A program made the position numbers and the translations under genes. From Pseudobacteriovorax antillogorgiicola (GTDB lineage Bacteria > Bdellovibrionota_B > Oligoflexia > Oligoflexales > RGVZ01), in contig CAMBEK010000003.1 in assembly GCA_945865565.1 (NCBI GenBank), positions 186,001 through 250,000 on the forward strand: a stretch of 64,000 nucleotides of DNA. The letters run 5' to 3'. Below, in pieces: positions 1 through 64,000 of this stretch. The notes under the pieces are model-generated. The model searched no databases. It saw only the letters and a program-made list of their open reading frames with translations, and was not told the DNA's origin. How positions within the stretch are numbered: position 1 is the stretch's first letter; the number at the start of each line of letters is the position of its first letter.

Positions 1-799
1 CAATGGCGATGATGAAATGATCGGTCGCAAGTTCGCGGCCGTCGTCGAGTTTGACGATCCAACGCGCTGTGGGGCCGCCATCAGAAAAATCAGTAAAGCG
101 GTGTCCAAAAATAAATTCTGTGCCGAGGGACTTCAGGTACTGGCGCATGTTGTAGGCAATGCGCATCAGAAAATCGGTTCCGATGTGCGGCTTCGCATCG
201 TAAAGGATGTCAGCCGGTGCACCGTGGCGAACAAATTGTTCAAAGACGTGGCGGATCAAGGGATGGTTTTTGCCGCAGGTTAGTTTGCCGTCCGAGAAAG
301 TTCCGGCGCCACCTTCCCCAAAGCAGTAGTTGCTCTCGGCCTTAAAAGTGGCAATCCGACGGAGGTTATTAACCGTCCGCATCCGGCCTTCCACGGGCTC
401 GCCGCGTTCGACGATGATGCACGGCTGTCCGGCTAGGGCCATCGTCAGGGCCGCGAAAATTCCGGCCGGGCCAGAGCCGACGATGACGGGTTTGTGGCGC
501 ACGCGGATGGCGGCGGGATCAAGGCCGGCCAAAGGGTCCGCAATGTTGATGCCGGGAGATTTTTCCGCAATGGCCTGGTTGCGCGAGAGGACTTGATCCT
601 CGTCCTCAAGGTCAACGTCGACTTGATATTTATAGACGATGGCGGACTTGCGCCGGGCGTCGAGGGATTTCTTGAGGATCGTCATCGCCTTGAGGTTCGC
701 CTGCGGCACACCCAGCATGCTGGTGACAGCCTGTTGCAGGGCATCCGGCGGAACGTCGGTTCCAACAGGAATCACAACCTCTTTGAGGCGCAGGGTCAT
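1..799 (-). CDS. FAD-dependent dehydrogenase (COG2509-like), 3' part missing
   Basis: The N-terminal 266 residues of a flavoprotein; the reading frame is open to the window edge, so the C-terminal part lies outside. After a roughly 100-residue N-terminal domain there is a dinucleotide-binding motif VIVGSGPAGI (about residues 105-114), followed by ERGEPVEGR and the family signature FGEGGAGTFSDGKL. These match the uncharacterised FAD-dependent dehydrogenases of about 530 residues annotated as NAD(P)/FAD-dependent oxidoreductases. The substrate is unknown. The ATG at 799 is preceded by AAGGAT about 8 bases upstream. It is the first complete start on this strand after the stop of the upstream lipoprotein gene, 84 bases away, so co-transcription is possible. 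Confidence 0.85.
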   Translation of the reverse strand, partial: MTLRLKEVVIPVGTDVPPDALQQAVTSMLGVPQANLKAMTILKKSLDARRKSAIVYKYQVDVDLEDEDQVLSRNQAIAEKSPGINIADPLAGLDPAAIRVRHKPVIVGSGPAGIFAALTMALAGQPCIIVERGEPVEGRMRTVNNLRRIATFKAESNYCFGEGGAGTFSDGKLTCGKNHPLIRHVFEQFVRHGAPADILYDAKPHIGTDFLMRIAYNMRQYLKSLGTEFIFGHRFTDFSDGGPTARWIVKLDDGRELATDHFIIAI

Positions 800-883
800 T
801 GGCGAAGGATCCTTTTTATTGAAATCCGCGCCAATTATTAGAATGATGCTTGAAACAGGTCAAGGTATTAATGAAGGTAGCCT

Positions 884-1963
884 CTACAGGCAGGCTTTGG
901 CTTCAAAATTGACGGCCGCTGGACGCAGGGCATAGGCCGCGCAGGTGCCCCCTGGCCCATTAAAATTAGCAGTTATATTAGCATCTTGCGTTGAAAATTG
1001 GGTTGCTGCCGACCAGCCGTTCATCTGAATGCTCAGATTGCCGTTGTCGAACAATCTCCCATTTTTCATTCGGGCGGATGCGGTTGCCGTCAGCAGGCGG
1101 CCTTTTTTTGAGTTGTCCACCAGGTTGGTCGATTCCGAGCGTTCGAAAAGCCGGCAAGCACCGAGGAGGTCTCCCGCGGATTCCAAGTTAGATCCAGAAC
1201 TGGAGCTTCGGCTGATCACACAGGGGGCGCCCGAGGAGCCGTCATCGTAACCACGCCAAAAACGCTGCTCGACCGGAACCTCACTGCGTGGGCCAACATA
1301 GCGCCCCTTCACCAACCCGGCAAAACGGTAGGCCCGGCCAGTGACCGACTTGCCTGCGCCGTTGGCGGGACAGGAGAATGCCGCTGTCGTCGCCATCACC
1401 GTGCTGGCCTTACCATCAGTAATCAGCGTCGACAGATCGCGGGAGCTACATTCAAAAGTCAGAGAAAATGCCGAGGTCTGACGGTCGATGATCAAGGGAT
1501 CCGCAGCCAAAGCCAAACTAGAAGCGTCTGCCGAAGCCTCTGCCGAAGCCGGCTTCGTCACACAGGCCGTCACGTCCGCCTCGTAAGTTAATTTCACCTT
1601 GCCAGATTCAAAGCGCGCCGTGTCTATCATAGGCATTTCGCCATCGCAGAAAACAGATTCTTGAGGGGCCAGTGAAAGTTTTTTTCCGAAATGGGTAAAA
1701 GCGCCATCATCGAAATCAAACATCCGCCCAAGAGACAAATCAGCAAGGGCCATTGAATTGACCACCACAGCATCCAGCTCGCCCTTGGAGGCCACGGCAA
1801 ACCCCGTCGCATCGAGAACATTGCTGCCGTCATTCAAGATGCTGGGGGAGTCGTGTTGACCACGCCCCGATGCGACATCTTTTCCACAAGAACTCACCAT
1901 GGCGGCCTCGAAAGAAACCACCAATACCATCGCAAACCGCTGATAATTTGCCATCATGATCAA
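884..1963 (-). CDS. Putative lipoprotein or secreted protein of unknown function
   Basis: A 359-residue protein starting MIMMANYQRF with a hydrophobic N-terminus ending in VSSC, which resembles a weak lipobox (Cys about residue 27). The mature part is rich in Ser, Ala and Asp with scattered cysteines, including an internal Ser-Ala-Glu-Ala repeat near the middle. No family is recognised. The start ATG overlaps the TGA stop of the upstream membrane-protein gene by four bases (ATGA), so the two are almost certainly translationally coupled. It is the last gene of the CBS, membrane protein and lipoprotein trio before the FAD dehydrogenase. A cell-envelope role is inferred from the signal only. Confidence 0.6.
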   Translation of the reverse strand: MIMMANYQRFAMVLVVSFEAAMVSSCGKDVASGRGQHDSPSILNDGSNVLDATGFAVASKGELDAVVVNSMALADLSLGRMFDFDDGAFTHFGKKLSLAPQESVFCDGEMPMIDTARFESGKVKLTYEADVTACVTKPASAEASADASSLALAADPLIIDRQTSAFSLTFECSSRDLSTLITDGKASTVMATTAAFSCPANGAGKSVTGRAYRFAGLVKGRYVGPRSEVPVEQRFWRGYDDGSSGAPCVISRSSSSGSNLESAGDLLGACRLFERSESTNLVDNSKKGRLLTATASARMKNGRLFDNGNLSIQMNGWSAATQFSTQDANITANFNGPGGTCAAYALRPAAVNFEAKACL

Positions 1964-2487
1964 GCCACCTGGGAAAGTTCACCAAGAAATTTTCGATAAT
2001 TGCGCTTGGTGACATCATCCCGGAAAACGGGCTCAGCTTCAATCGCGAACCAGGGCGGTTCGGCACTGATCTGACGAATTTCTTGGACGACCACCAGAAC
2101 TCCGGGCGGGTTGATTTGAATGATGGACCCCAAATCCAACTTGAATTTCGTGTAAAGCCGCATCGTGTGGGTCCCCAACGATGCCAGATAAGCTTGGGAG
2201 GGCTCCCCTGAACTGGCGCCCATTGAACTGAAGTTGCGAAGGCCATCATCCACAAATTCACCGGTGGCCTGGATGTTGACCCTCATAAAAAGGTTTTCTG
2301 CACGTTTTGGAAGGAGTGCGGACAGCAAACGCCCGGCCACAGAGTATTGGCGGGCAGAGAGAAAAATCACCCCAAAAATGGTGAGGATCAAGCCTACAAC
2401 GGCTGCAATCAAGATCCATGTTTCAGCGGTAAGCAAAAACCAGGGACCGCCATTACGTGCCTTGGCGTAGAGTTCTAGTGGATCCAC
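1960..2487 (-). CDS. Single-span membrane protein, unknown function
   Basis: A 175-residue protein with one clear transmembrane segment at about residues 24-44 (ILIAAVVGLILTIFGVIFL). A soluble domain of about 130 residues follows, with alternating beta-like stretches such as VLVVVQEIRQIS. No catalytic motif or named family is recognised. The start is GTG at 2487, preceded by GGAGG five bases upstream. It lies 18 bases after the CBS gene and overlaps the next lipoprotein gene by four bases, so the three form a small operon. The C-terminal half could be a PilZ- or OB-like beta domain, but nothing decisive is visible. Confidence 0.6.
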   Translation of the reverse strand: MDPLELYAKARNGGPWFLLTAETWILIAAVVGLILTIFGVIFLSARQYSVAGRLLSALLPKRAENLFMRVNIQATGEFVDDGLRNFSSMGASSGEPSQAYLASLGTHTMRLYTKFKLDLGSIIQINPPGVLVVVQEIRQISAEPPWFAIEAEPVFRDDVTKRNYRKFLGELSQVA

Positions 2488-2505
2488 TGGCGCCTCCGAA
2501 GGATG

Positions 2506-2994
2506 TCAAGATGCGCCTTTTGGCAAACTCAAAATATCCAAAACACTGTCAGCTCCGCCGTTTTCCGAGGTGTCATTCTGCATGACCCGCAGAAGATCTG
2601 TTGATGTAATGATGCCGAGCAAGTGATTCTCATTGTCGGTAACCGGAAGAGAATCGATTTCCTTTGCCACCATCGTCTCTGCAACGGCAGAGAGCTTTGC
2701 GGACGGCCGACAACTGATCACCTCGCGCTTCATGATTTCCCCGACTTTAACGTCAGGAAAAATCATCCCTCCTTCACCAAACGTAGAGCGCAAAAGGATA
2801 TCGCGGTCGGAGATCATGCCAATCAGTTTTCCGTCCTGCACGACTGGAAGATGACGGCAGTGGATGTCCTTCATCAGGGCGTAAGCATCCTCGACATGAT
2901 CGTCGACAAGGGCGCAGAGAACGTGCCTCGTCATCTCTTTATCTGAACGGGGCTTGCCAACGGGAGATTTGCTTTTTTTTGAACCGGACGACAT
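2506..2994 (-). CDS. Tandem CBS-domain protein
   Basis: A 162-residue soluble protein made of two CBS domains (about residues 20-75 and 85-145), with the usual repeat pattern HLPVVQDGKLIGMISDRDIL and SLPVTDNENHLLGIITSTDLL. Such stand-alone CBS pairs bind adenosyl ligands and act as energy or second-messenger sensors; the partner here is unknown. The first ATG with a Shine-Dalgarno (GGAGGG about 10 bases upstream) is at 2994. A longer TTG start at 3141 would add 49 residues overlapping the opposite gene and is unlikely. Its operon partners are a membrane protein and a putative lipoprotein. Confidence 0.8.
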   Translation of the reverse strand: MSSGSKKSKSPVGKPRSDKEMTRHVLCALVDDHVEDAYALMKDIHCRHLPVVQDGKLIGMISDRDILLRSTFGEGGMIFPDVKVGEIMKREVISCRPSAKLSAVAETMVAKEIDSLPVTDNENHLLGIITSTDLLRVMQNDTSENGGADSVLDILSLPKGAS

Positions 2995-3122
2995 TTCCAA
3001 ATGACCCTCCAGCGAAAACCGCAACGGAACAACCGTGCGATGAATTGCCTGAGTGCCGTGAAGCAAGAAATATTCCCATTCGGTGGCAGCATGACTTAAT
3101 ATGTCGGTTGAGGCGGGCAGAA

Positions 3123-3851
3123 ATGATGATCCATGAAACAAAATCCGGACGTATCACCAGATGTTTCACCAGACGTTGCACCAGAAATGGCAAGCGAACC
3201 TTCAGCCTGAGCATGCTGTTCGGCCTCATGCTTGCGACGGGAACTCACGCCCAGGCAATGCCGAATCCAGACGGGAAGTCGTCGGCACCCGAAACGCCAA
3301 CTCCGGTTTCATCGGGCGCGCTCGAAGTTCCCAAGGCCACACCAAATACTGAGGCAGAATCAGATGACGGCCGCCTGATCCCAATCCGCAAAAAAACAGT
3401 CCGCAGGGGACGCGAGGCAAGAATCTGGAGTATCGGGGCGCGGGTCGGTAGCCTGGGCAACACGGGAGTTCTGGCCCAGTACGTCGGTCAGGGTGATGTG
3501 GCGTGGAACGTTGGCATCAACATGATGGACTATGCGGGACAAAACGGAGTGGGACTGACCATTGATCGCCTGAGTATCCTGGACGATGGGTTTAACCCGT
3601 TGACTTGGCCCACCCTGCAAAAGTGGGACGCCAGCCGGGGCAAGATCGTCTACCTAACTGGATTTGGAATTCAAATGGACAGCCAAGGGCTGTTTCCAAG
3701 GTTGCCGGTTGGAGCCCAGTACACGATGGTCGGCGACCCGGTGACGTGGTCGGCACAGGCCACTTTGTTCATTGGTCAAGTGCTCGGCACAAAGCCCGGA
3801 ATCAGCGTTGGATTGGCTCCGGAGATCTCGGTCCGGTATGTCATCGAGTGA
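3123..3851 (+). CDS. Secreted or outer-membrane protein, unknown function
   Basis: About 242 residues. The likely start is one of two adjacent ATGs at 3123/3126, preceded by GAGGCGGG. A basic, rather long n-region leads into a hydrophobic segment ending THAQA, a good signal-peptidase I site. A Pro/Thr/Ser-rich linker follows, then a Gly-rich beta domain (IGARVGSLGNTGVLAQYVG, FIGQVLGTKPGISVGLAPEISV) that ends in alternating strands, as in small outer-membrane barrels. No family is named. It diverges from the CBS gene across a gap of about 128 bases. An upstream in-frame extension to 2979 would overlap the CBS gene and lacks a ribosome-binding site. Confidence 0.6.
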   Translation: MMIHETKSGRITRCFTRRCTRNGKRTFSLSMLFGLMLATGTHAQAMPNPDGKSSAPETPTPVSSGALEVPKATPNTEAESDDGRLIPIRKKTVRRGREARIWSIGARVGSLGNTGVLAQYVGQGDVAWNVGINMMDYAGQNGVGLTIDRLSILDDGFNPLTWPTLQKWDASRGKIVYLTGFGIQMDSQGLFPRLPVGAQYTMVGDPVTWSAQATLFIGQVLGTKPGISVGLAPEISVRYVIE

Positions 3852-4027
3852 GGTCCGGTGGGACGCGGGTGACTTTTTGCTTGCTCAAGTCCGCTTGCTG
3901 GCATAGTAACGCCCCCGAATCAGTTTTTTTTAAGTACGCGAATCGAATTGTTTTTCCCATATAAGCCGGCGATTGGGCTGGTGTTTCTACGGGGCGCCGC
4001 AAATGCCCCTCTATGAGGAGACCGAAG

Positions 4028-4585
4028 ATGAGTCGTTCCAGTATTCGTACGTTTCTGTCCTGCGTTGCCCTTTCTTTTGCTCCAATGTTCACCTCTTGCG
4101 GCGAAGCTCCCAGCGACTCGTCGGCCTATCTCGCCAGTGTTTCAAGTTTCAATTCGAAGCCTCATAACAGCCAGCGTTTTCCCCGCACCCCCGACAATTC
4201 AATGACCCCGGGCAGCAAATGCGGCAAGCCCGACACCTACCGCTACGGCGAAAAGGTTCCCTACTGCGAGCGCAATGTAAAATCATCGCGCAAGGCAGCC
4301 ATCTTCGTTCGTTATGACGAGGAACTTGGTTTCGGCACGACGAGCATGCAGCGCATGCAGTTCAAAATCGACCATCACATCCCGCTCTGCATGGGTGGCA
4401 GCAACGAAGACGACAACCTGTGGCCTCAGCACAGCACGATCTACGAGCTGACCGATCCAGCAGAGGGATTCCTGTGCGAAAGAATGTCGCAAGGCACCTT
4501 GCGCCAAGCGCAGGCGATTCAAATCATCCAATCGATCAAGCAAACGCCTGAGCGCGCCGCTGAAATTCTACCCGAAGCCTTCTAG
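4028..4585 (+). CDS. HNH-type nuclease-like lipoprotein
   Basis: A 185-residue protein. The signal segment ends PMFTSC (Cys24), compatible with a lipoprotein. The key stretch is KIDHHIPLCMGGSNEDDN followed by LWPQ (residues about 113-133): the DHH, GG and N..LWP pattern is that of HNH/His-Me finger endonucleases, and cysteines at 65, 80 and 121 could support the fold. A secreted nuclease on the cell surface or in the periplasm is a reasonable inference for a predatory or scavenging bacterium, but activity is unproven. Start chosen at 4028 because GAGGAG sits seven bases upstream. Its stop shares bases with the stop of the convergent gene. Confidence 0.65.
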   Translation: MSRSSIRTFLSCVALSFAPMFTSCGEAPSDSSAYLASVSSFNSKPHNSQRFPRTPDNSMTPGSKCGKPDTYRYGEKVPYCERNVKSSRKAAIFVRYDEELGFGTTSMQRMQFKIDHHIPLCMGGSNEDDNLWPQHSTIYELTDPAEGFLCERMSQGTLRQAQAIQIIQSIKQTPERAAEILPEAF

Positions 4586-7077
4586 GCTGGTTTTGAGGGG
4601 GTACTGATCACATCGTGGCGCCGCAAGTTGAGCGGCACCATGATTCGTGATGCAAGGCCCTGCTGCTGACGCCAGGTGTTGTACTCAGTTCCGAGCAACC
4701 AAGCTTCAAGATCGCGCAGAACCGGTAGTTCCACCCGCATCTGCTGCAGGGAATGTAAGGCTTGACCGTGATCGGGCAGGATCATGGTGGCCAGACGCGC
4801 AAGGATTTTACCAATAAGCTCATGCGCCTCTTGGTCGGTAAAGCTCCGGCTTTCCTGCCCCAAATCTTGCCATGCGGTCCGTTCCTCAGCACTTAGATCG
4901 CGCAGCCAGCGGGCCACCTTTGATGTCTGGGCTTTATATTCAGGAATATGAGCCACGCGAGGAATCATTTCTGACACAAATGAGGCGAGCCGGGTCACTT
5001 GCCAGTTCCAAGCGCTCATGCCGAGGCGTTGCCCTAAAATCACGTACAGCAATCCCCATGCAGTGGCCGGCGCCAATTGCATAAAGGGAGGCAGTGCGAT
5101 GCCTCCGAATGCAGACTGTTCATGGCTAAAACGGAACATCTGGGCATTGGAAGGCAGCCACTTGAGTCCCTTCAGCGCCGCATCGATCTGGGCTTCAATA
5201 GAACCAGCAGGCGACGAAACAGCCTTCAGTACCCTTGCCCGGCTATCAAAAAGACTGAAAAGCACTGGCAACCGCGGGCCGGTGCGCAAAATGGCGCGAC
5301 CAAATCGCGCCTCGCGCGGAGCAAGCCCCCCGAGAACTGTTGCTTCAACCGCCTCCATTGTTGGCGCGAGAGACGGACAGAATCCACGCTTCTCCCCAGA
5401 GATATCGAGGGCATGCCGCACCGATGGGGCAAGTGACTGGCGTGCAGAAAGGATGGTCGCCACGCGCCAGGCAAGGTCGTCGCTTTGGGTTGCGTTGGCA
5501 GATTGCCAGATGGCGTCGAGATCATTGTTGGTCAATCCGGCCACAGAACCTTTTTTAAGGATCGCAAGGCGCTGCACATCCGGGGCTTTTTTCTGACGTG
5601 CGATACGTTCGAGTTCGGTGAGTACAATCAGCGGCGTGCGCCAACTCGACTTCAAGTAGCATTCGATGTCGTGAGCGCTGAAGGAATCTGATTCTCCCGC
5701 AATCGTCAGCTGGGAAAGCATGACGCGTTTTTCTTCGTCACCCGAATAGGTGCTGCCATGGCGCGACACGTGGAGGGTTGCCGCGCGCAGCAGATCACTC
5801 CACCGAAACGGCAGGGCAAACTCCGCGCTGGCCGATACATCGACAATCATGCGCCGGCTCTTCCAAAGGGTCTCCTCGTGGCCACTTCCATGCGCAATGT
5901 ATTGATGGAGCAATGCAATTCCGTGCCACCACGCATCGAGAAGGTTTGACGAATCACCAGTAACTTTCAGCGGCCCTTGCCAGAGCGCGGCATCAAGGGG
6001 GGCAGGGTGGAAGGTCAAGGCATTTGCCTGCAGCGTGGCATAGAGTCCGGGAACGATACCTGCCAGGTCGCGATTCAACACGATCATCTCTGAAAACTGC
6101 GCCCACGCTTCTGGTATTTGTGGCAGATGATTCAGGGCAACCTTGAGGACTTCGTTAAGTCGTGCGCGCCCAGCATCGCGCGATCCGGCCGAGCGGCGGG
6201 CGGAAGCCAGACGCTGCTCCAGAACCTCAATGCGCTGCGGCCAAGTCCCCTCGCTCAACTGTACTTCCAGCGGATCGGCGGCGGCGGCGGGAGATTCCCT
6301 GACCGTCTGGTTGAGCAATTCAACGGCCTCATGATAACGGTCGCTGTTCTTTGGTATCAAGCGGACCAGATCTCGAACATCAAAATCAAAACCAAGATCC
6401 AGCGCTAAACGTGCCGCCTTCATGACAACGTCATCGTAAGATGCACCAGGACCAGCATCAGATAAACTGCTGGCATCCAGGATAACGGCGCGATGAGCGC
6501 GGAAATACATAAAGGCGGGGGTAGGATCACTGCCACTCACGAGAAATAAAAATACCAGCAGGCGCTCCGATGGCATCAGTTGGGTAGATTCCCGGGCCCG
6601 AATCAGCGATTCGGCGACAAGGTCAAAATGCCCGGAACTCCAGGCCATCACCGCGAGGCGCTCGCGCACCGAAGGATGCAAGTGCAAGTAATAGCCATGG
6701 CGGCCCTCGCGCAGGGTTGTCGCCAGATCGAGAAGGTCCTGCTTACTGCCGTGAAGGGCGCAAAGTTCAAGAAAATGCGCGGCGGACACATCAGCGGGGG
6801 CCTGCATGAATAGCTTCCAGGCAATTGGCTGAAGCTGTGGCCACTTCGCACCAGAATTGATCAGGGCAGACAGCATTTTACGAAGTTGCGCTGCCTCTTG
6901 CGCACCGGGCGCGGCACTTTGGACCTCGGCGCGAGCCGGCAGTGCGACTTCTGGCGTGCGTGACTTGATTGCGGCGAAACCACGCTCGATGACTTCAGCC
7001 ATCGGAGCGCCGTTGGCGCGGGCTTCGCGCAAGACCCGCGCAAGCTGGGCGGCCGACATGTCGCGCTTCTCATCCAT
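4582..7077 (-). CDS. Large alpha-helical protein of unknown function
   Basis: An 831-residue protein without signal peptide or membrane spans, so probably cytoplasmic. It is almost entirely helical, with Leu/Ala-rich segments that look like a degenerate TPR or other solenoid (for example in residues 100-350), but I recognise no catalytic motif or family. Start chosen at ATG 7077 (MDEKRDMSAAQ), where coding character begins; the extension to 7242 overlaps the lgt gene and reads as non-coding. A possible extended -10 (TGCTAAACT) lies upstream in the lgt-divergent gap. The stop overlaps that of the HNH-like lipoprotein gene on the other strand. Confidence 0.65.
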   Translation of the reverse strand: MDEKRDMSAAQLARVLREARANGAPMAEVIERGFAAIKSRTPEVALPARAEVQSAAPGAQEAAQLRKMLSALINSGAKWPQLQPIAWKLFMQAPADVSAAHFLELCALHGSKQDLLDLATTLREGRHGYYLHLHPSVRERLAVMAWSSGHFDLVAESLIRARESTQLMPSERLLVFLFLVSGSDPTPAFMYFRAHRAVILDASSLSDAGPGASYDDVVMKAARLALDLGFDFDVRDLVRLIPKNSDRYHEAVELLNQTVRESPAAAADPLEVQLSEGTWPQRIEVLEQRLASARRSAGSRDAGRARLNEVLKVALNHLPQIPEAWAQFSEMIVLNRDLAGIVPGLYATLQANALTFHPAPLDAALWQGPLKVTGDSSNLLDAWWHGIALLHQYIAHGSGHEETLWKSRRMIVDVSASAEFALPFRWSDLLRAATLHVSRHGSTYSGDEEKRVMLSQLTIAGESDSFSAHDIECYLKSSWRTPLIVLTELERIARQKKAPDVQRLAILKKGSVAGLTNNDLDAIWQSANATQSDDLAWRVATILSARQSLAPSVRHALDISGEKRGFCPSLAPTMEAVEATVLGGLAPREARFGRAILRTGPRLPVLFSLFDSRARVLKAVSSPAGSIEAQIDAALKGLKWLPSNAQMFRFSHEQSAFGGIALPPFMQLAPATAWGLLYVILGQRLGMSAWNWQVTRLASFVSEMIPRVAHIPEYKAQTSKVARWLRDLSAEERTAWQDLGQESRSFTDQEAHELIGKILARLATMILPDHGQALHSLQQMRVELPVLRDLEAWLLGTEYNTWRQQQGLASRIMVPLNLRRHDVISTPSKPA

Positions 7078-7188
7078 GATCTGCAACCTGTTTAGGGATA
7101 ATTCCAGTTTAGCACACAACAGGATATTTTCACGGTTGCAGCACGCCCCCTCTGTCCGGTACGCTTTCCACAACAAAAAGGGCAAAAA

Positions 7189-7974
7189 ATGCTGACATAT
7201 CCGAATATTGACCCGGCTATTTTTACCATCGGACCGTTGCAACTGCGTTGGTACTCACTCATGTACATCATCGGCCTCGTGGCTGTGTTCCTGTTTCTAC
7301 GCCGGGCCGTGCGCAAGGGCAGGCTGAAGATGACTGACGAACAGGTCGAAACCAGTCTTGTTTACGGTCTGATTGGAATGATCCTTGGCGCGCGGGTCGC
7401 CTACGTTTTCATCTACAACTTTGATTACTACCGGCATCACTTGAGTGAGATTCCGATGATATGGCAAGGCGGCTTGTCCTTTCACGGTGGCTTGACGGGC
7501 GTGGTGTTGGGTCTGTTTCTTTTCTGTAAACGAAACAAAATTGAATTCTTGAGCTTGGCGGACAATGTCGCCGCGATCATCCCCGTGGGTTTAGGTTTTG
7601 GCAGGATTGGTAATTTCATCAACGGGGAGTTGTGGGGCCGCGTCACTGATGTCCCGTGGGCTATGGTTTTTCCGACCGGTGGTCCACTCGCCCGGCATCC
7701 ATCGCAGATTTACGAATCTTTTTTGGAAGGATGGTTCCTGCTCGCACTGACTTTGTTCGTCTATTCGAAAAAGCCAAAAACAGGTGTCGTCTCGGCCACG
7801 TTTCTTCTTGGCTACGCAAGTTTCAGATTTGTTGCTGAATTTTTCCGCGAGCCGGACGCGCAACTCGGCACTGTGATCGGTCCATTTTCGATGGGCCAAG
7901 TGCTTTGTGCCCTGATGTGGCTGTTTGGAGCGGCCATCTTGACGGTGTCACAAAGCCGGAAAGACCATAGCTAG
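7189..7974 (+). CDS. lgt: Prolipoprotein diacylglyceryl transferase
   Basis: Lgt transfers diacylglycerol from phosphatidylglycerol to the lipobox cysteine of prolipoproteins in the inner membrane, the first step of lipoprotein maturation. The 261-residue length and multiple membrane spans fit the family. Visible signatures: HGG at 99-101, GRIGNFINGELWGR at 138-151 (containing the conserved Arg, Asn and Glu), RHPSQIYE at 169-176 and FREPD near the C-terminus. It stands alone, divergent from the 831-residue protein and convergent with motE. Its presence fits the many lipoproteins in this window. Confidence 0.97.
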   Translation: MLTYPNIDPAIFTIGPLQLRWYSLMYIIGLVAVFLFLRRAVRKGRLKMTDEQVETSLVYGLIGMILGARVAYVFIYNFDYYRHHLSEIPMIWQGGLSFHGGLTGVVLGLFLFCKRNKIEFLSLADNVAAIIPVGLGFGRIGNFINGELWGRVTDVPWAMVFPTGGPLARHPSQIYESFLEGWFLLALTLFVYSKKPKTGVVSATFLLGYASFRFVAEFFREPDAQLGTVIGPFSMGQVLCALMWLFGAAILTVSQSRKDHS

Positions 7975-7997
7975 AGTAGGTGACAAACCGCGGTGAA

Positions 7998-8885
7998 TCA
8001 TGGCGATGGTGATGCCGCAGGTGCCACTACAGCAGCGGGTGATGCTGATGCCGCGGGCAAAGAAGCCGTCACGGGTTTTGCTGCGGGATCAGATACACCA
8101 AGTTCTGCGGGCTTCGCGCCAGGGGTCTCTGCCAGATTTTCCTTCGGGAGTCCCTTGCAGTCTGCAAATTCCTGACGCAAAGATGAGTTCATTTCCTTCA
8201 GCAAGTCATACTCCTTCCCGGAGCGGACCCGCCCAAAATATTCGCTGAGCTTTACCGACTTGTCGGCACTCATCGTTTCAAGGATCAAGGTGACCTGCTT
8301 CTGCCGAAGGCGCTTAAACAATGCTACCACCAAATCCTCGTCCATTTTTTCAATGACGGGCGCTGCCTTTTTCGGTTCCATCTTGTCGTAAAGTTCAACG
8401 AGTTTGTCGAGGCGTTGACCCTTCAAATCCTTTTCTTGCTGAATGCTTTGAGCAAAGAATTTGCGCTCGTCATCGAGGCGTTTCAATTTATCGTCAATCG
8501 ATTTCTCCAAGCCTTGAAGCTGCCTCTCTCGCCTGCCAAGCATCGTGACCCGCTCGTCAATCTGCTTTTTTTTTCGATCAGCCATACTCAAGTAGCGGGC
8601 GACATCTTCCTTCTGCAGTTTTTCACGGTTGAGAGCCGGTAGTTCAAGAAGGTCATCAAGGAAACTTTTACGAGCGCCATCCGCGTTCGGTTTCACAGCG
8701 TTGCCCGCAGTCGGATCAGTTGAACCAGCCGATCCTGCCTCAGCCGCCTGAAGGTCTATCTCGCCAAAACGAACTGCCCCAGATTGGATGGCAAGAAAAA
8801 CAACCAACAAACTTAGCTTGATGCCAGCAACCCACTTGAACCAGACTGGAAACCCACCAACTCTATGTTCTGTTGTGCGAATCAT
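7998..8885 (-). CDS. motE: MotE-like flagellar chaperone with MgtE_N-type domain
   Basis: A 295-residue protein with one N-terminal membrane span (about residues 18-36), a long charged coiled coil (about 80-165), and an MgtE intracellular-N-like domain (MEPKKAAPVIEKMDEDLVVA, about 170-225) in which MEP and M.ED are typical. A Pro/Ala-rich tail follows. Proteins of this build encoded next to fliJ are MotE, the periplasmic chaperone of the stator protein MotC in Rhizobiales, or related FliJ-linked proteins. The assignment rests on architecture and location. The start overlaps the fliJ stop (ATGA). It is the last gene of the flagellar operon and converges with lgt. Confidence 0.7.
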   Translation of the reverse strand: MIRTTEHRVGGFPVWFKWVAGIKLSLLVVFLAIQSGAVRFGEIDLQAAEAGSAGSTDPTAGNAVKPNADGARKSFLDDLLELPALNREKLQKEDVARYLSMADRKKKQIDERVTMLGRRERQLQGLEKSIDDKLKRLDDERKFFAQSIQQEKDLKGQRLDKLVELYDKMEPKKAAPVIEKMDEDLVVALFKRLRQKQVTLILETMSADKSVKLSEYFGRVRSGKEYDLLKEMNSSLRQEFADCKGLPKENLAETPGAKPAELGVSDPAAKPVTASLPAASASPAAVVAPAASPSP

Positions 8886-9340
8886 TGGTTTGCCCTCGCT
8901 TGCGAGAATCTGCGGAGTGAAACTTCATCAAGAGCTTTCTGCTCCTGGCGGGAAATATCTTTTCTGAACTTAATCCGGTGCACTTCCTGGAGTTGTTCGA
9001 CAGCACTCAATTCACGCTGAACGATAGTAAGCTGCATCATTTGGGAATGTTCAATGCTGTCAAATTCCTTGAGCTTCTGAAAAAGCTTGAACAGTGTTTC
9101 ACGTGCGTGATCAACCGCAGACTCCAACGCCGACAACATACCGCGGGCTGCCGATTCGCGTTCAGCATTCAACCGGCCGACCCCGTTTAAATACCGTTCC
9201 TGCCAGGCAAACAATTCTGATTCCATTTTTGTTTTTTCCCTGCGGATCCCAGCTAAAACCACAGCCTCATCGTCAACCCTCTTCTGCTTGATCCCGATAA
9301 CGGGGTCCAGACGGGAAATCTTTTTGAGGTGTTTTTGCAT
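8882..9340 (-). CDS. fliJ: Flagellar export chaperone FliJ
   Basis: A 152-residue, almost wholly coiled-coil protein rich in Glu, Lys, Gln and Arg, as expected for FliJ, which links the FliI ATPase ring to FlhA in the flagellar type III export gate. Sequence conservation in this family is low, so size, coiled-coil character and position directly after fliI carry the call. ATG start at 9340 with GGGAG just upstream. The stop overlaps the motE start. Confidence 0.85.
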   Translation of the reverse strand: MQKHLKKISRLDPVIGIKQKRVDDEAVVLAGIRREKTKMESELFAWQERYLNGVGRLNAERESAARGMLSALESAVDHARETLFKLFQKLKEFDSIEHSQMMQLTIVQRELSAVEQLQEVHRIKFRKDISRQEQKALDEVSLRRFSQARANQ

Positions 9341-9360
9341 TCAGCTCCCAGCAATTCTGA

Positions 9361-10725
9361 TTAGATCCTGCCGGCCATCAGCCCGCGCAATCCAGCAAGG
9401 GCTTCATCAAAAGTCGAAAGTTCATCGATGTCCTGTTTCAAGAAACGCTCAATCTGCGGCATCAACTGAATCGCCAAGTCCAGATTGGGATTCGATCCAG
9501 GCTGATAGGTTCCAATCTGAATGTAGTCGAAATTTTCCTCGTATACGCCCAAGAGGGATCGCAACTTGTTTGCCACGGCCCAATGGTCCTTGGAAACAAT
9601 GTCAAACATCACCCGGCTGGCACTGGTCACGATATCAATGGCTGGAAAATGCCCTTTTGCTGCCAGAGACCGTGAAAGATTGATGTGTCCATCAAGAATT
9701 GACCGTGCGGCATCAGGGATGGGATCGTTGAAATCGTCACCATCCACCAAAACTGTGTACAGCCCACTGATACTTCCAGAACCTTCCGGCATTGGGCCGC
9801 AACGCTCAAGAAGGCGCGGAAGAAGTGAAAACGTCGAAGGTGGATACCCCTTGGTTGTCGGTGGCTCACCCACGGCAAGTCCAATCTCTCGTTGTGCCAT
9901 CGCCACTCGCGTCAGGGAATCCATCATCAGGAGAACCCGTTTGCCCTTGGCGGCAAAATGCTCGGCTATTGCGGTCGTAAGCCTTGCCCCACGAAGCCGC
10001 ATCAACGGCGATTGATCCCCGGTTACAACAACCACAACCGACCGGGCCAGACCTTCGGGTCCCAAGTCGCGTTCAAGAAATTCACGAACCTCTCGGCCAC
10101 GCTCACCAATAAGGCCAATGACATTTATATCAGCGGAAGAACCACGGGCAATCATGCCCATCAAAACCGACTTCCCAACGCCGGATCCAGCCATAATGCC
10201 AATGCGCTGGCCCTCACCAAAGGTGAGCATGCTGTCCATGGCACGCACGCCAAGTGTCAACTGTCCGTCAATTCGTTTTCGCAACATCGGATTGGGTGCG
10301 TCGCGATCGAGCGGAACAATAGCGCTATTGGCGCCGTCGAGTGAGCCCAAGGTTCCCGTCAGAGGCTGCACCATCGGGTCAAGCACCCGGCCGATCAAAT
10401 GATCTCCGACGGTAACCTGATCAAACCGGTGGATGGCGGCCACAGAACAGCCAGGGGCAATTCCTCCCAGGCTGTTGTAAGGCAGTATCAGGGAGCGATC
10501 TCCCCTGAAGCCAACCACTTCACCAAGGACTTCGCCTTGATGGCCACCAATTGCAATGGACACAATGGTACCCAATTGGGAACCGGGCAGAAATGCTTCC
10601 ACGACTGTACCAACAACGTCGCAAACTTTGCCACGTGGATCCCAATTGATATGGGAAAAAGACCGCGCGAGGTCACCACGAGAAAAGCGCCTCAGGTTGA
10701 CTGAAGATTTTGCAGACTCTTCCAC
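9361..10725 (-). CDS. fliI: Flagellum-specific ATPase FliI
   Basis: FliI is the F1-beta-like ATPase of the flagellar type III secretion system. The 454-residue length is standard. Walker A is GSGVGKS at 180-186, the Walker B region VLLMMDSLTR is near 265, and GLYTVLVDGDD and LSRSLAAKGHFPAID are family-typical. The start codon is GTG at 10725, two bases after the fliH stop, so translation is coupled to fliH, its regulatory partner. fliJ follows 20 bases later. The order fliH-fliI-fliJ is the classical one. Confidence 0.97.
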   Translation of the reverse strand: MEESAKSSVNLRRFSRGDLARSFSHINWDPRGKVCDVVGTVVEAFLPGSQLGTIVSIAIGGHQGEVLGEVVGFRGDRSLILPYNSLGGIAPGCSVAAIHRFDQVTVGDHLIGRVLDPMVQPLTGTLGSLDGANSAIVPLDRDAPNPMLRKRIDGQLTLGVRAMDSMLTFGEGQRIGIMAGSGVGKSVLMGMIARGSSADINVIGLIGERGREVREFLERDLGPEGLARSVVVVVTGDQSPLMRLRGARLTTAIAEHFAAKGKRVLLMMDSLTRVAMAQREIGLAVGEPPTTKGYPPSTFSLLPRLLERCGPMPEGSGSISGLYTVLVDGDDFNDPIPDAARSILDGHINLSRSLAAKGHFPAIDIVTSASRVMFDIVSKDHWAVANKLRSLLGVYEENFDYIQIGTYQPGSNPNLDLAIQLMPQIERFLKQDIDELSTFDEALAGLRGLMAGRI

Positions 10726-10727
10726 GG

Positions 10728-11930
10728 TCAGCTCGCTTTCTCGTCTTTGGCAAATAAAGTCACATCAGCCTGGCTCAGAAGATTCTTCACCATTTTTTTG
10801 GCTTGAACATCAACGACGCTCAATTGCGATTCAAGACGAAATTCCCAAGCGGGAACTTGGGCATCCTTGACAAGATGATCATCCAGATCCTTGATGCCTG
10901 ATTTTGCTAAGGCATCGGCCGTCTCAGGGTTCAAACGAATCTTGAACTGATCACCCTTGACTGTTTCTGAAACTGCCTTGCGCATGATCGACGCGAAGGA
11001 ATCCGGGCGAATCTCAAACTCACGCTCGAGCAACGCCTCGCCCATGGCCTGACAAAGATCAAAAAAGTTCTGTTGAACGTTATCGAGGATCTGACCCTTC
11101 AACGACTCAAACTCCCGGATCAATTCCCCGGCGCGCCCAAAAAACTGACTGGCGGTCTGGCGCGCACCCAACTCTCCTTTTTCCTCGCCACTGCGAAATC
11201 CTTCCTGATAACCGGTGTCAAAGCCGGACTTTTGCCCCTCTATAACGGCGGCCTCTTTGGCTTCCGCCACGGCCTTCTGCATTTCCAGTTCCAAATCCTT
11301 GCGAACCTTCCATGCGTCGGCTGCTGCGGCCTCGACTGTAGAAGCTGTTTCCCCAGATCCACTCGTCTCCAGCGGAATGAAGGAGCCAGAGGCCGTTTCT
11401 TCACGATTGATGCGAAAAGAACCACCCTCGCGTTGAAGAACAGATTCCGTTTCAATCAGCGGGGCATCCACCATCCCATCGTTTTCCGAAGAAGCCTTGA
11501 CCGCAACTTCCTCTGCAGGCGGGGCGGCAACCTCACCACCGAAGATCATGGCCAATTCACGCCGACCCTCGTCGCTTAACTCGGTGGCATCATCCCCACG
11601 GCCAATCCTGCGGCGACGGCCCGTCGATGGCGATACAACTTGATTCCACTCGGGTGTGAAATCCACAGGCTTTATGATAATCCTGTCGCCATCCTGGGGC
11701 TTTAGCATCTGGTCAAATTTTGGATGTGAACGAACGGTCCTTTCCAAATCAGCAGCGGTATGTAGCCGGGCATGAATGATGGTTGCGTCTTCGTTGTCAA
11801 ATGACGCGATTGGAGTCGGACAGATCTCCTCAAACGAATAATTGCCAATCGAGACATGACTCATAAGGCGGTCGTTGCCCTTGATGAAACGTCCGCTGCG
11901 TTTTTTACCATCGCGACTTAAAGTTGCCAT
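10728..11930 (-). CDS. fliH: Flagellar assembly protein FliH with long N-terminal extension
   Basis: A 400-residue protein whose C-terminal half carries the FliH/YscL-type region: a Gly-rich heptad segment (GYQEGFRSGEEKGELGARQT), then a helical domain ending in FRLESQLSVVDVQAKK. FliH dimers bind and inhibit FliI. Enteric FliH is about 230 residues; here about 200 extra N-terminal residues, including an acidic low-complexity part, have no obvious counterpart. Start taken as ATG 11930; a TTG three codons upstream overlaps the fliF stop. Unusually, the gene directly follows fliF with no fliG between. Confidence 0.85.
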   Translation of the reverse strand: MATLSRDGKKRSGRFIKGNDRLMSHVSIGNYSFEEICPTPIASFDNEDATIIHARLHTAADLERTVRSHPKFDQMLKPQDGDRIIIKPVDFTPEWNQVVSPSTGRRRRIGRGDDATELSDEGRRELAMIFGGEVAAPPAEEVAVKASSENDGMVDAPLIETESVLQREGGSFRINREETASGSFIPLETSGSGETASTVEAAAADAWKVRKDLELEMQKAVAEAKEAAVIEGQKSGFDTGYQEGFRSGEEKGELGARQTASQFFGRAGELIREFESLKGQILDNVQQNFFDLCQAMGEALLEREFEIRPDSFASIMRKAVSETVKGDQFKIRLNPETADALAKSGIKDLDDHLVKDAQVPAWEFRLESQLSVVDVQAKKMVKNLLSQADVTLFAKDEKAS

Positions 11931-11935
11931 ACGAT

Positions 11936-13552
11936 TCAACCTGCCTGGTTCGGACTAAGGATCATCCTGATCGCCTCAACCGTGCGCTTTGGGTCGTTCT
12001 TCGCGATGTATAGTATCTGTTCCTGCTGCGTCATCTTCTCGAATGGAACCTCTTCCTTCACGTGAAGGGACTGCACCATGTTCTGCTCAAGATCCGGCTT
12101 GTATTCTTCAATGAGAGCCGATTGATGCTTGCGCTCGTTATCGTACGTAAGCCACCGGAAGTAAGGCCGGACAATAAAGGCAAAGAACAGGATCAGAGAA
12201 AGGGCGACCGCAATGGAAATTGCAACAGTCGATAAATATTCACGTCTCTCCTGCGTCTCCATCGAGATCACCTGGCGTTGTGTATTATCAAGCTGGAACA
12301 TCATGTTATGAACCTGAACTTCGTCGCGGCCATCCTTGAATCCCATGGCACGTTTCACGAGTTCTTCTATTTTCTTCATTTCTTCATCAGACCGCGGCTC
12401 GAATGCCACCTTGGCACCGTCTCCCAGTCCTTCTTGCTTCCCATCGACGAGAACGGCTGCCGTCAAACGACGTAAGGTTCCAACGGGAAGGAGCTTTTTA
12501 CTTACAGTTTTGGACACTTCAAAATTGACGAGTTCCGAATCGCGCTTGTTGGACGAAGAATTTCCGGATGCGGACGGAGTTTCCTGCTCTCCAGGAACAT
12601 TGGACTTGCTGCCAGGAATACCGGTCGGATTCAACCCGCTGCCCTGCATTGACTCGCCCGACGTGTTTCTCGAGACGACTGCTGTCTTGTCAGGATCGAC
12701 ATCCGAAGTGGTCTGCTCTTCCTGCGTAAAATCGACAGTTGCATCAACTTTTGCATCAACATGCTCGTGTCCAACAATCTTGCCGACGATCGATCTGATC
12801 TTCTCTTCGAGCTCCTTTTCCACGGTCTGCTTGTAACTTAGCATTTCCTTGGTCATCTTCGAGGCGAAGTCCTCAGACTCGATCTTAGTGAGCAACTTGC
12901 CCTCTTGATCAATGATCGAAATATTATTTGGTTTAAGCCCCTCAACTGCCCTCGAGACAAGATGCTGAATGCCGCGAATTTGCTTTTCGTCGATCACAAA
13001 GCCGCGTTTTGTCTTGATGTAGACCGACGAGGTTGGCTCCTTCTGCTCTTGAACGAAGACCGTTTGCTTTGGCAGAACGATATGGACCCTGGCGGCATTG
13101 ATCCCATCAATGGACATGATGGTCCGGGAAAGCTCGCCCTGGATGGCCCTCAACCGGTTGATCTGCTGCTCAAATTCCGTTCTGGCGAACTCTTGCTTGT
13201 CAAACTTCTCCCAACCGACAACGCCGTGGGCAGGCAGCCCTTCCTGGGAAAGTTGCAGGCGCAACGAAAGAACCCGTTCCTTGGGAACCTTCACCCCTTT
13301 TGAATCCACCACGAAGTCATTCACTCCGTTGCGCTTGAAATACTCCACGATGGCTTGTGAATCTTCAGAACTCAAATCCACGAAGACGTATTCATAGGGG
13401 TCTTCGCGGCCGCTAATAAGAAGCCCCGCCATGCCAGCCAGAAGGCATGCGACAACCGCCCCAATGGTTAACTTTCGGGAGACAGATTGCACATTCCAGA
13501 ATGCGCTGATCTGCGTCCAAACTTTCAAAATAAATTCACGAAGGTTGTTCAC
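11936..13552 (-). CDS. fliF: Flagellar MS-ring protein FliF
   Basis: FliF forms the MS ring in the inner membrane. The 538 residues show a first membrane span at about 25-47, the RBM1/RBM2 ring-building region with GINAARVHIVLP (conserved), a long Ser/Asn/Gly-rich beta-collar insert (about 310-350), a second span near 445-465 (VAISIAVALSLILFFAFIV), and a C-terminal cytoplasmic tail that would bind FliG. The start is GTG 13552 with GGAG upstream. It follows fliE by 11 bases. No FliG gene follows, although the FliG-binding tail region is present. Confidence 0.96.
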   Translation of the reverse strand: MNNLREFILKVWTQISAFWNVQSVSRKLTIGAVVACLLAGMAGLLISGREDPYEYVFVDLSSEDSQAIVEYFKRNGVNDFVVDSKGVKVPKERVLSLRLQLSQEGLPAHGVVGWEKFDKQEFARTEFEQQINRLRAIQGELSRTIMSIDGINAARVHIVLPKQTVFVQEQKEPTSSVYIKTKRGFVIDEKQIRGIQHLVSRAVEGLKPNNISIIDQEGKLLTKIESEDFASKMTKEMLSYKQTVEKELEEKIRSIVGKIVGHEHVDAKVDATVDFTQEEQTTSDVDPDKTAVVSRNTSGESMQGSGLNPTGIPGSKSNVPGEQETPSASGNSSSNKRDSELVNFEVSKTVSKKLLPVGTLRRLTAAVLVDGKQEGLGDGAKVAFEPRSDEEMKKIEELVKRAMGFKDGRDEVQVHNMMFQLDNTQRQVISMETQERREYLSTVAISIAVALSLILFFAFIVRPYFRWLTYDNERKHQSALIEEYKPDLEQNMVQSLHVKEEVPFEKMTQQEQILYIAKNDPKRTVEAIRMILSPNQAG

Positions 13553-13563
13553 ATCTCACTCCG

Positions 13564-13917
13564 TCAGACAGGCATCCGCATGACTTCCTGGTACGCTTCA
13601 AGGGCACGATTCCGAACCTGAACCATCAAATTAAAAGTCAATTCAGCCGTCGATGCGGCAAGCATTGTCTCATGCAGGTTTTCTGACTTGCCAGTTACAA
13701 TACCGGTTGCCATCTTGTCTGCCGTCTTTGCGTTTTCGTTAACCTCAGACACCCGCGCCTGAAGTTGGTCGAAAAAAGTCATCTTTCCTGTTGCCGGGGC
13801 GCTCTCGGGTTGAACCGGAAGTCCTGACACACCAGTCGCACTATCGCGGCGGATCTCATTGAACTTTGCAAAGAGATCTTCGGCTGATTTCGCTGAAATA
13901 GACATTTGTGAGCTCAT
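13564..13917 (-). CDS. fliE: Flagellar hook-basal body protein FliE
   Basis: A 117-residue protein of the rod-export gate junction. The C-terminal half (ENLHETMLAASTAELTFNLM, VRNRALEAYQEVMRMPV) is the conserved FliE region that packs against FlgB. A perfect Shine-Dalgarno AGGAGGT precedes ATG 13917. It lies between flgC and fliF in the canonical order flgB-flgC-fliE-fliF. Confidence 0.95.
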   Translation of the reverse strand: MSSQMSISAKSAEDLFAKFNEIRRDSATGVSGLPVQPESAPATGKMTFFDQLQARVSEVNENAKTADKMATGIVTGKSENLHETMLAASTAELTFNLMVQVRNRALEAYQEVMRMPV

Positions 13918-13939
13918 ATCAAACCTCCTTCAAGTCAGA

Positions 13940-14377
13940 TCAGCGGCCAATCTCAAGTGCTTTCATCGCCATTTGCTTGGTCTCGTTGAGAGCTGTTGCA
14001 TTAGCCTCGTATGCACGCGTTGCCGAGATCATGTTCACCATTTCTGTCATGACCTGGATATTTGGAAGCTCCACGTATCCATCAACATCAGCATCTGGAT
14101 GAGATGGATCCAGCATCCGGCGTGGCGCGCCTTGATCCTGATGGATTCCGGACACCTGAACTTTCGAAAGTTTTGTGTCGTGGGTTCCGTCTAGATAATC
14201 CTGAAACTGATTTCCGGTGGGCAGGGCCGAAAAAATAACGTCCCGACGCCGATAGGCGCCACCCTCTGGCGTCCGGGTTGTCTGTGCGTTGGCAAGGTTC
14301 GTACTGAGGACGTTCATGCGCAAACGCTGGGCAGACAGGGCAGAGGAACTGATCGCCATTGACTTGAAGGTGCTCAT
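13940..14377 (-). CDS. flgC: Flagellar basal-body rod protein FlgC
   Basis: A proximal rod protein of 145 residues. The N-terminal rod signature is SALSAQRLRMNVLSTNLANA, and the C-terminal helix EMVNMISATRAYEANATALN is the hallmark of FlgC/FlgG-type axial proteins. ATG 14377 is favoured because GGAGGG lies eight bases upstream; an in-frame TTG at 14383 overlaps the flgB stop. It is exported by the flagellar type III system and has no cleaved signal. Confidence 0.96.
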   Translation of the reverse strand: MSTFKSMAISSSALSAQRLRMNVLSTNLANAQTTRTPEGGAYRRRDVIFSALPTGNQFQDYLDGTHDTKLSKVQVSGIHQDQGAPRRMLDPSHPDADVDGYVELPNIQVMTEMVNMISATRAYEANATALNETKQMAMKALEIGR

Positions 14378-14379
14378 GA

Positions 14380-14805
14380 TCAACGCCCTCCGCTGATGGC
14401 ATAACGAAGCATGCCAAGTTTTCGGTTCAGAGTCTCAACACTAGCGCGATACAAAATCTGGTTCTCTGAGAACTGCGCCATTTCCGTGTCTATATCTACT
14501 GTGTTTCCATCGTTGGCTACTGACTCACTCGGACGAACGAAAACATCGGGGCGAATTGAACCGTCGGCTTGGGTGAAAGAATTCTGCAGATGCTTCGGGC
14601 TATTCGTCTTGACCGGCAGGATCTCGCCACCACCAGACACGTCTTGGAGCTGCTTCTCGAAATCATAGCCAAGGGCGCGGTATCCAGGGGTCTCAGCGTT
14701 TGCAATATTACTGGTGATCACCTGGCTGCGACGCATCCGGTGGCTCAGGGCAGACATCTGCACCCGGTCATTGAAATTGAATAAGCTGTTGACTGCCTGG
14801 CTCAA
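14380..14805 (-). CDS. flgB: Flagellar basal-body rod protein FlgB
   Basis: A proximal rod protein of 141 residues. The N-terminal axial motif SQVITSNIANAETPGYRA is diagnostic. The C-terminal part NTVDIDTEMAQFSENQILYR matches FlgB. The start codon is TTG at 14805: there is no nearer ATG before the conserved region, GGGAGG sits five bases upstream, and the TTG overlaps the TGA of the preceding sigma-54 activator gene (TTGA), which couples their translation. Confidence 0.95.
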   Translation of the reverse strand: MSQAVNSLFNFNDRVQMSALSHRMRRSQVITSNIANAETPGYRALGYDFEKQLQDVSGGGEILPVKTNSPKHLQNSFTQADGSIRPDVFVRPSESVANDGNTVDIDTEMAQFSENQILYRASVETLNRKLGMLRYAISGGR

Positions 14806-15926
14806 CTCGCCCTCCCCGTCAGCGGCGCAATGACGTCGATGCCTTCCGCTGAAAACTCATTAATCTTGTTTCGTAATGTTCTAAGGCTGATTGCAAGGGT
14901 CTTTGCTGCGTGTGTCCGGTTACCCTGATGGTGTTCCAATGTACGCAGGATAAACTGCGTTTCCACCTGCTGTAGTGTGCGACCGACTGGCAGGGCATCG
15001 ATCCATGCCAAATCTTCACGAGCCTGTCGTCCACCAACACCCTCGAATCCAAGATCGGCGGCCTCAAGGATGTCTGACGTACAACCGACGACAGCACGTT
15101 TGATGACATTCTGAAGCTCGCGCACATTCCCCGGCCATGAGTAGGCGCGAAGAGCCTTCTTGGCATCGTCGGAGATCCGCAGCTGGGTGCGCCCCGCGCT
15201 AATCGACTCTTTTTCAGCGAAGTAAAGGGCCAGCGCGTCAATATCGGCTGGGCGTTGACGCAGTGCGGGGACCTCAATATGGAGAACATAAAGCCGGTAG
15301 TAGAGATCCTGACGGAATTCACCTTTGGCAACCATTGCCATCGGATCGACGTTCGATGTGGCGATGATTCGTCCATTGAGCGAGACATCAGAATTCCCAC
15401 CAAGGCGGCGAACCTTTCTCTCCTCGATGACACGAAGCAATTTTGCCTGGTTTCCACCATCGATGTTCGTGACCTCATCTAGAAGAAGGGTTCCGTTGTT
15501 GGCACTCTCCAGAAGGCCGATCCGGTCCGCCACTGCACCAGTGAATGCTCCCTTTTCAAAACCAAAGAGTTCACTCTCAAACATTGCTGACGGGATTGCA
15601 GAAGAGTTCACTGCAACAAATGGACCAGACGAAAACACCGACCGGGCATGAATGTACCGGGCAATTGTTTCCTTGCCGCTGCCCGATTCACCAGTGATCA
15701 GGACCGGCAGATTTACCGCAGCAATTTGATCTGCAATTTCCTTTATCCGGCGCATGACGGGATCAGCCACCAGCCAACCGCCGTCGCAGACAACTGGATC
15801 CAAGGCAGGGGGATTCGCCTGCTTGGCCTTTGCGTAATCAACATACCCTGCCGAAGTTACCGGTTGAGCAGAAACATTGGACGTAGTTGAACCGAATTGA
15901 TCTCTGCGAAAGGCCGCGTTGTTCAT
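14802..15926 (-). CDS. Sigma-54-dependent flagellar activator lacking a receiver domain
   Basis: A bacterial enhancer-binding protein of 374 residues. The AAA+ domain has Walker A GESGSGKE (79-86), the sigma-54 contact loop GAFTGA (126-131), Walker B TLLLDEV (146-152), arginine-finger regions and a C-terminal Fis-type helix-turn-helix (HHQGNRTHAAKTLAISLRTL). The N-terminal 50 residues are too short for a receiver domain, so activity is not set by direct phosphorylation, unlike FlgR/FleR. It is transcribed inside the flagellar operon whose promoter at 18381-18396 is itself sigma-54 type, so autoactivation is likely (inference). ATG 15926 has GGAGAG upstream. Confidence 0.93.
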   Translation of the reverse strand: MNNAAFRRDQFGSTTSNVSAQPVTSAGYVDYAKAKQANPPALDPVVCDGGWLVADPVMRRIKEIADQIAAVNLPVLITGESGSGKETIARYIHARSVFSSGPFVAVNSSAIPSAMFESELFGFEKGAFTGAVADRIGLLESANNGTLLLDEVTNIDGGNQAKLLRVIEERKVRRLGGNSDVSLNGRIIATSNVDPMAMVAKGEFRQDLYYRLYVLHIEVPALRQRPADIDALALYFAEKESISAGRTQLRISDDAKKALRAYSWPGNVRELQNVIKRAVVGCTSDILEAADLGFEGVGGRQAREDLAWIDALPVGRTLQQVETQFILRTLEHHQGNRTHAAKTLAISLRTLRNKINEFSAEGIDVIAPLTGRAS

Positions 15927-15975
15927 CGAATCTCTCCGTTCGAGGATATGTCTTGCCCGCCAAACATCTAAAAAA

Positions 15976-18327
15976 CTATTTCTTCTGAATCTGGGTCAGC
16001 CTTTCGGTCGCCAAATTCGCGTAGAACAAATTGTTGCCATCCGCTTTTGCTTTTTCCAGCGCGGCCACTGCCTCATCTTTTCGCCCAGCCCGATAAAGAA
16101 GGAGGCCCGCCTTGTAGAGTGTTTCAGCGCGGCCTTCCCAGTTTTCACTCTCTGAAGCAACGAGCCCAAACGTTCGACCCGCCTCGAGGTATTCGTTGTC
16201 TTTCCGGTATTCCTCGGCCAACAAGAGGAGTTGATCCATCCATGCCTTACGCGCTTCTTTGTCGTCTCCGAATTGCGCTGGTTTCATGTCACGAAGAAGA
16301 CCAAGGGCCTCACGACGTTCCTTGTCCATTCCAAGCGCTGCAAAACGAGCGGCGAGATTTGAGATTAATTTTGCCGATGCTGCAGATGGAGAAAATTCGT
16401 TCTTCAGGTCTGCCCCAGATCCACCAGCTGATGTCGACTGCCTGGCTGCATGGTGATCCTTCCAGGAAGACAAGATCAATTTCGGAGGAGTCCTCAATTT
16501 AGCCCCTGAGGTCAGCGATGCCTCAATGGGCTGGCGAAATGCAGCATATAATTGTTCCCGTTCTGATGGCTTCAGGCCGGCAAGGGTTGCCGCCATACCA
16601 CGATCTGCGTCGACCATTGCCCTTTGGAAAGGCGATATTTTTGTTTGACCAGCCTTCATCCGGGTCAAAAGATCGGTGGCCTCTGAGGCCGTCTGGGACA
16701 GCCAGAATTGCGCCTTGAAACGGTCGATCCCAGAGCCTTCCGCAGCAGCCGTTTGATAGAACGCCACAGCAGGTTGGGGCTGTCCAATACTGCGGTAGGA
16801 TTCTCCCAGTGCCCATGCAGTTTTCGGATTTTTTCGCACGGACTGCAAAGGTTTTGGGAGCAACTCAAAGGTTTGAACGACATCAACGTGACGGCCATCC
16901 ATTGAGAGCTTTTGAATCATCTGATCGATTCTCGTCCGCAAGCGGACAAGCAGCTCACTCCTCATCGGGTCAAACGCCGCGATCTTGTAATCGCGAAAGT
17001 AATTCGCTGCAAAATTTCCGGTATCCGCATTCCATTCGCGGCTTGGATCAAGCCTTGCGGCGAGCAGCATTGAGGCTGTTAGAAATCTGGTGCGCGGGTG
17101 AGTGAGTTTGGAGAAAGTGGATTCAAGCTCCCTGGCATCCATTTCATCCAACGCCGGAATGGCGATGGCAGTTTTAGCGTCTTCGCCCTGAACCGGCGAA
17201 TTCGACGGCAATCCACGCCAATAGGCGGTGCGCAAAACCTTCCCCGCCCGATAGTCGGGTGTGGTTGAGGCAACGTCGAGAGCCGGCAAGGCCGGAGACA
17301 CCTTGGTAAGGATGTCGGATTCGCCTGCAGCCATCGCCTCAATGGCCTGCACGTCGATTAATCGGAGCAAGGCCAGACTGTGCTCGGGTGTGCCGGGAAA
17401 TCTTTTGGCGATGGCGTCGTAGTAGCCACCAGCAAGAGAGAGATTTCCCTGGCCTAAATGAATTTCCGCCATCCTCCACAGGTTTCCTGCGTCACGCTCA
17501 ATGGCGAGGGGATCGTGAAACAATAATTGCTGATAGACGAACATGGCACGCAATTCCTGCCCGTCGGCATACAGTGCCGCCGCAAGATCAGAAAGTCCCC
17601 GAGTCGAGGCCATGCTGCGCTGGCAAAGGTCTAACGGGATTTCTTCCGCATATTTTGGTTTTGCGGGGAGATTGTCGAGACGGTAGACGGGATCCGCCAA
17701 TCCGCCCCACGAAGGGGCCAAGCCTGGCTTGGCCTGCTTCAACTGGGCACAGAGGTCTGCCGCGTTTTCGAATTTCTTTGGTGCCGTCTGGAATATCCTT
17801 CGCTGCGCAGCGTGATCCGTTGTTGCTGGAGTCGCAGGGAGATTGGCAATTCCGGTTGGTCCAGCAGGTGTCCTTGCCTGAGCCACGGGCGCCGTCACCG
17901 TCGTTGGAAGTGCCTCTGCCGATCGGCCCGGTGTATAACCACGCCTAAAAAGCTCAATGACGATTCGAAAAGGTTCATCGAAGTCATTTACGGTGGCCAC
18001 GATGTCGCGCGACTTCAACTTGATCAGTACCTCGACGCCATCTGGTCCGCGGTCTTTCACAAGGACGCGTCGGACCATTTCTTCGTCGTAATGTTCCAGG
18101 GCCTGCAGTTCCGTCGAAGATGTCTTCAGAATCTCGATCTTCACAAGATTTTCGATTGCATCGTATTTGGCTGAATAGGGACGGGACTGGGGAAATGGCA
18201 GCACAATTTCAGAATATTCCGCGGCAATCCCCGACTCGCCTGCAAAGGCCAGGCAAATGACGCCAGTCGCAATGGCGACCGATGCCCGAATACTTCTCAA
18301 TGTCCATGGCCAATGGAAGGACATCAT
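15976..18327 (-). CDS. Secreted TPR-repeat protein heading the flagellar operon (PflA-like?)
   Basis: A 783-residue exported protein. A signal peptide (hydrophobic stretch VAIATGVICLAFAGESGIAA) is followed by a beta-rich domain of about 100 residues resembling AMIN-type folds (VEVLIKLKSRDI, FRIVIELF), a Pro/Ala-rich linker, and many helical TPR-like repeats to the C-terminus (AGRTFGLVASESENWEGRAE, LYRAGRKDEAVAALEKAKAD). It is the first gene after a sigma-54 promoter and precedes the flagellar activator by about 50 bases. Campylobacter PflA, a periplasmic TPR motor protein, has nearly the same length (788); a comparable motor-scaffold role is inferred. Start ATG 18327 with GAGAGG upstream; an in-frame GTG lies at 18339. 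Confidence 0.75.
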   Translation of the reverse strand: MMSFHWPWTLRSIRASVAIATGVICLAFAGESGIAAEYSEIVLPFPQSRPYSAKYDAIENLVKIEILKTSSTELQALEHYDEEMVRRVLVKDRGPDGVEVLIKLKSRDIVATVNDFDEPFRIVIELFRRGYTPGRSAEALPTTVTAPVAQARTPAGPTGIANLPATPATTDHAAQRRIFQTAPKKFENAADLCAQLKQAKPGLAPSWGGLADPVYRLDNLPAKPKYAEEIPLDLCQRSMASTRGLSDLAAALYADGQELRAMFVYQQLLFHDPLAIERDAGNLWRMAEIHLGQGNLSLAGGYYDAIAKRFPGTPEHSLALLRLIDVQAIEAMAAGESDILTKVSPALPALDVASTTPDYRAGKVLRTAYWRGLPSNSPVQGEDAKTAIAIPALDEMDARELESTFSKLTHPRTRFLTASMLLAARLDPSREWNADTGNFAANYFRDYKIAAFDPMRSELLVRLRTRIDQMIQKLSMDGRHVDVVQTFELLPKPLQSVRKNPKTAWALGESYRSIGQPQPAVAFYQTAAAEGSGIDRFKAQFWLSQTASEATDLLTRMKAGQTKISPFQRAMVDADRGMAATLAGLKPSEREQLYAAFRQPIEASLTSGAKLRTPPKLILSSWKDHHAARQSTSAGGSGADLKNEFSPSAASAKLISNLAARFAALGMDKERREALGLLRDMKPAQFGDDKEARKAWMDQLLLLAEEYRKDNEYLEAGRTFGLVASESENWEGRAETLYKAGLLLYRAGRKDEAVAALEKAKADGNNLFYANLATERLTQIQKK

Positions 18328-18380
18328 GGGACCTCTCACGTTTCACGCAGTTTTGATTTTTAGAATTCAGGAGAAGACTG

Positions 18381-18396
18381 AGCAAGGGGCGTGCCA
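18381..18396 (-). promoter_or_regulatory. Sigma-54 promoter of the flagellar operon
   Basis: Read on the minus strand the sequence is TGGCACGCCCCTTGCT, which matches the sigma-54 consensus TGGCACG-N4-TTGCW at every defined position, with GG and GC ten bases apart. Transcription would start near 18371, about 44 bases before the ATG at 18327. It drives the TPR protein, the sigma-54 activator and flgB through motE. Having an activator with a GAFTGA loop in the operon supports the call. Confidence 0.9.
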
Positions 18397-18613
18397 ACTT
18401 TAAGTAGAGGTGTAACTACCCCGGAAGGAGGCAGATTTTTCATCCGAAAGTTTCTGACGGACAAAATTCTGCATGGTCAAAAATGACCCGGGGAAAGTTC
18501 TGCCTCTGCCAAAGATCCGCCGCGAAAGGCCGGTTTGACGTCAACCCCATGACGCATTCGCCAAAGTTCTGGCTGCTACAAGGCTCCGGCTAAATATTTT
18601 TTATAGAATCCCC

Positions 18614-18640
18614 TAAAGGGATGGCAAAAAAAGACGATAG
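18614..18640 (+). promoter_or_regulatory. Sigma-28 (FliA)-type promoter of the PilZ gene
   Basis: TAAA (18614-18617), a spacer of 15 bases, then GACGATAG (18633-18640). The FliA consensus is TAAA-N15-GCCGATAA, so six of eight -10 positions and all four -35 core positions match with exact spacing. Transcription would begin near 18647, about 48 bases before the PilZ start at 18695. The location opposite a sigma-54 flagellar promoter makes chance less likely. Confidence 0.65.
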
Positions 18641-18654
18641 ACCTAAAGGTAGTG

Positions 18655-18685
18655 CGGAATTTCACTGGGCAAGCTCGGAATTTCA
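18655..18685. repeat. Direct repeat CGGAATTTCA, two helical turns apart
   Basis: Two perfect 10-base copies at 18655-18664 and 18676-18685. Extended to 15 bases they agree at 13 (CGGAATTTCA then CTGGG or AAGGG). The 21-base period equals two turns of the helix. They lie between the predicted sigma-28 start and the ATG at 18695, and the second covers the ribosome-binding region, so a repressor or translational regulator site is plausible. Confidence 0.5.
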
Positions 18686-18694
18686 AAGGGTAAT

Positions 18695-19054
18695 ATGTCT
18701 CAGTTACGCATCAGGTCAAAACGCATTGAAACCCGTAGGTTCCGGGTTTCTGGCCGCGCCATTGGACGCCTTGTGTCAATTACCGGTGACCGGTTGATTT
18801 CGGTCCGACCTACCGATGTTTCCCGGCGTGGACTCGGCTTTATCGCAAAAGAACCACTGCCCCACGGTGGCCAATATTGGTTGGAGATCGACGAGGCCCG
18901 CCTTCGGGTCGAAGTCACCCACTGCCAGTCACACCTTGGCATCGAAAGCATGTACCAATGTGGAGTGTTCACCCGTGATCCCGACATCGATCTGGAAGAG
19001 GTCTTTGCACGATTGGGTTTATTAGAGGAAACCCTTCATGCAGAAGGTTTTTGA
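18695..19054 (+). CDS. Small PilZ-domain protein
   Basis: A 119-residue protein that is essentially a single PilZ domain. RRFRVSG near residues 14-20 and DVSRRGLGF near 41-49 correspond to the cyclic-di-GMP-binding RxxxR and (D/N)xSxxG motifs, though in RRFRVSG the spacing of the arginines should be checked. Single-domain PilZ proteins often act as c-di-GMP effectors on motility. A sigma-28-type promoter upstream suggests late flagellar expression, like YcgR in enterics (inference). Its 3' end overlaps the convergent hybrid kinase gene by 19 bases. Confidence 0.85.
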   Translation: MSQLRIRSKRIETRRFRVSGRAIGRLVSITGDRLISVRPTDVSRRGLGFIAKEPLPHGGQYWLEIDEARLRVEVTHCQSHLGIESMYQCGVFTRDPDIDLEEVFARLGLLEETLHAEGF

Positions 19055-21408
19055 ATCGCAGACATCACCCGTGCAACAGACGGCTTACCCTTTCGAATAA
19101 CGGGAAAGCCGGCGGCGTTGGTTTCAAGTTTTCCAATATCCCAATCGCTGCAAATGATAATGTCCTTAACGCCAGCTTCTCGGGCCTTGCTTGCCAGGGT
19201 AACGCCGTCCATCGTGCCACTTTCGAAATGGTAATCCACGACAAGTATCGGGGCCCTGGACAAAATCTGATCGTTTCCTGCAAGCCTTGCAAGCAGTTCG
19301 TCTGGACCTGAAAAAACAATCACATCGGCTTCACTTGACTCGCGCTCCCACATGTCACGGACAAACGGACTGTCATCAACGACCACAATCAGTCGACGGA
19401 CCGTATGGCTTCCGGACAGCCCATTCTGACGACCTGCGCGCAAAACCACAGCGAGGTCGGGCAAACCGCGCTCCACTGGAATCAACACTTCCATTTCAAG
19501 CATGGAATTTTCAGGATCATACTGGTGACGGACCATACCACCCATTGATTCAGCGAGGCGCCGGATGATGACTAAACCCAGTCCGCGCTTGCGGCCGTTT
19601 GGACCAAATCCAGCCAGGCTATCCCTGACCCTTGTGTTTCCGAGGACAACAAAATTTTCTTCTGCAAACGCGGTCACCTTGTTGCCGACGGCGATCAGGC
19701 AGGCCGGAACAGTGCCGTCGCCTTGCTGCATTTCGATCTCGCGGGTTCGAATGGTGATTGTCGAATCGCGCGGCGCTGATGAAGCTGCGTTGTCTAGCAA
19801 GTTGTCGACGATTCGGCGCATTGCAAGGGGATCACCAGACATTCGCAAGTGATGTGCCCAAGACATTTTGATTTCCAGGCCCCGGCCCTCAAAAGTCGGG
19901 AGCAGTTGCGAAAGGGATGCTTCCGTGAGGTCTACAATAGAAAAACTTTTTGATGTCAGGTGTGTTTTTCTATCAAAGGATTCATCAAGCGCTGCCAACT
20001 CCACTAAAAAACCATCCAGATAAGCTGCATTTTCAGGGTCGTTGAGTTTCACGACACGACGTAGATCATGCACGACCATTCTGGCCTGCTGCGCCATCGC
20101 AGATTTCGTAAGATGGGTGGCCGAGAGGTCCATCGCCATTTTTTTCATTCGGCGATCGCGGAGCCGCGATCTGCGCATGGTCTCAAACAGGACCGGGATT
20201 GCCGAGGCGATCAAAATCGAACTCGCGGGAGGCATCACAGAATTTGAAAGTATCAGCGCAAAAACCATCAAAACAACGACCCAGACGAGACTCAGCGCCA
20301 TGGCCACGGCCAGGCTCGGGGCCATCGCAAGGCACAGGGCAATTGTGGCAGAGATTGCCAGAGCAGGGATCGACCACAAGGACACGGGGGTTGGCAGGGT
20401 TCCATTGATGGCGGCATTGGCAATTGTCGCTATTTGCGCCACCGCTCCTGAGTTGGAGGCTCCAATCACCACAAGTTCTGGAGGATCGCGTAAAAGTTTT
20501 TCACTTAGGAGTGCATCAAGAGGCTCCGCTGCCAACAGAGAAATTTTCATATCTCCGACTTCTGAGGTTACAAACCGTTGTGGTAGTTGGGGCATCAAAA
20601 CAAAGCCATCGTCGGACCGAATCTGCCTGTTGGCGATTTCAACTTTGCCACCACGAATCGACACTCCCCAGAAAAAGCCTCGCGGCGCAAGTGCAAGGTT
20701 CGCCACAAGGCGGTCTTCGCGCCATCTGGCGACTGGCAGAAAGGAATTTCTGGTCCGGGCCATTGTGCCAATCGGGTCAATCAGACCAACGCCGGCAATG
20801 ACATCGGCAAATTCGGCGGCAGGCCCGGCGAAAACCTGGTCGGAAATATCAGGTATTTTTTGAAGGTCCAGAAGGGATGTCGGTGCTTGCGCTGCGGAGG
20901 ACGTCTTTCTCGTGTCGGAAGCATCCAGGACAAACCTCTCTACCGGCATACCGAACAGCATCGGATCTGCCGGTGACATACCGGGTCGAGGGGTCACCAA
21001 CTGTAAGGGTGCGTATACCTGCAGCCCTTTTGCCGCGGCATCACGAAAGGCATCGAGATAACCAGGTTGCGCAGCATTGACGCTGGAAAAAACTTCTTCT
21101 TCTGGAATCAGAATTTGTTTCACGCCGCTGGCGCCCAGGCTTTGAAATATCCCTCGCCAATCTTCTGGGCCCGGGGACAGTCTGCCCGTTCGCATTCGCC
21201 ATGATTCTTCCCAAACAAAAACACGCAACTTTGGATTTAGTTGGCTCGATCCCTGACTGGCATCTGGTTTCGTCCCGAACTTAGCAGCAACGCCTTCAAA
21301 GTCGAGACCGCCCCAAGACAGGGTGACCCAAGACGCACCGCTCCATGCGAGCGCAGTGATCGCGATCGAGGCCATGGAAATCCTGTTGGTCCAGAAATGG
21401 TGCTTCAC
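19036..21408 (-). CDS. CHASE2-type hybrid histidine kinase with C-terminal receiver
   Basis: A 790-residue membrane sensor. An N-terminal span leads to a large periplasmic region (about 40-340) with the LGASGVKQILIPEEE pattern of CHASE2 domains, followed by three close membrane spans (about 345-410), the usual CHASE2 layout. Then come a DHp region with phosphoacceptor His447 (VVHDLRR), an ATPase domain with N-box DNLLDNA and G-box KRGLGLVII, and a receiver with DD, phosphoacceptor Asp in VVDYHF and Lys in RKGKP. Start GTG 21408; ATG 21375 with AGGAT upstream is a good alternative. It stands divergent from the ABC operon and convergent with the PilZ gene. Confidence 0.88.
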   Translation of the reverse strand: MKHHFWTNRISMASIAITALAWSGASWVTLSWGGLDFEGVAAKFGTKPDASQGSSQLNPKLRVFVWEESWRMRTGRLSPGPEDWRGIFQSLGASGVKQILIPEEEVFSSVNAAQPGYLDAFRDAAAKGLQVYAPLQLVTPRPGMSPADPMLFGMPVERFVLDASDTRKTSSAAQAPTSLLDLQKIPDISDQVFAGPAAEFADVIAGVGLIDPIGTMARTRNSFLPVARWREDRLVANLALAPRGFFWGVSIRGGKVEIANRQIRSDDGFVLMPQLPQRFVTSEVGDMKISLLAAEPLDALLSEKLLRDPPELVVIGASNSGAVAQIATIANAAINGTLPTPVSLWSIPALAISATIALCLAMAPSLAVAMALSLVWVVVLMVFALILSNSVMPPASSILIASAIPVLFETMRRSRLRDRRMKKMAMDLSATHLTKSAMAQQARMVVHDLRRVVKLNDPENAAYLDGFLVELAALDESFDRKTHLTSKSFSIVDLTEASLSQLLPTFEGRGLEIKMSWAHHLRMSGDPLAMRRIVDNLLDNAASSAPRDSTITIRTREIEMQQGDGTVPACLIAVGNKVTAFAEENFVVLGNTRVRDSLAGFGPNGRKRGLGLVIIRRLAESMGGMVRHQYDPENSMLEMEVLIPVERGLPDLAVVLRAGRQNGLSGSHTVRRLIVVVDDSPFVRDMWERESSEADVIVFSGPDELLARLAGNDQILSRAPILVVDYHFESGTMDGVTLASKAREAGVKDIIICSDWDIGKLETNAAGFPVIRKGKPSVARVMSAIQKPSA

Positions 21409-21502
21409 CAGATTTTTACCGCCTTCAGGGTGCTGTTAAAGCATCCTTCGGACCATCAACAGCCATCTGAAGCCACTTTGAGCTTCAGCAAACCTGTCAG
21501 GG

Positions 21503-21531
21503 TTGGCGAATGTATAGAAATTCGTGATAAT
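21503..21531 (+). promoter_or_regulatory. Sigma-70-type promoter of the ABC transporter operon
   Basis: TTGGCG (21503-21508), spacer of 17 bases, GATAAT (21526-21531). Four of six -35 and five of six -10 bases match the housekeeping consensus at ideal spacing. Transcription would begin near 21538, 20 bases before the ATG of the ATPase gene, leaving room for the AGGAAGG ribosome-binding site. Confidence 0.6.
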
Positions 21532-21557
21532 CATGTTCCATTCAGGAAGGTTGGCGC

Positions 21558-22256
21558 ATGAACAAGTCCATCGAAATTCAGAGACTTAAATTTGGCTACA
21601 CGCGAGCAGACGATGTCATCGACATCGATGAACTGTCGGTGTCATCCGGGGAACGGATTTTTCTTCACGGGCCTTCAGGGTGCGGGAAGACAACGCTGCT
21701 TGGATTACTTTCAGGAATCCTTGCGTCAACTCCTGGCAGCATCAAAATCCTTGACCAGGATCTGGGGGCAATGACTCCAGCGGAACGCGACCGGTTTCGT
21801 GGAGATCATTTTGGCTACGTGTTCCAGATGTTCAATCTGATTCCCTATTTGAACGTCATGGACAACATCACGCTTCCCCTGCGATTTAGTCGATCCCGCC
21901 TCAGCAAGGCATCAGGAACTCCTGAATCGGAAGCCCTGCATCTGGCACAGGCACTGGGAATCGGTAATCTGATGAATCGGCAGGTGCCGGAACTCAGCGT
22001 TGGCCAGCAACAAAGGGTGGCCGCAGCGCGGGCCTTGATCGGCAAGCCAGAGATTTTGATCTGCGACGAACCAACATCCGCCCTTGACCATCTGCATCGT
22101 GACCGGTTTCTTGATCTATTGATTGATGTCGCAGGCACGGCCAAGACCACGTTGATTTTTGTGAGCCATGACCGGAGTCTTGCCAGGCGATTTGAGCGCA
22201 GCATTGACTTGGCTGCATTGAACCGTAAATTTCGCGCTTCCACTGGCGATGACTGA
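21558..22256 (+). CDS. ABC transporter ATPase, LolD/MacB family
   Basis: A 232-residue ATP-binding subunit with Walker A GPSGCGKTT (about 38-46), a Q-loop (FQMFNLIPYL), a signature motif LSVGQQQRVA (Val for the usual Gly), and Walker B ILICDEPTSALD with switch His in VSHD. Its class powers FtsX-type permeases that move lipoproteins, drugs or other envelope substrates, acting as mechanotransmitters. AGGAAGG precedes ATG 21558. The permease gene follows 12 bases later, so the two form one transporter. Confidence 0.95.
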   Translation: MNKSIEIQRLKFGYTRADDVIDIDELSVSSGERIFLHGPSGCGKTTLLGLLSGILASTPGSIKILDQDLGAMTPAERDRFRGDHFGYVFQMFNLIPYLNVMDNITLPLRFSRSRLSKASGTPESEALHLAQALGIGNLMNRQVPELSVGQQQRVAAARALIGKPEILICDEPTSALDHLHRDRFLDLLIDVAGTAKTTLIFVSHDRSLARRFERSIDLAALNRKFRASTGDD

Positions 22257-22267
22257 GGAGAAATAAG

Positions 22268-23551
22268 TTGCGGACCATCATTCACCTTGCCCTGCGTTCT
22301 ATCATGAATCGACGCGTTACCAGCGCCTTGACCATCCTCGCCATTGCCTTGAGCATGTCGCTGCTGTTGATTGTTGAGCGTTTGCGAACGGGCGCCAGAG
22401 AGGGTTTCACCGGAGTCATCAGCCAAACGGACATCATTGCCGGGGCTCGCAGCAGTCCGATCCAACTTTTATTGAGCAGTGTTTTTCAGATCGGCAGTGC
22501 GTCGAACAATGTCACGCCAGAAACGTGGGAACATTTCCGCAATCATCCCGCCGTGGCTTGGACCATTCCAATTGCCATGGGTGACAGCCACAAAGGCTTC
22601 AGGGTTGTTGCCACCAACGGAGATTTTTTTGCGCACTATCATTATCAACGCGACCATCGCCTGGAATTTTCTTCGGGAAAAGCATTGCCCGACGACCACA
22701 GCGTTGTAGTCGGCGCGCGCGTCGCGAGGGAGCTTGGTTACACCGCGGGGACAAAAATTATTTTGGCGCACGGCCTGGCCGCTGAATCATTCGTCAAACA
22801 TGAAAATCATCCATTTTTCGTCAGCGGAATTCTAAAGGCAACCGGGACACCATTTGACCGGAGTCTTTTTATTTCGCTGCCGGCGATGGCGCAGATGCAC
22901 GACGCTGACGGCGGAGGTGGCGGCGGCGCGGTGGCTGAACATCAGCACAGTCTCGATGAGCATGATGAACGCGATGAGCACGATGAGCACGATCATCTTC
23001 CGGGTTTGTCCGCGATTTTCATCGGAACAAAAGCCCGGACGGATGCTCTGGCACTTCAGCGCGAAATTCAAACCTACGAGGCTGAACCAATGACGGCAGC
23101 CCTGCCGGGACTGACCCTCGCCCAACTTTGGAGTGCGTTGTCCTACGCCGAAGAGGCCCTTCGCGCGGTGTCGATGCTGGTCATCGTGGTCGGGCTGCTG
23201 AGCATGATTGTTGCCCTCTATAATTCACTCAACGAACGCCGCCGTGAAATGGCCATCTTGCGAGCCCTTGGGGCTCGCCCCTGGATGATTACGGCCATTC
23301 TTCTGGTCGAAGCGGGACTTTTAACTGGAATCGCCGTCGCAACCAGCATTGCCCTGACATATGCGGCCTTGGCCGGTGCGACTGGACTGATCACAGCCAA
23401 CTTCGGAATATCGTTGCCCATAACGAGCCTGTCAGGGGAAGAATGGGTGCGACTGGGGCTCATGTTCACGATTGGATTGGCGATGGCGGCCCTGCCAGCA
23501 TGGCGTGCCTACCGCAATGCCCTTGTGGATGGACTGACAATACGGATATGA
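22268..23551 (+). CDS. FtsX/MacB-type ABC permease with His-rich periplasmic insert
   Basis: A 427-residue permease with an N-terminal span (about 18-36), a periplasmic MacB-like domain, and three C-terminal spans with the FtsX motif LNERRREMAILRALGARPW. A (Gly)6 stretch at 215-220 leads into a histidine- and acid-rich loop (225-243: six His within EHQHSLDEHDERDEHDEHDH), suited to binding Zn, Cu or Ni. The start is TTG at 22268 with GAGGAG seven bases upstream. With the ATPase and DUF3299 genes this suggests a metal-linked envelope transporter (inference). Confidence 0.9.
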   Translation: MRTIIHLALRSIMNRRVTSALTILAIALSMSLLLIVERLRTGAREGFTGVISQTDIIAGARSSPIQLLLSSVFQIGSASNNVTPETWEHFRNHPAVAWTIPIAMGDSHKGFRVVATNGDFFAHYHYQRDHRLEFSSGKALPDDHSVVVGARVARELGYTAGTKIILAHGLAAESFVKHENHPFFVSGILKATGTPFDRSLFISLPAMAQMHDADGGGGGGAVAEHQHSLDEHDERDEHDEHDHLPGLSAIFIGTKARTDALALQREIQTYEAEPMTAALPGLTLAQLWSALSYAEEALRAVSMLVIVVGLLSMIVALYNSLNERRREMAILRALGARPWMITAILLVEAGLLTGIAVATSIALTYAALAGATGLITANFGISLPITSLSGEEWVRLGLMFTIGLAMAALPAWRAYRNALVDGLTIRI

Positions 23552-23561
23552 ATTGGAAGTC

Positions 23562-24056
23562 ATGAAACTTAAACAGATCCTATTGATTGCATCACTTGTT
23601 GCAGCCCCGATCGGCGGGATGATGCTGCATTCCTGGTGGACGTCCCGGGATGCAAACACGCCCTCAGCACAAACTGGTTCCGGCGACGTCAAAACGATTG
23701 AATGGCCAACCCTCGCCCAGTATGACCTGAAATCTGGCAAGCCATCAGATTTATTGAAAGAATTGGACGGTCGCCTGATCCGCCTGCCAGGCTTCATGGT
23801 CCCGCTAGAGGATAATATGAAACTGGTCAAAGAATTTCTTTTGGTCCCGGATCCGCAAGCCTGCATCCACTATCCGCCGCCCCCTCCAAACCAGCAGGTT
23901 CTGGTCCAGATGGTCGGTGACGAATCTGCCTCGGTCGATTGGAAGCCAGTTTGGATCGAAGGCCACCTGCGGATAACTTCGGGCACCACCAAATATGGCA
24001 CAGCGATTTTTCAAGTGAAGGCTCGACGGACTGAAGCCTACAAGGCGGGATTCTAA
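23562..24056 (+). CDS. DUF3299-family periplasmic protein
   Basis: A 164-residue exported protein: the N-terminus MKLKQILLIASLVAAPIGGM is a signal or anchor segment. The mature part has the DUF3299 signature (LPGFMVPLEDNMKLVKEFLL, then VPDPQACIHYPPPPPNQ with conserved Cys and proline run). The function is unknown; relatives occur beside FtsX-type ABC transporters and His-rich proteins in other proteobacteria, which fits the His-rich permease just upstream. Start ATG 23562, or TTG 23553. The stop overlaps the following kinase gene start as TAATG. Confidence 0.8.
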   Translation: MKLKQILLIASLVAAPIGGMMLHSWWTSRDANTPSAQTGSGDVKTIEWPTLAQYDLKSGKPSDLLKELDGRLIRLPGFMVPLEDNMKLVKEFLLVPDPQACIHYPPPPPNQQVLVQMVGDESASVDWKPVWIEGHLRITSGTTKYGTAIFQVKARRTEAYKAGF

Positions 24057-25066
24057 TGAATCTTGGAATTCACACTGGGCGACTGGCGGTAAAGGCAGCG
24101 TCCAAACTTCGTTTTTTATTGAATCCAATATCGTTGTTTGTTGGGCTGCAGACCCTTTCAGTCACGACCATCGTCCTCTGGGTTGTTTGGTTCACCCGGC
24201 AGGAAGATCGTTTAAAAAATCTCGTCGGTTCCAGCCAATGGGCCAATGTCGAGAGCGGCACGACGGTAGCCATCCTTGTCATCGGCTGTATTCTCCTTGG
24301 TGCGATTTTAGTCCTGACCGTCGTCTGGTTTCTGGATGGACTCCGCCAAAGTTCAATCATCAAACAACAACGTAACTTCCTGTCCAGCGTGACTCATGAG
24401 GTCCGTTCTCCTCTTGCCAGCATCCAACTAGCCGTGGAAACCCTCGGTCGCCGTGAACTCGATCCCGGAATCCGCGACCGCCTGATTGCCGGAGCCCAAC
24501 AAGATATTGCGCGCATGACACGACTGGTGGATCAAATCCTGATTGCTGCCCGATTGGACCGCGGCATCACGCTATTCGCTGAAGGGCCTGAAAACATCGA
24601 CTTGGTGGAATGGCTGCCAGCAGTTGCCGCCGACACAGTGGGCAGTAACGTAAGTCCAGACAAGCCGAAAATCGAGGTTGAGGTGGCTGCCGGAACCCGG
24701 TTGCTGGCTCCGAGCCAGGCCCTGCGCCTTGTGCTTGAAAACCTGATCCAAAACGCGATCAAATATTCGCCGGTTGGTTCCCCTGTTCGGGTCAAGGCTG
24801 AATTTCGGGATGATGGCAGCAAGGTTCGCATCATGGTGAGCGACCACGGTATGGGCCTGGACCAGCAAGAAATCAAACAGGTCTTTCGCATCTTCAGGCG
24901 AGGCGACCGCGCAGTAAAAAAAGCAATTCCCGGCACTGGGCTTGGACTTTATATTGTGGAATCGATGACTCGTATCATGGGCGGACGCGTGCGGGTTGAA
25001 TCTGCGGGCGTTGATCAGGGAGCTGACTTCATCATTGAATTGCCGGCGGATACGGGAAAAAAATGA
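24056..25066 (+). CDS. Sensor histidine kinase
   Basis: A 336-residue inner-membrane kinase with two spans (about 25-47 and 70-93) and only a short periplasmic loop. The DHp domain carries VTHEVRSPL with His114. The ATPase domain has NLIQNAIKYS, DHGMGL and GTGLGLYIV. The short loop suggests sensing within the membrane or through a partner, perhaps the ABC transporter encoded just upstream, as in Bce-type systems (inference). It starts by TAATG overlap with the DUF3299 gene and ends by ATGA overlap with its response regulator. Confidence 0.93.
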   Translation: MNLGIHTGRLAVKAASKLRFLLNPISLFVGLQTLSVTTIVLWVVWFTRQEDRLKNLVGSSQWANVESGTTVAILVIGCILLGAILVLTVVWFLDGLRQSSIIKQQRNFLSSVTHEVRSPLASIQLAVETLGRRELDPGIRDRLIAGAQQDIARMTRLVDQILIAARLDRGITLFAEGPENIDLVEWLPAVAADTVGSNVSPDKPKIEVEVAAGTRLLAPSQALRLVLENLIQNAIKYSPVGSPVRVKAEFRDDGSKVRIMVSDHGMGLDQQEIKQVFRIFRRGDRAVKKAIPGTGLGLYIVESMTRIMGGRVRVESAGVDQGADFIIELPADTGKK

Positions 25067-25800
25067 GCCCACTGGAAACAAATAAGATTCACCCGAAACC
25101 CTCTGGTTCGATATTGCTCGTTGAAGACGAACCGAACCTCGCCTTTAGTCTCGATTTGAACCTGAAGGCCGAAGGATATCAGGTAACCGTTTGCATGGAT
25201 GGCGATGCTGCCGAAAAATTGATTCGTAACGCTGCTTGCGGCTTTGACTTGTACCTGCTGGACGTCAATCTTCCCGGTCGCAGCGGATTTGAAATCGCAA
25301 AAGTGATCCGGGAAAAAAACCAGCGGGCCGGAATCATTTTCTTGACCGCAAGGGCTGCCGAGTCCGACTCGGTGCGAGGCCTGTCACTAGGAGCGGACGA
25401 CTACATCACAAAACCATTTCGCCTGGCCGAGCTTCTGCTCAAGGTCAAGAGAACTTTGGCACGATGCGCCATGTTTGAGGCGGAAGAGGCCGTTTCCACG
25501 GGGACCCTGATTTGGGGACCGTTTGAACTTGATTCCGAAAAACTGGAAATCAAGACCCCCGCGGGCCAGTCGGTCCTGACCCGGCTTGAGGCTGACATGC
25601 TCAAGGAATTCTTTTTAAACCCCGACCGCGTCCTGAGCCGCCAACACCTATTGGCCAAAGTCTGGGGGGTGAGCGAAGGCGTAGAAACGCGCACGGTCGA
25701 TAATTTTGTGGTGCGCCTGCGCCGCCTTATTGAGGCCAATCCAGCCAATCCGCGCTACCTGAAAAGCATTCGAGGAAGGGGTTACGTTCTTGCACCTTGA
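25063..25800 (+). CDS. OmpR-family response regulator
   Basis: A 245-residue regulator: receiver with acidic pair Glu21-Asp22, phosphoacceptor Asp67 (LYLLDVNLPG), Lys117 (DDYITKPF), then a winged-helix DNA-binding domain (about 150-243) ending VRLRRLIEANPANPRYLKSI. It is cotranscribed with the sensor kinase and ABC transporter, and its targets likely include that operon (inference). The 3' end overlaps the TTG start of dapF by 11 bases. Confidence 0.95.
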   Translation: MSPLETNKIHPKPSGSILLVEDEPNLAFSLDLNLKAEGYQVTVCMDGDAAEKLIRNAACGFDLYLLDVNLPGRSGFEIAKVIREKNQRAGIIFLTARAAESDSVRGLSLGADDYITKPFRLAELLLKVKRTLARCAMFEAEEAVSTGTLIWGPFELDSEKLEIKTPAGQSVLTRLEADMLKEFFLNPDRVLSRQHLLAKVWGVSEGVETRTVDNFVVRLRRLIEANPANPRYLKSIRGRGYVLAP

Positions 25801-26716
25801 ATTTGAAAAATGGCACGGATGTAAAAACGATTTTTTGGTGACCTGGATCCAAGTCACAGACAAGGATCTCGTTGTCCCAAGCCTCCAGCGACAAGCCACA
25901 CAAATATGCGATCGCAGCGGATCTGGCATTGCCGCTGACGGCATCCTGGTTTTGATAACCAAAAATCACCGCGAACTTTTTCCAGAAGAACTGGTCGTCA
26001 TCAACTCAGACGGAAGTCTGGCTAAAAACTGCGGCAACGGACTTCGTTGCGCGGCCCGCAGTGTTTTAAGAAAAATGGATGCCGGCGGAATGCTGCCAGC
26101 CGACCTGCCGCCAGCCCTCGAGCTCCGGATCCAAGGACGTCCTTTTTGGTGCAAGGTGTTCGGCCCAAAAGGATTTATTGGTGTCGACATGGGATCAGCC
26201 ACGATTGAGACCATAGGCCCAAAACACAACATTCGGAAACAATTAGACGCCGCACTGGAAAAATTCCAGATCAAACAACCCCACGGGATTTACAAGGTTG
26301 ACGTTGGAAATCCCCATCTTGTCCTCCTTGGCCTTACACCAGACAAAGGCTCATTCTCAGCCTTTGCAAAATCGATCCAGAATCTTGACGGTTGGGACGG
26401 CATCAATGTCCACGCCGCGGCCGAAGAGGCTATTGATGATCGCGCAGTCAAATCAGCTGCAAAAGCCATGAATATCTCGGTCGATCCATTTTGGACCGCC
26501 CTTCCGTGGGAGCGCGGCGTTGGATTGACCCAAGCCTGTGGCAGTGGGGCAGTCGCCATTGCAGCCGCAATCTCGGCAGATGACGGGATGGGTGAAAATC
26601 AGGCCTGGACGGCCATCAGAATGCCGGGTGGCGATCTTTTTGTGCAAATCGCTGATGGCAATCATGTCCTTGCGGGGCCGGCGGCGCTGGCATTTACTGG
26701 ATCAATGGAAATTTAA
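25790..26716 (+). CDS. dapF: Diaminopimelate epimerase
   Basis: DapF converts LL- to meso-diaminopimelate for lysine and peptidoglycan synthesis. The two catalytic cysteines are visible: Cys81 in NSDGSLAKNCGNGLRC and Cys250 in ERGVGLTQACGSGAVA, along with GNPH near 173-176. At 308 residues it is somewhat longer than the usual 275 because of mid-domain loops. The start is TTG at 25790 inside the response regulator's last codons; no later start keeps the conserved FEKWHGCKNDF. The -VGLT- before the second Cys replaces the common VGET/VGLT variants, so activity looks intact. Confidence 0.95.
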   Translation: MHLEFEKWHGCKNDFLVTWIQVTDKDLVVPSLQRQATQICDRSGSGIAADGILVLITKNHRELFPEELVVINSDGSLAKNCGNGLRCAARSVLRKMDAGGMLPADLPPALELRIQGRPFWCKVFGPKGFIGVDMGSATIETIGPKHNIRKQLDAALEKFQIKQPHGIYKVDVGNPHLVLLGLTPDKGSFSAFAKSIQNLDGWDGINVHAAAEEAIDDRAVKSAAKAMNISVDPFWTALPWERGVGLTQACGSGAVAIAAAISADDGMGENQAWTAIRMPGGDLFVQIADGNHVLAGPAALAFTGSMEI

Positions 26717-26728
26717 AAAGGATTTGGA

Positions 26729-27511
26729 ATGACCAAAAGGACCATCAAGAAAAACCTGCCCGCGGTGGTTCATCCGGTCGAAACCACGTCAGAGATCCAA
26801 AAACGGATTCCGCTTTTGATGCCGCTTCTGCGGACACTTCAGACCTATCACCGCCATCAGGTTGTCGGACTGCGCAATCTACCGAAATCGGGGCCATACA
26901 TGGTGGTCACCAACCACAGCCTCGCCACGTACGACATCCTCCTTCTTTTTGGTGCGATCTATCAAAACACTAGACGCATTACCCGCCCACTGGTCGACCG
27001 TGCGTTCTGGCGTGTTCCTTATCTCGGCAACATCATGAATTTTTTTGGTTCAGTCCAGGGTAGCCACGATGGCGGAAAGCAATTGCTGGCGGAGGGCAAT
27101 ATTGTTGCCGTGGCGCCAGGCGGAATGCAGGAGGCGCTGCGCACCTCTGACGAACGCTACCAGGTTCGCTGGCGCAAGCGCAGAGGCTTTGCCAGACTCG
27201 CCATGGAGGCACAAGTCCCAGTCATTCTGGCGGCATGCCCAAGGGCTGATGATTTGTACGCAGTCTATCCAAATTTCTTGACGAGTTTTATTTACGAAAA
27301 ACTACGCATGCCGTTGCCACTTGCCCGCGGCATTGGACTGACAATTATCCCACGTCCTGTCAAACTTGTGCATTACCTGAGCGAGGCGATGCGTCCTCCG
27401 AAAATGGACGCGGATCCAGAGGTCAATGCAAAGCGCCTCGAAGCCTGGCATTTGAAATTAACCAAGCGTATGCAGCAATTGATCGGGGAAGCCATAGCCC
27501 ATGAAAACTGA
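26729..27511 (+). CDS. Lysophospholipid/DGAT2-TMEM68-type acyltransferase
   Basis: A 260-residue acyltransferase of the PlsC superfamily. Motif I is NHSLATYD with His63 and Asp69 five residues apart, rather than the HX4D of classical PlsC; this HX5D form, together with the later APGGMQEAL motif, resembles the TMEM68/DGAT2-like branch. The FWRVPYLGNIMNFFGSVQGS stretch corresponds to the motif II region. It probably acylates a lipid at the inner membrane; the acceptor is unknown. It sits between dapF (12 bases) and galE (overlap of 11 bases). Confidence 0.85.
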   Translation: MTKRTIKKNLPAVVHPVETTSEIQKRIPLLMPLLRTLQTYHRHQVVGLRNLPKSGPYMVVTNHSLATYDILLLFGAIYQNTRRITRPLVDRAFWRVPYLGNIMNFFGSVQGSHDGGKQLLAEGNIVAVAPGGMQEALRTSDERYQVRWRKRRGFARLAMEAQVPVILAACPRADDLYAVYPNFLTSFIYEKLRMPLPLARGIGLTIIPRPVKLVHYLSEAMRPPKMDADPEVNAKRLEAWHLKLTKRMQQLIGEAIAHEN

Positions 27512-28502
27512 AGGCACATCGAAACCAGAATCCGTTCTTGTCACCGGGGGATGCGGCTACATCGGCAGTCATGTCGCCCGCCAGTTGTCGACCGCCGGAC
27601 ACAAACCGATCATCCTGGACAATTTATCTACTGGGTTTCGTGAACTTCTGACATCCGGCGAAGTCCTCATTGAAGGCAACTGTGCCGACCACAGTCTGGT
27701 GGTCAAAATAATTCGTGACTACAACATAACGACCGTGATGCATTTTGCGGCATCCACGGTTGTCCCTGAATCGGTAGCGAACCCGGTCAAGTACTACAAA
27801 AATAATGTTGCCGGGAGCCTCTCCTTGATCGAGGCCAGCACTCAGGCCGGCGTTAAAAACTTCATTTTTTCCTCGACCGGATCAGTCTATGGAGAAGCGG
27901 CGCCTGTTCCGGTAACAGAACATTATCGCCCAGAGCCGAGCAATCCCTATTCGAGTTCAAAGCTGATAACCGAAATGATGCTCAAAGACATCGCGGCGGT
28001 GACCGGCCTCAGATACGCCATTCTCCGATACTTCAATGTTGCCGGAGCCGACCCCGAGGGGCGCCAGGGGCAGAAGTCAAAAAACGCAACGCACTTGATA
28101 AAAATCGCCTCGGAAGTGGCCTGTGGGAAACGAAAATCACTGAGCGTTTTTGGAACGGACTACGATACGCCTGATGGCACCGGTGTTCGCGATTACATCC
28201 ACGTCGAGGACCTGGCTTCAGCCCATCTGGCAGCGATGCAGCACCTTGCTCGCGGGGGCGAATCCGATACCTTCAATTGCGGATATGGTCACGGATTCTC
28301 GGTACTCGAAGTGGTCAAGGCAGTTGAGGCCGTGACTGGGAAACACCTCGAGGTGACGGTCGAGCCTCGCCGTCCTGGAGACATTTCATCGTCAGTTGCC
28401 GACAACCGGAAAATCAAGGAAAAACTTGGCTGGAATCCCAAGTTTGATGACTTGAAATTGATCGTGACGCACGCCGTCCAATGGGAAAAATCACTAAACT
28501 GA
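27501..28502 (+). CDS. galE: UDP-glucose 4-epimerase
   Basis: An extended short-chain dehydrogenase of 333 residues. The NAD-binding motif is TGGCGYIGSH near the N-terminus, the catalytic Tyr-Lys pair is in NPYSSSKLI, the SSTGSVYGE segment provides the catalytic Ser/Thr, and YFNVAGADPEGRQGQ is GalE-typical. It interconverts UDP-glucose and UDP-galactose for polysaccharide or LPS. The ATG at 27501 lies within the end of the acyltransferase gene. The last nine bases overlap the convergent PilZ-protein gene. Confidence 0.95.
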   Translation: MKTEGTSKPESVLVTGGCGYIGSHVARQLSTAGHKPIILDNLSTGFRELLTSGEVLIEGNCADHSLVVKIIRDYNITTVMHFAASTVVPESVANPVKYYKNNVAGSLSLIEASTQAGVKNFIFSSTGSVYGEAAPVPVTEHYRPEPSNPYSSSKLITEMMLKDIAAVTGLRYAILRYFNVAGADPEGRQGQKSKNATHLIKIASEVACGKRKSLSVFGTDYDTPDGTGVRDYIHVEDLASAHLAAMQHLARGGESDTFNCGYGHGFSVLEVVKAVEAVTGKHLEVTVEPRRPGDISSSVADNRKIKEKLGWNPKFDDLKLIVTHAVQWEKSLN

Positions 28503-29378
28503 TTTTACAGATGAATTATCGATGTCGTTGCCAGTCGATTGCGCTCCGGCAAGCGCTGTAACGAACACCGTAAGCAGAGTCAGTTGCCGCTCAGTAACGT
28601 GCTCAAAGCTCATCCCTGCGCTGACCCCTGTGATAGACAATCGACGAACCCTGCATGATAATCGGAAAATTTCCCCCTCCTCAGGCGGAAAAATATCATC
28701 AACAGGAATCTGCAGGCGCACCTGGGACTTCAGATCAAAAGGAATGTCAGAGTCTTTTGATGCGAGCATCGCACCGTGGAGGCTGATATCAACCAGAGTC
28801 CCCTTTCGCCAATCCTCACTACCTAAAACCTGAAAGGACACAGGCATTCCAATTTTGAAACGACGGCTGCGACGACGGTTTCGAAACTCCAACGCCTGCT
28901 TTATTCTGGCGACAAGATCCAGGGGAGACTGGCCCTTCATGTCCACGTAATCATCATTTTCCTGGTGAGCCACTAAATTTTCGCGGTAAGCCGCCGTCAT
29001 CTCCTTTGGCTCTCGCGTCAAAAACAGGACTGGCAAACCATCGGCGGCCTTTTTTTCCTTCATGAACTTTACCAGCTTTAGAAGGCGGTCGCGGGGGGCA
29101 AAGGTGTCATCGAGAATCATCAGGTGCACTTGACGCGATATTTGCCTGGCCAGTTCATCAGGAGTTTTTGGCTGGACGAGAACATAACCCTTTCCAAGAC
29201 CCTCGATATAGCGTGCCACGGCGTCGCGCTTGTCCTGTGACACGTTTTGAGCCATCGCAATGATTACGTAAGACTTCTGTTTTTTCTTTGGCGCAACAAG
29301 ATATTCAGCCACACCCCCATCAGTCGAGTCTTGGGGATTCTTGGCCTTTTCAGATTTAGCTTCGTCTTTGCTCATCAC
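28494..29378 (-). CDS. Degenerate receiver plus PilZ-domain protein
   Basis: A 294-residue cytoplasmic protein. Residues about 35-160 resemble a response-regulator receiver (VHLMILDDTFAPRD at the phosphoacceptor strand, LPVLFLTREP after it), but the acidic pair expected at the first strand (SYVIIAMAQN) is absent, so phosphorylation is doubtful. Residues about 165-270 form a PilZ domain with RRRSRRFKI and DISLHGAML, compatible with cyclic-di-GMP binding. It is the last gene of the envelope gene set, 11 bases after the solute-binding protein gene. Confidence 0.8.
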   Translation of the reverse strand: MMSKDEAKSEKAKNPQDSTDGGVAEYLVAPKKKQKSYVIIAMAQNVSQDKRDAVARYIEGLGKGYVLVQPKTPDELARQISRQVHLMILDDTFAPRDRLLKLVKFMKEKKAADGLPVLFLTREPKEMTAAYRENLVAHQENDDYVDMKGQSPLDLVARIKQALEFRNRRRSRRFKIGMPVSFQVLGSEDWRKGTLVDISLHGAMLASKDSDIPFDLKSQVRLQIPVDDIFPPEEGEIFRLSCRVRRLSITGVSAGMSFEHVTERQLTLLTVFVTALAGAQSTGNDIDNSSVKSV

Positions 29379-29389
29379 TTTGCTCCCAA

Positions 29390-31000
29390 TTAAAGGCGCT
29401 TTTGGATGCTCCAGCCGGAAACGTGCTTGAAAAACGAATATGGTTCAATGCGGACGCCGCTGAGGTTTTCCTGGAAGGCGGCGTGATGCGTTAACGTCCA
29501 AAGGAATATATAAGGCGTTTCATCAGCAACAAGAGCGTGGATCTTATGACTGATCGCGCGCTTTTTCTCAAAGTCGTTGGTTGCGTCAGCCTCAGTCAAA
29601 AGGGCATCAACCGTTTTATTCTTCAGCAATACAAAATTATTTCCCCAGGCCCCTGCACTGCCGGAATGAAAGAGGCTCATGATATTGCTGGCATCGTCAA
29701 AACTCCATGACGCCAAAGTAAGGTCGTAGTCATGGTCGAAGAGAACTCTTTTTTTCCATGAAACCCAATCCAGAAACTGCATTTCAACCTTGATCCCGGC
29801 CTTTTCGAAGTAGGACTGGAGTCCAAGAACAATCTTCTTGAGCGTTTCGCCTTCTCCGGAAACAGGAACAACCATAGAAAGTTTAAGCGGTACACCCTTG
29901 CTGTCTTCCAGGATTCCATCAGAGTTTTTATCCGAGTAACCAGCCGATTCAAGTAATTGCCTGGATCGTGCAAGGTCATAGGCAACTGAAGGCACATCAA
30001 GATTGTAGGCCCAAGAGGTCGGCGGGAATGGCCCAGAGATCAGACGACCTTTTCCCTGAAAAAATGCCTCCAGCATCTCTTTTCGATTTACCGCCAAGGC
30101 CAGCGCCTGACGCACACGGCGGTCGCTTAGAATTGTCCGCGAGGTATTCATCGCGACAAAACTGTACGACAGCGCATCGTAGGGAACTAGCAACAAACGC
30201 TTGTCAGCCATAATCTCTGCAAGGTCCCGCGGACTAACGTAGGTAATAAGATCCAAAGCATTAAACATCAGCGACTGCGCCATAACGCTTTGGTCGGCAT
30301 AACTTTTCATCACGATGGTTTCTATTTTCGGCGCACCACCAAAATAGAATTTATTTGCACGCAACAGGACTTCGCCCTGCTTGTTGGATTTAATGAACTG
30401 GTACGGCCCAGTTCCCACAGGGCGTTGCACAAACGTGCTCTCACGAAACGACGATCCAGATTTGATATTGGCAAATGCGTTTGCAGGAAGAATCTTGAAC
30501 ATCAGAATCCTGAGGGGATCCGACACAGCCCTGCGCAAAGTAATCTTTACGGTCAACGGATCCAATTCTTCGGCTGAGGCGATGCCCGAAAATCGCTCCG
30601 AATTGGGAATCTCAGAACGCGCCATCAGCAGAAATTTAACAGTCGCAACGACATCTTTGGCTTGAAAGGATTGACCGGCCTCTTTCGGCAGAGGTTTCCC
30701 CGAGGGCATTGCTGTGTGCCATGTGATGTTGTTTCTCAGGTGAAACGTTACGTCGGTTCCGTTTTTGGAAACCTCCCAACTTGTTGCAAGGGCGGGCACA
30801 TAATCACCACTGCGCCCGAGATCCACAAGGCCATCAAAGACCAAGTCGGAGAGTCGCTGGGCCGTTGCCTCGTGGGCCGTGTATGGATCGTAAGTCTCAA
30901 GGCGCCCCGTTTCACCATAAACCATGCGGCTTTCAGCCGCGAAGGCATGGCCCGAGATCCCAAATCCAAAAGCTAGACATAATAGACTTCGCATGGACAT
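29390..31000 (-). CDS. Oligopeptide/dipeptide-type solute-binding protein (SBP_bac_5)
   Basis: A 536-residue periplasmic binding protein with signal peptide MSMRSLLCLAFGFGISGHAFA. Family features are YDPYTAHEATAQRLSDLVFDGL, LATSWEVSKNGTDVTFHLR, and GPYQFIKSNKQGEVLLRAN, characteristic of extracellular solute-binding family 5 (DppA/OppA-like). No ABC permease or ATPase gene is nearby, so it may share a transporter encoded elsewhere or act as a sensor. GGGGGCAC lies before the ATG. It is flanked closely by the TolB-like gene (9-base gap) and the PilZ gene (11-base gap). Confidence 0.92.
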   Translation of the reverse strand: MSMRSLLCLAFGFGISGHAFAAESRMVYGETGRLETYDPYTAHEATAQRLSDLVFDGLVDLGRSGDYVPALATSWEVSKNGTDVTFHLRNNITWHTAMPSGKPLPKEAGQSFQAKDVVATVKFLLMARSEIPNSERFSGIASAEELDPLTVKITLRRAVSDPLRILMFKILPANAFANIKSGSSFRESTFVQRPVGTGPYQFIKSNKQGEVLLRANKFYFGGAPKIETIVMKSYADQSVMAQSLMFNALDLITYVSPRDLAEIMADKRLLLVPYDALSYSFVAMNTSRTILSDRRVRQALALAVNRKEMLEAFFQGKGRLISGPFPPTSWAYNLDVPSVAYDLARSRQLLESAGYSDKNSDGILEDSKGVPLKLSMVVPVSGEGETLKKIVLGLQSYFEKAGIKVEMQFLDWVSWKKRVLFDHDYDLTLASWSFDDASNIMSLFHSGSAGAWGNNFVLLKNKTVDALLTEADATNDFEKKRAISHKIHALVADETPYIFLWTLTHHAAFQENLSGVRIEPYSFFKHVSGWSIQKRL

Positions 31001-31009
31001 TTGTGCCCC

Positions 31010-32398
31010 CTAATTCTGCAAGAATACAGGTCGCGTCTGCCCGTTGGGACGCCCCTGAAGTTGAATACCCTGATTCGTCAACGCAACAAATACCTTGTCC
31101 CAGGCGCCGACCTGGGCTCGAAAACTCAAAACACCAAGTTTTGACATCATAATGTCACGGTTCATCTTCGTATTTGTTTTAAAATAAAAGGTCTGACCCT
31201 CAAACAGATCATAAGCATGGATCGGGTTGAACAGGGCAGGATCGCGTTTTACATAGATGACCTTTCGCGCGTCCGGCGTCCAGGCTGGACCGGTGTTCAA
31301 ATCGACCACAACATCACGGGCCACGAGGTGATTTGCAAGGGCCTCGTCGGACAAGGGAAAATTGCGGAGGTCTGTCGGAATAACGTGAATATTCCAGTGC
31401 AGGGTCTCGACCATGGAATCTCCACCTTGATCCCTGACCGCGCTATAAAATGCGACAAATCTGCCGTCAGGGGACACCGTTGGGCGAAGTTCATCCGCAT
31501 CGCTTTTTGTCAGGTTAAACGGCGGAGCCCAGCCCTGGCCAGATAAATTCCGCCGGGTCATCACAACATCGTGATTTTGAGCATCGCCACTAGAAAACAC
31601 AATCCGCTTTCCGTCGGGATACCATTCTGGAAAAAGATCTGTTTCATGTGAGTTGCTGACCTGGAGCACATTTTGATCATCGACCTCAACCACGTAAATC
31701 TTTGCGGCCCCTTTGCGGGAACTGACAAACGCAATTTCATTCCCAACTGGGTTCCATGAAGCGTAGCCATTTTTTGCGCGGCTCGATGCAACAGTCTGCT
31801 CACCACCGGCTACGCTACCGACATAGATGTTGAATTCGCCGACGCCACCATTCGATACAAAGGCGAACCGGTTGCTGTCGCGCGACCAGCGCAGGCCGGC
31901 ATTATACGACATCATGGAACTTCCGCCTCCGGAAAGACCTTCGAGAAAATTACCTGAACCTGATCCCGGGAGAACCATAAGCTCACGGGCAAAATCGCCC
32001 ATGAGATCTTTCAAGAGGATCCTGCGACTTTCTGAGCCGATGATTTCAAATCCTAGATAAACTCCGTCCGCAGACCAACTGAGATTGGCCTCATTCATTG
32101 CATCGTCGGAGGAAGTCAACTTACGCACCTCGACCATCTGCACTCCCTGCCTGGCTTTCACCAGATCAGGAAAATGCTTTTCAAAATATCCCGATCCCGG
32201 GAAAAATCTCTTTATGAACGTGGGGAAATAATTTCCGTCGTCTGCCTTGAAATCGACCAGGCTGTCGCGAGACTTGTTCTTAAAATAACGCCCATACAAA
32301 GCCGACGGCGACCACTTACGCGCAGACGTCGTGCATCCTGCGAAAGACCCCGTTGCGAGCGAAAGTCCAATGGTGATAGCAATCGTTGATCTGCTCAT
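31010..32398 (-). CDS. TolB-like beta-propeller lipoprotein
   Basis: A 462-residue protein. The lipobox SFAGC gives a lipid-modified Cys near residue 21. The mature part has repeated propeller blades of the WD40-like/PD40 type: LSWSADGVYLGFE, LRWSRDSNRFAFVS, ASWNPVGNEIAFVSS, LFPEWYPDGKRIVFSS and LRPTVSPDGRFVAFYS. It therefore resembles TolB but carries a lipid anchor and a different N-terminal region; no tol-pal genes are adjacent. ATG overlaps the stop of the PEGA gene (ATGA), so it is coupled to it. Confidence 0.85.
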   Translation of the reverse strand: MSRSTIAITIGLSLATGSFAGCTTSARKWSPSALYGRYFKNKSRDSLVDFKADDGNYFPTFIKRFFPGSGYFEKHFPDLVKARQGVQMVEVRKLTSSDDAMNEANLSWSADGVYLGFEIIGSESRRILLKDLMGDFARELMVLPGSGSGNFLEGLSGGGSSMMSYNAGLRWSRDSNRFAFVSNGGVGEFNIYVGSVAGGEQTVASSRAKNGYASWNPVGNEIAFVSSRKGAAKIYVVEVDDQNVLQVSNSHETDLFPEWYPDGKRIVFSSGDAQNHDVVMTRRNLSGQGWAPPFNLTKSDADELRPTVSPDGRFVAFYSAVRDQGGDSMVETLHWNIHVIPTDLRNFPLSDEALANHLVARDVVVDLNTGPAWTPDARKVIYVKRDPALFNPIHAYDLFEGQTFYFKTNTKMNRDIMMSKLGVLSFRAQVGAWDKVFVALTNQGIQLQGRPNGQTRPVFLQN

Positions 32399-35382
32399 CT
32401 CTTTGAAAGCCCTGCCTGCGTCTGCTTCAAGTAAACCCGGGCGTTCGCCGCAAGCACAGTCACTTGTTTTTCTGAGTCGTCAGCTGCATTCAAGGAATCG
32501 AGATAATCCGTCCAAGCACGATTGGCCTGCTCTAGCGCATTTTGGTCATTGATCAACAACCAACGGCGGTGAAAACTCAAGGCGCGGAAATACTCGAGAT
32601 TTTTAACCGACTGCTTAAAATCCTTTTTCGGAAGGAACCGGGTGAATTTCGATGCACGATCAAGGATTGCAGCCGCTCTGGCGAATCCATCAGCCGCCAC
32701 TTTTGGATTTGATCGTGAATCCTTTTCCGCAATCATGTGGATTGCGATTCCCTCGTTGATATGGGATCCAATGAATCTCTTGTCGATGAAGTCACGAACT
32801 TCCACCGCTGACGTCACAGTCGAGAAAAACTTCTCTGCCATGACCGGATCATTGAGTTTCCCGAGGGCCAATTCACCAGCCATGTGGCGGCTGACCAGAT
32901 AATCGCTATGATTGGGCGGGACTTTCGCCAGGTAGGCTATCGCCTCATTTGTTTTGCCAACATCTGAGATCTTTTTGGCCCTTGTGACCACATCGTCTTC
33001 CAGTTGAATCGCCCTTGGACCGGTGAGCTCGAGTGTGCCTGCATCAATTTCGAGGATAGATGAGTACTTTTTAAAGCCATCAGGTCCGGTGATCTCTAGT
33101 TTTAAAAACGCACCGGAGCCATCAAGCTTGGTATCAAGGGGTGTCTTGCCAGCCAACTTCCCGTCGAGGAAAACCGTGGCTCCTGCAGGAACAGAATCTA
33201 AACGCAGGCGACTGGCCTCAGGCTCAATCGCAATCTCGACCTGTCGCCCAGAAGTTAAATTCGTTTCAAATACGCCTGGATTCCAGCCCGCCTTTACCAC
33301 GGACAACTTACCTGCGGTCCCCTGAAGCTTGCGCGGCAGATAAACGACTCCGTTGCTGTTTGACGTTCCGACCCAAACATCATTGAAATAAACGTTCGCC
33401 TGGGCAATGGGTCGCGGATCGTCACTGGCCTTGTTGCGAACCAGCACCGAAAACGAGCCATCCTTGGTCGCGACCGCCGAGTCCGCAGCTTTAGACGGAG
33501 TTTTTGATTTCGCTGGCTCTGCCTCGACTAGTTCGGGTTTGCTTGTGGGTTTTTCTGATGCTGCCACGACATCAAGTACAAGACCGCGCATCACAACAAC
33601 ATCACCCCGGCTTACCTGTTTCTTTGCGGTTGCGCTGTCAATCATCAAGGTCAATTCAGCGCCAGAGTCACTGGATGCACCGTGGCCCGCTGACGTCAGC
33701 GTGGAATCGGGAACCTTGGCAGTGGCAACATTTACGACGGATTGTCTGCGCGCTCGTGCATCGGTTTGAACGCCAAAAACGTCAAAACGGTCACCCGGTT
33801 TTACAATGGCCGCAAGCTGACCCGGCAAGAGTGCGCGGATCTGGTCTTTTCCGGATGCCATGATGACTCCCTGAAATGGCAGGGATCGCATCAGCCGTTC
33901 AGCAAGGGCATCCATTTTCTTTTGAAAATCAGCTGCTACTTCTGCCTTCGAGAAGTCGCCTTCCAACGTCTCCTTTGCGGCTGCCATGACAATTCCTTTG
34001 GCATCAATGGCTACCAGTTCAACCTGGGTTTGGCCTTCACTCCGGGCCAGGGATCGACGAATTCGCAAGTCAGGATTTTTTTGGCCCTTACCGGCTTTGA
34101 TGAGTATTTTTCGGGAAAAAACTTTGCGATCCAGCGAAGCGTCGCTCATCTTGAGGAGGGCACTTGCTAATTTACCATCTAGTGACGAGGAACTCTGACG
34201 TGATTCCTCTACCGTGACCACTGGTACCTTCGAAAGATCTCCGACAAAATGCCTCTCCAATAGTATGTCGCCCGTCGTGGCAAATTCTGATTCAGCAGAT
34301 TCTGGCAAGAATCCACGTGGTGACGCCATCTCTACCTTTAGCATCGGAAAACCAGAACGCTTGTTCGATGCAGTGCCCTTGAAGGTGAAAACGAAACGAC
34401 CTGACTTGTCGGTTGTTCCGGCCGGCTTGCCATCCACAGAAACCACGACACCCTGAAGGGGAAATGTCGAGATGACGCCACGAGCTAAAGCCAGGACCTC
34501 CATCTTATTGCCCTTCTGGATCTGTGTCCGGACAAGTTTGTTGGCGAGATCGATCTGGAGATCCTGGCTTTCAGTGATGTAGCCCGGCTTAATGATCCGT
34601 ACTGCCCACAAAGAACCTGACTCCATTCGAACGGCGCAGCGACCCCTGACGTTGGTCGTACACAGGGTTTTTTCGATGTCGTCACCTGTTGTCGCAATGG
34701 CAGCAACGCGGGCACCTGCAACACCGGTTTCACCGGCATAGACGTGAAATGTGACAAGCACCTTTTTCACTGGCTCTGGTTTGATTTCCTCAATTTTCTC
34801 TTCTTTTTTTACCTGGGCTTCATCCGCCGGAAGGGCAGCAACTTCCACACTGCTCACGGCTGCTGGCGCAGGACTTTCAACCGGATCTGACTTTATTGGG
34901 AGCGCGGCCGCCTGATCGGAGGCCGCCGGCGATGCTGCTGGCGGGGATGAGGACAAGGGTGACAACGGCACTGATGATGCCGTCGAATTGGCAGCAATTG
35001 CGACATCTGCTGGTTTTGGCTTGGGAACAAAATACATCACCGCCTTTACCGAAACGGGGCGTGATGTTGACTTCGACAGGTCAAGGGTTTCCATATGGGG
35101 AGCAAAGTAATAGCTGTCGCTGCTTTTTGTGATCTCGACTGAGACCTGGGATCCCTCGATGATGGCTGGCTTGGCCTCGAGCATTCCCTTGGCATCGGTC
35201 GTACCAATGATCCGCCCGGCGACTTTAACTTGTGCCTCATGAACCGGGTCACCTTGGTTGGTGCGGACCTCGACCCGCAAAGGAGTGACGACTTCACGCC
35301 GGCAACCAGTCGACGGAATCATCACGCCGGATAAACACGCCACTGCTAAAATTCGATTTTTTATTGTGGAAAAACTCGGCAT
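32395..35382 (-). CDS. Large PEGA-domain lipoprotein
   Basis: A 995-residue lipoprotein with lipobox IPSTGC near the N-terminus. Several carboxypeptidase-regulatory-like or Ig-like beta domains follow (VRTNQGDPVHEAQVKVAGRI early; GVVVSVDGKPAGTTDKSGRF near residue 310), an Ala/Pro-rich linker (about 120-200), a central region near 400-560, a PEGA motif LDSVPAGATVFLDGKLAGKT around residue 740, and a C-terminal helical, TPR-like part. PEGA domains are found in surface and cell-wall-associated proteins. It probably sits on the outer membrane as a scaffold (inference). It is coupled to the TolB-like gene by ATGA overlap. Confidence 0.8.
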   Translation of the reverse strand: MPSFSTIKNRILAVACLSGVMIPSTGCRREVVTPLRVEVRTNQGDPVHEAQVKVAGRIIGTTDAKGMLEAKPAIIEGSQVSVEITKSSDSYYFAPHMETLDLSKSTSRPVSVKAVMYFVPKPKPADVAIAANSTASSVPLSPLSSSPPAASPAASDQAAALPIKSDPVESPAPAAVSSVEVAALPADEAQVKKEEKIEEIKPEPVKKVLVTFHVYAGETGVAGARVAAIATTGDDIEKTLCTTNVRGRCAVRMESGSLWAVRIIKPGYITESQDLQIDLANKLVRTQIQKGNKMEVLALARGVISTFPLQGVVVSVDGKPAGTTDKSGRFVFTFKGTASNKRSGFPMLKVEMASPRGFLPESAESEFATTGDILLERHFVGDLSKVPVVTVEESRQSSSSLDGKLASALLKMSDASLDRKVFSRKILIKAGKGQKNPDLRIRRSLARSEGQTQVELVAIDAKGIVMAAAKETLEGDFSKAEVAADFQKKMDALAERLMRSLPFQGVIMASGKDQIRALLPGQLAAIVKPGDRFDVFGVQTDARARRQSVVNVATAKVPDSTLTSAGHGASSDSGAELTLMIDSATAKKQVSRGDVVVMRGLVLDVVAASEKPTSKPELVEAEPAKSKTPSKAADSAVATKDGSFSVLVRNKASDDPRPIAQANVYFNDVWVGTSNSNGVVYLPRKLQGTAGKLSVVKAGWNPGVFETNLTSGRQVEIAIEPEASRLRLDSVPAGATVFLDGKLAGKTPLDTKLDGSGAFLKLEITGPDGFKKYSSILEIDAGTLELTGPRAIQLEDDVVTRAKKISDVGKTNEAIAYLAKVPPNHSDYLVSRHMAGELALGKLNDPVMAEKFFSTVTSAVEVRDFIDKRFIGSHINEGIAIHMIAEKDSRSNPKVAADGFARAAAILDRASKFTRFLPKKDFKQSVKNLEYFRALSFHRRWLLINDQNALEQANRAWTDYLDSLNAADDSEKQVTVLAANARVYLKQTQAGLSKR

Positions 35383-35407
35383 TACGATCTCCAGTTGTCG
35401 TCGGGAT

Positions 35408-35857
35408 TCAGAATTGTGGAAGGGTCAGCAATGCGCCGCCCTCGCCCCTGCTTGCAGCTGGATCGCTATTCATTTCAGAAGTTCTGGCCCGAGCTTGTCC
35501 AAGAGGTTTGAGCACCAACTTGACGGTCTGTGACTTAATCAAATCAAGTTGCATGGAGACGGGTTCGTAACCGGGAACCAAAGCCTCAATCAGATATTTT
35601 CCTTTGGGCAAATTTTCGGAACTCTCAAAAGTGCCGTCCGAGTCTGGAACGAGAATCATCGAGGTCGGCTCATCTTTATCGGGACTGGAATCCAATCGGG
35701 TTACATTCACGCGAGCGTCAAAAAGTGCTTCTGCACCAAGTTCAGGCCCCTCAAGACGCCCTGAGACCGTCGTCGCGCATCCACCCGTCAGCACAGCTGG
35801 AATTGTGAACAGGAGAAAAAAAATGGACCGAGACATCAGAAAAGATGGGGGAACCAT
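35408..35857 (-). CDS. Small lipoprotein with carboxypeptidase-regulatory-like fold
   Basis: A 149-residue lipoprotein with signal MSRSIFFLLFTIPAVLTGGC. The mature part looks like a beta-sandwich of the carboxypeptidase-regulatory type (TVSGRLEGPELGAEALFDAR, DSDGTFESSENLPKGKYLIE, VPGYEPVSMQLDL), similar in style to the first domain of the PEGA lipoprotein downstream. ATG 35857 is favoured by GGAGAA seven bases upstream. It is the second gene of the envelope set and may be a smaller partner or paralogue of the PEGA protein. Confidence 0.75.
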   Translation of the reverse strand: MVPPSFLMSRSIFFLLFTIPAVLTGGCATTVSGRLEGPELGAEALFDARVNVTRLDSSPDKDEPTSMILVPDSDGTFESSENLPKGKYLIEALVPGYEPVSMQLDLIKSQTVKLVLKPLGQARARTSEMNSDPAASRGEGGALLTLPQF

Positions 35858-35913
35858 GAGAGCATTCTCCGAGAATGGGAACGTGATGATTTGGAATTCA
35901 GATCAGGAGGAGA

Positions 35914-36843
35914 TTAACCTTCATCATCATTGGACTCTAAGGCTTCTCCGCCCGACACGGCACCATCTGATGCCTGCGTGGACTCCTTGACAGCCTTATT
36001 ATCCTGCGACTTGGTGTTACTGGCAAGATTACTGAACCGCAAATTGACGGGAATCGTGTAGCTTGAGCGGTACCTTCCTGCTTGCCCGGAGAAGGCAATG
36101 TCCACCGTCAACACGCGCCCTTCAAAACGAGACGGCAAGGAAAAAACAAAACTCCTGCGGGCATAGCGCCGGATTCCGAATCTTTGGCCATGCTCCGTAT
36201 TCAGGGGATCTCCGGCAACCGATACGGTTAGGGACTTTGGTACCGTAAGACTGATCCGCTCACCGCCCTGCCTTTCAACAGCCGCAATGCCCCAGATGTA
36301 GCCTTCGGCTTTCTTGGAAGAATCAGAGTTGCGCAGATCGAAAAAAACCTCGAAAACGCCATCTCGACGAATCACACTTGGATTTGACAATGAAACCGGT
36401 GACTTGGGGTCTTCCCTTGAAACCATCTTGGCTTTTTCCGGCGTGTCCGTCATGACCGGAGCTTCGGTTGCCTTGGGCGCTACCTTTTCCGGTTCAACGG
36501 CTGCCATTTGTTTGCCCGGTGGAATGGAGGCCGCAGCAAATTTGCGATCCTTGACTTCCGGATAAGCTCGCTCGAAAACACCGTCATGAAGCGTCTGATA
36601 TTCAAAAATCACGGCCCGGGACGTGCTTAACTCGGAGCGCAAATCGCTTTGCTTAGCTTCCAGACGCACCAGAAGGACACCGGACGCAAAACTCCAAAGG
36701 ACCACAACGCCGCAGGCGATGGCCATGATGGAAGCAGTTCGCAAGCTAACCCGGACTGTTTTCGTCTTGGCGGCGTCGACGAAATAGATCAGGTTTACAT
36801 GGCGATCCGCACTGAAAAATGATTTCCAATTTCTAGGTGACAT
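35914..36843 (-). CDS. Membrane-anchored periplasmic protein, unknown function
   Basis: A 309-residue protein: a cytoplasmic N-terminus, one membrane span at about 38-58 (ASIMAIACGVVVLWSFASGV), a heptad-rich segment (RLEAKQSDLRSELSTSRAVI), a Pro/Lys/Glu-rich linker and a beta domain (about 165-275, with VFEVFFDLRNSD and RRSFVFSLPSRFEGRVLTVD). The layout recalls the N-terminal part of membrane-bound M23 peptidases, but no peptidase domain is present. It is the first gene of the envelope set, 27 bases downstream of the predicted transcription start of the promoter at 36876-36904. Confidence 0.65.
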   Translation of the reverse strand: MSPRNWKSFFSADRHVNLIYFVDAAKTKTVRVSLRTASIMAIACGVVVLWSFASGVLLVRLEAKQSDLRSELSTSRAVIFEYQTLHDGVFERAYPEVKDRKFAAASIPPGKQMAAVEPEKVAPKATEAPVMTDTPEKAKMVSREDPKSPVSLSNPSVIRRDGVFEVFFDLRNSDSSKKAEGYIWGIAAVERQGGERISLTVPKSLTVSVAGDPLNTEHGQRFGIRRYARRSFVFSLPSRFEGRVLTVDIAFSGQAGRYRSSYTIPVNLRFSNLASNTKSQDNKAVKESTQASDGAVSGGEALESNDDEG

Positions 36844-36854
36844 TTTTCTACCAG

Positions 36855-36883
36855 TTGCCAGTTCATTTTAAATCTATTTTAAT
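36855..36883 (+). promoter_or_regulatory. Sigma-70-type promoter of the LPS/RNase G operon
   Basis: TTGCCA (36855-36860), a 17-base spacer and TTTAAT (36878-36883): four of six -35 and five of six -10 bases match. Transcription would start near 36890, about 38 bases before the TTG start of the heptosyltransferase gene. Its -10 box lies within the -10 box of the leftward promoter, so the two cannot be occupied together. Confidence 0.55.
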
Positions 36884-36904
36884 CAAAATGAAAAATTTTA
36901 TCAA
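36876..36904 (-). promoter_or_regulatory. Sigma-70-type promoter of the six-gene envelope set
   Basis: On the minus strand TTGATA (36904-36899), a 17-base AT-rich spacer and TAAAAT (36881-36876): five of six matches in both boxes at ideal spacing. Transcription would begin near 36869, about 26 bases before the ATG at 36843. It physically overlaps the rightward promoter described separately. Confidence 0.7.
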
Positions 36905-36927
36905 CTATCAGGGTTTCTAATTCACCT

Positions 36928-38040
36928 TTGAAGCAAAAAAGATCCAACCCAGCCCCCCTCAAACTCGCCATCATTAGATCGTCGAGCATCGGCGACGTTG
37001 TCCTTGCAACAGCCGCCATCCAATACGCGACGGACTGGAGCCTGAGGCGAAATCAACCCGTTGAATTGCATTGGATCGGACGTGCACCAGCCCTGGAGTT
37101 AATCCGCTTATACTGCCCGGATGTTGCCTGCCACGACGTCAGCACCATGGAAAGACTGGAAAGGCGCAGCATCGCGAGCCTTCCAGCAGAAATCGATGCC
37201 TGCATTGACCTTCAAGGAAACCTTCGGTCGCGCCGGCTCGCAAACCACATCCGGCGATGGCACGGGGCGAACATTTCGCGCTCGGATAAAAGGTATGCCA
37301 TCCGATCGCTTCTGGTTGTATGTGCTCGCATATTTGGTCGCACAAGACTTGGATTGACCTGTCAAACCGCCCTCGGCAAATTTTGCCCACCGACTCCCCA
37401 ATACCAACTGGCTGCCTTGGCGATGGCAATGGCTTTGGGAGAAAAATCCGGCACGGTAAATCAAATCAAACCAACGCTTAAAGCGCCTGAACCCGATGCC
37501 AGACTCGACCGCAGCATCACCTGGCTGGCGATTGCCCCGGGGGCTTCTTACCCAGCAAAAAAAGCTCCCGCGCAGGTTTTTGAACAGATCATGGGCCGCT
37601 GCGCAGGAAAACTGCCTCCAGACAAACAGATCGGAATCGTCCTCCTTGGCGATCAGAGAGAGCGGGTGGACTGCAATGAGATTGAAAGGCGGTTGTCCGC
37701 AAACCAGTGGGACGGACCTGTGCTGAACCTCGCAGGATCAACCACCTTAACTGAAACAGTCGCCGTGCTTGCGGGATGTCGCGCCATATTGAGCAATGAT
37801 TCGTCTCTGGCACACATTGCAGAATCTTTGGGAAAGTTTGCCTTTATGTTGTTCGGCCCAACGACGGAGTCCTTTGGATTTGCGCCACACCTGTCAGGGA
37901 GTCGCGCTTTTTCGGCTTCGCTCGGCTGTCGTCCATGCTCCAAGCACGGTAAGACACCGTGCCGTTACAAGGATCATGAATGCTTTCGCGCCATTGATGC
38001 CCGAAGTGCTGGCGATGCCATGGCCGAGGTCTTTGCGTGA
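36928..38040 (+). CDS. Glycosyltransferase family 9 (heptosyltransferase-like)
   Basis: A 370-residue enzyme of the GT9 family, which adds heptose to the LPS inner core. Typical regions: LAIIRSSSIGDVVLATAAI at the N-terminus, ACIDLQGNLRSRRLA, AIAPGASYPAKKAP (donor-binding domain), and AILSNDSSLAHIAESLG with FGPTTESFGFAPH. A C-terminal cysteine cluster (LGCRPCSKHGKTPCRYKDHE then C) is frequent in the family. The start is TTG at 36928, without a strong ribosome-binding site, but no better start precedes the conserved N-terminus. The stop overlaps the next gene (GTGA). Confidence 0.92.
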   Translation: MKQKRSNPAPLKLAIIRSSSIGDVVLATAAIQYATDWSLRRNQPVELHWIGRAPALELIRLYCPDVACHDVSTMERLERRSIASLPAEIDACIDLQGNLRSRRLANHIRRWHGANISRSDKRYAIRSLLVVCARIFGRTRLGLTCQTALGKFCPPTPQYQLAALAMAMALGEKSGTVNQIKPTLKAPEPDARLDRSITWLAIAPGASYPAKKAPAQVFEQIMGRCAGKLPPDKQIGIVLLGDQRERVDCNEIERRLSANQWDGPVLNLAGSTTLTETVAVLAGCRAILSNDSSLAHIAESLGKFAFMLFGPTTESFGFAPHLSGSRAFSASLGCRPCSKHGKTPCRYKDHECFRAIDARSAGDAMAEVFA

Positions 38041-39320
38041 ACGCCATGAAAAGCGCAGCAGCGTTTTTATCGTCCTGCGCACTGGAACTCCTATTTCAAA
38101 TGATTTCGTTGCTGGCGCTTGTCCCCGGATTTTCCATGGGGAGCCTGGCGCGGCAAGTCCGCGGCCGCGTAAAAGGAAGCGACTCGATCGAATCCATACA
38201 GCCCTCCAACCCATCGTGCCGGGGCGACCTGCTTTTCTTCTGCAGTTCGGCCGGAGAATTTGAACAGGCGCGTCCAATCATCGACCGCCTTTCTGGACGC
38301 CTCGACCTTGATCCCATCATTTTGTTCCTTTCGCGGTCAGGACTTGAGTACATCCGTGCTCGCGGGGAAAATGTTCGAGCCGCCCTTGCGCCTCCAGACA
38401 CCTTGTGGCGATGGCGACGGTTTGATTCGTGCCACCGCATTCGCGGGGCAATCGTGATTCGCCATGAATGGTGGCCCTCATTTCTGAATGTTTTTGGCCG
38501 GAACCGGCCCCTTCTATTGATCGACGCCGGCCGTCCAGCAGGGTCTCCGGAATCAAAAATCAGAAACCTTGGTCGCGGATACCTCGCGCGGCACTTCACC
38601 AAAATCTGCACCGTTGATGAGAGCAGTGCTGAATTTTTTTCAAAAAACTTTCACATTGATCCAACCCGGATTCTTTCCACCGGTGATACAAAGCACGACC
38701 GGGTCATGGACCGGGCACGGACGACAAGGATCAGTGACTCACTGCGGGCCAAAGTCCAGAAATTTGCTGGCGGGCGGAAAATACTTGTCGCAGGCAGCAT
38801 CTATGCTGCCGACATTGAACTTTTAACTTCTGCATGGCGGACCAACCCGGACCTGCAGAGGTCATGGGTTATTGTTGCCGTACCCCATAACATCAATGAC
38901 AAGACCGCCAGAAACCTGCAGGCCATAATCGACCAGGCGGATTGTGATTTTTTGCTTCTCTGTCAGATAGGGATTTTAGCTGAATTATATTCCTTGGCTG
39001 ATGTTGCCTGGGTCGGCGGGGCGTGCCATCACAAGGTGCATAATGTCTTGGAGCCTGCTTCCCACGGCACACGGTTGGCATGCGGTGTGAAGTTTCGTAA
39101 CAGTCCCGAGGCTGTCCAAATGGTCGGGGAGGGGATCTTGCAGGCGATCGCGACTCCGGATCAACTCGCCAAATGGCTGATCGCGGCAAAAACTGAAACC
39201 ACCAGCCCGGTTCAGGCGATTGCCTCGCCAAGCCACTCATTTGTCGTGGCACGAACTGGGGCTGCAGAAAAAATTTGTGTGCTGCTTGAGCGGTGCCTCG
39301 CTGCACCGGAAGGACCGTGA
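38037..39320 (+). CDS. waaA: Kdo transferase-like glycosyltransferase (WaaA family)
   Basis: A 427-residue membrane-anchored enzyme. It shows the WaaA order of motifs: an N-terminal hydrophobic anchor (about 10-32), FCSSAGEFEQARPII (counterpart of the catalytic SxGE region), VIRHEWWPSFL (like E-WP), ILSTGDTKHDR (like GNxKFD), LVAGSIYAADIELL (like GSTHxGEE) and HNVLEPASHG (like HNxLEPA). It would transfer Kdo to lipid A. The sequence deviates at several of these motifs, so the sugar specificity may differ. Start GTG 38037 overlapping the heptosyltransferase stop, or ATG 38046. Both LPS enzymes share the operon with rng. Confidence 0.85.
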   Translation: MNAMKSAAAFLSSCALELLFQMISLLALVPGFSMGSLARQVRGRVKGSDSIESIQPSNPSCRGDLLFFCSSAGEFEQARPIIDRLSGRLDLDPIILFLSRSGLEYIRARGENVRAALAPPDTLWRWRRFDSCHRIRGAIVIRHEWWPSFLNVFGRNRPLLLIDAGRPAGSPESKIRNLGRGYLARHFTKICTVDESSAEFFSKNFHIDPTRILSTGDTKHDRVMDRARTTRISDSLRAKVQKFAGGRKILVAGSIYAADIELLTSAWRTNPDLQRSWVIVAVPHNINDKTARNLQAIIDQADCDFLLLCQIGILAELYSLADVAWVGGACHHKVHNVLEPASHGTRLACGVKFRNSPEAVQMVGEGILQAIATPDQLAKWLIAAKTETTSPVQAIASPSHSFVVARTGAAEKICVLLERCLAAPEGP

Positions 39321-40849
39321 TGCTCGAAAAACAGTTGATCATCAATATCAATGAATCTGAAACTCGGATGGCGCTGCTTGAACGCGGGGATCTTGCCGAG
39401 TTGTATATTGAACGGCACCACGAACGTGCCCTGTTTGGAAACATCTATAAGGCGCGCGTAAACCGGGTGCTACCCGGAATGCAGGCGGCTTTTATTGATA
39501 TTGGTGCCGAACGCTCCGCCTTCCTTTATGCGGGTGATGTCATCAAAGGCGATGTCACCAAAGGCCTTGAGGATGAGGCCGACGATCAGGGCGACTGGCA
39601 GGAAGAGGATTTCGGCAAGCCAACGCGGATGAATCGTGGCCCCATCGAAAAAATTCTGAAGGAGGGGCAGCAGATCCTCGTTCAAATCAGCAAAGAGCCT
39701 TTGGGCAGCAAGGGTGCCCGCGCAACCATGCACATGTCATTGGCGGGGCGGTTTCTGGTGCTTGTGCCTGGCACGTCAAAAATCGGAATCTCAAAGCGAA
39801 TATCAGACGAGGGCAAGCGCCTGCACCTGAAGAATCTCGTGAAATCAATAAAGCCAAAAGGAGTTGGCGTCATTGTGCGAACAGCGGCGGAAGATGCCGA
39901 CGAGAGGAGTCTGGCCAAGGATCTCCGCTATCTCATCCGCAACTGGCAAAGGATTCAACTCAAAGCGCCTCGCGAATCTGCGCCGACCCTTTTATATCAA
40001 GATCTGGACCTGGTCCGGAGGGTGACACGAGATCTCTTTTCTGGCGAAGTCAGCAAGATCGTGATCGATAATCAAAACGCATTCGATGACCTTCAGCGCT
40101 TCCTAAACGCAACCACCCCTGGCGCGACTAGAAAACTCGAGCTCCACACCGCTCAAATTCCGATCTTTGATCTTTATGGAATTGAGATGGACATTGGGCG
40201 GGCATTGGGACGCAAAATTGATTTACCCTCGGGCGGACACCTGGTCATCGACCAAACAGAGGCCCTGACCTCTTTCGATGTAAACACAGGGAAATACGTC
40301 GGCCGCAACAACGTGCGCGATACGGTTGTCAGGACCAACCTCGAGGCCATCACACAAATCGTCCGCCAACTCCGCGTCCGAAATATCGGCGGAATCATTG
40401 TCCTCGATTTTATTGACATGGAACGGGAAACAGACCGGGAAAATGTTTTTCAATCCCTTCAAGAAGAACTCAAAAAAGACAAGGCACGCAGCACCGTGTT
40501 AAGGATCAGCGAATTCGGGCTGGTCCAGATGACCCGAAAAAGGACGGCCGAATCCCTTGAACGGCAACTGACGGAGCCATGCCCATGCTGTGATGGAAGG
40601 GGCCGGATTCGCAGCACGCAGACCGAGGCCTACGACCTGATCCGTGAGGTCATGCGACTCTCGCTGCAAATAGGAAAAAAGTCACTGCGCTTGCGCCTAC
40701 GGGATGACATCCGTGACTGGCTTCTTCACGAAGAAAAAAACCTGTTCGACAGGATATTGAAAGAATCCGGGGTGACCGTCATCTTTGAGAATGCGCCAGT
40801 AAGTCGTTCAGACCTGGGCCAGGCTGGGTTTGAAGTCTTTCCAGGCTGA
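39320..40849 (+). CDS. rng: Ribonuclease G (RNase E/G family)
   Basis: A 509-residue endoribonuclease. An S1-type RNA-binding domain (about 35-120: GNIYKARVNRVLPGMQAAFI) precedes the 5'-sensor and DNase I-like catalytic domains. The catalytic metal-binding aspartates are in LTSFDVNTGKYVG and GGIIVLDFIDM. A zinc-link CPCCDGRGRI follows. There is no long C-terminal scaffold, which favours RNase G over RNase E. ATG 39320 overlaps the preceding stop as TGATG and has GGAAGGA upstream. Its stop is two bases from the stop of the convergent cysteine-rich lipoprotein gene. Confidence 0.95.
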   Translation: MLEKQLIININESETRMALLERGDLAELYIERHHERALFGNIYKARVNRVLPGMQAAFIDIGAERSAFLYAGDVIKGDVTKGLEDEADDQGDWQEEDFGKPTRMNRGPIEKILKEGQQILVQISKEPLGSKGARATMHMSLAGRFLVLVPGTSKIGISKRISDEGKRLHLKNLVKSIKPKGVGVIVRTAAEDADERSLAKDLRYLIRNWQRIQLKAPRESAPTLLYQDLDLVRRVTRDLFSGEVSKIVIDNQNAFDDLQRFLNATTPGATRKLELHTAQIPIFDLYGIEMDIGRALGRKIDLPSGGHLVIDQTEALTSFDVNTGKYVGRNNVRDTVVRTNLEAITQIVRQLRVRNIGGIIVLDFIDMERETDRENVFQSLQEELKKDKARSTVLRISEFGLVQMTRKRTAESLERQLTEPCPCCDGRGRIRSTQTEAYDLIREVMRLSLQIGKKSLRLRLRDDIRDWLLHEEKNLFDRILKESGVTVIFENAPVSRSDLGQAGFEVFPG

Positions 40850-40850
40850 C

Positions 40851-41708
40851 CTACTTTTTCCGGCAAGATACCCGACTGGAAACTTCTGCCGGCGACAAGC
40901 CCGCAATGCAAGTGCGCAAATCAAAATTAAATCTGGTTAGGCACTTTCCTGACCCCTCAGCAGAAATTTTTACGTTTGCCGCCTGCCCCGGCGCGGAATC
41001 AACCTCACAAATGGTCGCCTCAACGTCGGCCTTGTCACAAGACGGCTGAACGGGGGGACAATCCCCCGAATATCGGGGCTGCTTTTCGCAGGTAACATTC
41101 CCGAGAAGTTCGGGGTTCAAGTTTCGAGAACACGCCACCTTTGAAAGCTCGTATCGCGCAACGCAACTATTTGCACCCCAAGCCACCAGGGGCGTATCGA
41201 CTGCTGTCAGATTTTCGTTGTGACTGGTTGACATGCAGCGGGTTGGATCAAACAATGTGATGCATATTCCGGGGACCACGGGGCATTTGCGGTCGCTTGC
41301 GTCGGGAGCGCATTTGATCGCATCCATGGTCTTGATGTCCCAGCCGCGTTTGCAGGCTTCGGCCAATACCGCCTTCTTTGCCTCACAAACACTGCCGGCG
41401 TATGCAAAGGAATTGTGCCCGGGCGTCAAGACGACCCCGGAAAATTCACGCAACTCACAAAAGGTCTGTTTTGGTTCCTGCGGGCACGATTTTTCAAGCT
41501 CCTTGCATATCTCAGCTCGCGCTGTCGCGGAGTCCGCACCACCCTTTGAGCCCGACGCGTCCGGACCGACCGTTTCTTGGACGCCAGAACCACCTGCCGC
41601 CCCAGAGCCAGATTGCTGCGACCTGACAGTCCTCTTGCCCAAACAGGACGAAAGCGCGATTGTGCACACCACGATCATCACTTTTTTAAAAATACTATTT
41701 TTGTTCAT
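40851..41708 (-). CDS. Lipoprotein of three six-cysteine modules
   Basis: A 285-residue protein with lipobox ALSSC (Cys22), a Gly/Ser-rich linker (about 30-62) and three tandem modules of about 66 residues. Cysteines are at 68, 75, 84, 108, 119, 133; 142, 149, 158, 182, 193, 207; and 217, 224, 234, 256, 267, 282. The spacing C-x6-C-x8-C-x23-C-x10-C-x13-C is identical in modules 1 and 2 and nearly so in module 3. Eighteen cysteines suggest nine disulfides in a secreted, lipid-anchored protein. I recognise no family. The ATG lies 14 bases inside the end of flgD, with GGAG upstream, so it is coupled to flgD. Confidence 0.8.
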   Translation of the reverse strand: MNKNSIFKKVMIVVCTIALSSCLGKRTVRSQQSGSGAAGGSGVQETVGPDASGSKGGADSATARAEICKELEKSCPQEPKQTFCELREFSGVVLTPGHNSFAYAGSVCEAKKAVLAEACKRGWDIKTMDAIKCAPDASDRKCPVVPGICITLFDPTRCMSTSHNENLTAVDTPLVAWGANSCVARYELSKVACSRNLNPELLGNVTCEKQPRYSGDCPPVQPSCDKADVEATICEVDSAPGQAANVKISAEGSGKCLTRFNFDLRTCIAGLSPAEVSSRVSCRKK

Positions 41709-42708
41709 CTACGTTCTCCGCCGGCTGGTCCGCAGAATCCATAATCACAGGAATGGCAGCCGCACCAGCCACAAGTGGTTCATTTACTTCCAGCGGCTCA
41801 CTCATATTTGCTTGTTCATTGATTTTTGGCTGTTCATTCATTTTTGGTTTTTCATCAATCATTCGTACAGCCACAACATCATTTGCCGAAATTTTTCCGG
41901 CTGCAGTCATAAAGGCGCCATTTGGATCCTTAAGATCCACTCCTGTGACCTTGATCCTCGTCTGAACTGGCAAAGGAACTGCTTGCCCTTCATCTGCCGT
42001 CGCCGTGATTGAGAATGTGTAGGCACCATCTTGCAATGCCTTCCCGTCGGTCCCAACACCGCTCCACTGCAAGTCCTGCTCCCCATCGCGCAATTGGCCA
42101 AGTTCTTCCGTCGCCACAATGTTGCCATTACCGTCGCGAACTTCGAGGGTAGCACCAGACACAGGCCGGTCGATGTTGAAACTGACCTGCCCTGCATTGC
42201 CTTGTGAAACCAGGGCCCGACCACCCTCAACGGTGACCTCCCGCCCAACGTAATCGAGCATACCAAAATTGCGTCCGTTGCTTTGCCCCTTGAGCATTTC
42301 TGTAAGGGTCTTGTTGACGTTGAGCATTTGCTCCAGCCCGTTGAATTGCGCCAGCTGTGCTGCCATTTGAGCACTATCGTCCGGCTTCAATGGATCCTGA
42401 TTCTGCAGCTGCGCAATGAACAGCTTGAGAAAGTCGTCTTTGTCGAGTTCAGTTTTAGGTCCACGCTGCGTGCTATTGCGACCGTTGATGGCGCGAAAAA
42501 ATTCTTCATCCGTCTTGGCCGCTGAAAGATCACCGTCTTTATTTGACGCCCGTTCCTTGGCAACATCCAGATTTGAACTCATCAGGATATTTTTGAACGA
42601 TGCATCGCCTTGAGTCGATGAAACCTTTGACGTGCCAGCCCCATCAAGGATATTTGGCGCGCTTTTGCCTTGATATGGACTGATCTTTTCTTGCATCGAC
42701 GTACGCAT
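41695..42708 (-). CDS. flgD: Flagellar hook-capping protein FlgD
   Basis: FlgD is the scaffold that caps the growing hook. The 337 residues include the conserved N-terminal signature DDFLKLFIAQLQNQDPLKP then AQMAAQLAQFNGLEQM, and C-terminal Tudor/fibronectin-like domains (GREVTVEGG, DLQWSGVGTDGKALQDGAYTFSI). A repetitive Asn/Glu/Pro tail (MNEQPKINEQANMSEPLEVN) is unusual. ATG 42708 is preceded by GGAGG; an in-frame TTG lies at 42723. It follows fliK by 50 bases. flgE, often the next gene, is replaced by the cysteine-rich lipoprotein gene. Confidence 0.95.
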   Translation of the reverse strand: MRTSMQEKISPYQGKSAPNILDGAGTSKVSSTQGDASFKNILMSSNLDVAKERASNKDGDLSAAKTDEEFFRAINGRNSTQRGPKTELDKDDFLKLFIAQLQNQDPLKPDDSAQMAAQLAQFNGLEQMLNVNKTLTEMLKGQSNGRNFGMLDYVGREVTVEGGRALVSQGNAGQVSFNIDRPVSGATLEVRDGNGNIVATEELGQLRDGEQDLQWSGVGTDGKALQDGAYTFSITATADEGQAVPLPVQTRIKVTGVDLKDPNGAFMTAAGKISANDVVAVRMIDEKPKMNEQPKINEQANMSEPLEVNEPLVAGAAAIPVIMDSADQPAENVDEQK

Positions 42709-42758
42709 GATGTTGTCCTCCAAATCGGCGATTCAAAAATCTATTTTTCAACCACTCG

Positions 42759-44828
42759 TCAGGCGAGAACCTTGATCCGCCCGTCGCCACCTAAACTGCG
42801 ATCGGAAAGATCGACAATACGAAAGGAACGCAGAGCCTGACGCCCCATCTGTTCATTCAAAGCCGCAATCGACTGCCCCGGTGAACGTCCAGACGAAGTG
42901 GCTCCAGCAAGGGACGAATCTTGGTGACGGTCGTTTTCGAAACCCTGGGACCGGCCCTGATTTGCCAGGTTTCCTTCCGCACCAGTCCATGCCCTCGTGG
43001 TAAATTCACGCAGGTTCAGATTTTGCTCACTGAGTGCGGATTTCAACTGGGTCAACTCGCGGGCAACGAGTTCCCGAAGTTCCCCGGACCCGGCCATGAC
43101 CCGAACATCGACTTGGCCATCCTTGTCAATGCGCACGGCGACTTCAAGATTTCCAGCCTCTGGGCTCGATAGGTCAAGGCGCATGGCGCCAATATTGCTC
43201 ACTGATGTGTGGCGGATGGCATCTTGAATCTTGCGGAAAGCATCGCTTGCATGCCTGGCCTTGATCTCACTGCGCTCAGCCTTTTCTTGGGCGGGCGCGT
43301 CAGCCGTATCAGCGGCCTTAATTCCATCTTGTGCGATTCCCCGTTCAATATTTGAAAGGAGATTTGACTCAGGCAATGCCTTTTCTGTTTCATCGGCAGA
43401 ACGCGCGACATCGCCCGACTCGTTCTTGAATTCCTGACCGGAAGGCTGGTTTTCTCCCTGCGAATTCTTTCGATCCATCAAGCCCTCTCGATCCATCAAG
43501 TCTGGGGCCCGCATCGATTCAAAAGTAACGGCATCCCCAAACCCTGCGGCGACATCATTATCGAACGCAGCGCTCGCGCCGAACTCTTCCCATGCAGCGC
43601 GACCGGTCCCGATGACTTTGACGCTGTCACCAAACTCCGCCTGTAGGCTTGCCTTGAATTCAGCCAGATCCGTTGAAGAAGAAATCACTGCCTGTTCTGG
43701 CTGCCCTGAATTGACTACCGGCGTTTGCGATTCGGTCATGACCCCCAGCATGGCCTGATCGCCTCCCGACATGCCTGTCAGCATGGCCTGATCGCCTCCC
43801 GACATGCCTGTCAGCATGTCGAGAACTCCCCCCGCCGAGGACCCTGCATCTAAACCATTTAATCCAATGGATTGAAAATTTACGTCGATCGACTTGCCCA
43901 TATTGTGCGGGCCCCAACTGCTGGCTGAAACAAGTGCCTGCGCCATGATAGCCTGCGTTTCCAGACTATTGGTGGACTTGAATGCCAGAAGGTCAGCACC
44001 TGTTTCTTCAACCTCGGGCCCGGTCATCTTGTCCATAATGCCAGTTTGCTTGCCGGATGATTTTGCCATGGCGAGCGACTGCTGCATGTACCCGGCGACG
44101 CCCTCCAGTGCGATGGCTCCTTTCAACCGGTTAAGATCCGATTCGACCCTCTTTGGATCAGCCCCCAACGCACCAAGAACCTGGCCACGCTGCAAGGGAC
44201 CGGAAGAGTCGACACCCAAGGCCAATGCCTGCGTGATCAATTCTGGTCCAAATCCGAGCTCGCGCATGACATTGCTTGGTTTGACGTCCTCATTCATGTA
44301 ATCGCCCAAATCTTCTTCAATCAAGGCGTCCATGATGAACCGACTGGAGGCCATCAATTGCGGCAACTCCTCGATGGCCCCAGGGGATTGGGTCCCTTCC
44401 AGAAAATGCAGCGCGGCTGGCTTGGCATCAGGATTCTGCTTAACCAGTTGGCGAAGGATCTGATTCGCCATGGATGCCTGGCCCTTACCTCTTGCTTCTC
44501 GTTCGGCCTTTGGCTCCTTGGACACCTTTGGTTCTTTGGTTTCCTTGGGCTCCCTTGAATCCTTTGCCTCTTTTGAATCTTTTGCCTCTACTGCACTGCC
44601 GGTTCCAGATGCCTCTGCAGTGCCATCGTCTGCGACTTGTGATTCAAACTCCTTGCGTGTCTTGTCCTGCGCGGGACGCTGAGTCGGCGCACTGGACGAG
44701 ACGGAAGACCCTGCCGGCGAAACGCCTGTTGACGAAGTAGGCGAAGTTGGCGAAGAGGAAGACGAAGACGCCAAGGCAGAACTCAAGGCTGCAGAGATTG
44801 ATGGGCTTTGCGAATTTTTTGAAATCAT
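42759..44828 (-). CDS. fliK: Flagellar hook-length control protein FliK
   Basis: A 689-residue protein with the FliK build. A Ser/Pro/Thr-rich N-terminus is followed by a Lys/Glu-rich repeat stretch (KDSREPKETKEPKVSKEPK), a long middle region with a duplicated 11-residue unit MLTGMSGGDQA, and a C-terminal hook-length domain (MRLDLSSPEAGNLEVAVRID, LTQLKSALSEQNLNLREF). Its length is longer than enteric FliK (405), which could matter for hook length because FliK acts as a ruler. ATG overlaps the stop of the hydrolase gene (ATGA). Confidence 0.9.
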   Translation of the reverse strand: MISKNSQSPSISAALSSALASSSSSSPTSPTSSTGVSPAGSSVSSSAPTQRPAQDKTRKEFESQVADDGTAEASGTGSAVEAKDSKEAKDSREPKETKEPKVSKEPKAEREARGKGQASMANQILRQLVKQNPDAKPAALHFLEGTQSPGAIEELPQLMASSRFIMDALIEEDLGDYMNEDVKPSNVMRELGFGPELITQALALGVDSSGPLQRGQVLGALGADPKRVESDLNRLKGAIALEGVAGYMQQSLAMAKSSGKQTGIMDKMTGPEVEETGADLLAFKSTNSLETQAIMAQALVSASSWGPHNMGKSIDVNFQSIGLNGLDAGSSAGGVLDMLTGMSGGDQAMLTGMSGGDQAMLGVMTESQTPVVNSGQPEQAVISSSTDLAEFKASLQAEFGDSVKVIGTGRAAWEEFGASAAFDNDVAAGFGDAVTFESMRAPDLMDREGLMDRKNSQGENQPSGQEFKNESGDVARSADETEKALPESNLLSNIERGIAQDGIKAADTADAPAQEKAERSEIKARHASDAFRKIQDAIRHTSVSNIGAMRLDLSSPEAGNLEVAVRIDKDGQVDVRVMAGSGELRELVARELTQLKSALSEQNLNLREFTTRAWTGAEGNLANQGRSQGFENDRHQDSSLAGATSSGRSPGQSIAALNEQMGRQALRSFRIVDLSDRSLGGDGRIKVLA
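43749..43814. repeat. Perfect 33-base tandem duplication inside fliK
   Basis: Two identical 33-base units (43749-43781 and 43782-43814), each encoding MLTGMSGGDQA on the minus strand. The lack of any mismatch indicates a recent, in-frame slippage or duplication in the middle region of FliK. Copy number could vary between strains and change ruler length slightly. Confidence 0.95.
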
Positions 44829-45637
44829 TTTTTCGCCTCCGATGCATTGATGAACTTCCTGATCGCTGACATCGCTTCTTCCGGGCGATCGATGGTCAAC
44901 TCGTGACCTCCACCCTCAATTCCAAGCAATCTTGCACCGGGAATCAAACTGGCAATTAGCTCGCTGTTGGCCGTGGGGACAAACTGATCGCCCTTGCCAT
45001 AAAGGACCAGCGCCGGAACTTGGATACCGCGCAAATCATCACGAACTCTGAATCTCGCGGCTGCCAGAATTTGTTTCACGATCACAGCCGGAGCCACTTT
45101 CGATGCCTGGTCAATCTTGAGCCACTCTTTTGCAACTTTTTTTTGCAGGTCCGCTGGCGATTGAGGTCCCAACAGGAGGCGCGCAAGGTCGTCATAAATG
45201 GCGGGACCAAAAACAACCGCACGCGCTAATAAAAGCCAGGCAGCACGGCTCAAACGCGCATGACCACTGCCGGCAATGCTGGAATTCACGATCACGAGAG
45301 AAGAAGTCCTGGCGCGATGTTTGAGCCCCATTGCCATTGCCACCATGCCACCTAAAGATACGCCCATGATGTGAGACCTCTGGCTCCCCACTTCGTCGAG
45401 CACCTGCACAACGTCGTCGGCCAGATCATAGATCGTGTCCGTAACGTTCATGCCTCGTTTGGTTTGACCGATCTCCCGGGCATCGATGGTGATAGCCCGA
45501 AAGTGCCCGGCCATTTTATGTTCAAAGCCAAGCCAATGTTTCGTGTTACGCCCAAGTCCGCGCAACATCACAAGATCTGGGCCTTCGCCTAGAACTTCAT
45601 AATGAATGCCGGACTTGCTTTTGCGTGATCGGCCCAC
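44825..45637 (-). CDS. Alpha/beta-hydrolase fold protein
   Basis: A 270-residue hydrolase with the nucleophile elbow GVSLGG, acid residue in YGKGDQFVP and catalytic His in GGGHELTID; the oxyanion region reads LRGLGRNTKHW rather than HGxG. The substrate cannot be told from sequence; esterases, haloperoxidase-like and 3-oxoadipate enol-lactonase-like enzymes share this layout. The start is GTG at 45637 with GGGAG six bases upstream. The stop overlaps the fliK start (ATGA), so a hydrolase is unexpectedly the first gene of a fliK-flgD operon. Confidence 0.88.
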   Translation of the reverse strand: MGRSRKSKSGIHYEVLGEGPDLVMLRGLGRNTKHWLGFEHKMAGHFRAITIDAREIGQTKRGMNVTDTIYDLADDVVQVLDEVGSQRSHIMGVSLGGMVAMAMGLKHRARTSSLVIVNSSIAGSGHARLSRAAWLLLARAVVFGPAIYDDLARLLLGPQSPADLQKKVAKEWLKIDQASKVAPAVIVKQILAAARFRVRDDLRGIQVPALVLYGKGDQFVPTANSELIASLIPGARLLGIEGGGHELTIDRPEEAMSAIRKFINASEAKK

Positions 45638-45753
45638 GTGGTGCTCCCGAAAATGGCGCCAAAAAGTAGCTCGTTGGTATTGCGGTACGGAGTTCTGGCG
45701 ATGTTTTAAGTGTAACCCGCTTCAAGCCTGCGGATCCCACGCTGGGCAAAAGT

Positions 45754-45780
45754 TTCCCGGTAAGGCTTTCGCCCGGGGAA
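45754..45780 (-). terminator. Possible hairpin terminator after the aminopeptidase gene
   Basis: On the minus strand an imperfect stem TTCCCCGG/CCGGGAA encloses a GGC-GAAA-GCC tetraloop helix and is followed by a short run ACTTTTG. The T-run is weak, so this may instead be a 5' leader structure of the downstream hydrolase operon. The surrounding 199-base gap (45638-45836) has no convincing promoter or gene. Confidence 0.35.
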
Positions 45781-45836
45781 CCTTTTGCCGTGTATTTTCG
45801 GTGGCATGAAGAGGGTGGTATGAAGGGCGTGATTTA

Positions 45837-48401
45837 CTATTTCTGGTCTTGCAGTTTCTGGACTACAGAATCGAGTTTGCGGAACTTTTCCTGCATGGCC
45901 TCCAACTTTTTCTCAAGGGCCTGGACTTTGGTGTCGCCGGGCTTGCGAAGATGGTCAAGGATCCGTTCAACTTCCACTCGTTCTTGCAGCGGTAACCCCG
46001 GGCGCAGCCCATCCAGTGCCCGCGCGGCCTCTGCCACACCGCCTGATCCGATTCCACGGTAGGCACCCTGCCGGATGGTCATCAGCTCATTGCGTAAAAG
46101 AGTCACAAGTTCTGACACGATTTGGGTTTGCATTGGCTTTTTTGCATATTGATAAAGTCCGGCTATGGCTTGGGCCGCGGCCGGCATGGCGCGATAAGAC
46201 ACGACCCCAGACTTCATCCGGTTGAGGCAAACATGCGCTGCATCTTCTGAACGAAAGGCAGCAAGCCCCCTGAACACCGATGATTCAACGAACCCGTGGC
46301 GGTCAAGGCAGGAAAATTCACGTTCGATTGCTGCCATCAGAGCCGGCTGACGTTGCGCAGCAAGGCATTCGATCAAGGCCCCACGACAAAGTGGTGGCAA
46401 AGCCTCTTGCAGGCGCGCCTGGACCACTTCCACCATCCGATCATCGGTAAACTCGCGTGCTGCATTGGCCAGAGCATGAAGGACGCGAGAGTCTGTTTCG
46501 CGTTTCATCCAAGTCAGAAGGTTTGCCAAACTGGATTCGGTATTTGATTCGCCGAAGAAGGCCGCCACCTCACAACGGACCCCCCAATGGGGCTCTTGCA
46601 GCATCGCGGATCCAACCGCCTGAATGTTGGCGTTGCGCCCCGACTTCATCAGTTCATTGGCGGCCAGGATTCGGCCAATCACATCACTGGCACCCGTGAG
46701 CTGGGCCTTCAGCAAATCGTCACCCGGGCTGAATTCAAGTTTATGCAAAACCCTGCATTTGGGATCGAAACGAACTTGATCGGGCCGCTGCGCCATTGGC
46801 ACAACAAAATCATGACGGTCACGCTCAATTAAGACGGCTTGCGTGTGGGCCACGCCTGACATTGTCCAGCCGATGTCAGTGTGCAAATCGAAGGCCATAC
46901 CCGCCTTTTTGTTTTCTCTGTCTACGGCACACTGCTTTTGCTCAACCGAAAAAGTCCCGGTTTTTGCGGTTTCGTCCCACGCAAAAGAAACTTTCAAATC
47001 AGGATAACCGTCGCCAAGGATCCACTGATCAAAAAACTTCACGAGGGAGCGCCCCGAGTGTTGTTCGAGTTTCCGTCTGAAATCATCAGTTTCGACAACG
47101 CGGCCCCGGAAGGTTTTTACGTAGTCTTGCACTCCAGCCCAAAAAACATCGTCGCCAAGCATTCCACGCAACATGTGCAGGCGGCACGCGCCACCCGGAT
47201 ACAAATGGCGGTCGTACATTTGCCATGAAGACTTGAAACGCCGCGTGACGATTGGGCGCCGGTATTTTTCATCAGCCTCTGAAAAATAGGCCTGGGCATT
47301 GCGATGGTAATCAACCAGGGCATCGTCCGTCCCGTGACGGTCCTCGAGCCAGCACTGCTCCATATATGTTGCCCAGGATTCCTTGAGCCAGGCGTGGGCA
47401 AAATCGCGGCAAACCACACTGTCACCAAAAAAACTGTGGGCCATCTCATGAATGTTTACTTGATCAATGAACCACGACCACTCGCGTGCATGAGCTTCAT
47501 CGGCGACAAAAATGTCACTCCAGCTGACCAGCGAAATATTCTCCATTGCGCCACCAAAGGCGGGCAGGGCGAATTGGTAGTATTTGGGAAAAGGAAAAGG
47601 GGAATCAAGTTTGGTGGTCAGCCAGCGCAGCATGTCTTTGGTCCGACCAAAGGACCTTTTGAGGTCGGCGACCTCGTGGGGAGCGGTCGCAAAACTCGCC
47701 ACAGGAATTCCTTCAAATTCACCATCATCGGCACAGATAAAATCGCCAATGGCAAAGCAGATCAAATAACTGGGACAAGGCTGTTCCAGACGCCAGTGGG
47801 CGGTTTTGGTGCTGTCGCCCCGGTCCTTCTCGCTGATGAGGGATCCGTTGGCCAAAATCGTAAAGCGTTTTTCTGCCGTGAGATGAAAATCAAGCGTGGT
47901 GCGAACGTGAGGCAAATCAACACAAGGCAACCAGTAGCGTGCGCGTTCGGTTTCGTGATCCGTCGCGGCATAGGTTGGCTTGATGTGGGAAGGATCGTTT
48001 CCTTGGTTCGGGGCAGGATTCATAAAGAATAAACCGGTCACCGGCTTTTCAATCCGGTACACAACTTCAATTCTGCGCTTTTCACCTTGGGAAAGAGGCT
48101 TGGCCCAGCGGATGTTGATTTTCTCACCATCGTAGCGCCACGACAGCTCGTGGCTGTCCGGATCTTTGACCACCACGTCCAAAAAAGCCACGGCGTCCAA
48201 AATTAAACGGTCGGCACCAGCCGCGCGGGCGATGGCCGTTAAAGTCACGACACCCGAAGCGCCGTGACCGGTGACGTCAACCTTGAGGTCGATGTCCAGA
48301 TGAACGGGTTCAATCTGCTGGTCGGGTGGATACTGGTCTTCGGCACCTGGGCCGCTAAAGGACTCGATTGGGTTTAAATGATGAAGCCGGTTCAAGCACA
48401 T
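45837..48401 (-). CDS. M1-family aminopeptidase
   Basis: An 854-residue zinc metallopeptidase. The substrate-binding motif is GGAMENISL, and the zinc site is HEMAH with the third ligand Glu 18 residues on (KESWATYMEQ), exact M1 spacing. The C-terminal third is helical with HEAT-like repeats, ending in a short coiled coil (LEKKLEAMQEKFRKLDSVVQ). No signal peptide, so cytoplasmic. It trims N-terminal residues from peptides, useful for a proteolytic or predatory lifestyle (inference). ATG 48401 has GGAG seven bases upstream. Confidence 0.93.
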   Translation of the reverse strand: MCLNRLHHLNPIESFSGPGAEDQYPPDQQIEPVHLDIDLKVDVTGHGASGVVTLTAIARAAGADRLILDAVAFLDVVVKDPDSHELSWRYDGEKINIRWAKPLSQGEKRRIEVVYRIEKPVTGLFFMNPAPNQGNDPSHIKPTYAATDHETERARYWLPCVDLPHVRTTLDFHLTAEKRFTILANGSLISEKDRGDSTKTAHWRLEQPCPSYLICFAIGDFICADDGEFEGIPVASFATAPHEVADLKRSFGRTKDMLRWLTTKLDSPFPFPKYYQFALPAFGGAMENISLVSWSDIFVADEAHAREWSWFIDQVNIHEMAHSFFGDSVVCRDFAHAWLKESWATYMEQCWLEDRHGTDDALVDYHRNAQAYFSEADEKYRRPIVTRRFKSSWQMYDRHLYPGGACRLHMLRGMLGDDVFWAGVQDYVKTFRGRVVETDDFRRKLEQHSGRSLVKFFDQWILGDGYPDLKVSFAWDETAKTGTFSVEQKQCAVDRENKKAGMAFDLHTDIGWTMSGVAHTQAVLIERDRHDFVVPMAQRPDQVRFDPKCRVLHKLEFSPGDDLLKAQLTGASDVIGRILAANELMKSGRNANIQAVGSAMLQEPHWGVRCEVAAFFGESNTESSLANLLTWMKRETDSRVLHALANAAREFTDDRMVEVVQARLQEALPPLCRGALIECLAAQRQPALMAAIEREFSCLDRHGFVESSVFRGLAAFRSEDAAHVCLNRMKSGVVSYRAMPAAAQAIAGLYQYAKKPMQTQIVSELVTLLRNELMTIRQGAYRGIGSGGVAEAARALDGLRPGLPLQERVEVERILDHLRKPGDTKVQALEKKLEAMQEKFRKLDSVVQKLQDQK

Positions 48402-48467
48402 GGTTCAACTCCAAGGCACTAGGGCCTTTTTTGGTTGCGGAATGCCGTCTGTTCCAGCAAGTTTCCG

Positions 48468-48496
48468 TTGACAACTGGAGGCCCCACCGGGATAAA
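48468..48496 (+). promoter_or_regulatory. Sigma-70-type promoter of rplU-rpmA
   Basis: TTGACA (48468-48473) is a perfect -35 box; after 17 bases comes GATAAA (48491-48496) with four of six -10 matches. Transcription would start near 48503, giving an untranslated leader of about 130 bases before rplU. The leader has no clear L21-binding structure that I can identify. Confidence 0.65.
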
Positions 48497-48635
48497 GAGG
48501 GGCTCTGCTGAGCAAGGCTACTGGATTCGGAAGCGTTTATCCAAAGTTTTTCAGCAGGCGGTCAAAAGATTATCTACAGATTCTAGTAAGTTAGAACTCG
48601 CAGGTAAGAAATCTTAGGTTAAGAAGGTTAGCGAC

Positions 48636-48947
48636 ATGTACGCAGTCATCAAAACGAGCGGTCATCAGTTCAAGGTTCAAACCGGCGATCTCATTCGCGT
48701 TAACCGTCTTGACGGCAACCCGGGTGAAAAGATCTCCTTCGACGAGGTTCTCCTCGTTGGCGGTGCAAAAATTGGCGTCGGATCTCCGACGGTCAAGGGA
48801 GCACGGGTCGAAGGTGTGATCAAAGAACACACCCATAACGACAAGGTTGTGATCTTCAAATACCTCCGTCGTAAAAATTACAAGCGTACCCGCGGCTACA
48901 AGCACGCCGTGACGGTCGTCGAAATCAACAACATTACTGGCGCCTGA
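48636..48947 (+). CDS. rplU: 50S ribosomal protein L21
   Basis: A 103-residue protein with the L21 pattern: MYAVIKTSGHQFKVQTGDLI at the N-terminus, FDEVLLVGGAKIGVGSP in the middle and KYLRRKNYKRTRGYKH then T at the C-terminal RNA-binding end. It binds 23S rRNA domain I/II next to L20. Preceded by a strong promoter and followed by rpmA 60 bases on, the usual gene pair. Confidence 0.98.
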   Translation: MYAVIKTSGHQFKVQTGDLIRVNRLDGNPGEKISFDEVLLVGGAKIGVGSPTVKGARVEGVIKEHTHNDKVVIFKYLRRKNYKRTRGYKHAVTVVEINNITGA

Positions 48948-49007
48948 TATCCATCCGCTGTACCCCTGAGGTACTTCTGGACGAACAGGTGCTGTTGAGG
49001 AGTCGTC

Positions 49008-49268
49008 ATGGCACACAAGAAAGCAGGCGGCAGTAGCCGCAACGGTCGTGATTCCAACCCGCAATACCGGGGAATCAAAGTTTACGGCGGGCAGTCCGTC
49101 GTTTCCGGCAACATCATCGTGCGCCAGGTTGGCAGCACGTTCCACGCCGGCGAAAACGTCGGTCGCGGCAAGGACTTCACGTTGTTTGCGATGGCAGACG
49201 GTGTGGTGAAGTTTGAGCGTCTGGGCAAGGATCGTCAAAAAGTATCCGTGTACCCGGCTCAGGCCTGA
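49008..49268 (+). CDS. rpmA: 50S ribosomal protein L27
   Basis: An 86-residue protein starting [20 protein letters not shown], the near-invariant L27 N-terminus that reaches the peptidyl-transferase centre. There is no extra N-terminal cleavage extension as in Firmicutes. The rest ([39 protein letters not shown]) is canonical. A strong terminator follows 20 bases after the stop. Confidence 0.98.
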
Positions 49269-49288
49269 TTTAGAAGCAATCCCAATCC

Positions 49289-49326
49289 AAAACCGCAGAT
49301 GCGTCTTTTTGCATCTGCGGTTTTTA
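49289..49326 (+). terminator. Rho-independent terminator after rpmA
   Basis: A perfect 14-base stem (49289-49302 with 49311-49324: AAAACCGCAGATGC / GCATCTGCGGTTTT), a loop of eight bases and a run of T residues to 49325. It separates rplU-rpmA from obgE, although read-through could still serve obgE, which begins 15 bases later. Confidence 0.93.
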
Positions 49327-49340
49327 TTTGAAGAAATCTC

Positions 49341-50543
49341 ATGAAATTTGTCGATTCAACTGAAGTTTTCATCAAAGCCGGCGACGGCGGCTCGGGCATG
49401 GTCAGCTTTAAAACCGCCCGCAACATGCCCAAACTCGGTTGCGACGGTGGTGATGGCGGACATGGCGGCAACGTCGTCCTCGTCGGCAACCGTCAGCTCA
49501 ATACGTTGAGCAACCTGCGCTACAAGCGTCAATATGAAGCCGAAGACGGTCAGCGCGGTGGCACCAGCAACAAAACTGGAGCCAACGGCGAAGATCTAGT
49601 CATTCCCGTCCCCCTGGGAACCCAAATTATTGAGGCCGAATCGGGCCGCCTCATCAACGAGGTACTCGGACATCAGCAACGGATCGTCGTCGCCAAAGGC
49701 GGCGAAAGAGGCCTCGGCAATCAGCGCTTTTTGTCCTCGACCCACCAGGCCCCGGTAGAATTCACCGAGGGCACCACGGGCGAATCGGCCCACCTGCGCC
49801 TTGAACTTAAACTCATTGCCGATGTCGGCCTGGCTGGATTTCCAAACGCCGGAAAATCGACCCTGCTCAGTGTCATGAGTTCAGCAAAACCTAAAATCGC
49901 AGACTATCCATTCACGACCTTGGTCCCGAATCTGGGCGTCGTTGAATTAAAAGACCGCAGCATATTCTCGGGTGAGGCCTTCGTCATGGCCGATGTCCCG
50001 GGACTGATCGAAGGTGCTGCCGAAGGCAAGGGTCTGGGCCATGCCTTTTTGCGTCATCTGGAACGCACGCAATTGATCGCCTATCTGGTCACGGCCGTAA
50101 ACGACGAAGGAGTAGCCCCGGTCGATGCCTTTAAAACTCTGCGCGACGAACTGGCCCGGTACAGCCCTGAACTAGCGGCAAAACCCGTTTGCGTGATCCT
50201 TAGTAAAATCGACTTGATTCCGGCAGACGAGCGCAAGGCGGTGGTCAAAAAATTATCCGCCCGCCTTAAAAAGCTGGGGTTTGACGTCCTTCCCATTTCA
50301 TCCGTGGAAAATAATGGCATCGACGAACTGAAGCGTTATCTGTACGACAGGGCGCAAGACTACAAAAACCGAACGGCTACCGGGACACCCACCATCTGGG
50401 ATCTGGATAAATCAGCTCTGGGCAAGATTGCCCGTCGCTGGCTTGCCATTCCCGGAGTGCGCTTGGAACTAACTGAAAAAGAAAGCCAAGAGGTCCTCGA
50501 AATGCAACATCCAGATATTCGGAAGCTCACCTTCAATGGCTGA
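49341..50543 (+). CDS. obgE: Obg-family GTPase
   Basis: A 400-residue GTPase for late 50S assembly and stress control. The Gly-rich Obg fold is at the N-terminus (GDGGSGMVSF, CDGGDGGHGGNVVLVGN), G1 is GFPNAGKST (about 170-178), G3 DVPGL, G4 SKID. A C-terminal OCT-like extension of about 75 residues follows. Located directly behind rplU-rpmA, the classic neighbourhood. There is no clear own promoter in the 15-base gap. The last codons overlap nadD. Confidence 0.97.
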   Translation: MKFVDSTEVFIKAGDGGSGMVSFKTARNMPKLGCDGGDGGHGGNVVLVGNRQLNTLSNLRYKRQYEAEDGQRGGTSNKTGANGEDLVIPVPLGTQIIEAESGRLINEVLGHQQRIVVAKGGERGLGNQRFLSSTHQAPVEFTEGTTGESAHLRLELKLIADVGLAGFPNAGKSTLLSVMSSAKPKIADYPFTTLVPNLGVVELKDRSIFSGEAFVMADVPGLIEGAAEGKGLGHAFLRHLERTQLIAYLVTAVNDEGVAPVDAFKTLRDELARYSPELAAKPVCVILSKIDLIPADERKAVVKKLSARLKKLGFDVLPISSVENNGIDELKRYLYDRAQDYKNRTATGTPTIWDLDKSALGKIARRWLAIPGVRLELTEKESQEVLEMQHPDIRKLTFNG

Positions 50544-51228
50544 ACCTGTGAATCCAACCAAAACTTCGGATCCATTCCGGAACGCTCCCGCTCTTATTGT
50601 TTTTGGAGGAACGTTCGACCCGCCGCACGCGGGTCATGCAGCCTGTTTGAAGGCGTTGACCGAGCAATTCGCGACGTCAAAAATCCTGGTTGTCCCAGCC
50701 GCGGAACCGCCTCCGACCAATGGCAAAGTAAAAAAACCATTGCTCAACTTCAACGACCGCTTGGAACTCTGCCGCCTGATGGTGGCCGACATTGGTTCCC
50801 CTGCCGCCATTGAAGTGAGTGGTCTTGAGGGAAGCCTGACGGTTCCCAATTTTACGGTCAACACCCTTGAGGCCCTGCTCGAGTCTGCGCCGAAAAAAAA
50901 ATACGGTTCGGCACTGGCTATCACCATTGGAGCCGACCAGTTTGCTGCTTTTGAAACCTGGCACCAGGCAGAGCGGATCATTGAGCTGGCGGACTTGATT
51001 TTGGTTCCACGCAGCAACGAATCAGTGACCTGGCCTACAGGAAAGTTATCAAAACAGGCCAGAATTTGGACCTTGAATGTGAAAACACCACCAGCCTCGA
51101 GCACCGCAATTCGCCAAGCCACCCAAACTAAAAGGCCCATCCCTGCCGGTTGGTTGACACCAAAGGTGTTTTCCCGTTGGCAAGAGCTGACTAGCAAGGC
51201 TATAGAACCGGTTCTTGATGTTCTTTAA
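50536..51228 (+). CDS. nadD: Nicotinate-nucleotide adenylyltransferase
   Basis: NadD makes deamido-NAD from nicotinate mononucleotide. The 230-residue protein shows the nucleotidyltransferase signature FGGTFDPPHAGHAACL (HxGH at the active site), TIGADQFAAFETWHQAE, and ASSTAIRQA (the SSTxIR motif). ATG 50536 lies inside the end of obgE. It is followed by rsfS, a common order. Confidence 0.95.
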   Translation: MAEPVNPTKTSDPFRNAPALIVFGGTFDPPHAGHAACLKALTEQFATSKILVVPAAEPPPTNGKVKKPLLNFNDRLELCRLMVADIGSPAAIEVSGLEGSLTVPNFTVNTLEALLESAPKKKYGSALAITIGADQFAAFETWHQAERIIELADLILVPRSNESVTWPTGKLSKQARIWTLNVKTPPASSTAIRQATQTKRPIPAGWLTPKVFSRWQELTSKAIEPVLDVL

Positions 51229-51278
51229 TTTTTAAAGATCTTTCTATTCAGTTTTAGTTGAGTTTTTGGGGTTACAAC

Positions 51279-51629
51279 GTGAAACCGAACGACATCGCCA
51301 TCGAAGCCGCCAAAGCCGCAAATGAAAAAAAGGCCTCCCGCATGACCGCACTTGACCTGCGGGGACTCTCGGACCTTTGCGATGTGCAAATGATCTGTTC
51401 TGGTGAAAATGAACGCCAGACCAAAGCCATTGCGGACGCAATCACCGGACATATCAAGCAAAAAGGGGGCGGTCACCCCGTCGCCGTAGAAGGCCTGCAG
51501 ACTGGCAGCTGGATCCTGATCGACTACGGCTCCGTGATCATCCATGTCTTCATGAATGAGTACCGTGACTACTACGCGCTGGAATCCCTGTGGCCAACGG
51601 CCAAAGCGATCTCCTTGCCTGGCGCCTGA
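51279..51629 (+). CDS. rsfS: Ribosomal silencing factor RsfS
   Basis: A 116-residue protein of the RsfS/Iojap family, which binds L14 to block subunit joining under starvation. Core features: AAKAANEKKASRMTALDLRG, CSGENERQTKAIADAI, and WILIDYGSVIIHVFMNEYRD (DYG and H conserved). Start chosen as GTG 51279 in line with the family N-terminus; a TTG at 51258 is possible. nadD-rsfS-rlmH is the standard gene order. Confidence 0.95.
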   Translation: MKPNDIAIEAAKAANEKKASRMTALDLRGLSDLCDVQMICSGENERQTKAIADAITGHIKQKGGGHPVAVEGLQTGSWILIDYGSVIIHVFMNEYRDYYALESLWPTAKAISLPGA

Positions 51630-51645
51630 GGCTTCTGGGACCCCC

Positions 51646-52083
51646 GTGCGTCTTATCCTGACTAAACAAGCCAAGATCGCACTGCCCGGGATCCGCGACC
51701 TTTGTCAAATGTATGAAACCCGCTTGAAGCGGTTCTACGACGTTGAATGCCTTGAACAAAAAGGCGGGCCGTCAAAGGCCTCAAAATCCAATTCTGCCAA
51801 TCCAGGAATCCTGACGGTTGCCCTTGATGAAAAAGGGGCGGTCTGGACATCTCGTGACCTCGCCACGAAGCTTCAATCGTGGGCCGATGATCCCCGCGTC
51901 AAAGCGGTCCGTTTTGTCGTCGGCGACTCCCACGGCCTGTCCCAAGATGTCCGCGATGCGGCGGATTTCACCTGGGCCCTCTCGCCCCTGACCCTGCAGG
52001 GCGACATTGCCTGGCTGGTCTTGTGGGAACAGGTCTATCGCGCTGTGACACTGAACAAAGGCATCCCGTACCATCACGACTGA
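51646..52083 (+). CDS. rlmH: 23S rRNA (pseudouridine1915-N3)-methyltransferase RlmH
   Basis: A SPOUT methyltransferase of 145 residues, 16 bases after rsfS. The knot region VRFVVGDSHGLSQDVRDAAD, followed by WALSPLTLQGDIAWLVLWEQ then VYRA, and a C-terminal GIPYHHD match RlmH (PYHxx end). The SAM-loop reads GDSHG where most homologues have GGPEG or GGAEG, a notable variation. GTG start at 51646 gives the expected N-terminus. Confidence 0.93.
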   Translation: MRLILTKQAKIALPGIRDLCQMYETRLKRFYDVECLEQKGGPSKASKSNSANPGILTVALDEKGAVWTSRDLATKLQSWADDPRVKAVRFVVGDSHGLSQDVRDAADFTWALSPLTLQGDIAWLVLWEQVYRAVTLNKGIPYHHD

Positions 52084-52125
52084 TTATCTTCCCAGACTTC
52101 AGTAACCTTGCCCCTACGCACCCTC

Positions 52126-53226
52126 TCAAAACGCCTCGTTGAGCTGAACGTATAGACCCTCAGACTCTGGCGTTTTGCCGTAATCCACACGGATCCCAAT
52201 TCGCTCCGCCTCATCCACAACAAACCGGATTCCGCCGCCAGCTGAATATTTCGCAGGTGTCGCAGCGATCTGGGTGATCGTACTGGCAACGTTGCCAGCC
52301 GAACCAAACCCGGCGCCGCGAAATCTGCCCCAAATCGGAAAACGGTATTCTGCCTCGCCAATCACAGAAACCTTGTCTCGGTAACGCCCTTCATAGTAAC
52401 CGCGCATACGATCCGGTCCGCCAAGACTTGCCAGTTCACGAAACGGGACATCTCCATCTTGCCCCTGGCAAAATAGCCGAAAGACGAAGGCCCGGGCCCC
52501 GCCAAGATCGACATAACGCCGCGCCTCCAATTGAACTTCGTTGTAGGGGCGATCTCGGGAGTTCATGGGTTTAAAGTGAACGAGGCGCAACGAATCAAAA
52601 ACGCCAGTCATTGGTGCAAACAGGTTGTCTCGGGTATCTCTAGTGAACACCACACCGGCACCGCCAGAACGCGCGCCCTCCGATCCCTTCAACTTCGCTG
52701 CTGATAAAATCCCATCTGACGCCGATTCCGTGACTTGATAGGCACTTTGGATAGCGACTGGACCAAGGCTCCAACCAAAGGAAGTCGCGCGCTCCCACGA
52801 TGCCTCCACGTAGCCAATATTGCTGGCATAATCTTCTTCCATCGCCGAAGTCGTCCGGGGACCAATCCCCCAAATCTTATCTGGATAGCGCCGGTAACGG
52901 CTAAAGATCGAAATATGATCCTTGCCACCGTTCCAACGGCGACTCAAAAGCAGTGATGTGATCAGCTGCTTTTTTTCCGTCAAGATCACAATGGGCTTTA
53001 CCTGAGACGGCTTGGCGTCTGCCGGATCGTCATCATTGCGGAAGTAGTAGATAAACAGGCCACCGGCAGCGACTGCCGTCTCCGGCGTGTAATAAAGCGC
53101 CGGAATGGGAATAAACCCACTCTTGGCCTTGCCTGAATTATCCGCTGCAAAAGCGAATTCCGGCTGCAAGATGAACAGGCACAGCAATCCGGAAAAGGCA
53201 GCGCGTCTTATTGGGCCGGAAAACAT
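52126..53226 (-). CDS. Outer-membrane barrel of the BamA/TamA (bacterial surface antigen) family
   Basis: A 366-residue protein with signal peptide ending EFAFA and a single 16-strand-type barrel domain, without POTRA repeats. The RGY counterpart is LGGPDRMRGYYEGRYRD; strands end in a C-terminal Phe (YVQLNEAF), the Bam recognition signal. DRTRDNLF-like text appears as FTRDTRDNLFAPMTG. Short barrel-only Omp85 relatives of unknown export substrate exist. Start set at ATG 53226; a TTG at 53259 overlaps the upstream lipoprotein stop. Confidence 0.85.
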   Translation of the reverse strand: MFSGPIRRAAFSGLLCLFILQPEFAFAADNSGKAKSGFIPIPALYYTPETAVAAGGLFIYYFRNDDDPADAKPSQVKPIVILTEKKQLITSLLLSRRWNGGKDHISIFSRYRRYPDKIWGIGPRTTSAMEEDYASNIGYVEASWERATSFGWSLGPVAIQSAYQVTESASDGILSAAKLKGSEGARSGGAGVVFTRDTRDNLFAPMTGVFDSLRLVHFKPMNSRDRPYNEVQLEARRYVDLGGARAFVFRLFCQGQDGDVPFRELASLGGPDRMRGYYEGRYRDKVSVIGEAEYRFPIWGRFRGAGFGSAGNVASTITQIAATPAKYSAGGGIRFVVDEAERIGIRVDYGKTPESEGLYVQLNEAF

Positions 53227-53255
53227 CCCACGCCGGTGATTTGAACCTGAAAGGC

Positions 53256-53561
53256 TCAAGACTTTTTAGTGCCCGACTTTTTCTTTGCCTTTGGCTGATT
53301 TTTCTTGGCTTTAACCTTTTTCACGGGAGCAGATGGGGCCTCGACTGCCTCTGCCGTCCCTGTGGCGTTCTCTTGAATCTTATATTCAGGAACAGCCGTT
53401 GGATCGCTGCTGGCTGGCTGGTTCACGTCCCCGGCCACCGGCTCGTCGGGCGATGCCGTTTGATCCTTTGAGCAAGCACCGGCCAAGGTCAGGGTTAAGG
53501 TCAGAGCGAATCCTGCACATACAGCCACTGCGATTTTGCGAAAAAATAATACCTGCACCAT
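53256..53561 (-). CDS. Small lipoprotein with Lys/Ala-rich tail
   Basis: A 101-residue lipoprotein. The lipobox is LAGAC after a hydrophobic segment (FALTLTLTLAGAC); the mature chain is Pro/Ala/Glu-rich, then ends in a strongly basic tail KKVKAKKNQPKAKKKSGTKK, which could bind peptidoglycan, DNA or LPS. No family is recognised. AAAGGGG sits seven bases before ATG 53561. The next gene encodes the BamA-like barrel, with possible TTGA start-stop overlap, so they may be partners. Confidence 0.65.
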   Translation of the reverse strand: MVQVLFFRKIAVAVCAGFALTLTLTLAGACSKDQTASPDEPVAGDVNQPASSDPTAVPEYKIQENATGTAEAVEAPSAPVKKVKAKKNQPKAKKKSGTKKS

Positions 53562-53706
53562 GATGTGCCCCTTTGTGATCAAAGTTAAAAAAAACACGCA
53601 TCTTTACTCTGCCACAACCTCAAGGCCTTGCCAAAAAACCAGGAATCTCAGGGACGAAGGAAAAATCGGGTGGCGATCCCGCCGTTTTGGGCTAAAACTT
53701 CGTCCC

Positions 53707-56430
53707 ATGAACGAACCTCAAAATTTAACACCGATGCTCCGGCAGTATTTTGACCTCAAGGCCCAGGCTGGGGATGCAGTGCTTTTTTGCCGCATGGGCG
53801 ATTTCTACGAAATTTTTGGTCCAGACGCGGAAGAAATCGCGCCAAAAATGGACGTCGTCCTGACCAGCCGCGAACGTGGTGATGCCGAAAGGATGCCCTT
53901 TTGTGGCGTGCCCTACCACAGCGTCAAAACCTACTGGCTCAAGCTTTTAAAGCAAGGCTACAAGGTCGCCATCGCGGAACAATTGGAAGATCCCGCCCTG
54001 ACCAAGGGTCTCGTTGCACGGGGAATAGTTCGGATTCTGACCCCCGGCTGCATTGATGAACTGGAGGCCCTTGACTCCACGAGCACCAACCATGTGTTGG
54101 CTGTTTACGAATGTCCGGCCCAGAAATCCTGGTCCGCCCTGGTTCTGGAACTTTCCACCGGCGAACTGCGCTTGGGTAAAATCCAGCTAACGGAACTGGC
54201 CCGGCTCGCTCAGGTTTTCCGGCCAAAGGAAATCTGGGCACGGAGCTTTCAACACGAGTCCTTGAAGGGGCTTTTGGCGCAGGTTTTCAGTCCACAGATG
54301 GGGGATGACGCTCCGGCACTGCTTGAAGTCCTTCCTGAAGCCCCGCTGCGAGACGATGCCCTGACCCGGGAACTCCTGAAATCCTGCCTTGGAAAAGAAA
54401 ATCTGGATGGCTTCACCTGTGGAAAAATTCCCGGCGCTGCAGAACTTTTGGCATCTGCGTTCCAACGCCTGCGCAATCTGAATGCAGGCAGTTCCCACTT
54501 CAGGACGGTCAAACCACTTTTTGATCCGGATCACATGATCCTCGGACCGACGGCCGTGCGGGACCTTGAACTTTTTGAAACTGCCCTGCGTCGCCAACAA
54601 GAAGGCAGCCTTGCGCGCACGATTGACCGGACGCTGACGCCGATGGGATCGCGGCGCCTGCGCGAACTTCTAGCGCGGCCTCTCGTTAACCGCGAAAAGC
54701 TATGTGCGCGCCTTGATGTCGTGGAATTTTTGGCGGGGCTTGGCGACGACCGCCTGGCACGCCTGCGCGAGTCCCTGCGCAAGACGGCAGATCTGGCGCG
54801 CTTGACGACGAGGGTCATGGCCCGCTCGGCCCATCCGGCAGAGCTTGCGATGATCCGGCAAACCCTTGGAAATTCTGCTGCATTGGCGCAATACATTCGC
54901 GAACTTGCTGGCAGTACTGCCAAATCAAAACTTTTGCGCGGAATAACCCCGGCCCTTGAGTCAACGGGCACAGTCTTGGAAATTTTAGGGGCGGCCTTGG
55001 CGGAGCACCCGGCTGCTGTCGGGACAGGCTCGGGAACCTTTCGCGAAGGCTGGAGCGAAAACCTTGACAGCTGCAATGCCTTGGCTCACGGGGGCGAGGA
55101 TCAAGTCGCTTCATATGAACAAAAACTGCGTGGCGAATCTGGCATTGGTAACTTGAAGATCAAACCCCACAAGACTTTTGGCCTGCTCATTGAAATCACA
55201 AGAGCCAACGCGGCAAAAGTCCCCGCACATTTTATTCGCCGACAGACCATGGTCAATTGCGAGCGTTTTGCCACACCGGAACTCGACCGCCTTGGCACTG
55301 AATTGCTGGCGGCGCAGGATGCCGCAATCGCACGCGAAGCGGAACTCTACGCCGGGCTTTTGGAAACCCTCGCACAGCATCGCGATGCCCTTTACGCATG
55401 TGCCGAGGCCTTGGCCGAAGCCGACGTCTGGCAAGCTTTTGCCTGGCTCGCCCTCAAGGAAAACTACGGCCGTCCGGTGACCTTGAAAAAAGGGGCGCAG
55501 GGCAACGACACCCAGATCAAATTGACGGCCGCACGCCATCCCGTTGTCGAGCGAAGCGTTGGCCGCCACAGTTTCGTGGCCAATGATGTTGAAATGTCAG
55601 GGGGCATCCGCCAACTGCTCATCACCGGGCCGAACATGGCAGGCAAGTCGACCATCATGCGCCAGACGGCCATCTGTGCAATCTTGCATCAGGCTGGTTG
55701 TTTTGTCCCGGCAGCGGCGGCAGAACTTCCCGTTTTTGACCGTGTGTTTACCCGCGTCGGTGCATCCGACGACCTGTCGCGTGGCCTGTCGACATTCATG
55801 GTGGAAATGACAGAAGCCGCGGAAATCCTGCGCGAGGCTACGTCCGACAGCCTCGTTATCCTTGACGAAGTGGGACGAGGAACATCGACGTCTGATGGTC
55901 TGGCCATCGCCTCCGCAATATTGGAAGAGATCGCCACCCGAAACAATTCGTGGACTCTTTTTGCAACCCACTACCACGAACTTGTCGGTTCATCGTCCCA
56001 TCTGGCCAGTGTAAAGCCGGTCCAGACGGAGGTTCTTCAGCAAGGAACTAGCATTATTTTCAGCCATCGCCTTGTTTCTGGTGCCAGCGGCAGTTCATAT
56101 GGAATCGAAGTTGCAAGGTTGGCCGGAGTTCCTGAGGCTGTTCTTGAGCGGGCAAGGATCGCGATTTCCAGACCCGCACCGACCCTGGTGCAGTCCCAAA
56201 AAGACGAGAACTGGGTGCCAACTCCAGATAAGGGTCCGAATCCAGTGCTGGCAAAACTTGAAGCGGCGCGGATCAACCGAATGACACCCCTTCAGGCCCT
56301 CAATCTGCTGGCCGAACTTGCAGAACTCCATGCAAGAATGCTTGCCGGGCGGGCTCAAAATGACGAATTTGCCTCAAATCCCGCTGTTGGCGGTGGAGCC
56401 GGTGGTCAGGGAGAGCTTTTTCCCCTGTAA
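53707..56430 (+). CDS. mutS: DNA mismatch repair protein MutS
   Basis: MutS recognises mispairs and starts mismatch repair. The 907 residues contain the mismatch-reading FYEIFG (Phe of F-x-E) in MGDFYEIFGPDAEEI, lever and clamp domains, and the ATPase with Walker A GPNMAGKST, DELGRGTST-like ILDEVGRGTSTSDGL and ATHYHEL. No mutL is adjacent. ATG 53707 is the family start; a longer frame upstream runs into the divergent lipoprotein gene and lacks coding character. No clear Shine-Dalgarno is seen. Confidence 0.97.
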   Translation: MNEPQNLTPMLRQYFDLKAQAGDAVLFCRMGDFYEIFGPDAEEIAPKMDVVLTSRERGDAERMPFCGVPYHSVKTYWLKLLKQGYKVAIAEQLEDPALTKGLVARGIVRILTPGCIDELEALDSTSTNHVLAVYECPAQKSWSALVLELSTGELRLGKIQLTELARLAQVFRPKEIWARSFQHESLKGLLAQVFSPQMGDDAPALLEVLPEAPLRDDALTRELLKSCLGKENLDGFTCGKIPGAAELLASAFQRLRNLNAGSSHFRTVKPLFDPDHMILGPTAVRDLELFETALRRQQEGSLARTIDRTLTPMGSRRLRELLARPLVNREKLCARLDVVEFLAGLGDDRLARLRESLRKTADLARLTTRVMARSAHPAELAMIRQTLGNSAALAQYIRELAGSTAKSKLLRGITPALESTGTVLEILGAALAEHPAAVGTGSGTFREGWSENLDSCNALAHGGEDQVASYEQKLRGESGIGNLKIKPHKTFGLLIEITRANAAKVPAHFIRRQTMVNCERFATPELDRLGTELLAAQDAAIAREAELYAGLLETLAQHRDALYACAEALAEADVWQAFAWLALKENYGRPVTLKKGAQGNDTQIKLTAARHPVVERSVGRHSFVANDVEMSGGIRQLLITGPNMAGKSTIMRQTAICAILHQAGCFVPAAAAELPVFDRVFTRVGASDDLSRGLSTFMVEMTEAAEILREATSDSLVILDEVGRGTSTSDGLAIASAILEEIATRNNSWTLFATHYHELVGSSSHLASVKPVQTEVLQQGTSIIFSHRLVSGASGSSYGIEVARLAGVPEAVLERARIAISRPAPTLVQSQKDENWVPTPDKGPNPVLAKLEAARINRMTPLQALNLLAELAELHARMLAGRAQNDEFASNPAVGGGAGGQGELFPL

Positions 56431-56475
56431 AGATCGTTGCGCGGCTGGATTTGAAAGGGTTTAATATTACGAATT

Positions 56476-56496
56476 CGATGGCTTGAGTTGCCATCG
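56476..56496. other. Perfect 7-base inverted repeat upstream of the DksA-like gene
   Basis: CGATGGC (56476-56482), loop TTGAGTT, GCCATCG (56490-56496). No T-run follows, so it is not a standard terminator. It lies 76 bases before the chosen start and just after a possible TTAATATT -10 region, so it may be an operator or a leader hairpin. Confidence 0.4.
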
Positions 56497-56571
56497 CAAC
56501 ACACTGCGGTGGGCAGCAATTTGTTCAAAGAACTGATCAAAAAAGTGATGTCAGGCAAGGAAGATACCAGC

Positions 56572-57399
56572 ATGGCAAAGAGCAAACCAAAGAGCGCTTC
56601 CAAAAAAGTAACGCCCGCGAAAAAGCCAGCGGCAAAAGCAAAGCCAGCGCCAAAAGCAAAGCCTGTTGCGAAAGCAAAGCCGGCAGCAAAATCAAAGGCG
56701 GTTGTGAAGGCCAAGCCAGCCCCCAAAACCACTGCAAAGGCTCCCGTTAAGGCGCCGGTAAAAGCCCCAGCAAAAGTACCGACACGGACTATCGTTGAAC
56801 CAAAGAAAGAGGTTCTGGTTGCTCCGAAAATTGCGGTCAAGCCAGTTCCCGCGGTTAAAGCGACGGCTACGCCAAAGCCAACGCCTACCATCTCGCCTGC
56901 TAAACCAGCGGTGAAGATGCCCAAGCCCAGCATGTTCAAACCAATGAGCCGCGATGACGATGATGAGGAAACGGTCGTCAAGCGCGCCGGAACCTCTTCT
57001 GATTTATTCACCGAAGAAGAACTGACGACGTTCCGCAACATGCTGAACGAGGAAAAACGAAAGATTTTAGCCAAATCAAAATCCGCTACCGCCAGCGGCA
57101 ACATCGCTCTTGAAAAAGACGAGATGTACGACGAAGTCGATTTGGCATCAGCCACTGCAGAACAAAATCTGACCCTCAGGCTTTTGGACCGCGACCATAA
57201 ACTATTGGCTGAGATCGATCATGCCATCGAAAAGATCGACACAGGCGAATACGGCTTTTGCGAAGGCACGGGCGAAGTTATCCCGAAGCGTCGTTTGGAG
57301 TTGCGTCCGTGGTGCCGTCACAGCGTCAAGTACAAGGAACAGCTTGAGCGCATGAAGAAGTCTGGACGGGGAGTCGCCGACGAGGACGAAGCGTTCTAG
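56572..57399 (+). CDS. DksA/TraR-family protein with histone-H1-like basic tail
   Basis: A 275-residue protein in two parts. Residues 1-120 are Lys/Ala/Pro/Val repeats (KPAPKAKPVAKAKPAAK) like histone H1 tails. Residues about 145-262 form a DksA-like coiled coil with the tip motif DEVDLA (Asp187, Asp190, Ala192, matching DxxDxA) and a globular end. Of the four zinc-finger cysteines only Cys230 remains; the other positions are Thr233, Ser251 and Tyr254. It probably binds RNA polymerase's secondary channel and perhaps DNA through the tail (inference). AAGGAAG precedes ATG 56572. Upstream in-frame ATGs lack ribosome-binding sites. Confidence 0.85.
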   Translation: MAKSKPKSASKKVTPAKKPAAKAKPAPKAKPVAKAKPAAKSKAVVKAKPAPKTTAKAPVKAPVKAPAKVPTRTIVEPKKEVLVAPKIAVKPVPAVKATATPKPTPTISPAKPAVKMPKPSMFKPMSRDDDDEETVVKRAGTSSDLFTEEELTTFRNMLNEEKRKILAKSKSATASGNIALEKDEMYDEVDLASATAEQNLTLRLLDRDHKLLAEIDHAIEKIDTGEYGFCEGTGEVIPKRRLELRPWCRHSVKYKEQLERMKKSGRGVADEDEAF

Positions 57400-57410
57400 A
57401 TCCTTTCTTC

Positions 57411-58766
57411 CTAAGGACAGCTCGCCGGCTTGCTCACTCCGGGGGTATTCGCCGCCAACGTCGTGAACTGGGCACAAAGGCCTGCGGGCGCTGTCCCGGC
57501 TCCTGGATATTGCGCCGTAATTTGTGCTGACAATGCCGTAACGGCAGCCGACGTAAACTGTCCTTTCAAAGCACTCTGCTGCTTTGCGCTGTCGCTGCTG
57601 CCTGAAATGGTACCTGCCGTTGTTTTCAATGCCGTCATCGAAGTCGAAATTCCTTTCGAAATATCACCCGTACTGGAACTCATCACGGCAAATGCCTGAC
57701 TGGCCGAATTCATCGCAGAGAGGGTCGCCAACAGCTGCGAAATACCGGTGATCGAGCCAGCTTCGGGAAAAACTGTATCAATCGAATCGATCAAGTCTGT
57801 CGAGGCATCGATCATATTTGACAAAGATGGGAAGCTTGATTTTGATTTATACAAAGTCACACGCCCCTGAAGGTTTGAAGTCCCAGCAGTGGCACTCACC
57901 CCGGATGAGTAATTCAGAATATTTTGAAAGGCCAGTGCCTCGCCGATGTGCGAAAAGGCCCAAATCAAGTGAATACTGCCCTTACGCTTGCTGCTCCGGC
58001 GGTCCGAAGTGGGACATGTCGTCGTGCTGTCGCGTGGATCATCAACATCGCGGACAGAATCTTCGATGAACCCACACAGGTATTTTGGGACTTGGTTCAA
58101 GTAAGAAAGCACAGGAACCGAGGCGCGCAGCGCATCCGTGACGGGCTGCGGCTCTACCAATGGATAGTTAGCATAAAATGACCGCCCGTATGCCGTCGCA
58201 TCCGTGTAGGCCGCCGAAAGAATGCTTTTGTCTGCATCGGTCAGTGCCACTAGGTCGCTCATAGTATCCAGCGTACTGACTAAAGTTGACGTCCCAGCCA
58301 TCGCCTTCGCCTTCGCCTTCGCTGATTTTTCCGGTTGAGCCATTGCCGCGTCCTTGGCAATCGCATCAGACATCAAATCGAGATCGACCTCCCAGTGTCC
58401 GGTCAGTTTTTCGGGAACAGCGGCAAGGTTGGTGCCCGTACTCCCGAGAGAAATCAGTTTTTCAAGCAAAGAAAAAGAGTCCATCCCGCCTTGGGCCAGA
58501 CTGATGTAACCGAGGATGATCGCACCACCCTCGTTTCCGCTATCTTGCTTCAAAGCCTTTTGTGCAAGACCCGCGGCGTCGGTAAATGATCCCCGGTCAT
58601 AAGCGGCACGAGCGCGAACCAAAAGGCTGTCAACCCCGTCATCATCCGCCCAGATTTGCGTCAGGTTGGTGTCTGGGCCACATGAGGTCAGGACGATAGC
58701 CACGGCACATGCCATGATCCCCCGCATTGCAATGCCCAATCCGTAACCTTTTTTAACGCAGTGCAT
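57411..58766 (-). CDS. TPR-containing lipoprotein, unknown function
   Basis: A 451-residue protein; the lipobox VLTSC gives a lipid-modified Cys29. The first 80 mature residues hold a TPR-like pair (RARAAYDRGSFTDAAGLAQK ALKQ). The rest is Ala/Ser/Thr-rich and helical with a Lys-Ala-Lys-Ala stretch encoded by a short GCCTTC repeat near 58300-58320. No family is recognised. It starts 14 bases after ftsB, so it may be co-transcribed with cell-division and helicase genes. It converges with the DksA-like gene. Confidence 0.65.
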   Translation of the reverse strand: MHCVKKGYGLGIAMRGIMACAVAIVLTSCGPDTNLTQIWADDDGVDSLLVRARAAYDRGSFTDAAGLAQKALKQDSGNEGGAIILGYISLAQGGMDSFSLLEKLISLGSTGTNLAAVPEKLTGHWEVDLDLMSDAIAKDAAMAQPEKSAKAKAKAMAGTSTLVSTLDTMSDLVALTDADKSILSAAYTDATAYGRSFYANYPLVEPQPVTDALRASVPVLSYLNQVPKYLCGFIEDSVRDVDDPRDSTTTCPTSDRRSSKRKGSIHLIWAFSHIGEALAFQNILNYSSGVSATAGTSNLQGRVTLYKSKSSFPSLSNMIDASTDLIDSIDTVFPEAGSITGISQLLATLSAMNSASQAFAVMSSSTGDISKGISTSMTALKTTAGTISGSSDSAKQQSALKGQFTSAAVTALSAQITAQYPGAGTAPAGLCAQFTTLAANTPGVSKPASCP

Positions 58767-58780
58767 GAAACATCCCCAGT

Positions 58781-59077
58781 TTATTCCGTGAAAAAAATAA
58801 TTTTTTCGTCACTATCCGTCACGTGGTACTTGTCACGCAAAACCTTACGCGCATAGTTTTTCGACGACTTGATTCGTTCTATTTCTTCCTGCATCCCGCG
58901 GTTTCCCGATTCAAGAACAGCGACTGCTGCATCAAGTTTTCTAGCGCTGTCCTTGAGTTTAAAATAAGCGCCGACAGAACTACGCCCACGCACAACACCA
59001 ACCATCAAAACAACGACGGCAAACCAAGCGAGCCATCGCGTGATTTTGCGAATGTCATGTTCTGTAGAAAGTTCCAT
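58781..59077 (-). CDS. ftsB: FtsB/DivIC-type septum initiator protein
   Basis: A 98-residue bitopic protein. A membrane span (about 13-30, WLAWFAVVVLMVGVV) is followed by a coiled coil (LKDSARKLDAAVAVLESGNR GMQEEI) and the C-terminal motif YARKVLRDKYHVTDSDEKII, typical of FtsB/DivIC proteins of the FtsQLB divisome complex. The weakly conserved family makes the exact name a moderate call. It lies 47 bases after pcrA on the same strand. Confidence 0.82.
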   Translation of the reverse strand: MELSTEHDIRKITRWLAWFAVVVLMVGVVRGRSSVGAYFKLKDSARKLDAAVAVLESGNRGMQEEIERIKSSKNYARKVLRDKYHVTDSDEKIIFFTE

Positions 59078-59124
59078 CGAGAAGATTGTATCAGCGAAAA
59101 GCGGCGGAAACTAATAGCAGGCGT

Positions 59125-61389
59125 CTAAATATCGTCCCAGTCATAGGTCAATTCTTTGCCCGTATCGGGCTCAAGGTGGTGAACCGCGACCTTGCGTTTG
59201 CCGAGCCCGTCAAATTCGACAACGGCTTTGACATGTCCAAATTCATCGATGATTTGATCAATGATTCCAGAACCATAAGTTGGGTGATTGACACGGTCAC
59301 CAACGGCCGCGTCATAAGGCTCAGACTGCTTGCTTGAACGGTTCGTGGATTCCGCGTCATCGTCATAATCACGGTTCCAAGAATCCACCATAGCCTTATG
59401 GTTGATGTCGGTAGCCATCAGGTCACGAGGAATTTCTTTTAAAAATCGTGAAGGCATATTGGCCATGGTGTTGTTGAAAACGCGGCGGCGAAAGGCACTG
59501 GAGAGGGAAAGTTTTTTTCGGGCCCGCGTCATCCCAACGTAGAACAAGCGGCGCTCTTCTTCCAGATCGGCCTCATCTTCCGATGACTTGCCATAAGGCA
59601 GCAGCCCATCCTCAACGCCGACAATGTACACGCGGTCGTACTCAAGCCCTTTGGCACTGTGCAAGGTCATCAAACTGACGCCTTGAGCGTTTTCGTCTTC
59701 CGTGGTCACAAGCGTAACGGATTGCAACCAGTCGGAGAGGGCCTCGAGCCCTTTTTTGGATCCCTCTTCTTCAAATACGGCAAGGGCACCTGCGAGATCG
59801 TGAATATTTTCAAGTTTGTCGACGACCTTGTCGGGAAATCTATTTTCAAGCCAAGTCCGGTAGCCGGTCAGCTTGACGAGGGTTTCGACAAAATTCGCAA
59901 GACCACCGACCGCCAACTGTGCCCTCAATTCATCGAGCAATTCAGAAAACGCCCTGAATTTTGGGCCAACCCGAGGCGCATTGTCATCCGCCAGCTGCCT
60001 TAGGGTTGCCAGCATCGGTTTTCCGAGGCTGTTTGCTGCCTTCGCCAGCTGGTCTACCGCTGTGTCCCCAAGGCCGCGCGCTGGAACATTAATCACACGG
60101 CGCAGGCTGACATCATCAGCGGGGTTGGCAAGAAGCCGCATGTAGGCCATAAGGTCCTTGACCTCGGCGCGGTCATAAAAGCGGAGCGCCCCGTACACCC
60201 GGTATGGAATCCGGTCCCGGCGAAGGGCTTCTTCAAGGGGACGCGACTGACTGTTGGTCCGGTAAAAAATCGCCACATCCCGCAGAGGATAGGTGCTGAT
60301 TTCGTCAAGGATCGACCGGGCTACGGCCCAAGCCTCGACTTCCTCGTCGGCCTCAATGCGGAAATGAATTGGATCGCCCCGGTCGTTTGCCGTCCAAAGT
60401 CTTTTCTGGGCGCGCTTCGTATTGTTCCCGATGACTGAACTCGCCGCATCCACAATGGTGCTTGTAGACCGGTAGTTTTGCTCCAACTTCAATGTCTTGG
60501 CATCGGGATATGTGGTTCCAAATTCCAAAATATTTGCCGGAGTTGCTCCGCGCCAACTGTAAATCGACTGATCATCGTCACCAACAACGCAAAGATTCCG
60601 GTGCGAGGCAGCAATCAGAGTTAAAAGTTCATTTTGGGTTTTATTAGTGTCCTGGTATTCGTCGACCAGGACATACCGGTACTTTTGTTGCATCGCAGTC
60701 CGCACGCGGGAGTTGTTGCGCATGAGGAGCAGCATGTTCATGAGAAGGTCGTCAAAATCCATAGCGTTCGAGGCTGCCAGGACCTCTTGGTACCTCTTGT
60801 AAACATTGAGGGCTGCAACGGGCATCAACTCACCGTAGATGCGGTTAATGGTCTCACGCTCGTGAGGAAAGAGGGCTTCCGTTTTAACGTCATGCAAAAA
60901 GCCGCGGTAATTACCGACCGTGAGATTTTTATCCAGTTTGATTTCGAGTTCTTTTAACACAGCCTTTAAGGCGGACACCGTGTCGCTGTCGTCGTAGATC
61001 GTAAAATCAGAAGTAAAGCCTGCTTCATCGGCAAATTCACGCAGCCACCTGGCGCAAGCCGAATGAAACGTGGTGATCAGGGCGCGCGAACCAAATGGAG
61101 TCAACTCTTCGACCCGGCCACGCATTTCACCGGCCGCCTTGTTCGTAAAAGTCACGGCCACTATTTGCCAGGGCGGAACACCGCCCTCAATCAAATGGAC
61201 AATGCGACGTGTGATGACGCGGGTCTTGCCTGAACCAGCTCCAGCGAAAATCACCATTGGACCGTCGATGTGGGATGCGGCCTCGCGCTGGATCGGGCAC
61301 AGCCCTTCCAAACAGGCTTCGCGCGCGTCCTCCCGACCCCGGATTCCTCCAGGGCGCAGCACGTCGAAAAGATCCGGTTTGTCAGCCAT
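59125..61389 (-). CDS. pcrA: UvrD/PcrA-type ATP-dependent DNA helicase
   Basis: A superfamily 1A helicase of 754 residues: Q-motif LCPIQREAASHIDGP, Walker A GAGSGKTR, VDEYQDTNKTQNEL (Walker B), GDDDQSIYSWRGA, LEQNYRSTSTIVDAA, LMTLHSAKGLEYDRVYIVGV and VGMTRARKKL. The C-terminal tail contains a Tudor-like RNA-polymerase-binding segment (DRVNHPTYGSGIIDQIIDEF) as in PcrA/UvrD. It acts in repair, replication-fork and transcription-conflict handling. ATG 61389 or TTG 61392, directly after the glmS stop. Confidence 0.95.
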   Translation of the reverse strand: MADKPDLFDVLRPGGIRGREDAREACLEGLCPIQREAASHIDGPMVIFAGAGSGKTRVITRRIVHLIEGGVPPWQIVAVTFTNKAAGEMRGRVEELTPFGSRALITTFHSACARWLREFADEAGFTSDFTIYDDSDTVSALKAVLKELEIKLDKNLTVGNYRGFLHDVKTEALFPHERETINRIYGELMPVAALNVYKRYQEVLAASNAMDFDDLLMNMLLLMRNNSRVRTAMQQKYRYVLVDEYQDTNKTQNELLTLIAASHRNLCVVGDDDQSIYSWRGATPANILEFGTTYPDAKTLKLEQNYRSTSTIVDAASSVIGNNTKRAQKRLWTANDRGDPIHFRIEADEEVEAWAVARSILDEISTYPLRDVAIFYRTNSQSRPLEEALRRDRIPYRVYGALRFYDRAEVKDLMAYMRLLANPADDVSLRRVINVPARGLGDTAVDQLAKAANSLGKPMLATLRQLADDNAPRVGPKFRAFSELLDELRAQLAVGGLANFVETLVKLTGYRTWLENRFPDKVVDKLENIHDLAGALAVFEEEGSKKGLEALSDWLQSVTLVTTEDENAQGVSLMTLHSAKGLEYDRVYIVGVEDGLLPYGKSSEDEADLEEERRLFYVGMTRARKKLSLSSAFRRRVFNNTMANMPSRFLKEIPRDLMATDINHKAMVDSWNRDYDDDAESTNRSSKQSEPYDAAVGDRVNHPTYGSGIIDQIIDEFGHVKAVVEFDGLGKRKVAVHHLEPDTGKELTYDWDDI

Positions 61390-61392
61390 CAA

Positions 61393-63225
61393 TTACTCTA
61401 CTGTCACCGACTTCGCGAGATTACGGGGTTGATCCACATCGGTTCCACGCATGTCGGCAACATAGTAGGCAAGCAGTTGCAGTGGAATGACCGACAGGAT
61501 TGATTGCAAATGATCATCATCAATTTGTGGGCACGGAATGTAGTGCTCGCAAATGGAACGGAAACGTTCGTCTTCAATATCTCCGACACCAATAATCCGA
61601 CCTTGGCGCGCTCTGACCTCTTCGATGTTTGAAATCATCTTTTCATATTGTTTGTCGCGGGGGGCAATGGATACCACTGGCATGTGACGATCCACGAGCG
61701 CAATCGGCCCATGTTTCAGCTCACCGCCGGCATAGCCTTCCGCATGAATGTAGGAAATCTCTTTCAACTTCAATGCACCCTCAGTTGCCACCGGGAAACT
61801 TGGCCCGCGGCCAATAAAAAGCATGTTCTGGGCTTCGTACAATTTATGGGCGATCTCCTCAATAACCCCTGAGGCATTCACCGCACGGTCTACCAATGCC
61901 GGAAGGTGTCTCATGGAGTCAAAGGACTTTTCAAGTCGCCCTGCGGCAACCGTCTTGAGTTTTTCGCCAATGGCCAACGACAGGACATAAAAGCTCAGGA
62001 CCATCGCCGTGAAAGCTTTAGTCGAGGCCACGCCAACTTCTGGTCCTGCTTCCATATACAGAACCGCATGGGATGCTCTGGGAATTGACGAAAAGCGCAC
62101 ATTGCAGATGCTCATCACCTGACACCCACGCTCGACCGCATGCTTGACGCAGGCCAAGGTATCTGCCGTTTCACCCGACTGGGAAACTGCAATCACCAAG
62201 GTCGAAGCATCAATGCAGGGATTGCGGTAACGAAATTCACTGGCCAGTTCAACGTTGGCAGGCAGGCGGGTAAACTCTTCGATCATGTAACGCCCGATCT
62301 GTCCCGCATAGTGGGCTGTTCCACAGGCAACGATAGCAACATTCCTGATCCGCCCAAGGTCCAAGGCATCCATTCCCGTTTCCTTGGCGACGAAAGTATT
62401 TTCCTTCAAGTCTACAAGGCGGCTCAAAATGCTGGACATCACGGCAGGCTGCTCGTGAATCTCTTTCAGCATGTAATGTTTGTAGCCTTGCTTGTCGGCA
62501 CTTGAGGCCGACCAGTTAAGAACCGCGGGGTCGCGGCGGACCGGCTTGCCGGCGAAGTCCCAAACTTCAATGGAATTTGCCTTTAAACGCGCAAACTCGC
62601 CGTCCATCAAGAAAACCGCACGATTCGTATGGGGCAAAAGCGCCAACGCATCACTGCCAAAAAAGTTTTCCCCGTCGCCCGCACCAAGGACCACTGGACT
62701 GCCTTGCTTGACGACATACATCTGACCCGGCTCGCGGGCATACATGATGCCCAGCGCATAGGCCCCGCGCAGGTGCTTCACGGTTTCCATGATGGCAGCC
62801 TTGAGATCTTTCGTACGCTCAAGTTCCGCGTGAAGTTGGTGCAAGACCACTTCTGTGTCGGTGTCGCTTTTAAATTCGACGCCAGACTTCATGAGCTGTT
62901 CTTTGAGCTCACGGTAATTTTCAATGATCCCATTATGTATGATGACGAGGTCACCATGAAGGTGCGGGTGGGCATTACGAGCCGTCGGCGCACCGTGGGT
63001 TGCCCACCGGGTATGCCCCATGCCCATCGTTGCCTTTAACGGCAACTCTTCGAGGCGCGGTTCCAGATGAACCAACTTGCCCTCGGCTTTGACGAGTTCG
63101 ATTTTGCCATGATCCAAAACGGCGATGCCGGCTGAATCGTAGCCACGATATTCTAGGCGCTTCAACCCGTCAAAGATCAGGCGAGCGCAAGACTTTGAAC
63201 CAACGTATCCAATGACACCACACAT
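61393..63225 (-). CDS. glmS: Glutamine-fructose-6-phosphate aminotransferase
   Basis: GlmS makes glucosamine-6-phosphate, the first amino-sugar step for peptidoglycan and LPS. The 610 residues begin MCGVIGYVG with the catalytic Cys2 of the glutaminase domain; HTRWATHGAP and HLHGDLVIIHNGIIENY are conserved. Two SIS domains follow (VAVSQSGETADTLA-like VIAVSQSGETADTLACV), ending LAKSVTVE. There is no glmS ribozyme space upstream (28 bases). It directly follows the glmU-like gene, so UDP-GlcNAc synthesis genes are together. Confidence 0.98.
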   Translation of the reverse strand: MCGVIGYVGSKSCARLIFDGLKRLEYRGYDSAGIAVLDHGKIELVKAEGKLVHLEPRLEELPLKATMGMGHTRWATHGAPTARNAHPHLHGDLVIIHNGIIENYRELKEQLMKSGVEFKSDTDTEVVLHQLHAELERTKDLKAAIMETVKHLRGAYALGIMYAREPGQMYVVKQGSPVVLGAGDGENFFGSDALALLPHTNRAVFLMDGEFARLKANSIEVWDFAGKPVRRDPAVLNWSASSADKQGYKHYMLKEIHEQPAVMSSILSRLVDLKENTFVAKETGMDALDLGRIRNVAIVACGTAHYAGQIGRYMIEEFTRLPANVELASEFRYRNPCIDASTLVIAVSQSGETADTLACVKHAVERGCQVMSICNVRFSSIPRASHAVLYMEAGPEVGVASTKAFTAMVLSFYVLSLAIGEKLKTVAAGRLEKSFDSMRHLPALVDRAVNASGVIEEIAHKLYEAQNMLFIGRGPSFPVATEGALKLKEISYIHAEGYAGGELKHGPIALVDRHMPVVSIAPRDKQYEKMISNIEEVRARQGRIIGVGDIEDERFRSICEHYIPCPQIDDDHLQSILSVIPLQLLAYYVADMRGTDVDQPRNLAKSVTVE

Positions 63226-63253
63226 CGGCGTGTTCCTGTCAGAAAAAATAGAG

Positions 63254-64000
63254 TTACTGGATCATGCTCAACGGCGGAATGTTCTCGCCGGGATTCACGA
63301 CATAATTTCGCACCACAGAACCGGCACCGATCACCGCACCATCACCCAACTCGACGTCATCTAGCGTGGCATTAGAACCAACTTTACAACCGCGTCCGAT
63401 AACCGTCCTGCCTTCCAGGCAAACCCCTGAACCAATCTCGCTATCCACTCCGACCTTGCAGTCAGCTTCGATGTGACAGCTTTCAGGGTTGTGAAAGGTG
63501 ACTCCGGATTTCATCAAGGAATCAATCATCCTTCGCACCAAAATCTTTTCCACGGCAGCCAGCTGGCTGCGATCGTTCACCCCCAAAAAGTCTTGCCAAT
63601 CGTCGCATTCGTGAGTGACGACCTTCAGGTTCTTCTGCACGGCGAGGCCAAGACAATCCGTCAGGTAATACTCGCCCTGGCTGTTATTGGGACGGAGCTC
63701 ATCCAACAACCCAAACAGCGAGGCGGCCTTCGCAAAGATCACGCCAGAATTACATCGGTTGATTTTTCTTTGATCAGGGGACGCATCCCGCTCTTCAACG
63801 ATCGCGGCGAAATTGCCGTCCGCACCCGTCAATATGCGCCCGTAGCCGGTTGGATCTGCCACCCGCATGGCCAGGACTCCGAGGTCTGCACCACTGGCGC
63901 GGCAAGTGGCCACAAACTTTGAAAGGGCCAGACCGGTGATGGCCGGGGTGTCGCCGGCGCAGATAATGACCTCATCCGGCTGCATGGCCTGTATTGGGTT
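63254..64000 (-). CDS. glmU: GlmU-type uridylyltransferase with short C-terminal helix, 5' end missing
   Basis: The 3' 248 codons of a gene whose start lies beyond the window. VIICAGDTPAI (GDxP), GYGRIL and ERDAS, INRCNSGVIFA, YYLTDCLGLA and FLGVNDRSQL are the GlmU pyrophosphorylase landmarks. A left-handed helix of hexapeptides follows, but it spans only about 85 residues and ends IPPLSMIQ. Full GlmU has about 200 residues more C-terminally with the acetyltransferase site, so that activity appears to be absent here. The stop codon is a clear TAA, followed by glmS 28 bases on. Confidence 0.85.
   Translation of the reverse strand, partial: NPIQAMQPDEVIICAGDTPAITGLALSKFVATCRASGADLGVLAMRVADPTGYGRILTGADGNFAAIVEERDASPDQRKINRCNSGVIFAKAASLFGLLDELRPNNSQGEYYLTDCLGLAVQKNLKVVTHECDDWQDFLGVNDRSQLAAVEKILVRRMIDSLMKSGVTFHNPESCHIEADCKVGVDSEIGSGVCLEGRTVIGRGCKVGSNATLDDVELGDGAVIGAGSVVRNYVVNPGENIPPLSMIQ

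Follow-up and report, generated by a model that had tools for sequence, protein, structure and literature searches.

The genome studied here belongs to the Oligoflexales (those of its relatives that have a name are MAGs of Oligoflexales, Oligoflexus and Pseudobacteriovorax), and the window, that is, the whole stretch of 64,000 nucleotides that was analysed, carries a gene for a cysteine-rich lipoprotein whose start lies inside flgD. This locus raises the question of whether the lipoprotein is a component of the flagellum or an envelope protein encoded beside flagellar genes. The features concerned are given below in window coordinates, with their evidence in parentheses.

39293-40849, rng, convergent, on the other side of the lipoprotein gene
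40741..40753, minus strand, terminator-like hairpin with a T-run, inside the rng 3' end (pattern match only)
40851..41708, minus strand, lipoprotein gene, 285 aa, 20 Cys (homologues, dN/dS)
40854..41066, minus strand, module 3, aa 215-285, cysteine spacing 6-9-21-10-14 (cysteine positions, profile)
41055..41291, minus strand, module 2, aa 140-218, spacing 6-8-23-10-13 (cysteine positions, profile)
41280..41513, minus strand, module 1, aa 66-143, spacing 6-8-23-10-13, with limits that take in the first cysteine of module 2 (cysteine positions, profile)
41514..41642, minus strand, Gly/Ser/Ala low-complexity linker, about aa 23-65 (some 40 residues), predicted to be disordered (AlphaFold)
41640..41708, minus strand, signal peptide, aa 1-22, containing the lipobox LSSC, with Cys22 as the lipidated residue (sequence)
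41695..42723, minus strand, flgD (hook cap), whose 3'-terminal 14 bases are shared with the start of the lipoprotein gene (Pfam FlgD 6.9e-23, FlgD_ig 1.4e-17)
42759..44828, minus strand, fliK (hook-length control; Pfam Flg_hook 1.3e-10)
44825..45637, minus strand, alpha/beta hydrolase, upstream of fliK in the run and overlapping its start (Pfam Abhydrolase_1 5.1e-20; synteny)
45837..48401, minus strand, M1-family aminopeptidase, first of the run (Pfam Peptidase_M1 8.2e-37; synteny)

The open reading frame at 40851-41708, proposed in the first-pass annotation, is a real gene, to which our analysis adds the minus strand and the lipobox LSSC. Comparison with the nearest relative gave dN/dS values of 0.14 (NG86) and 0.19 (YN00), similar to those of fliK and kdtA, and the gene is under purifying selection. 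The signal peptide, MNKNSIFKKVMIVVCTIALSSC, displays the positively charged N-terminus, the hydrophobic stretch and the lipobox ([LVI][ASTVI][GAS]C) that define a substrate of signal peptidase II. Among the 20 cysteines, C15 belongs to the signal peptide, C22 to the lipobox and the other 18 to the three modules. A lipobox-like cysteine is present in all 15 of the flgD-adjacent proteins, and the residue that follows it is L, M, T, K, R, A or S (Leu in the window) and Asp in 0/15. Since Asp is absent from this position, sorting to the outer membrane is expected under the +2 rule of E. coli, which may differ in the Oligoflexales. The linker behind the lipidated cysteine has a pLDDT below 50 in the AlphaFold model (residues 19-63). 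The terminator-like hairpin lies some 100 bases beyond the stop codon of the lipoprotein gene, and such matches are no more numerous than in shuffled sequences.

The three modules span C68-C133, C142-C207 and C217-C282, and the reported arrangement of 18 cysteines, exact in two modules and nearly so in the third, was confirmed. The modules had also been called identical, which holds for the spacing of modules 1 and 2 but not for the sequence, as module 2 shares 17% identity with module 1 and 25% with module 3. A single profile nevertheless matches all of them (2.7e-25, 1.5e-22 and 2.3e-14). When 18 cysteines were placed at random 200,000 times, an exact repeat of the five gaps never arose, and the spacing is kept in homologues only 20-30% identical that have one, two or three modules, which excludes chance as its origin.

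Searches of Pfam, NCBIfam and PDB sequences with the whole protein, the separate modules and the relatives returned only chance-level rows, and nothing in Pfam, the FlgP/FlgO domain models included, matched the lipoprotein or its relatives at E<=10. The module profile matched nothing in six genomes of other phyla, a set that held no positive control, and tblastn against plasmid records was likewise without a match. No description of the module or the lipoprotein was found in the open literature. These results are in agreement with the initial statements that no family could be recognised and that a disulfide-rich module near the hook operon was undescribed; the profile search proposed as a check hit no known domain. 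Judged by these searches, the module is a small domain not described before.

To define its distribution, we searched 58 genomes of the class (a search of the phylum gave the same 58) and gathered the relative loci with flgD as anchor. The module is present in 19 of the 58, comprising 17 clear homologues of the lipoprotein, with one to three modules, and two single-module proteins (G037 and G053), both encoded away from flgD. Among 369 genomes of Bdellovibrionota, a single module was detected in only four, with a spacing of about 7-8-21-10-15 or close to it and no detectable flgD beside any of the four genes. The single-module secreted proteins of Bdellovibrionota and Oligoflexia (L147, L148 and L173-L176) match the module profile at E 1e-4 to 1e-10 and, like each module of the lipoprotein, have six cysteines, here spaced at about 7-8-21-10-15, but they differ from the lipoprotein in having one module and in not being adjacent to flgD. 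In one Bdellovibrionota protein of 283 aa (L176:5318-6169), which is secreted, a module of the same family is C-terminal and fused to another domain. As far as searched, the multi-module, lipidated and flgD-linked form is limited to the Oligoflexales.

The AlphaFold model of the lipoprotein, built with 15 sequences, has a mean pLDDT of 71, with values mostly of 77-92 in modules 1 and 2 and of 64-86 in module 3. Each module is predicted to consist of a strand (C3), a second strand, a helix (from C4 to C5) and a strand (C6), and the model of a single module (pLDDT 74) agrees with the full one. Comparison of the full and single-module models with solved structures by Foldseek and VIA-align gave no convincing fold match; the rows obtained were eL20/LX ribosomal proteins, dsRBDs, cytidine deaminases and other unrelated proteins, with Z of 5 or below. 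In L027/L051, both C3 and C6 of module 1 are gone (replaced by Ala and Tyr), and this joint loss suggests that C3 and C6 form a disulfide. Structure prediction, which had been recommended for the pairing of the cysteines, yielded a predicted fold for the module; the C3-C6 pair is suggested by the co-loss. C6 alone is missing in L036/L059, where the lipoprotein gene (L036:8723-9543, the same as L059:6078-6898) is split in two frames and part of module 2 is missing between them.

Of 56 genomes, 53 have VKOR, that of the window among them, and 4 have DsbB. The presence of VKOR in nearly all genomes indicates that an oxidising route exists, and the nearly empty search for DsbB is explained if VKOR takes over its place. 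Most of the VKOR-domain proteins are at least about 400 aa long, and they stand in place of DsbB nearly class-wide (for example, G000:C5:53243-53635).

Analysis of the gene neighbourhood showed that, among the 17 carrier genomes, 15 have the lipoprotein gene directly 3' of flgD, at a distance of -20 to +41 bases at which the two genes overlap or almost touch, so that the flgD association is not peculiar to the window; the overlap of 14 bases reported for the window was also correct. The two exceptions are G013 (L035), where the gene is away from flgD and yet precedes the gene of a metallopeptidase-like protein, and G035 (L036), in which the two are separated by a MATE transporter gene. The order flgD...rng-kdtA-heptosyltransferase is kept both in genomes that have the lipoprotein gene and in those that lack it, and adjacency alone is therefore weak evidence of a shared function. 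On the flgD tree, the lipoprotein is distributed over three family-level groups, with 3 changes against 12 in shuffles, a pattern compatible with an early gain followed by losses or with repeated gain. flgD itself was detected in 47 of the 58 genomes. The module occurs in 19 of these 47, if the two unlinked single-module proteins are counted, and in none of the 11 that have no flgD (Fisher p of about 0.01, kinship being ignored), and 30 flgD-bearing genomes are without the lipoprotein gene family.

Outside the window's genus, a sigma-54-like element (of the TGGCAC-N5-NTGCT type) is located 66-115 bases 5' of fliK in most relatives, with a score of at least 10 in 6/9 and of at least 9 in 8/9; the background at a score of at least 10 is 2.2% per 600 bases. 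This element suggests that the run from fliK to flgD is probably a sigma-54 flagellar operon, with the lipoprotein gene coming next. In the window's genus, no such site was found upstream of the fliK, hydrolase or aminopeptidase genes, nor was there one before the detached lipoprotein gene of G013. The first-pass annotation had held that the protein is made together with the hook-assembly proteins. The adjacency on which this was based is real; co-production and a hook role are less certain, given the missing site in the window's genus, the module proteins away from flgD, the flgD-bearing genomes without the gene and a flgD-rng synteny that does not depend on it. Across the Oligoflexales, a sigma-54-like element occurs about 50-145 bases before fliK whether the lipoprotein gene is present or absent, and most of the members without that gene have it (L028-L031, L033, L036, L149-L152, L154, L159, L160, L162 and L163). 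The window also has a strong sigma-54-like site at 18396 on the minus strand, TGGCACGCCCCTTGCT, which lies upstream of the gene run with a sigma-54 activator, flgB, flgC and fliF, at about 57 bases from the start of the open reading frame 15976-18339 on that strand.

We propose, with a probability of roughly 45%, that the protein is an outer-membrane, disulfide-braced accessory of the flagellum. The gene, its lipobox, the modules, their conservation and the adjacency to flgD are observed, whereas the disulfides, the membrane placement, the co-expression, and the flagellar location and role are inferred. As the last product of the fliK-flgD gene run, the protein would be exported by Sec, lipidated at Cys22 and placed in the outer membrane, where a flexible Gly/Ser/Ala tether would bear between one and three compact modules of the strand-strand-helix-strand type. 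Three disulfides, introduced by a periplasmic system of the VKOR/DsbA type, would lock each module. The tethered stack could then support the flagellum structurally at the level of the hook and outer ring, for instance as a collar or as a spacer lying between the rod or hook and the outer membrane; some families of the Oligoflexales would use it and others would do without it. More tentatively, it may be a lineage-specific flagellar part of the outer membrane in some Oligoflexales, a disulfide-braced collar or stalk with a variable number of modules at the hook/outer-ring, formed by a domain family not described before. The presence of a non-flagellar aminopeptidase and hydrolase in the same gene run speaks against a flagellar role.

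The main rival explanation is that the lipoprotein is a non-flagellar envelope protein, for instance a partner, substrate tether or regulator of a peptidase, and belongs to an ancestral set that happens to follow flgD. This set, composed of the lipoprotein, a small secreted protein, a secreted HExxH metallopeptidase-like lipoprotein and small secreted proteins, is found behind the gene at 10 of the 16 relative loci (L024 and L028-L036) and stays with it both in G013 and in G035. The metallopeptidase-like protein, a secreted lipoprotein and putative metallopeptidase, which has the motifs AHE[LVM]xHA (HExxH-like) and DEGLAH and no significant match in Pfam, is encoded in 12 of the 58 genomes, mostly downstream of flgD and the lipoprotein gene or nearby (L024:9421-11121, L028:6228-8060, L036:6910-8703 and nine other genomes). 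The lipoprotein accompanies it in 10 of the 12, and the single modules found elsewhere are not by flgD. On the other hand, G010 and G026 have the peptidase and no lipoprotein, a homologue of the peptidase is undetectable in the window's genus and in three Oligoflexus-like genomes, all of which have the lipoprotein, and no lipoprotein was found in any genome that lacks flgD. We give this reading a somewhat lower probability than the flagellar one. The absence from genomes without flgD, together with the tight coupling of the start to the flgD stop in three separate families of the flgD tree, makes it improbable that the protein is a passive passenger, that is, a lineage-specific surface lipoprotein with a role unrelated to flgD, coupled for its expression level only and placed there by the order-wide conservation of flgD-rng, even though flgD...rng-kdtA-heptosyltransferase keep their order independently of the gene and share no function.

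Two further explanations concern the cysteines. Kazal domains follow the spacing C-x(n)-C-x7-C-x10-C-x2/3-C-x(n)-C, with disulfides 1-5, 2-4 and 3-6, and the protein could be a Kazal-like or other small serine-protease inhibitor, tethered to the outer membrane and guarding the cell against its own or foreign proteases. The module resembles them in having six cysteines within a small predicted strand-strand-helix-strand unit, and the co-loss of C3 and C6 in one lineage suggests one of the three Kazal pairs. In addition, one relative (L024) has a CxxE[YF]RP-like motif, CTLEFRP, that by our own comparison recalls the Kazal reactive site and served as a lead. The module spacing of 6-8-23-10-13 departs from that of Kazal domains, with 10 residues between C4 and C5 in place of two or three and a longer C3-C4 segment (23); Pfam scans of single modules and the fold lists are without Kazal entries, and a Kazal_2 profile matched nothing in the 58 genomes in a scan that had no positive control. 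The Kazal idea was dropped after the profile comparison with avian ovomucoid third domains, which gave a probability of 0.2% (hhalign, with only three near-identical sequences), and such an inhibitor now seems very improbable. We give the least credence to the view that the cysteine clusters bind metal or store redox equivalents instead of forming structural disulfides. High cysteine content alone favours it, whereas the cysteines occupy a strand, the helix start, the helix end and a strand of a predicted compact unit, a VKOR oxidase is present, C3 and C6 are lost together, and to our knowledge the spacing is unlike that of any metal-binding motif.

Whichever role applies, the module defines a small secreted domain family of the little-studied Oligoflexales and a few Bdellovibrionota that is absent from Pfam and NCBIfam. 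If the flagellar reading is right, this would be a further instance of a bacterial order equipping the motor with an outer-membrane component of its own, and, since module number varies, one could test whether length tracks the geometry of the envelope. If it is not, the lipoprotein would still mark a conserved group of genes for secreted proteins, among them a metallopeptidase-like protein that is unclassified.

Among known proteins, eL20 ribosomal proteins, the best rows of VIA-align, have the strand-strand-helix-strand order in common with the module (Z of about 5 over 57 residues, rmsd 2.8), but they are cytosolic and share no cysteines with it, and this Z lies within the range of chance arrangements. 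A further comparison is with FlgP of Campylobacter and Vibrio and FlgO of Vibrio, which are accessory lipoproteins of the flagellar outer membrane with a domain near the hook or rings. The lipoprotein differs from these in its cysteine-rich repeated modules and in matching no Pfam model. It resembles them in being encoded in a flagellar run (after fliK-flgD in 15/17 genomes, and in 0/11 of those without flgD), in its expected placement in the outer membrane and in a putative periplasmic or surface domain near the hook or rings.
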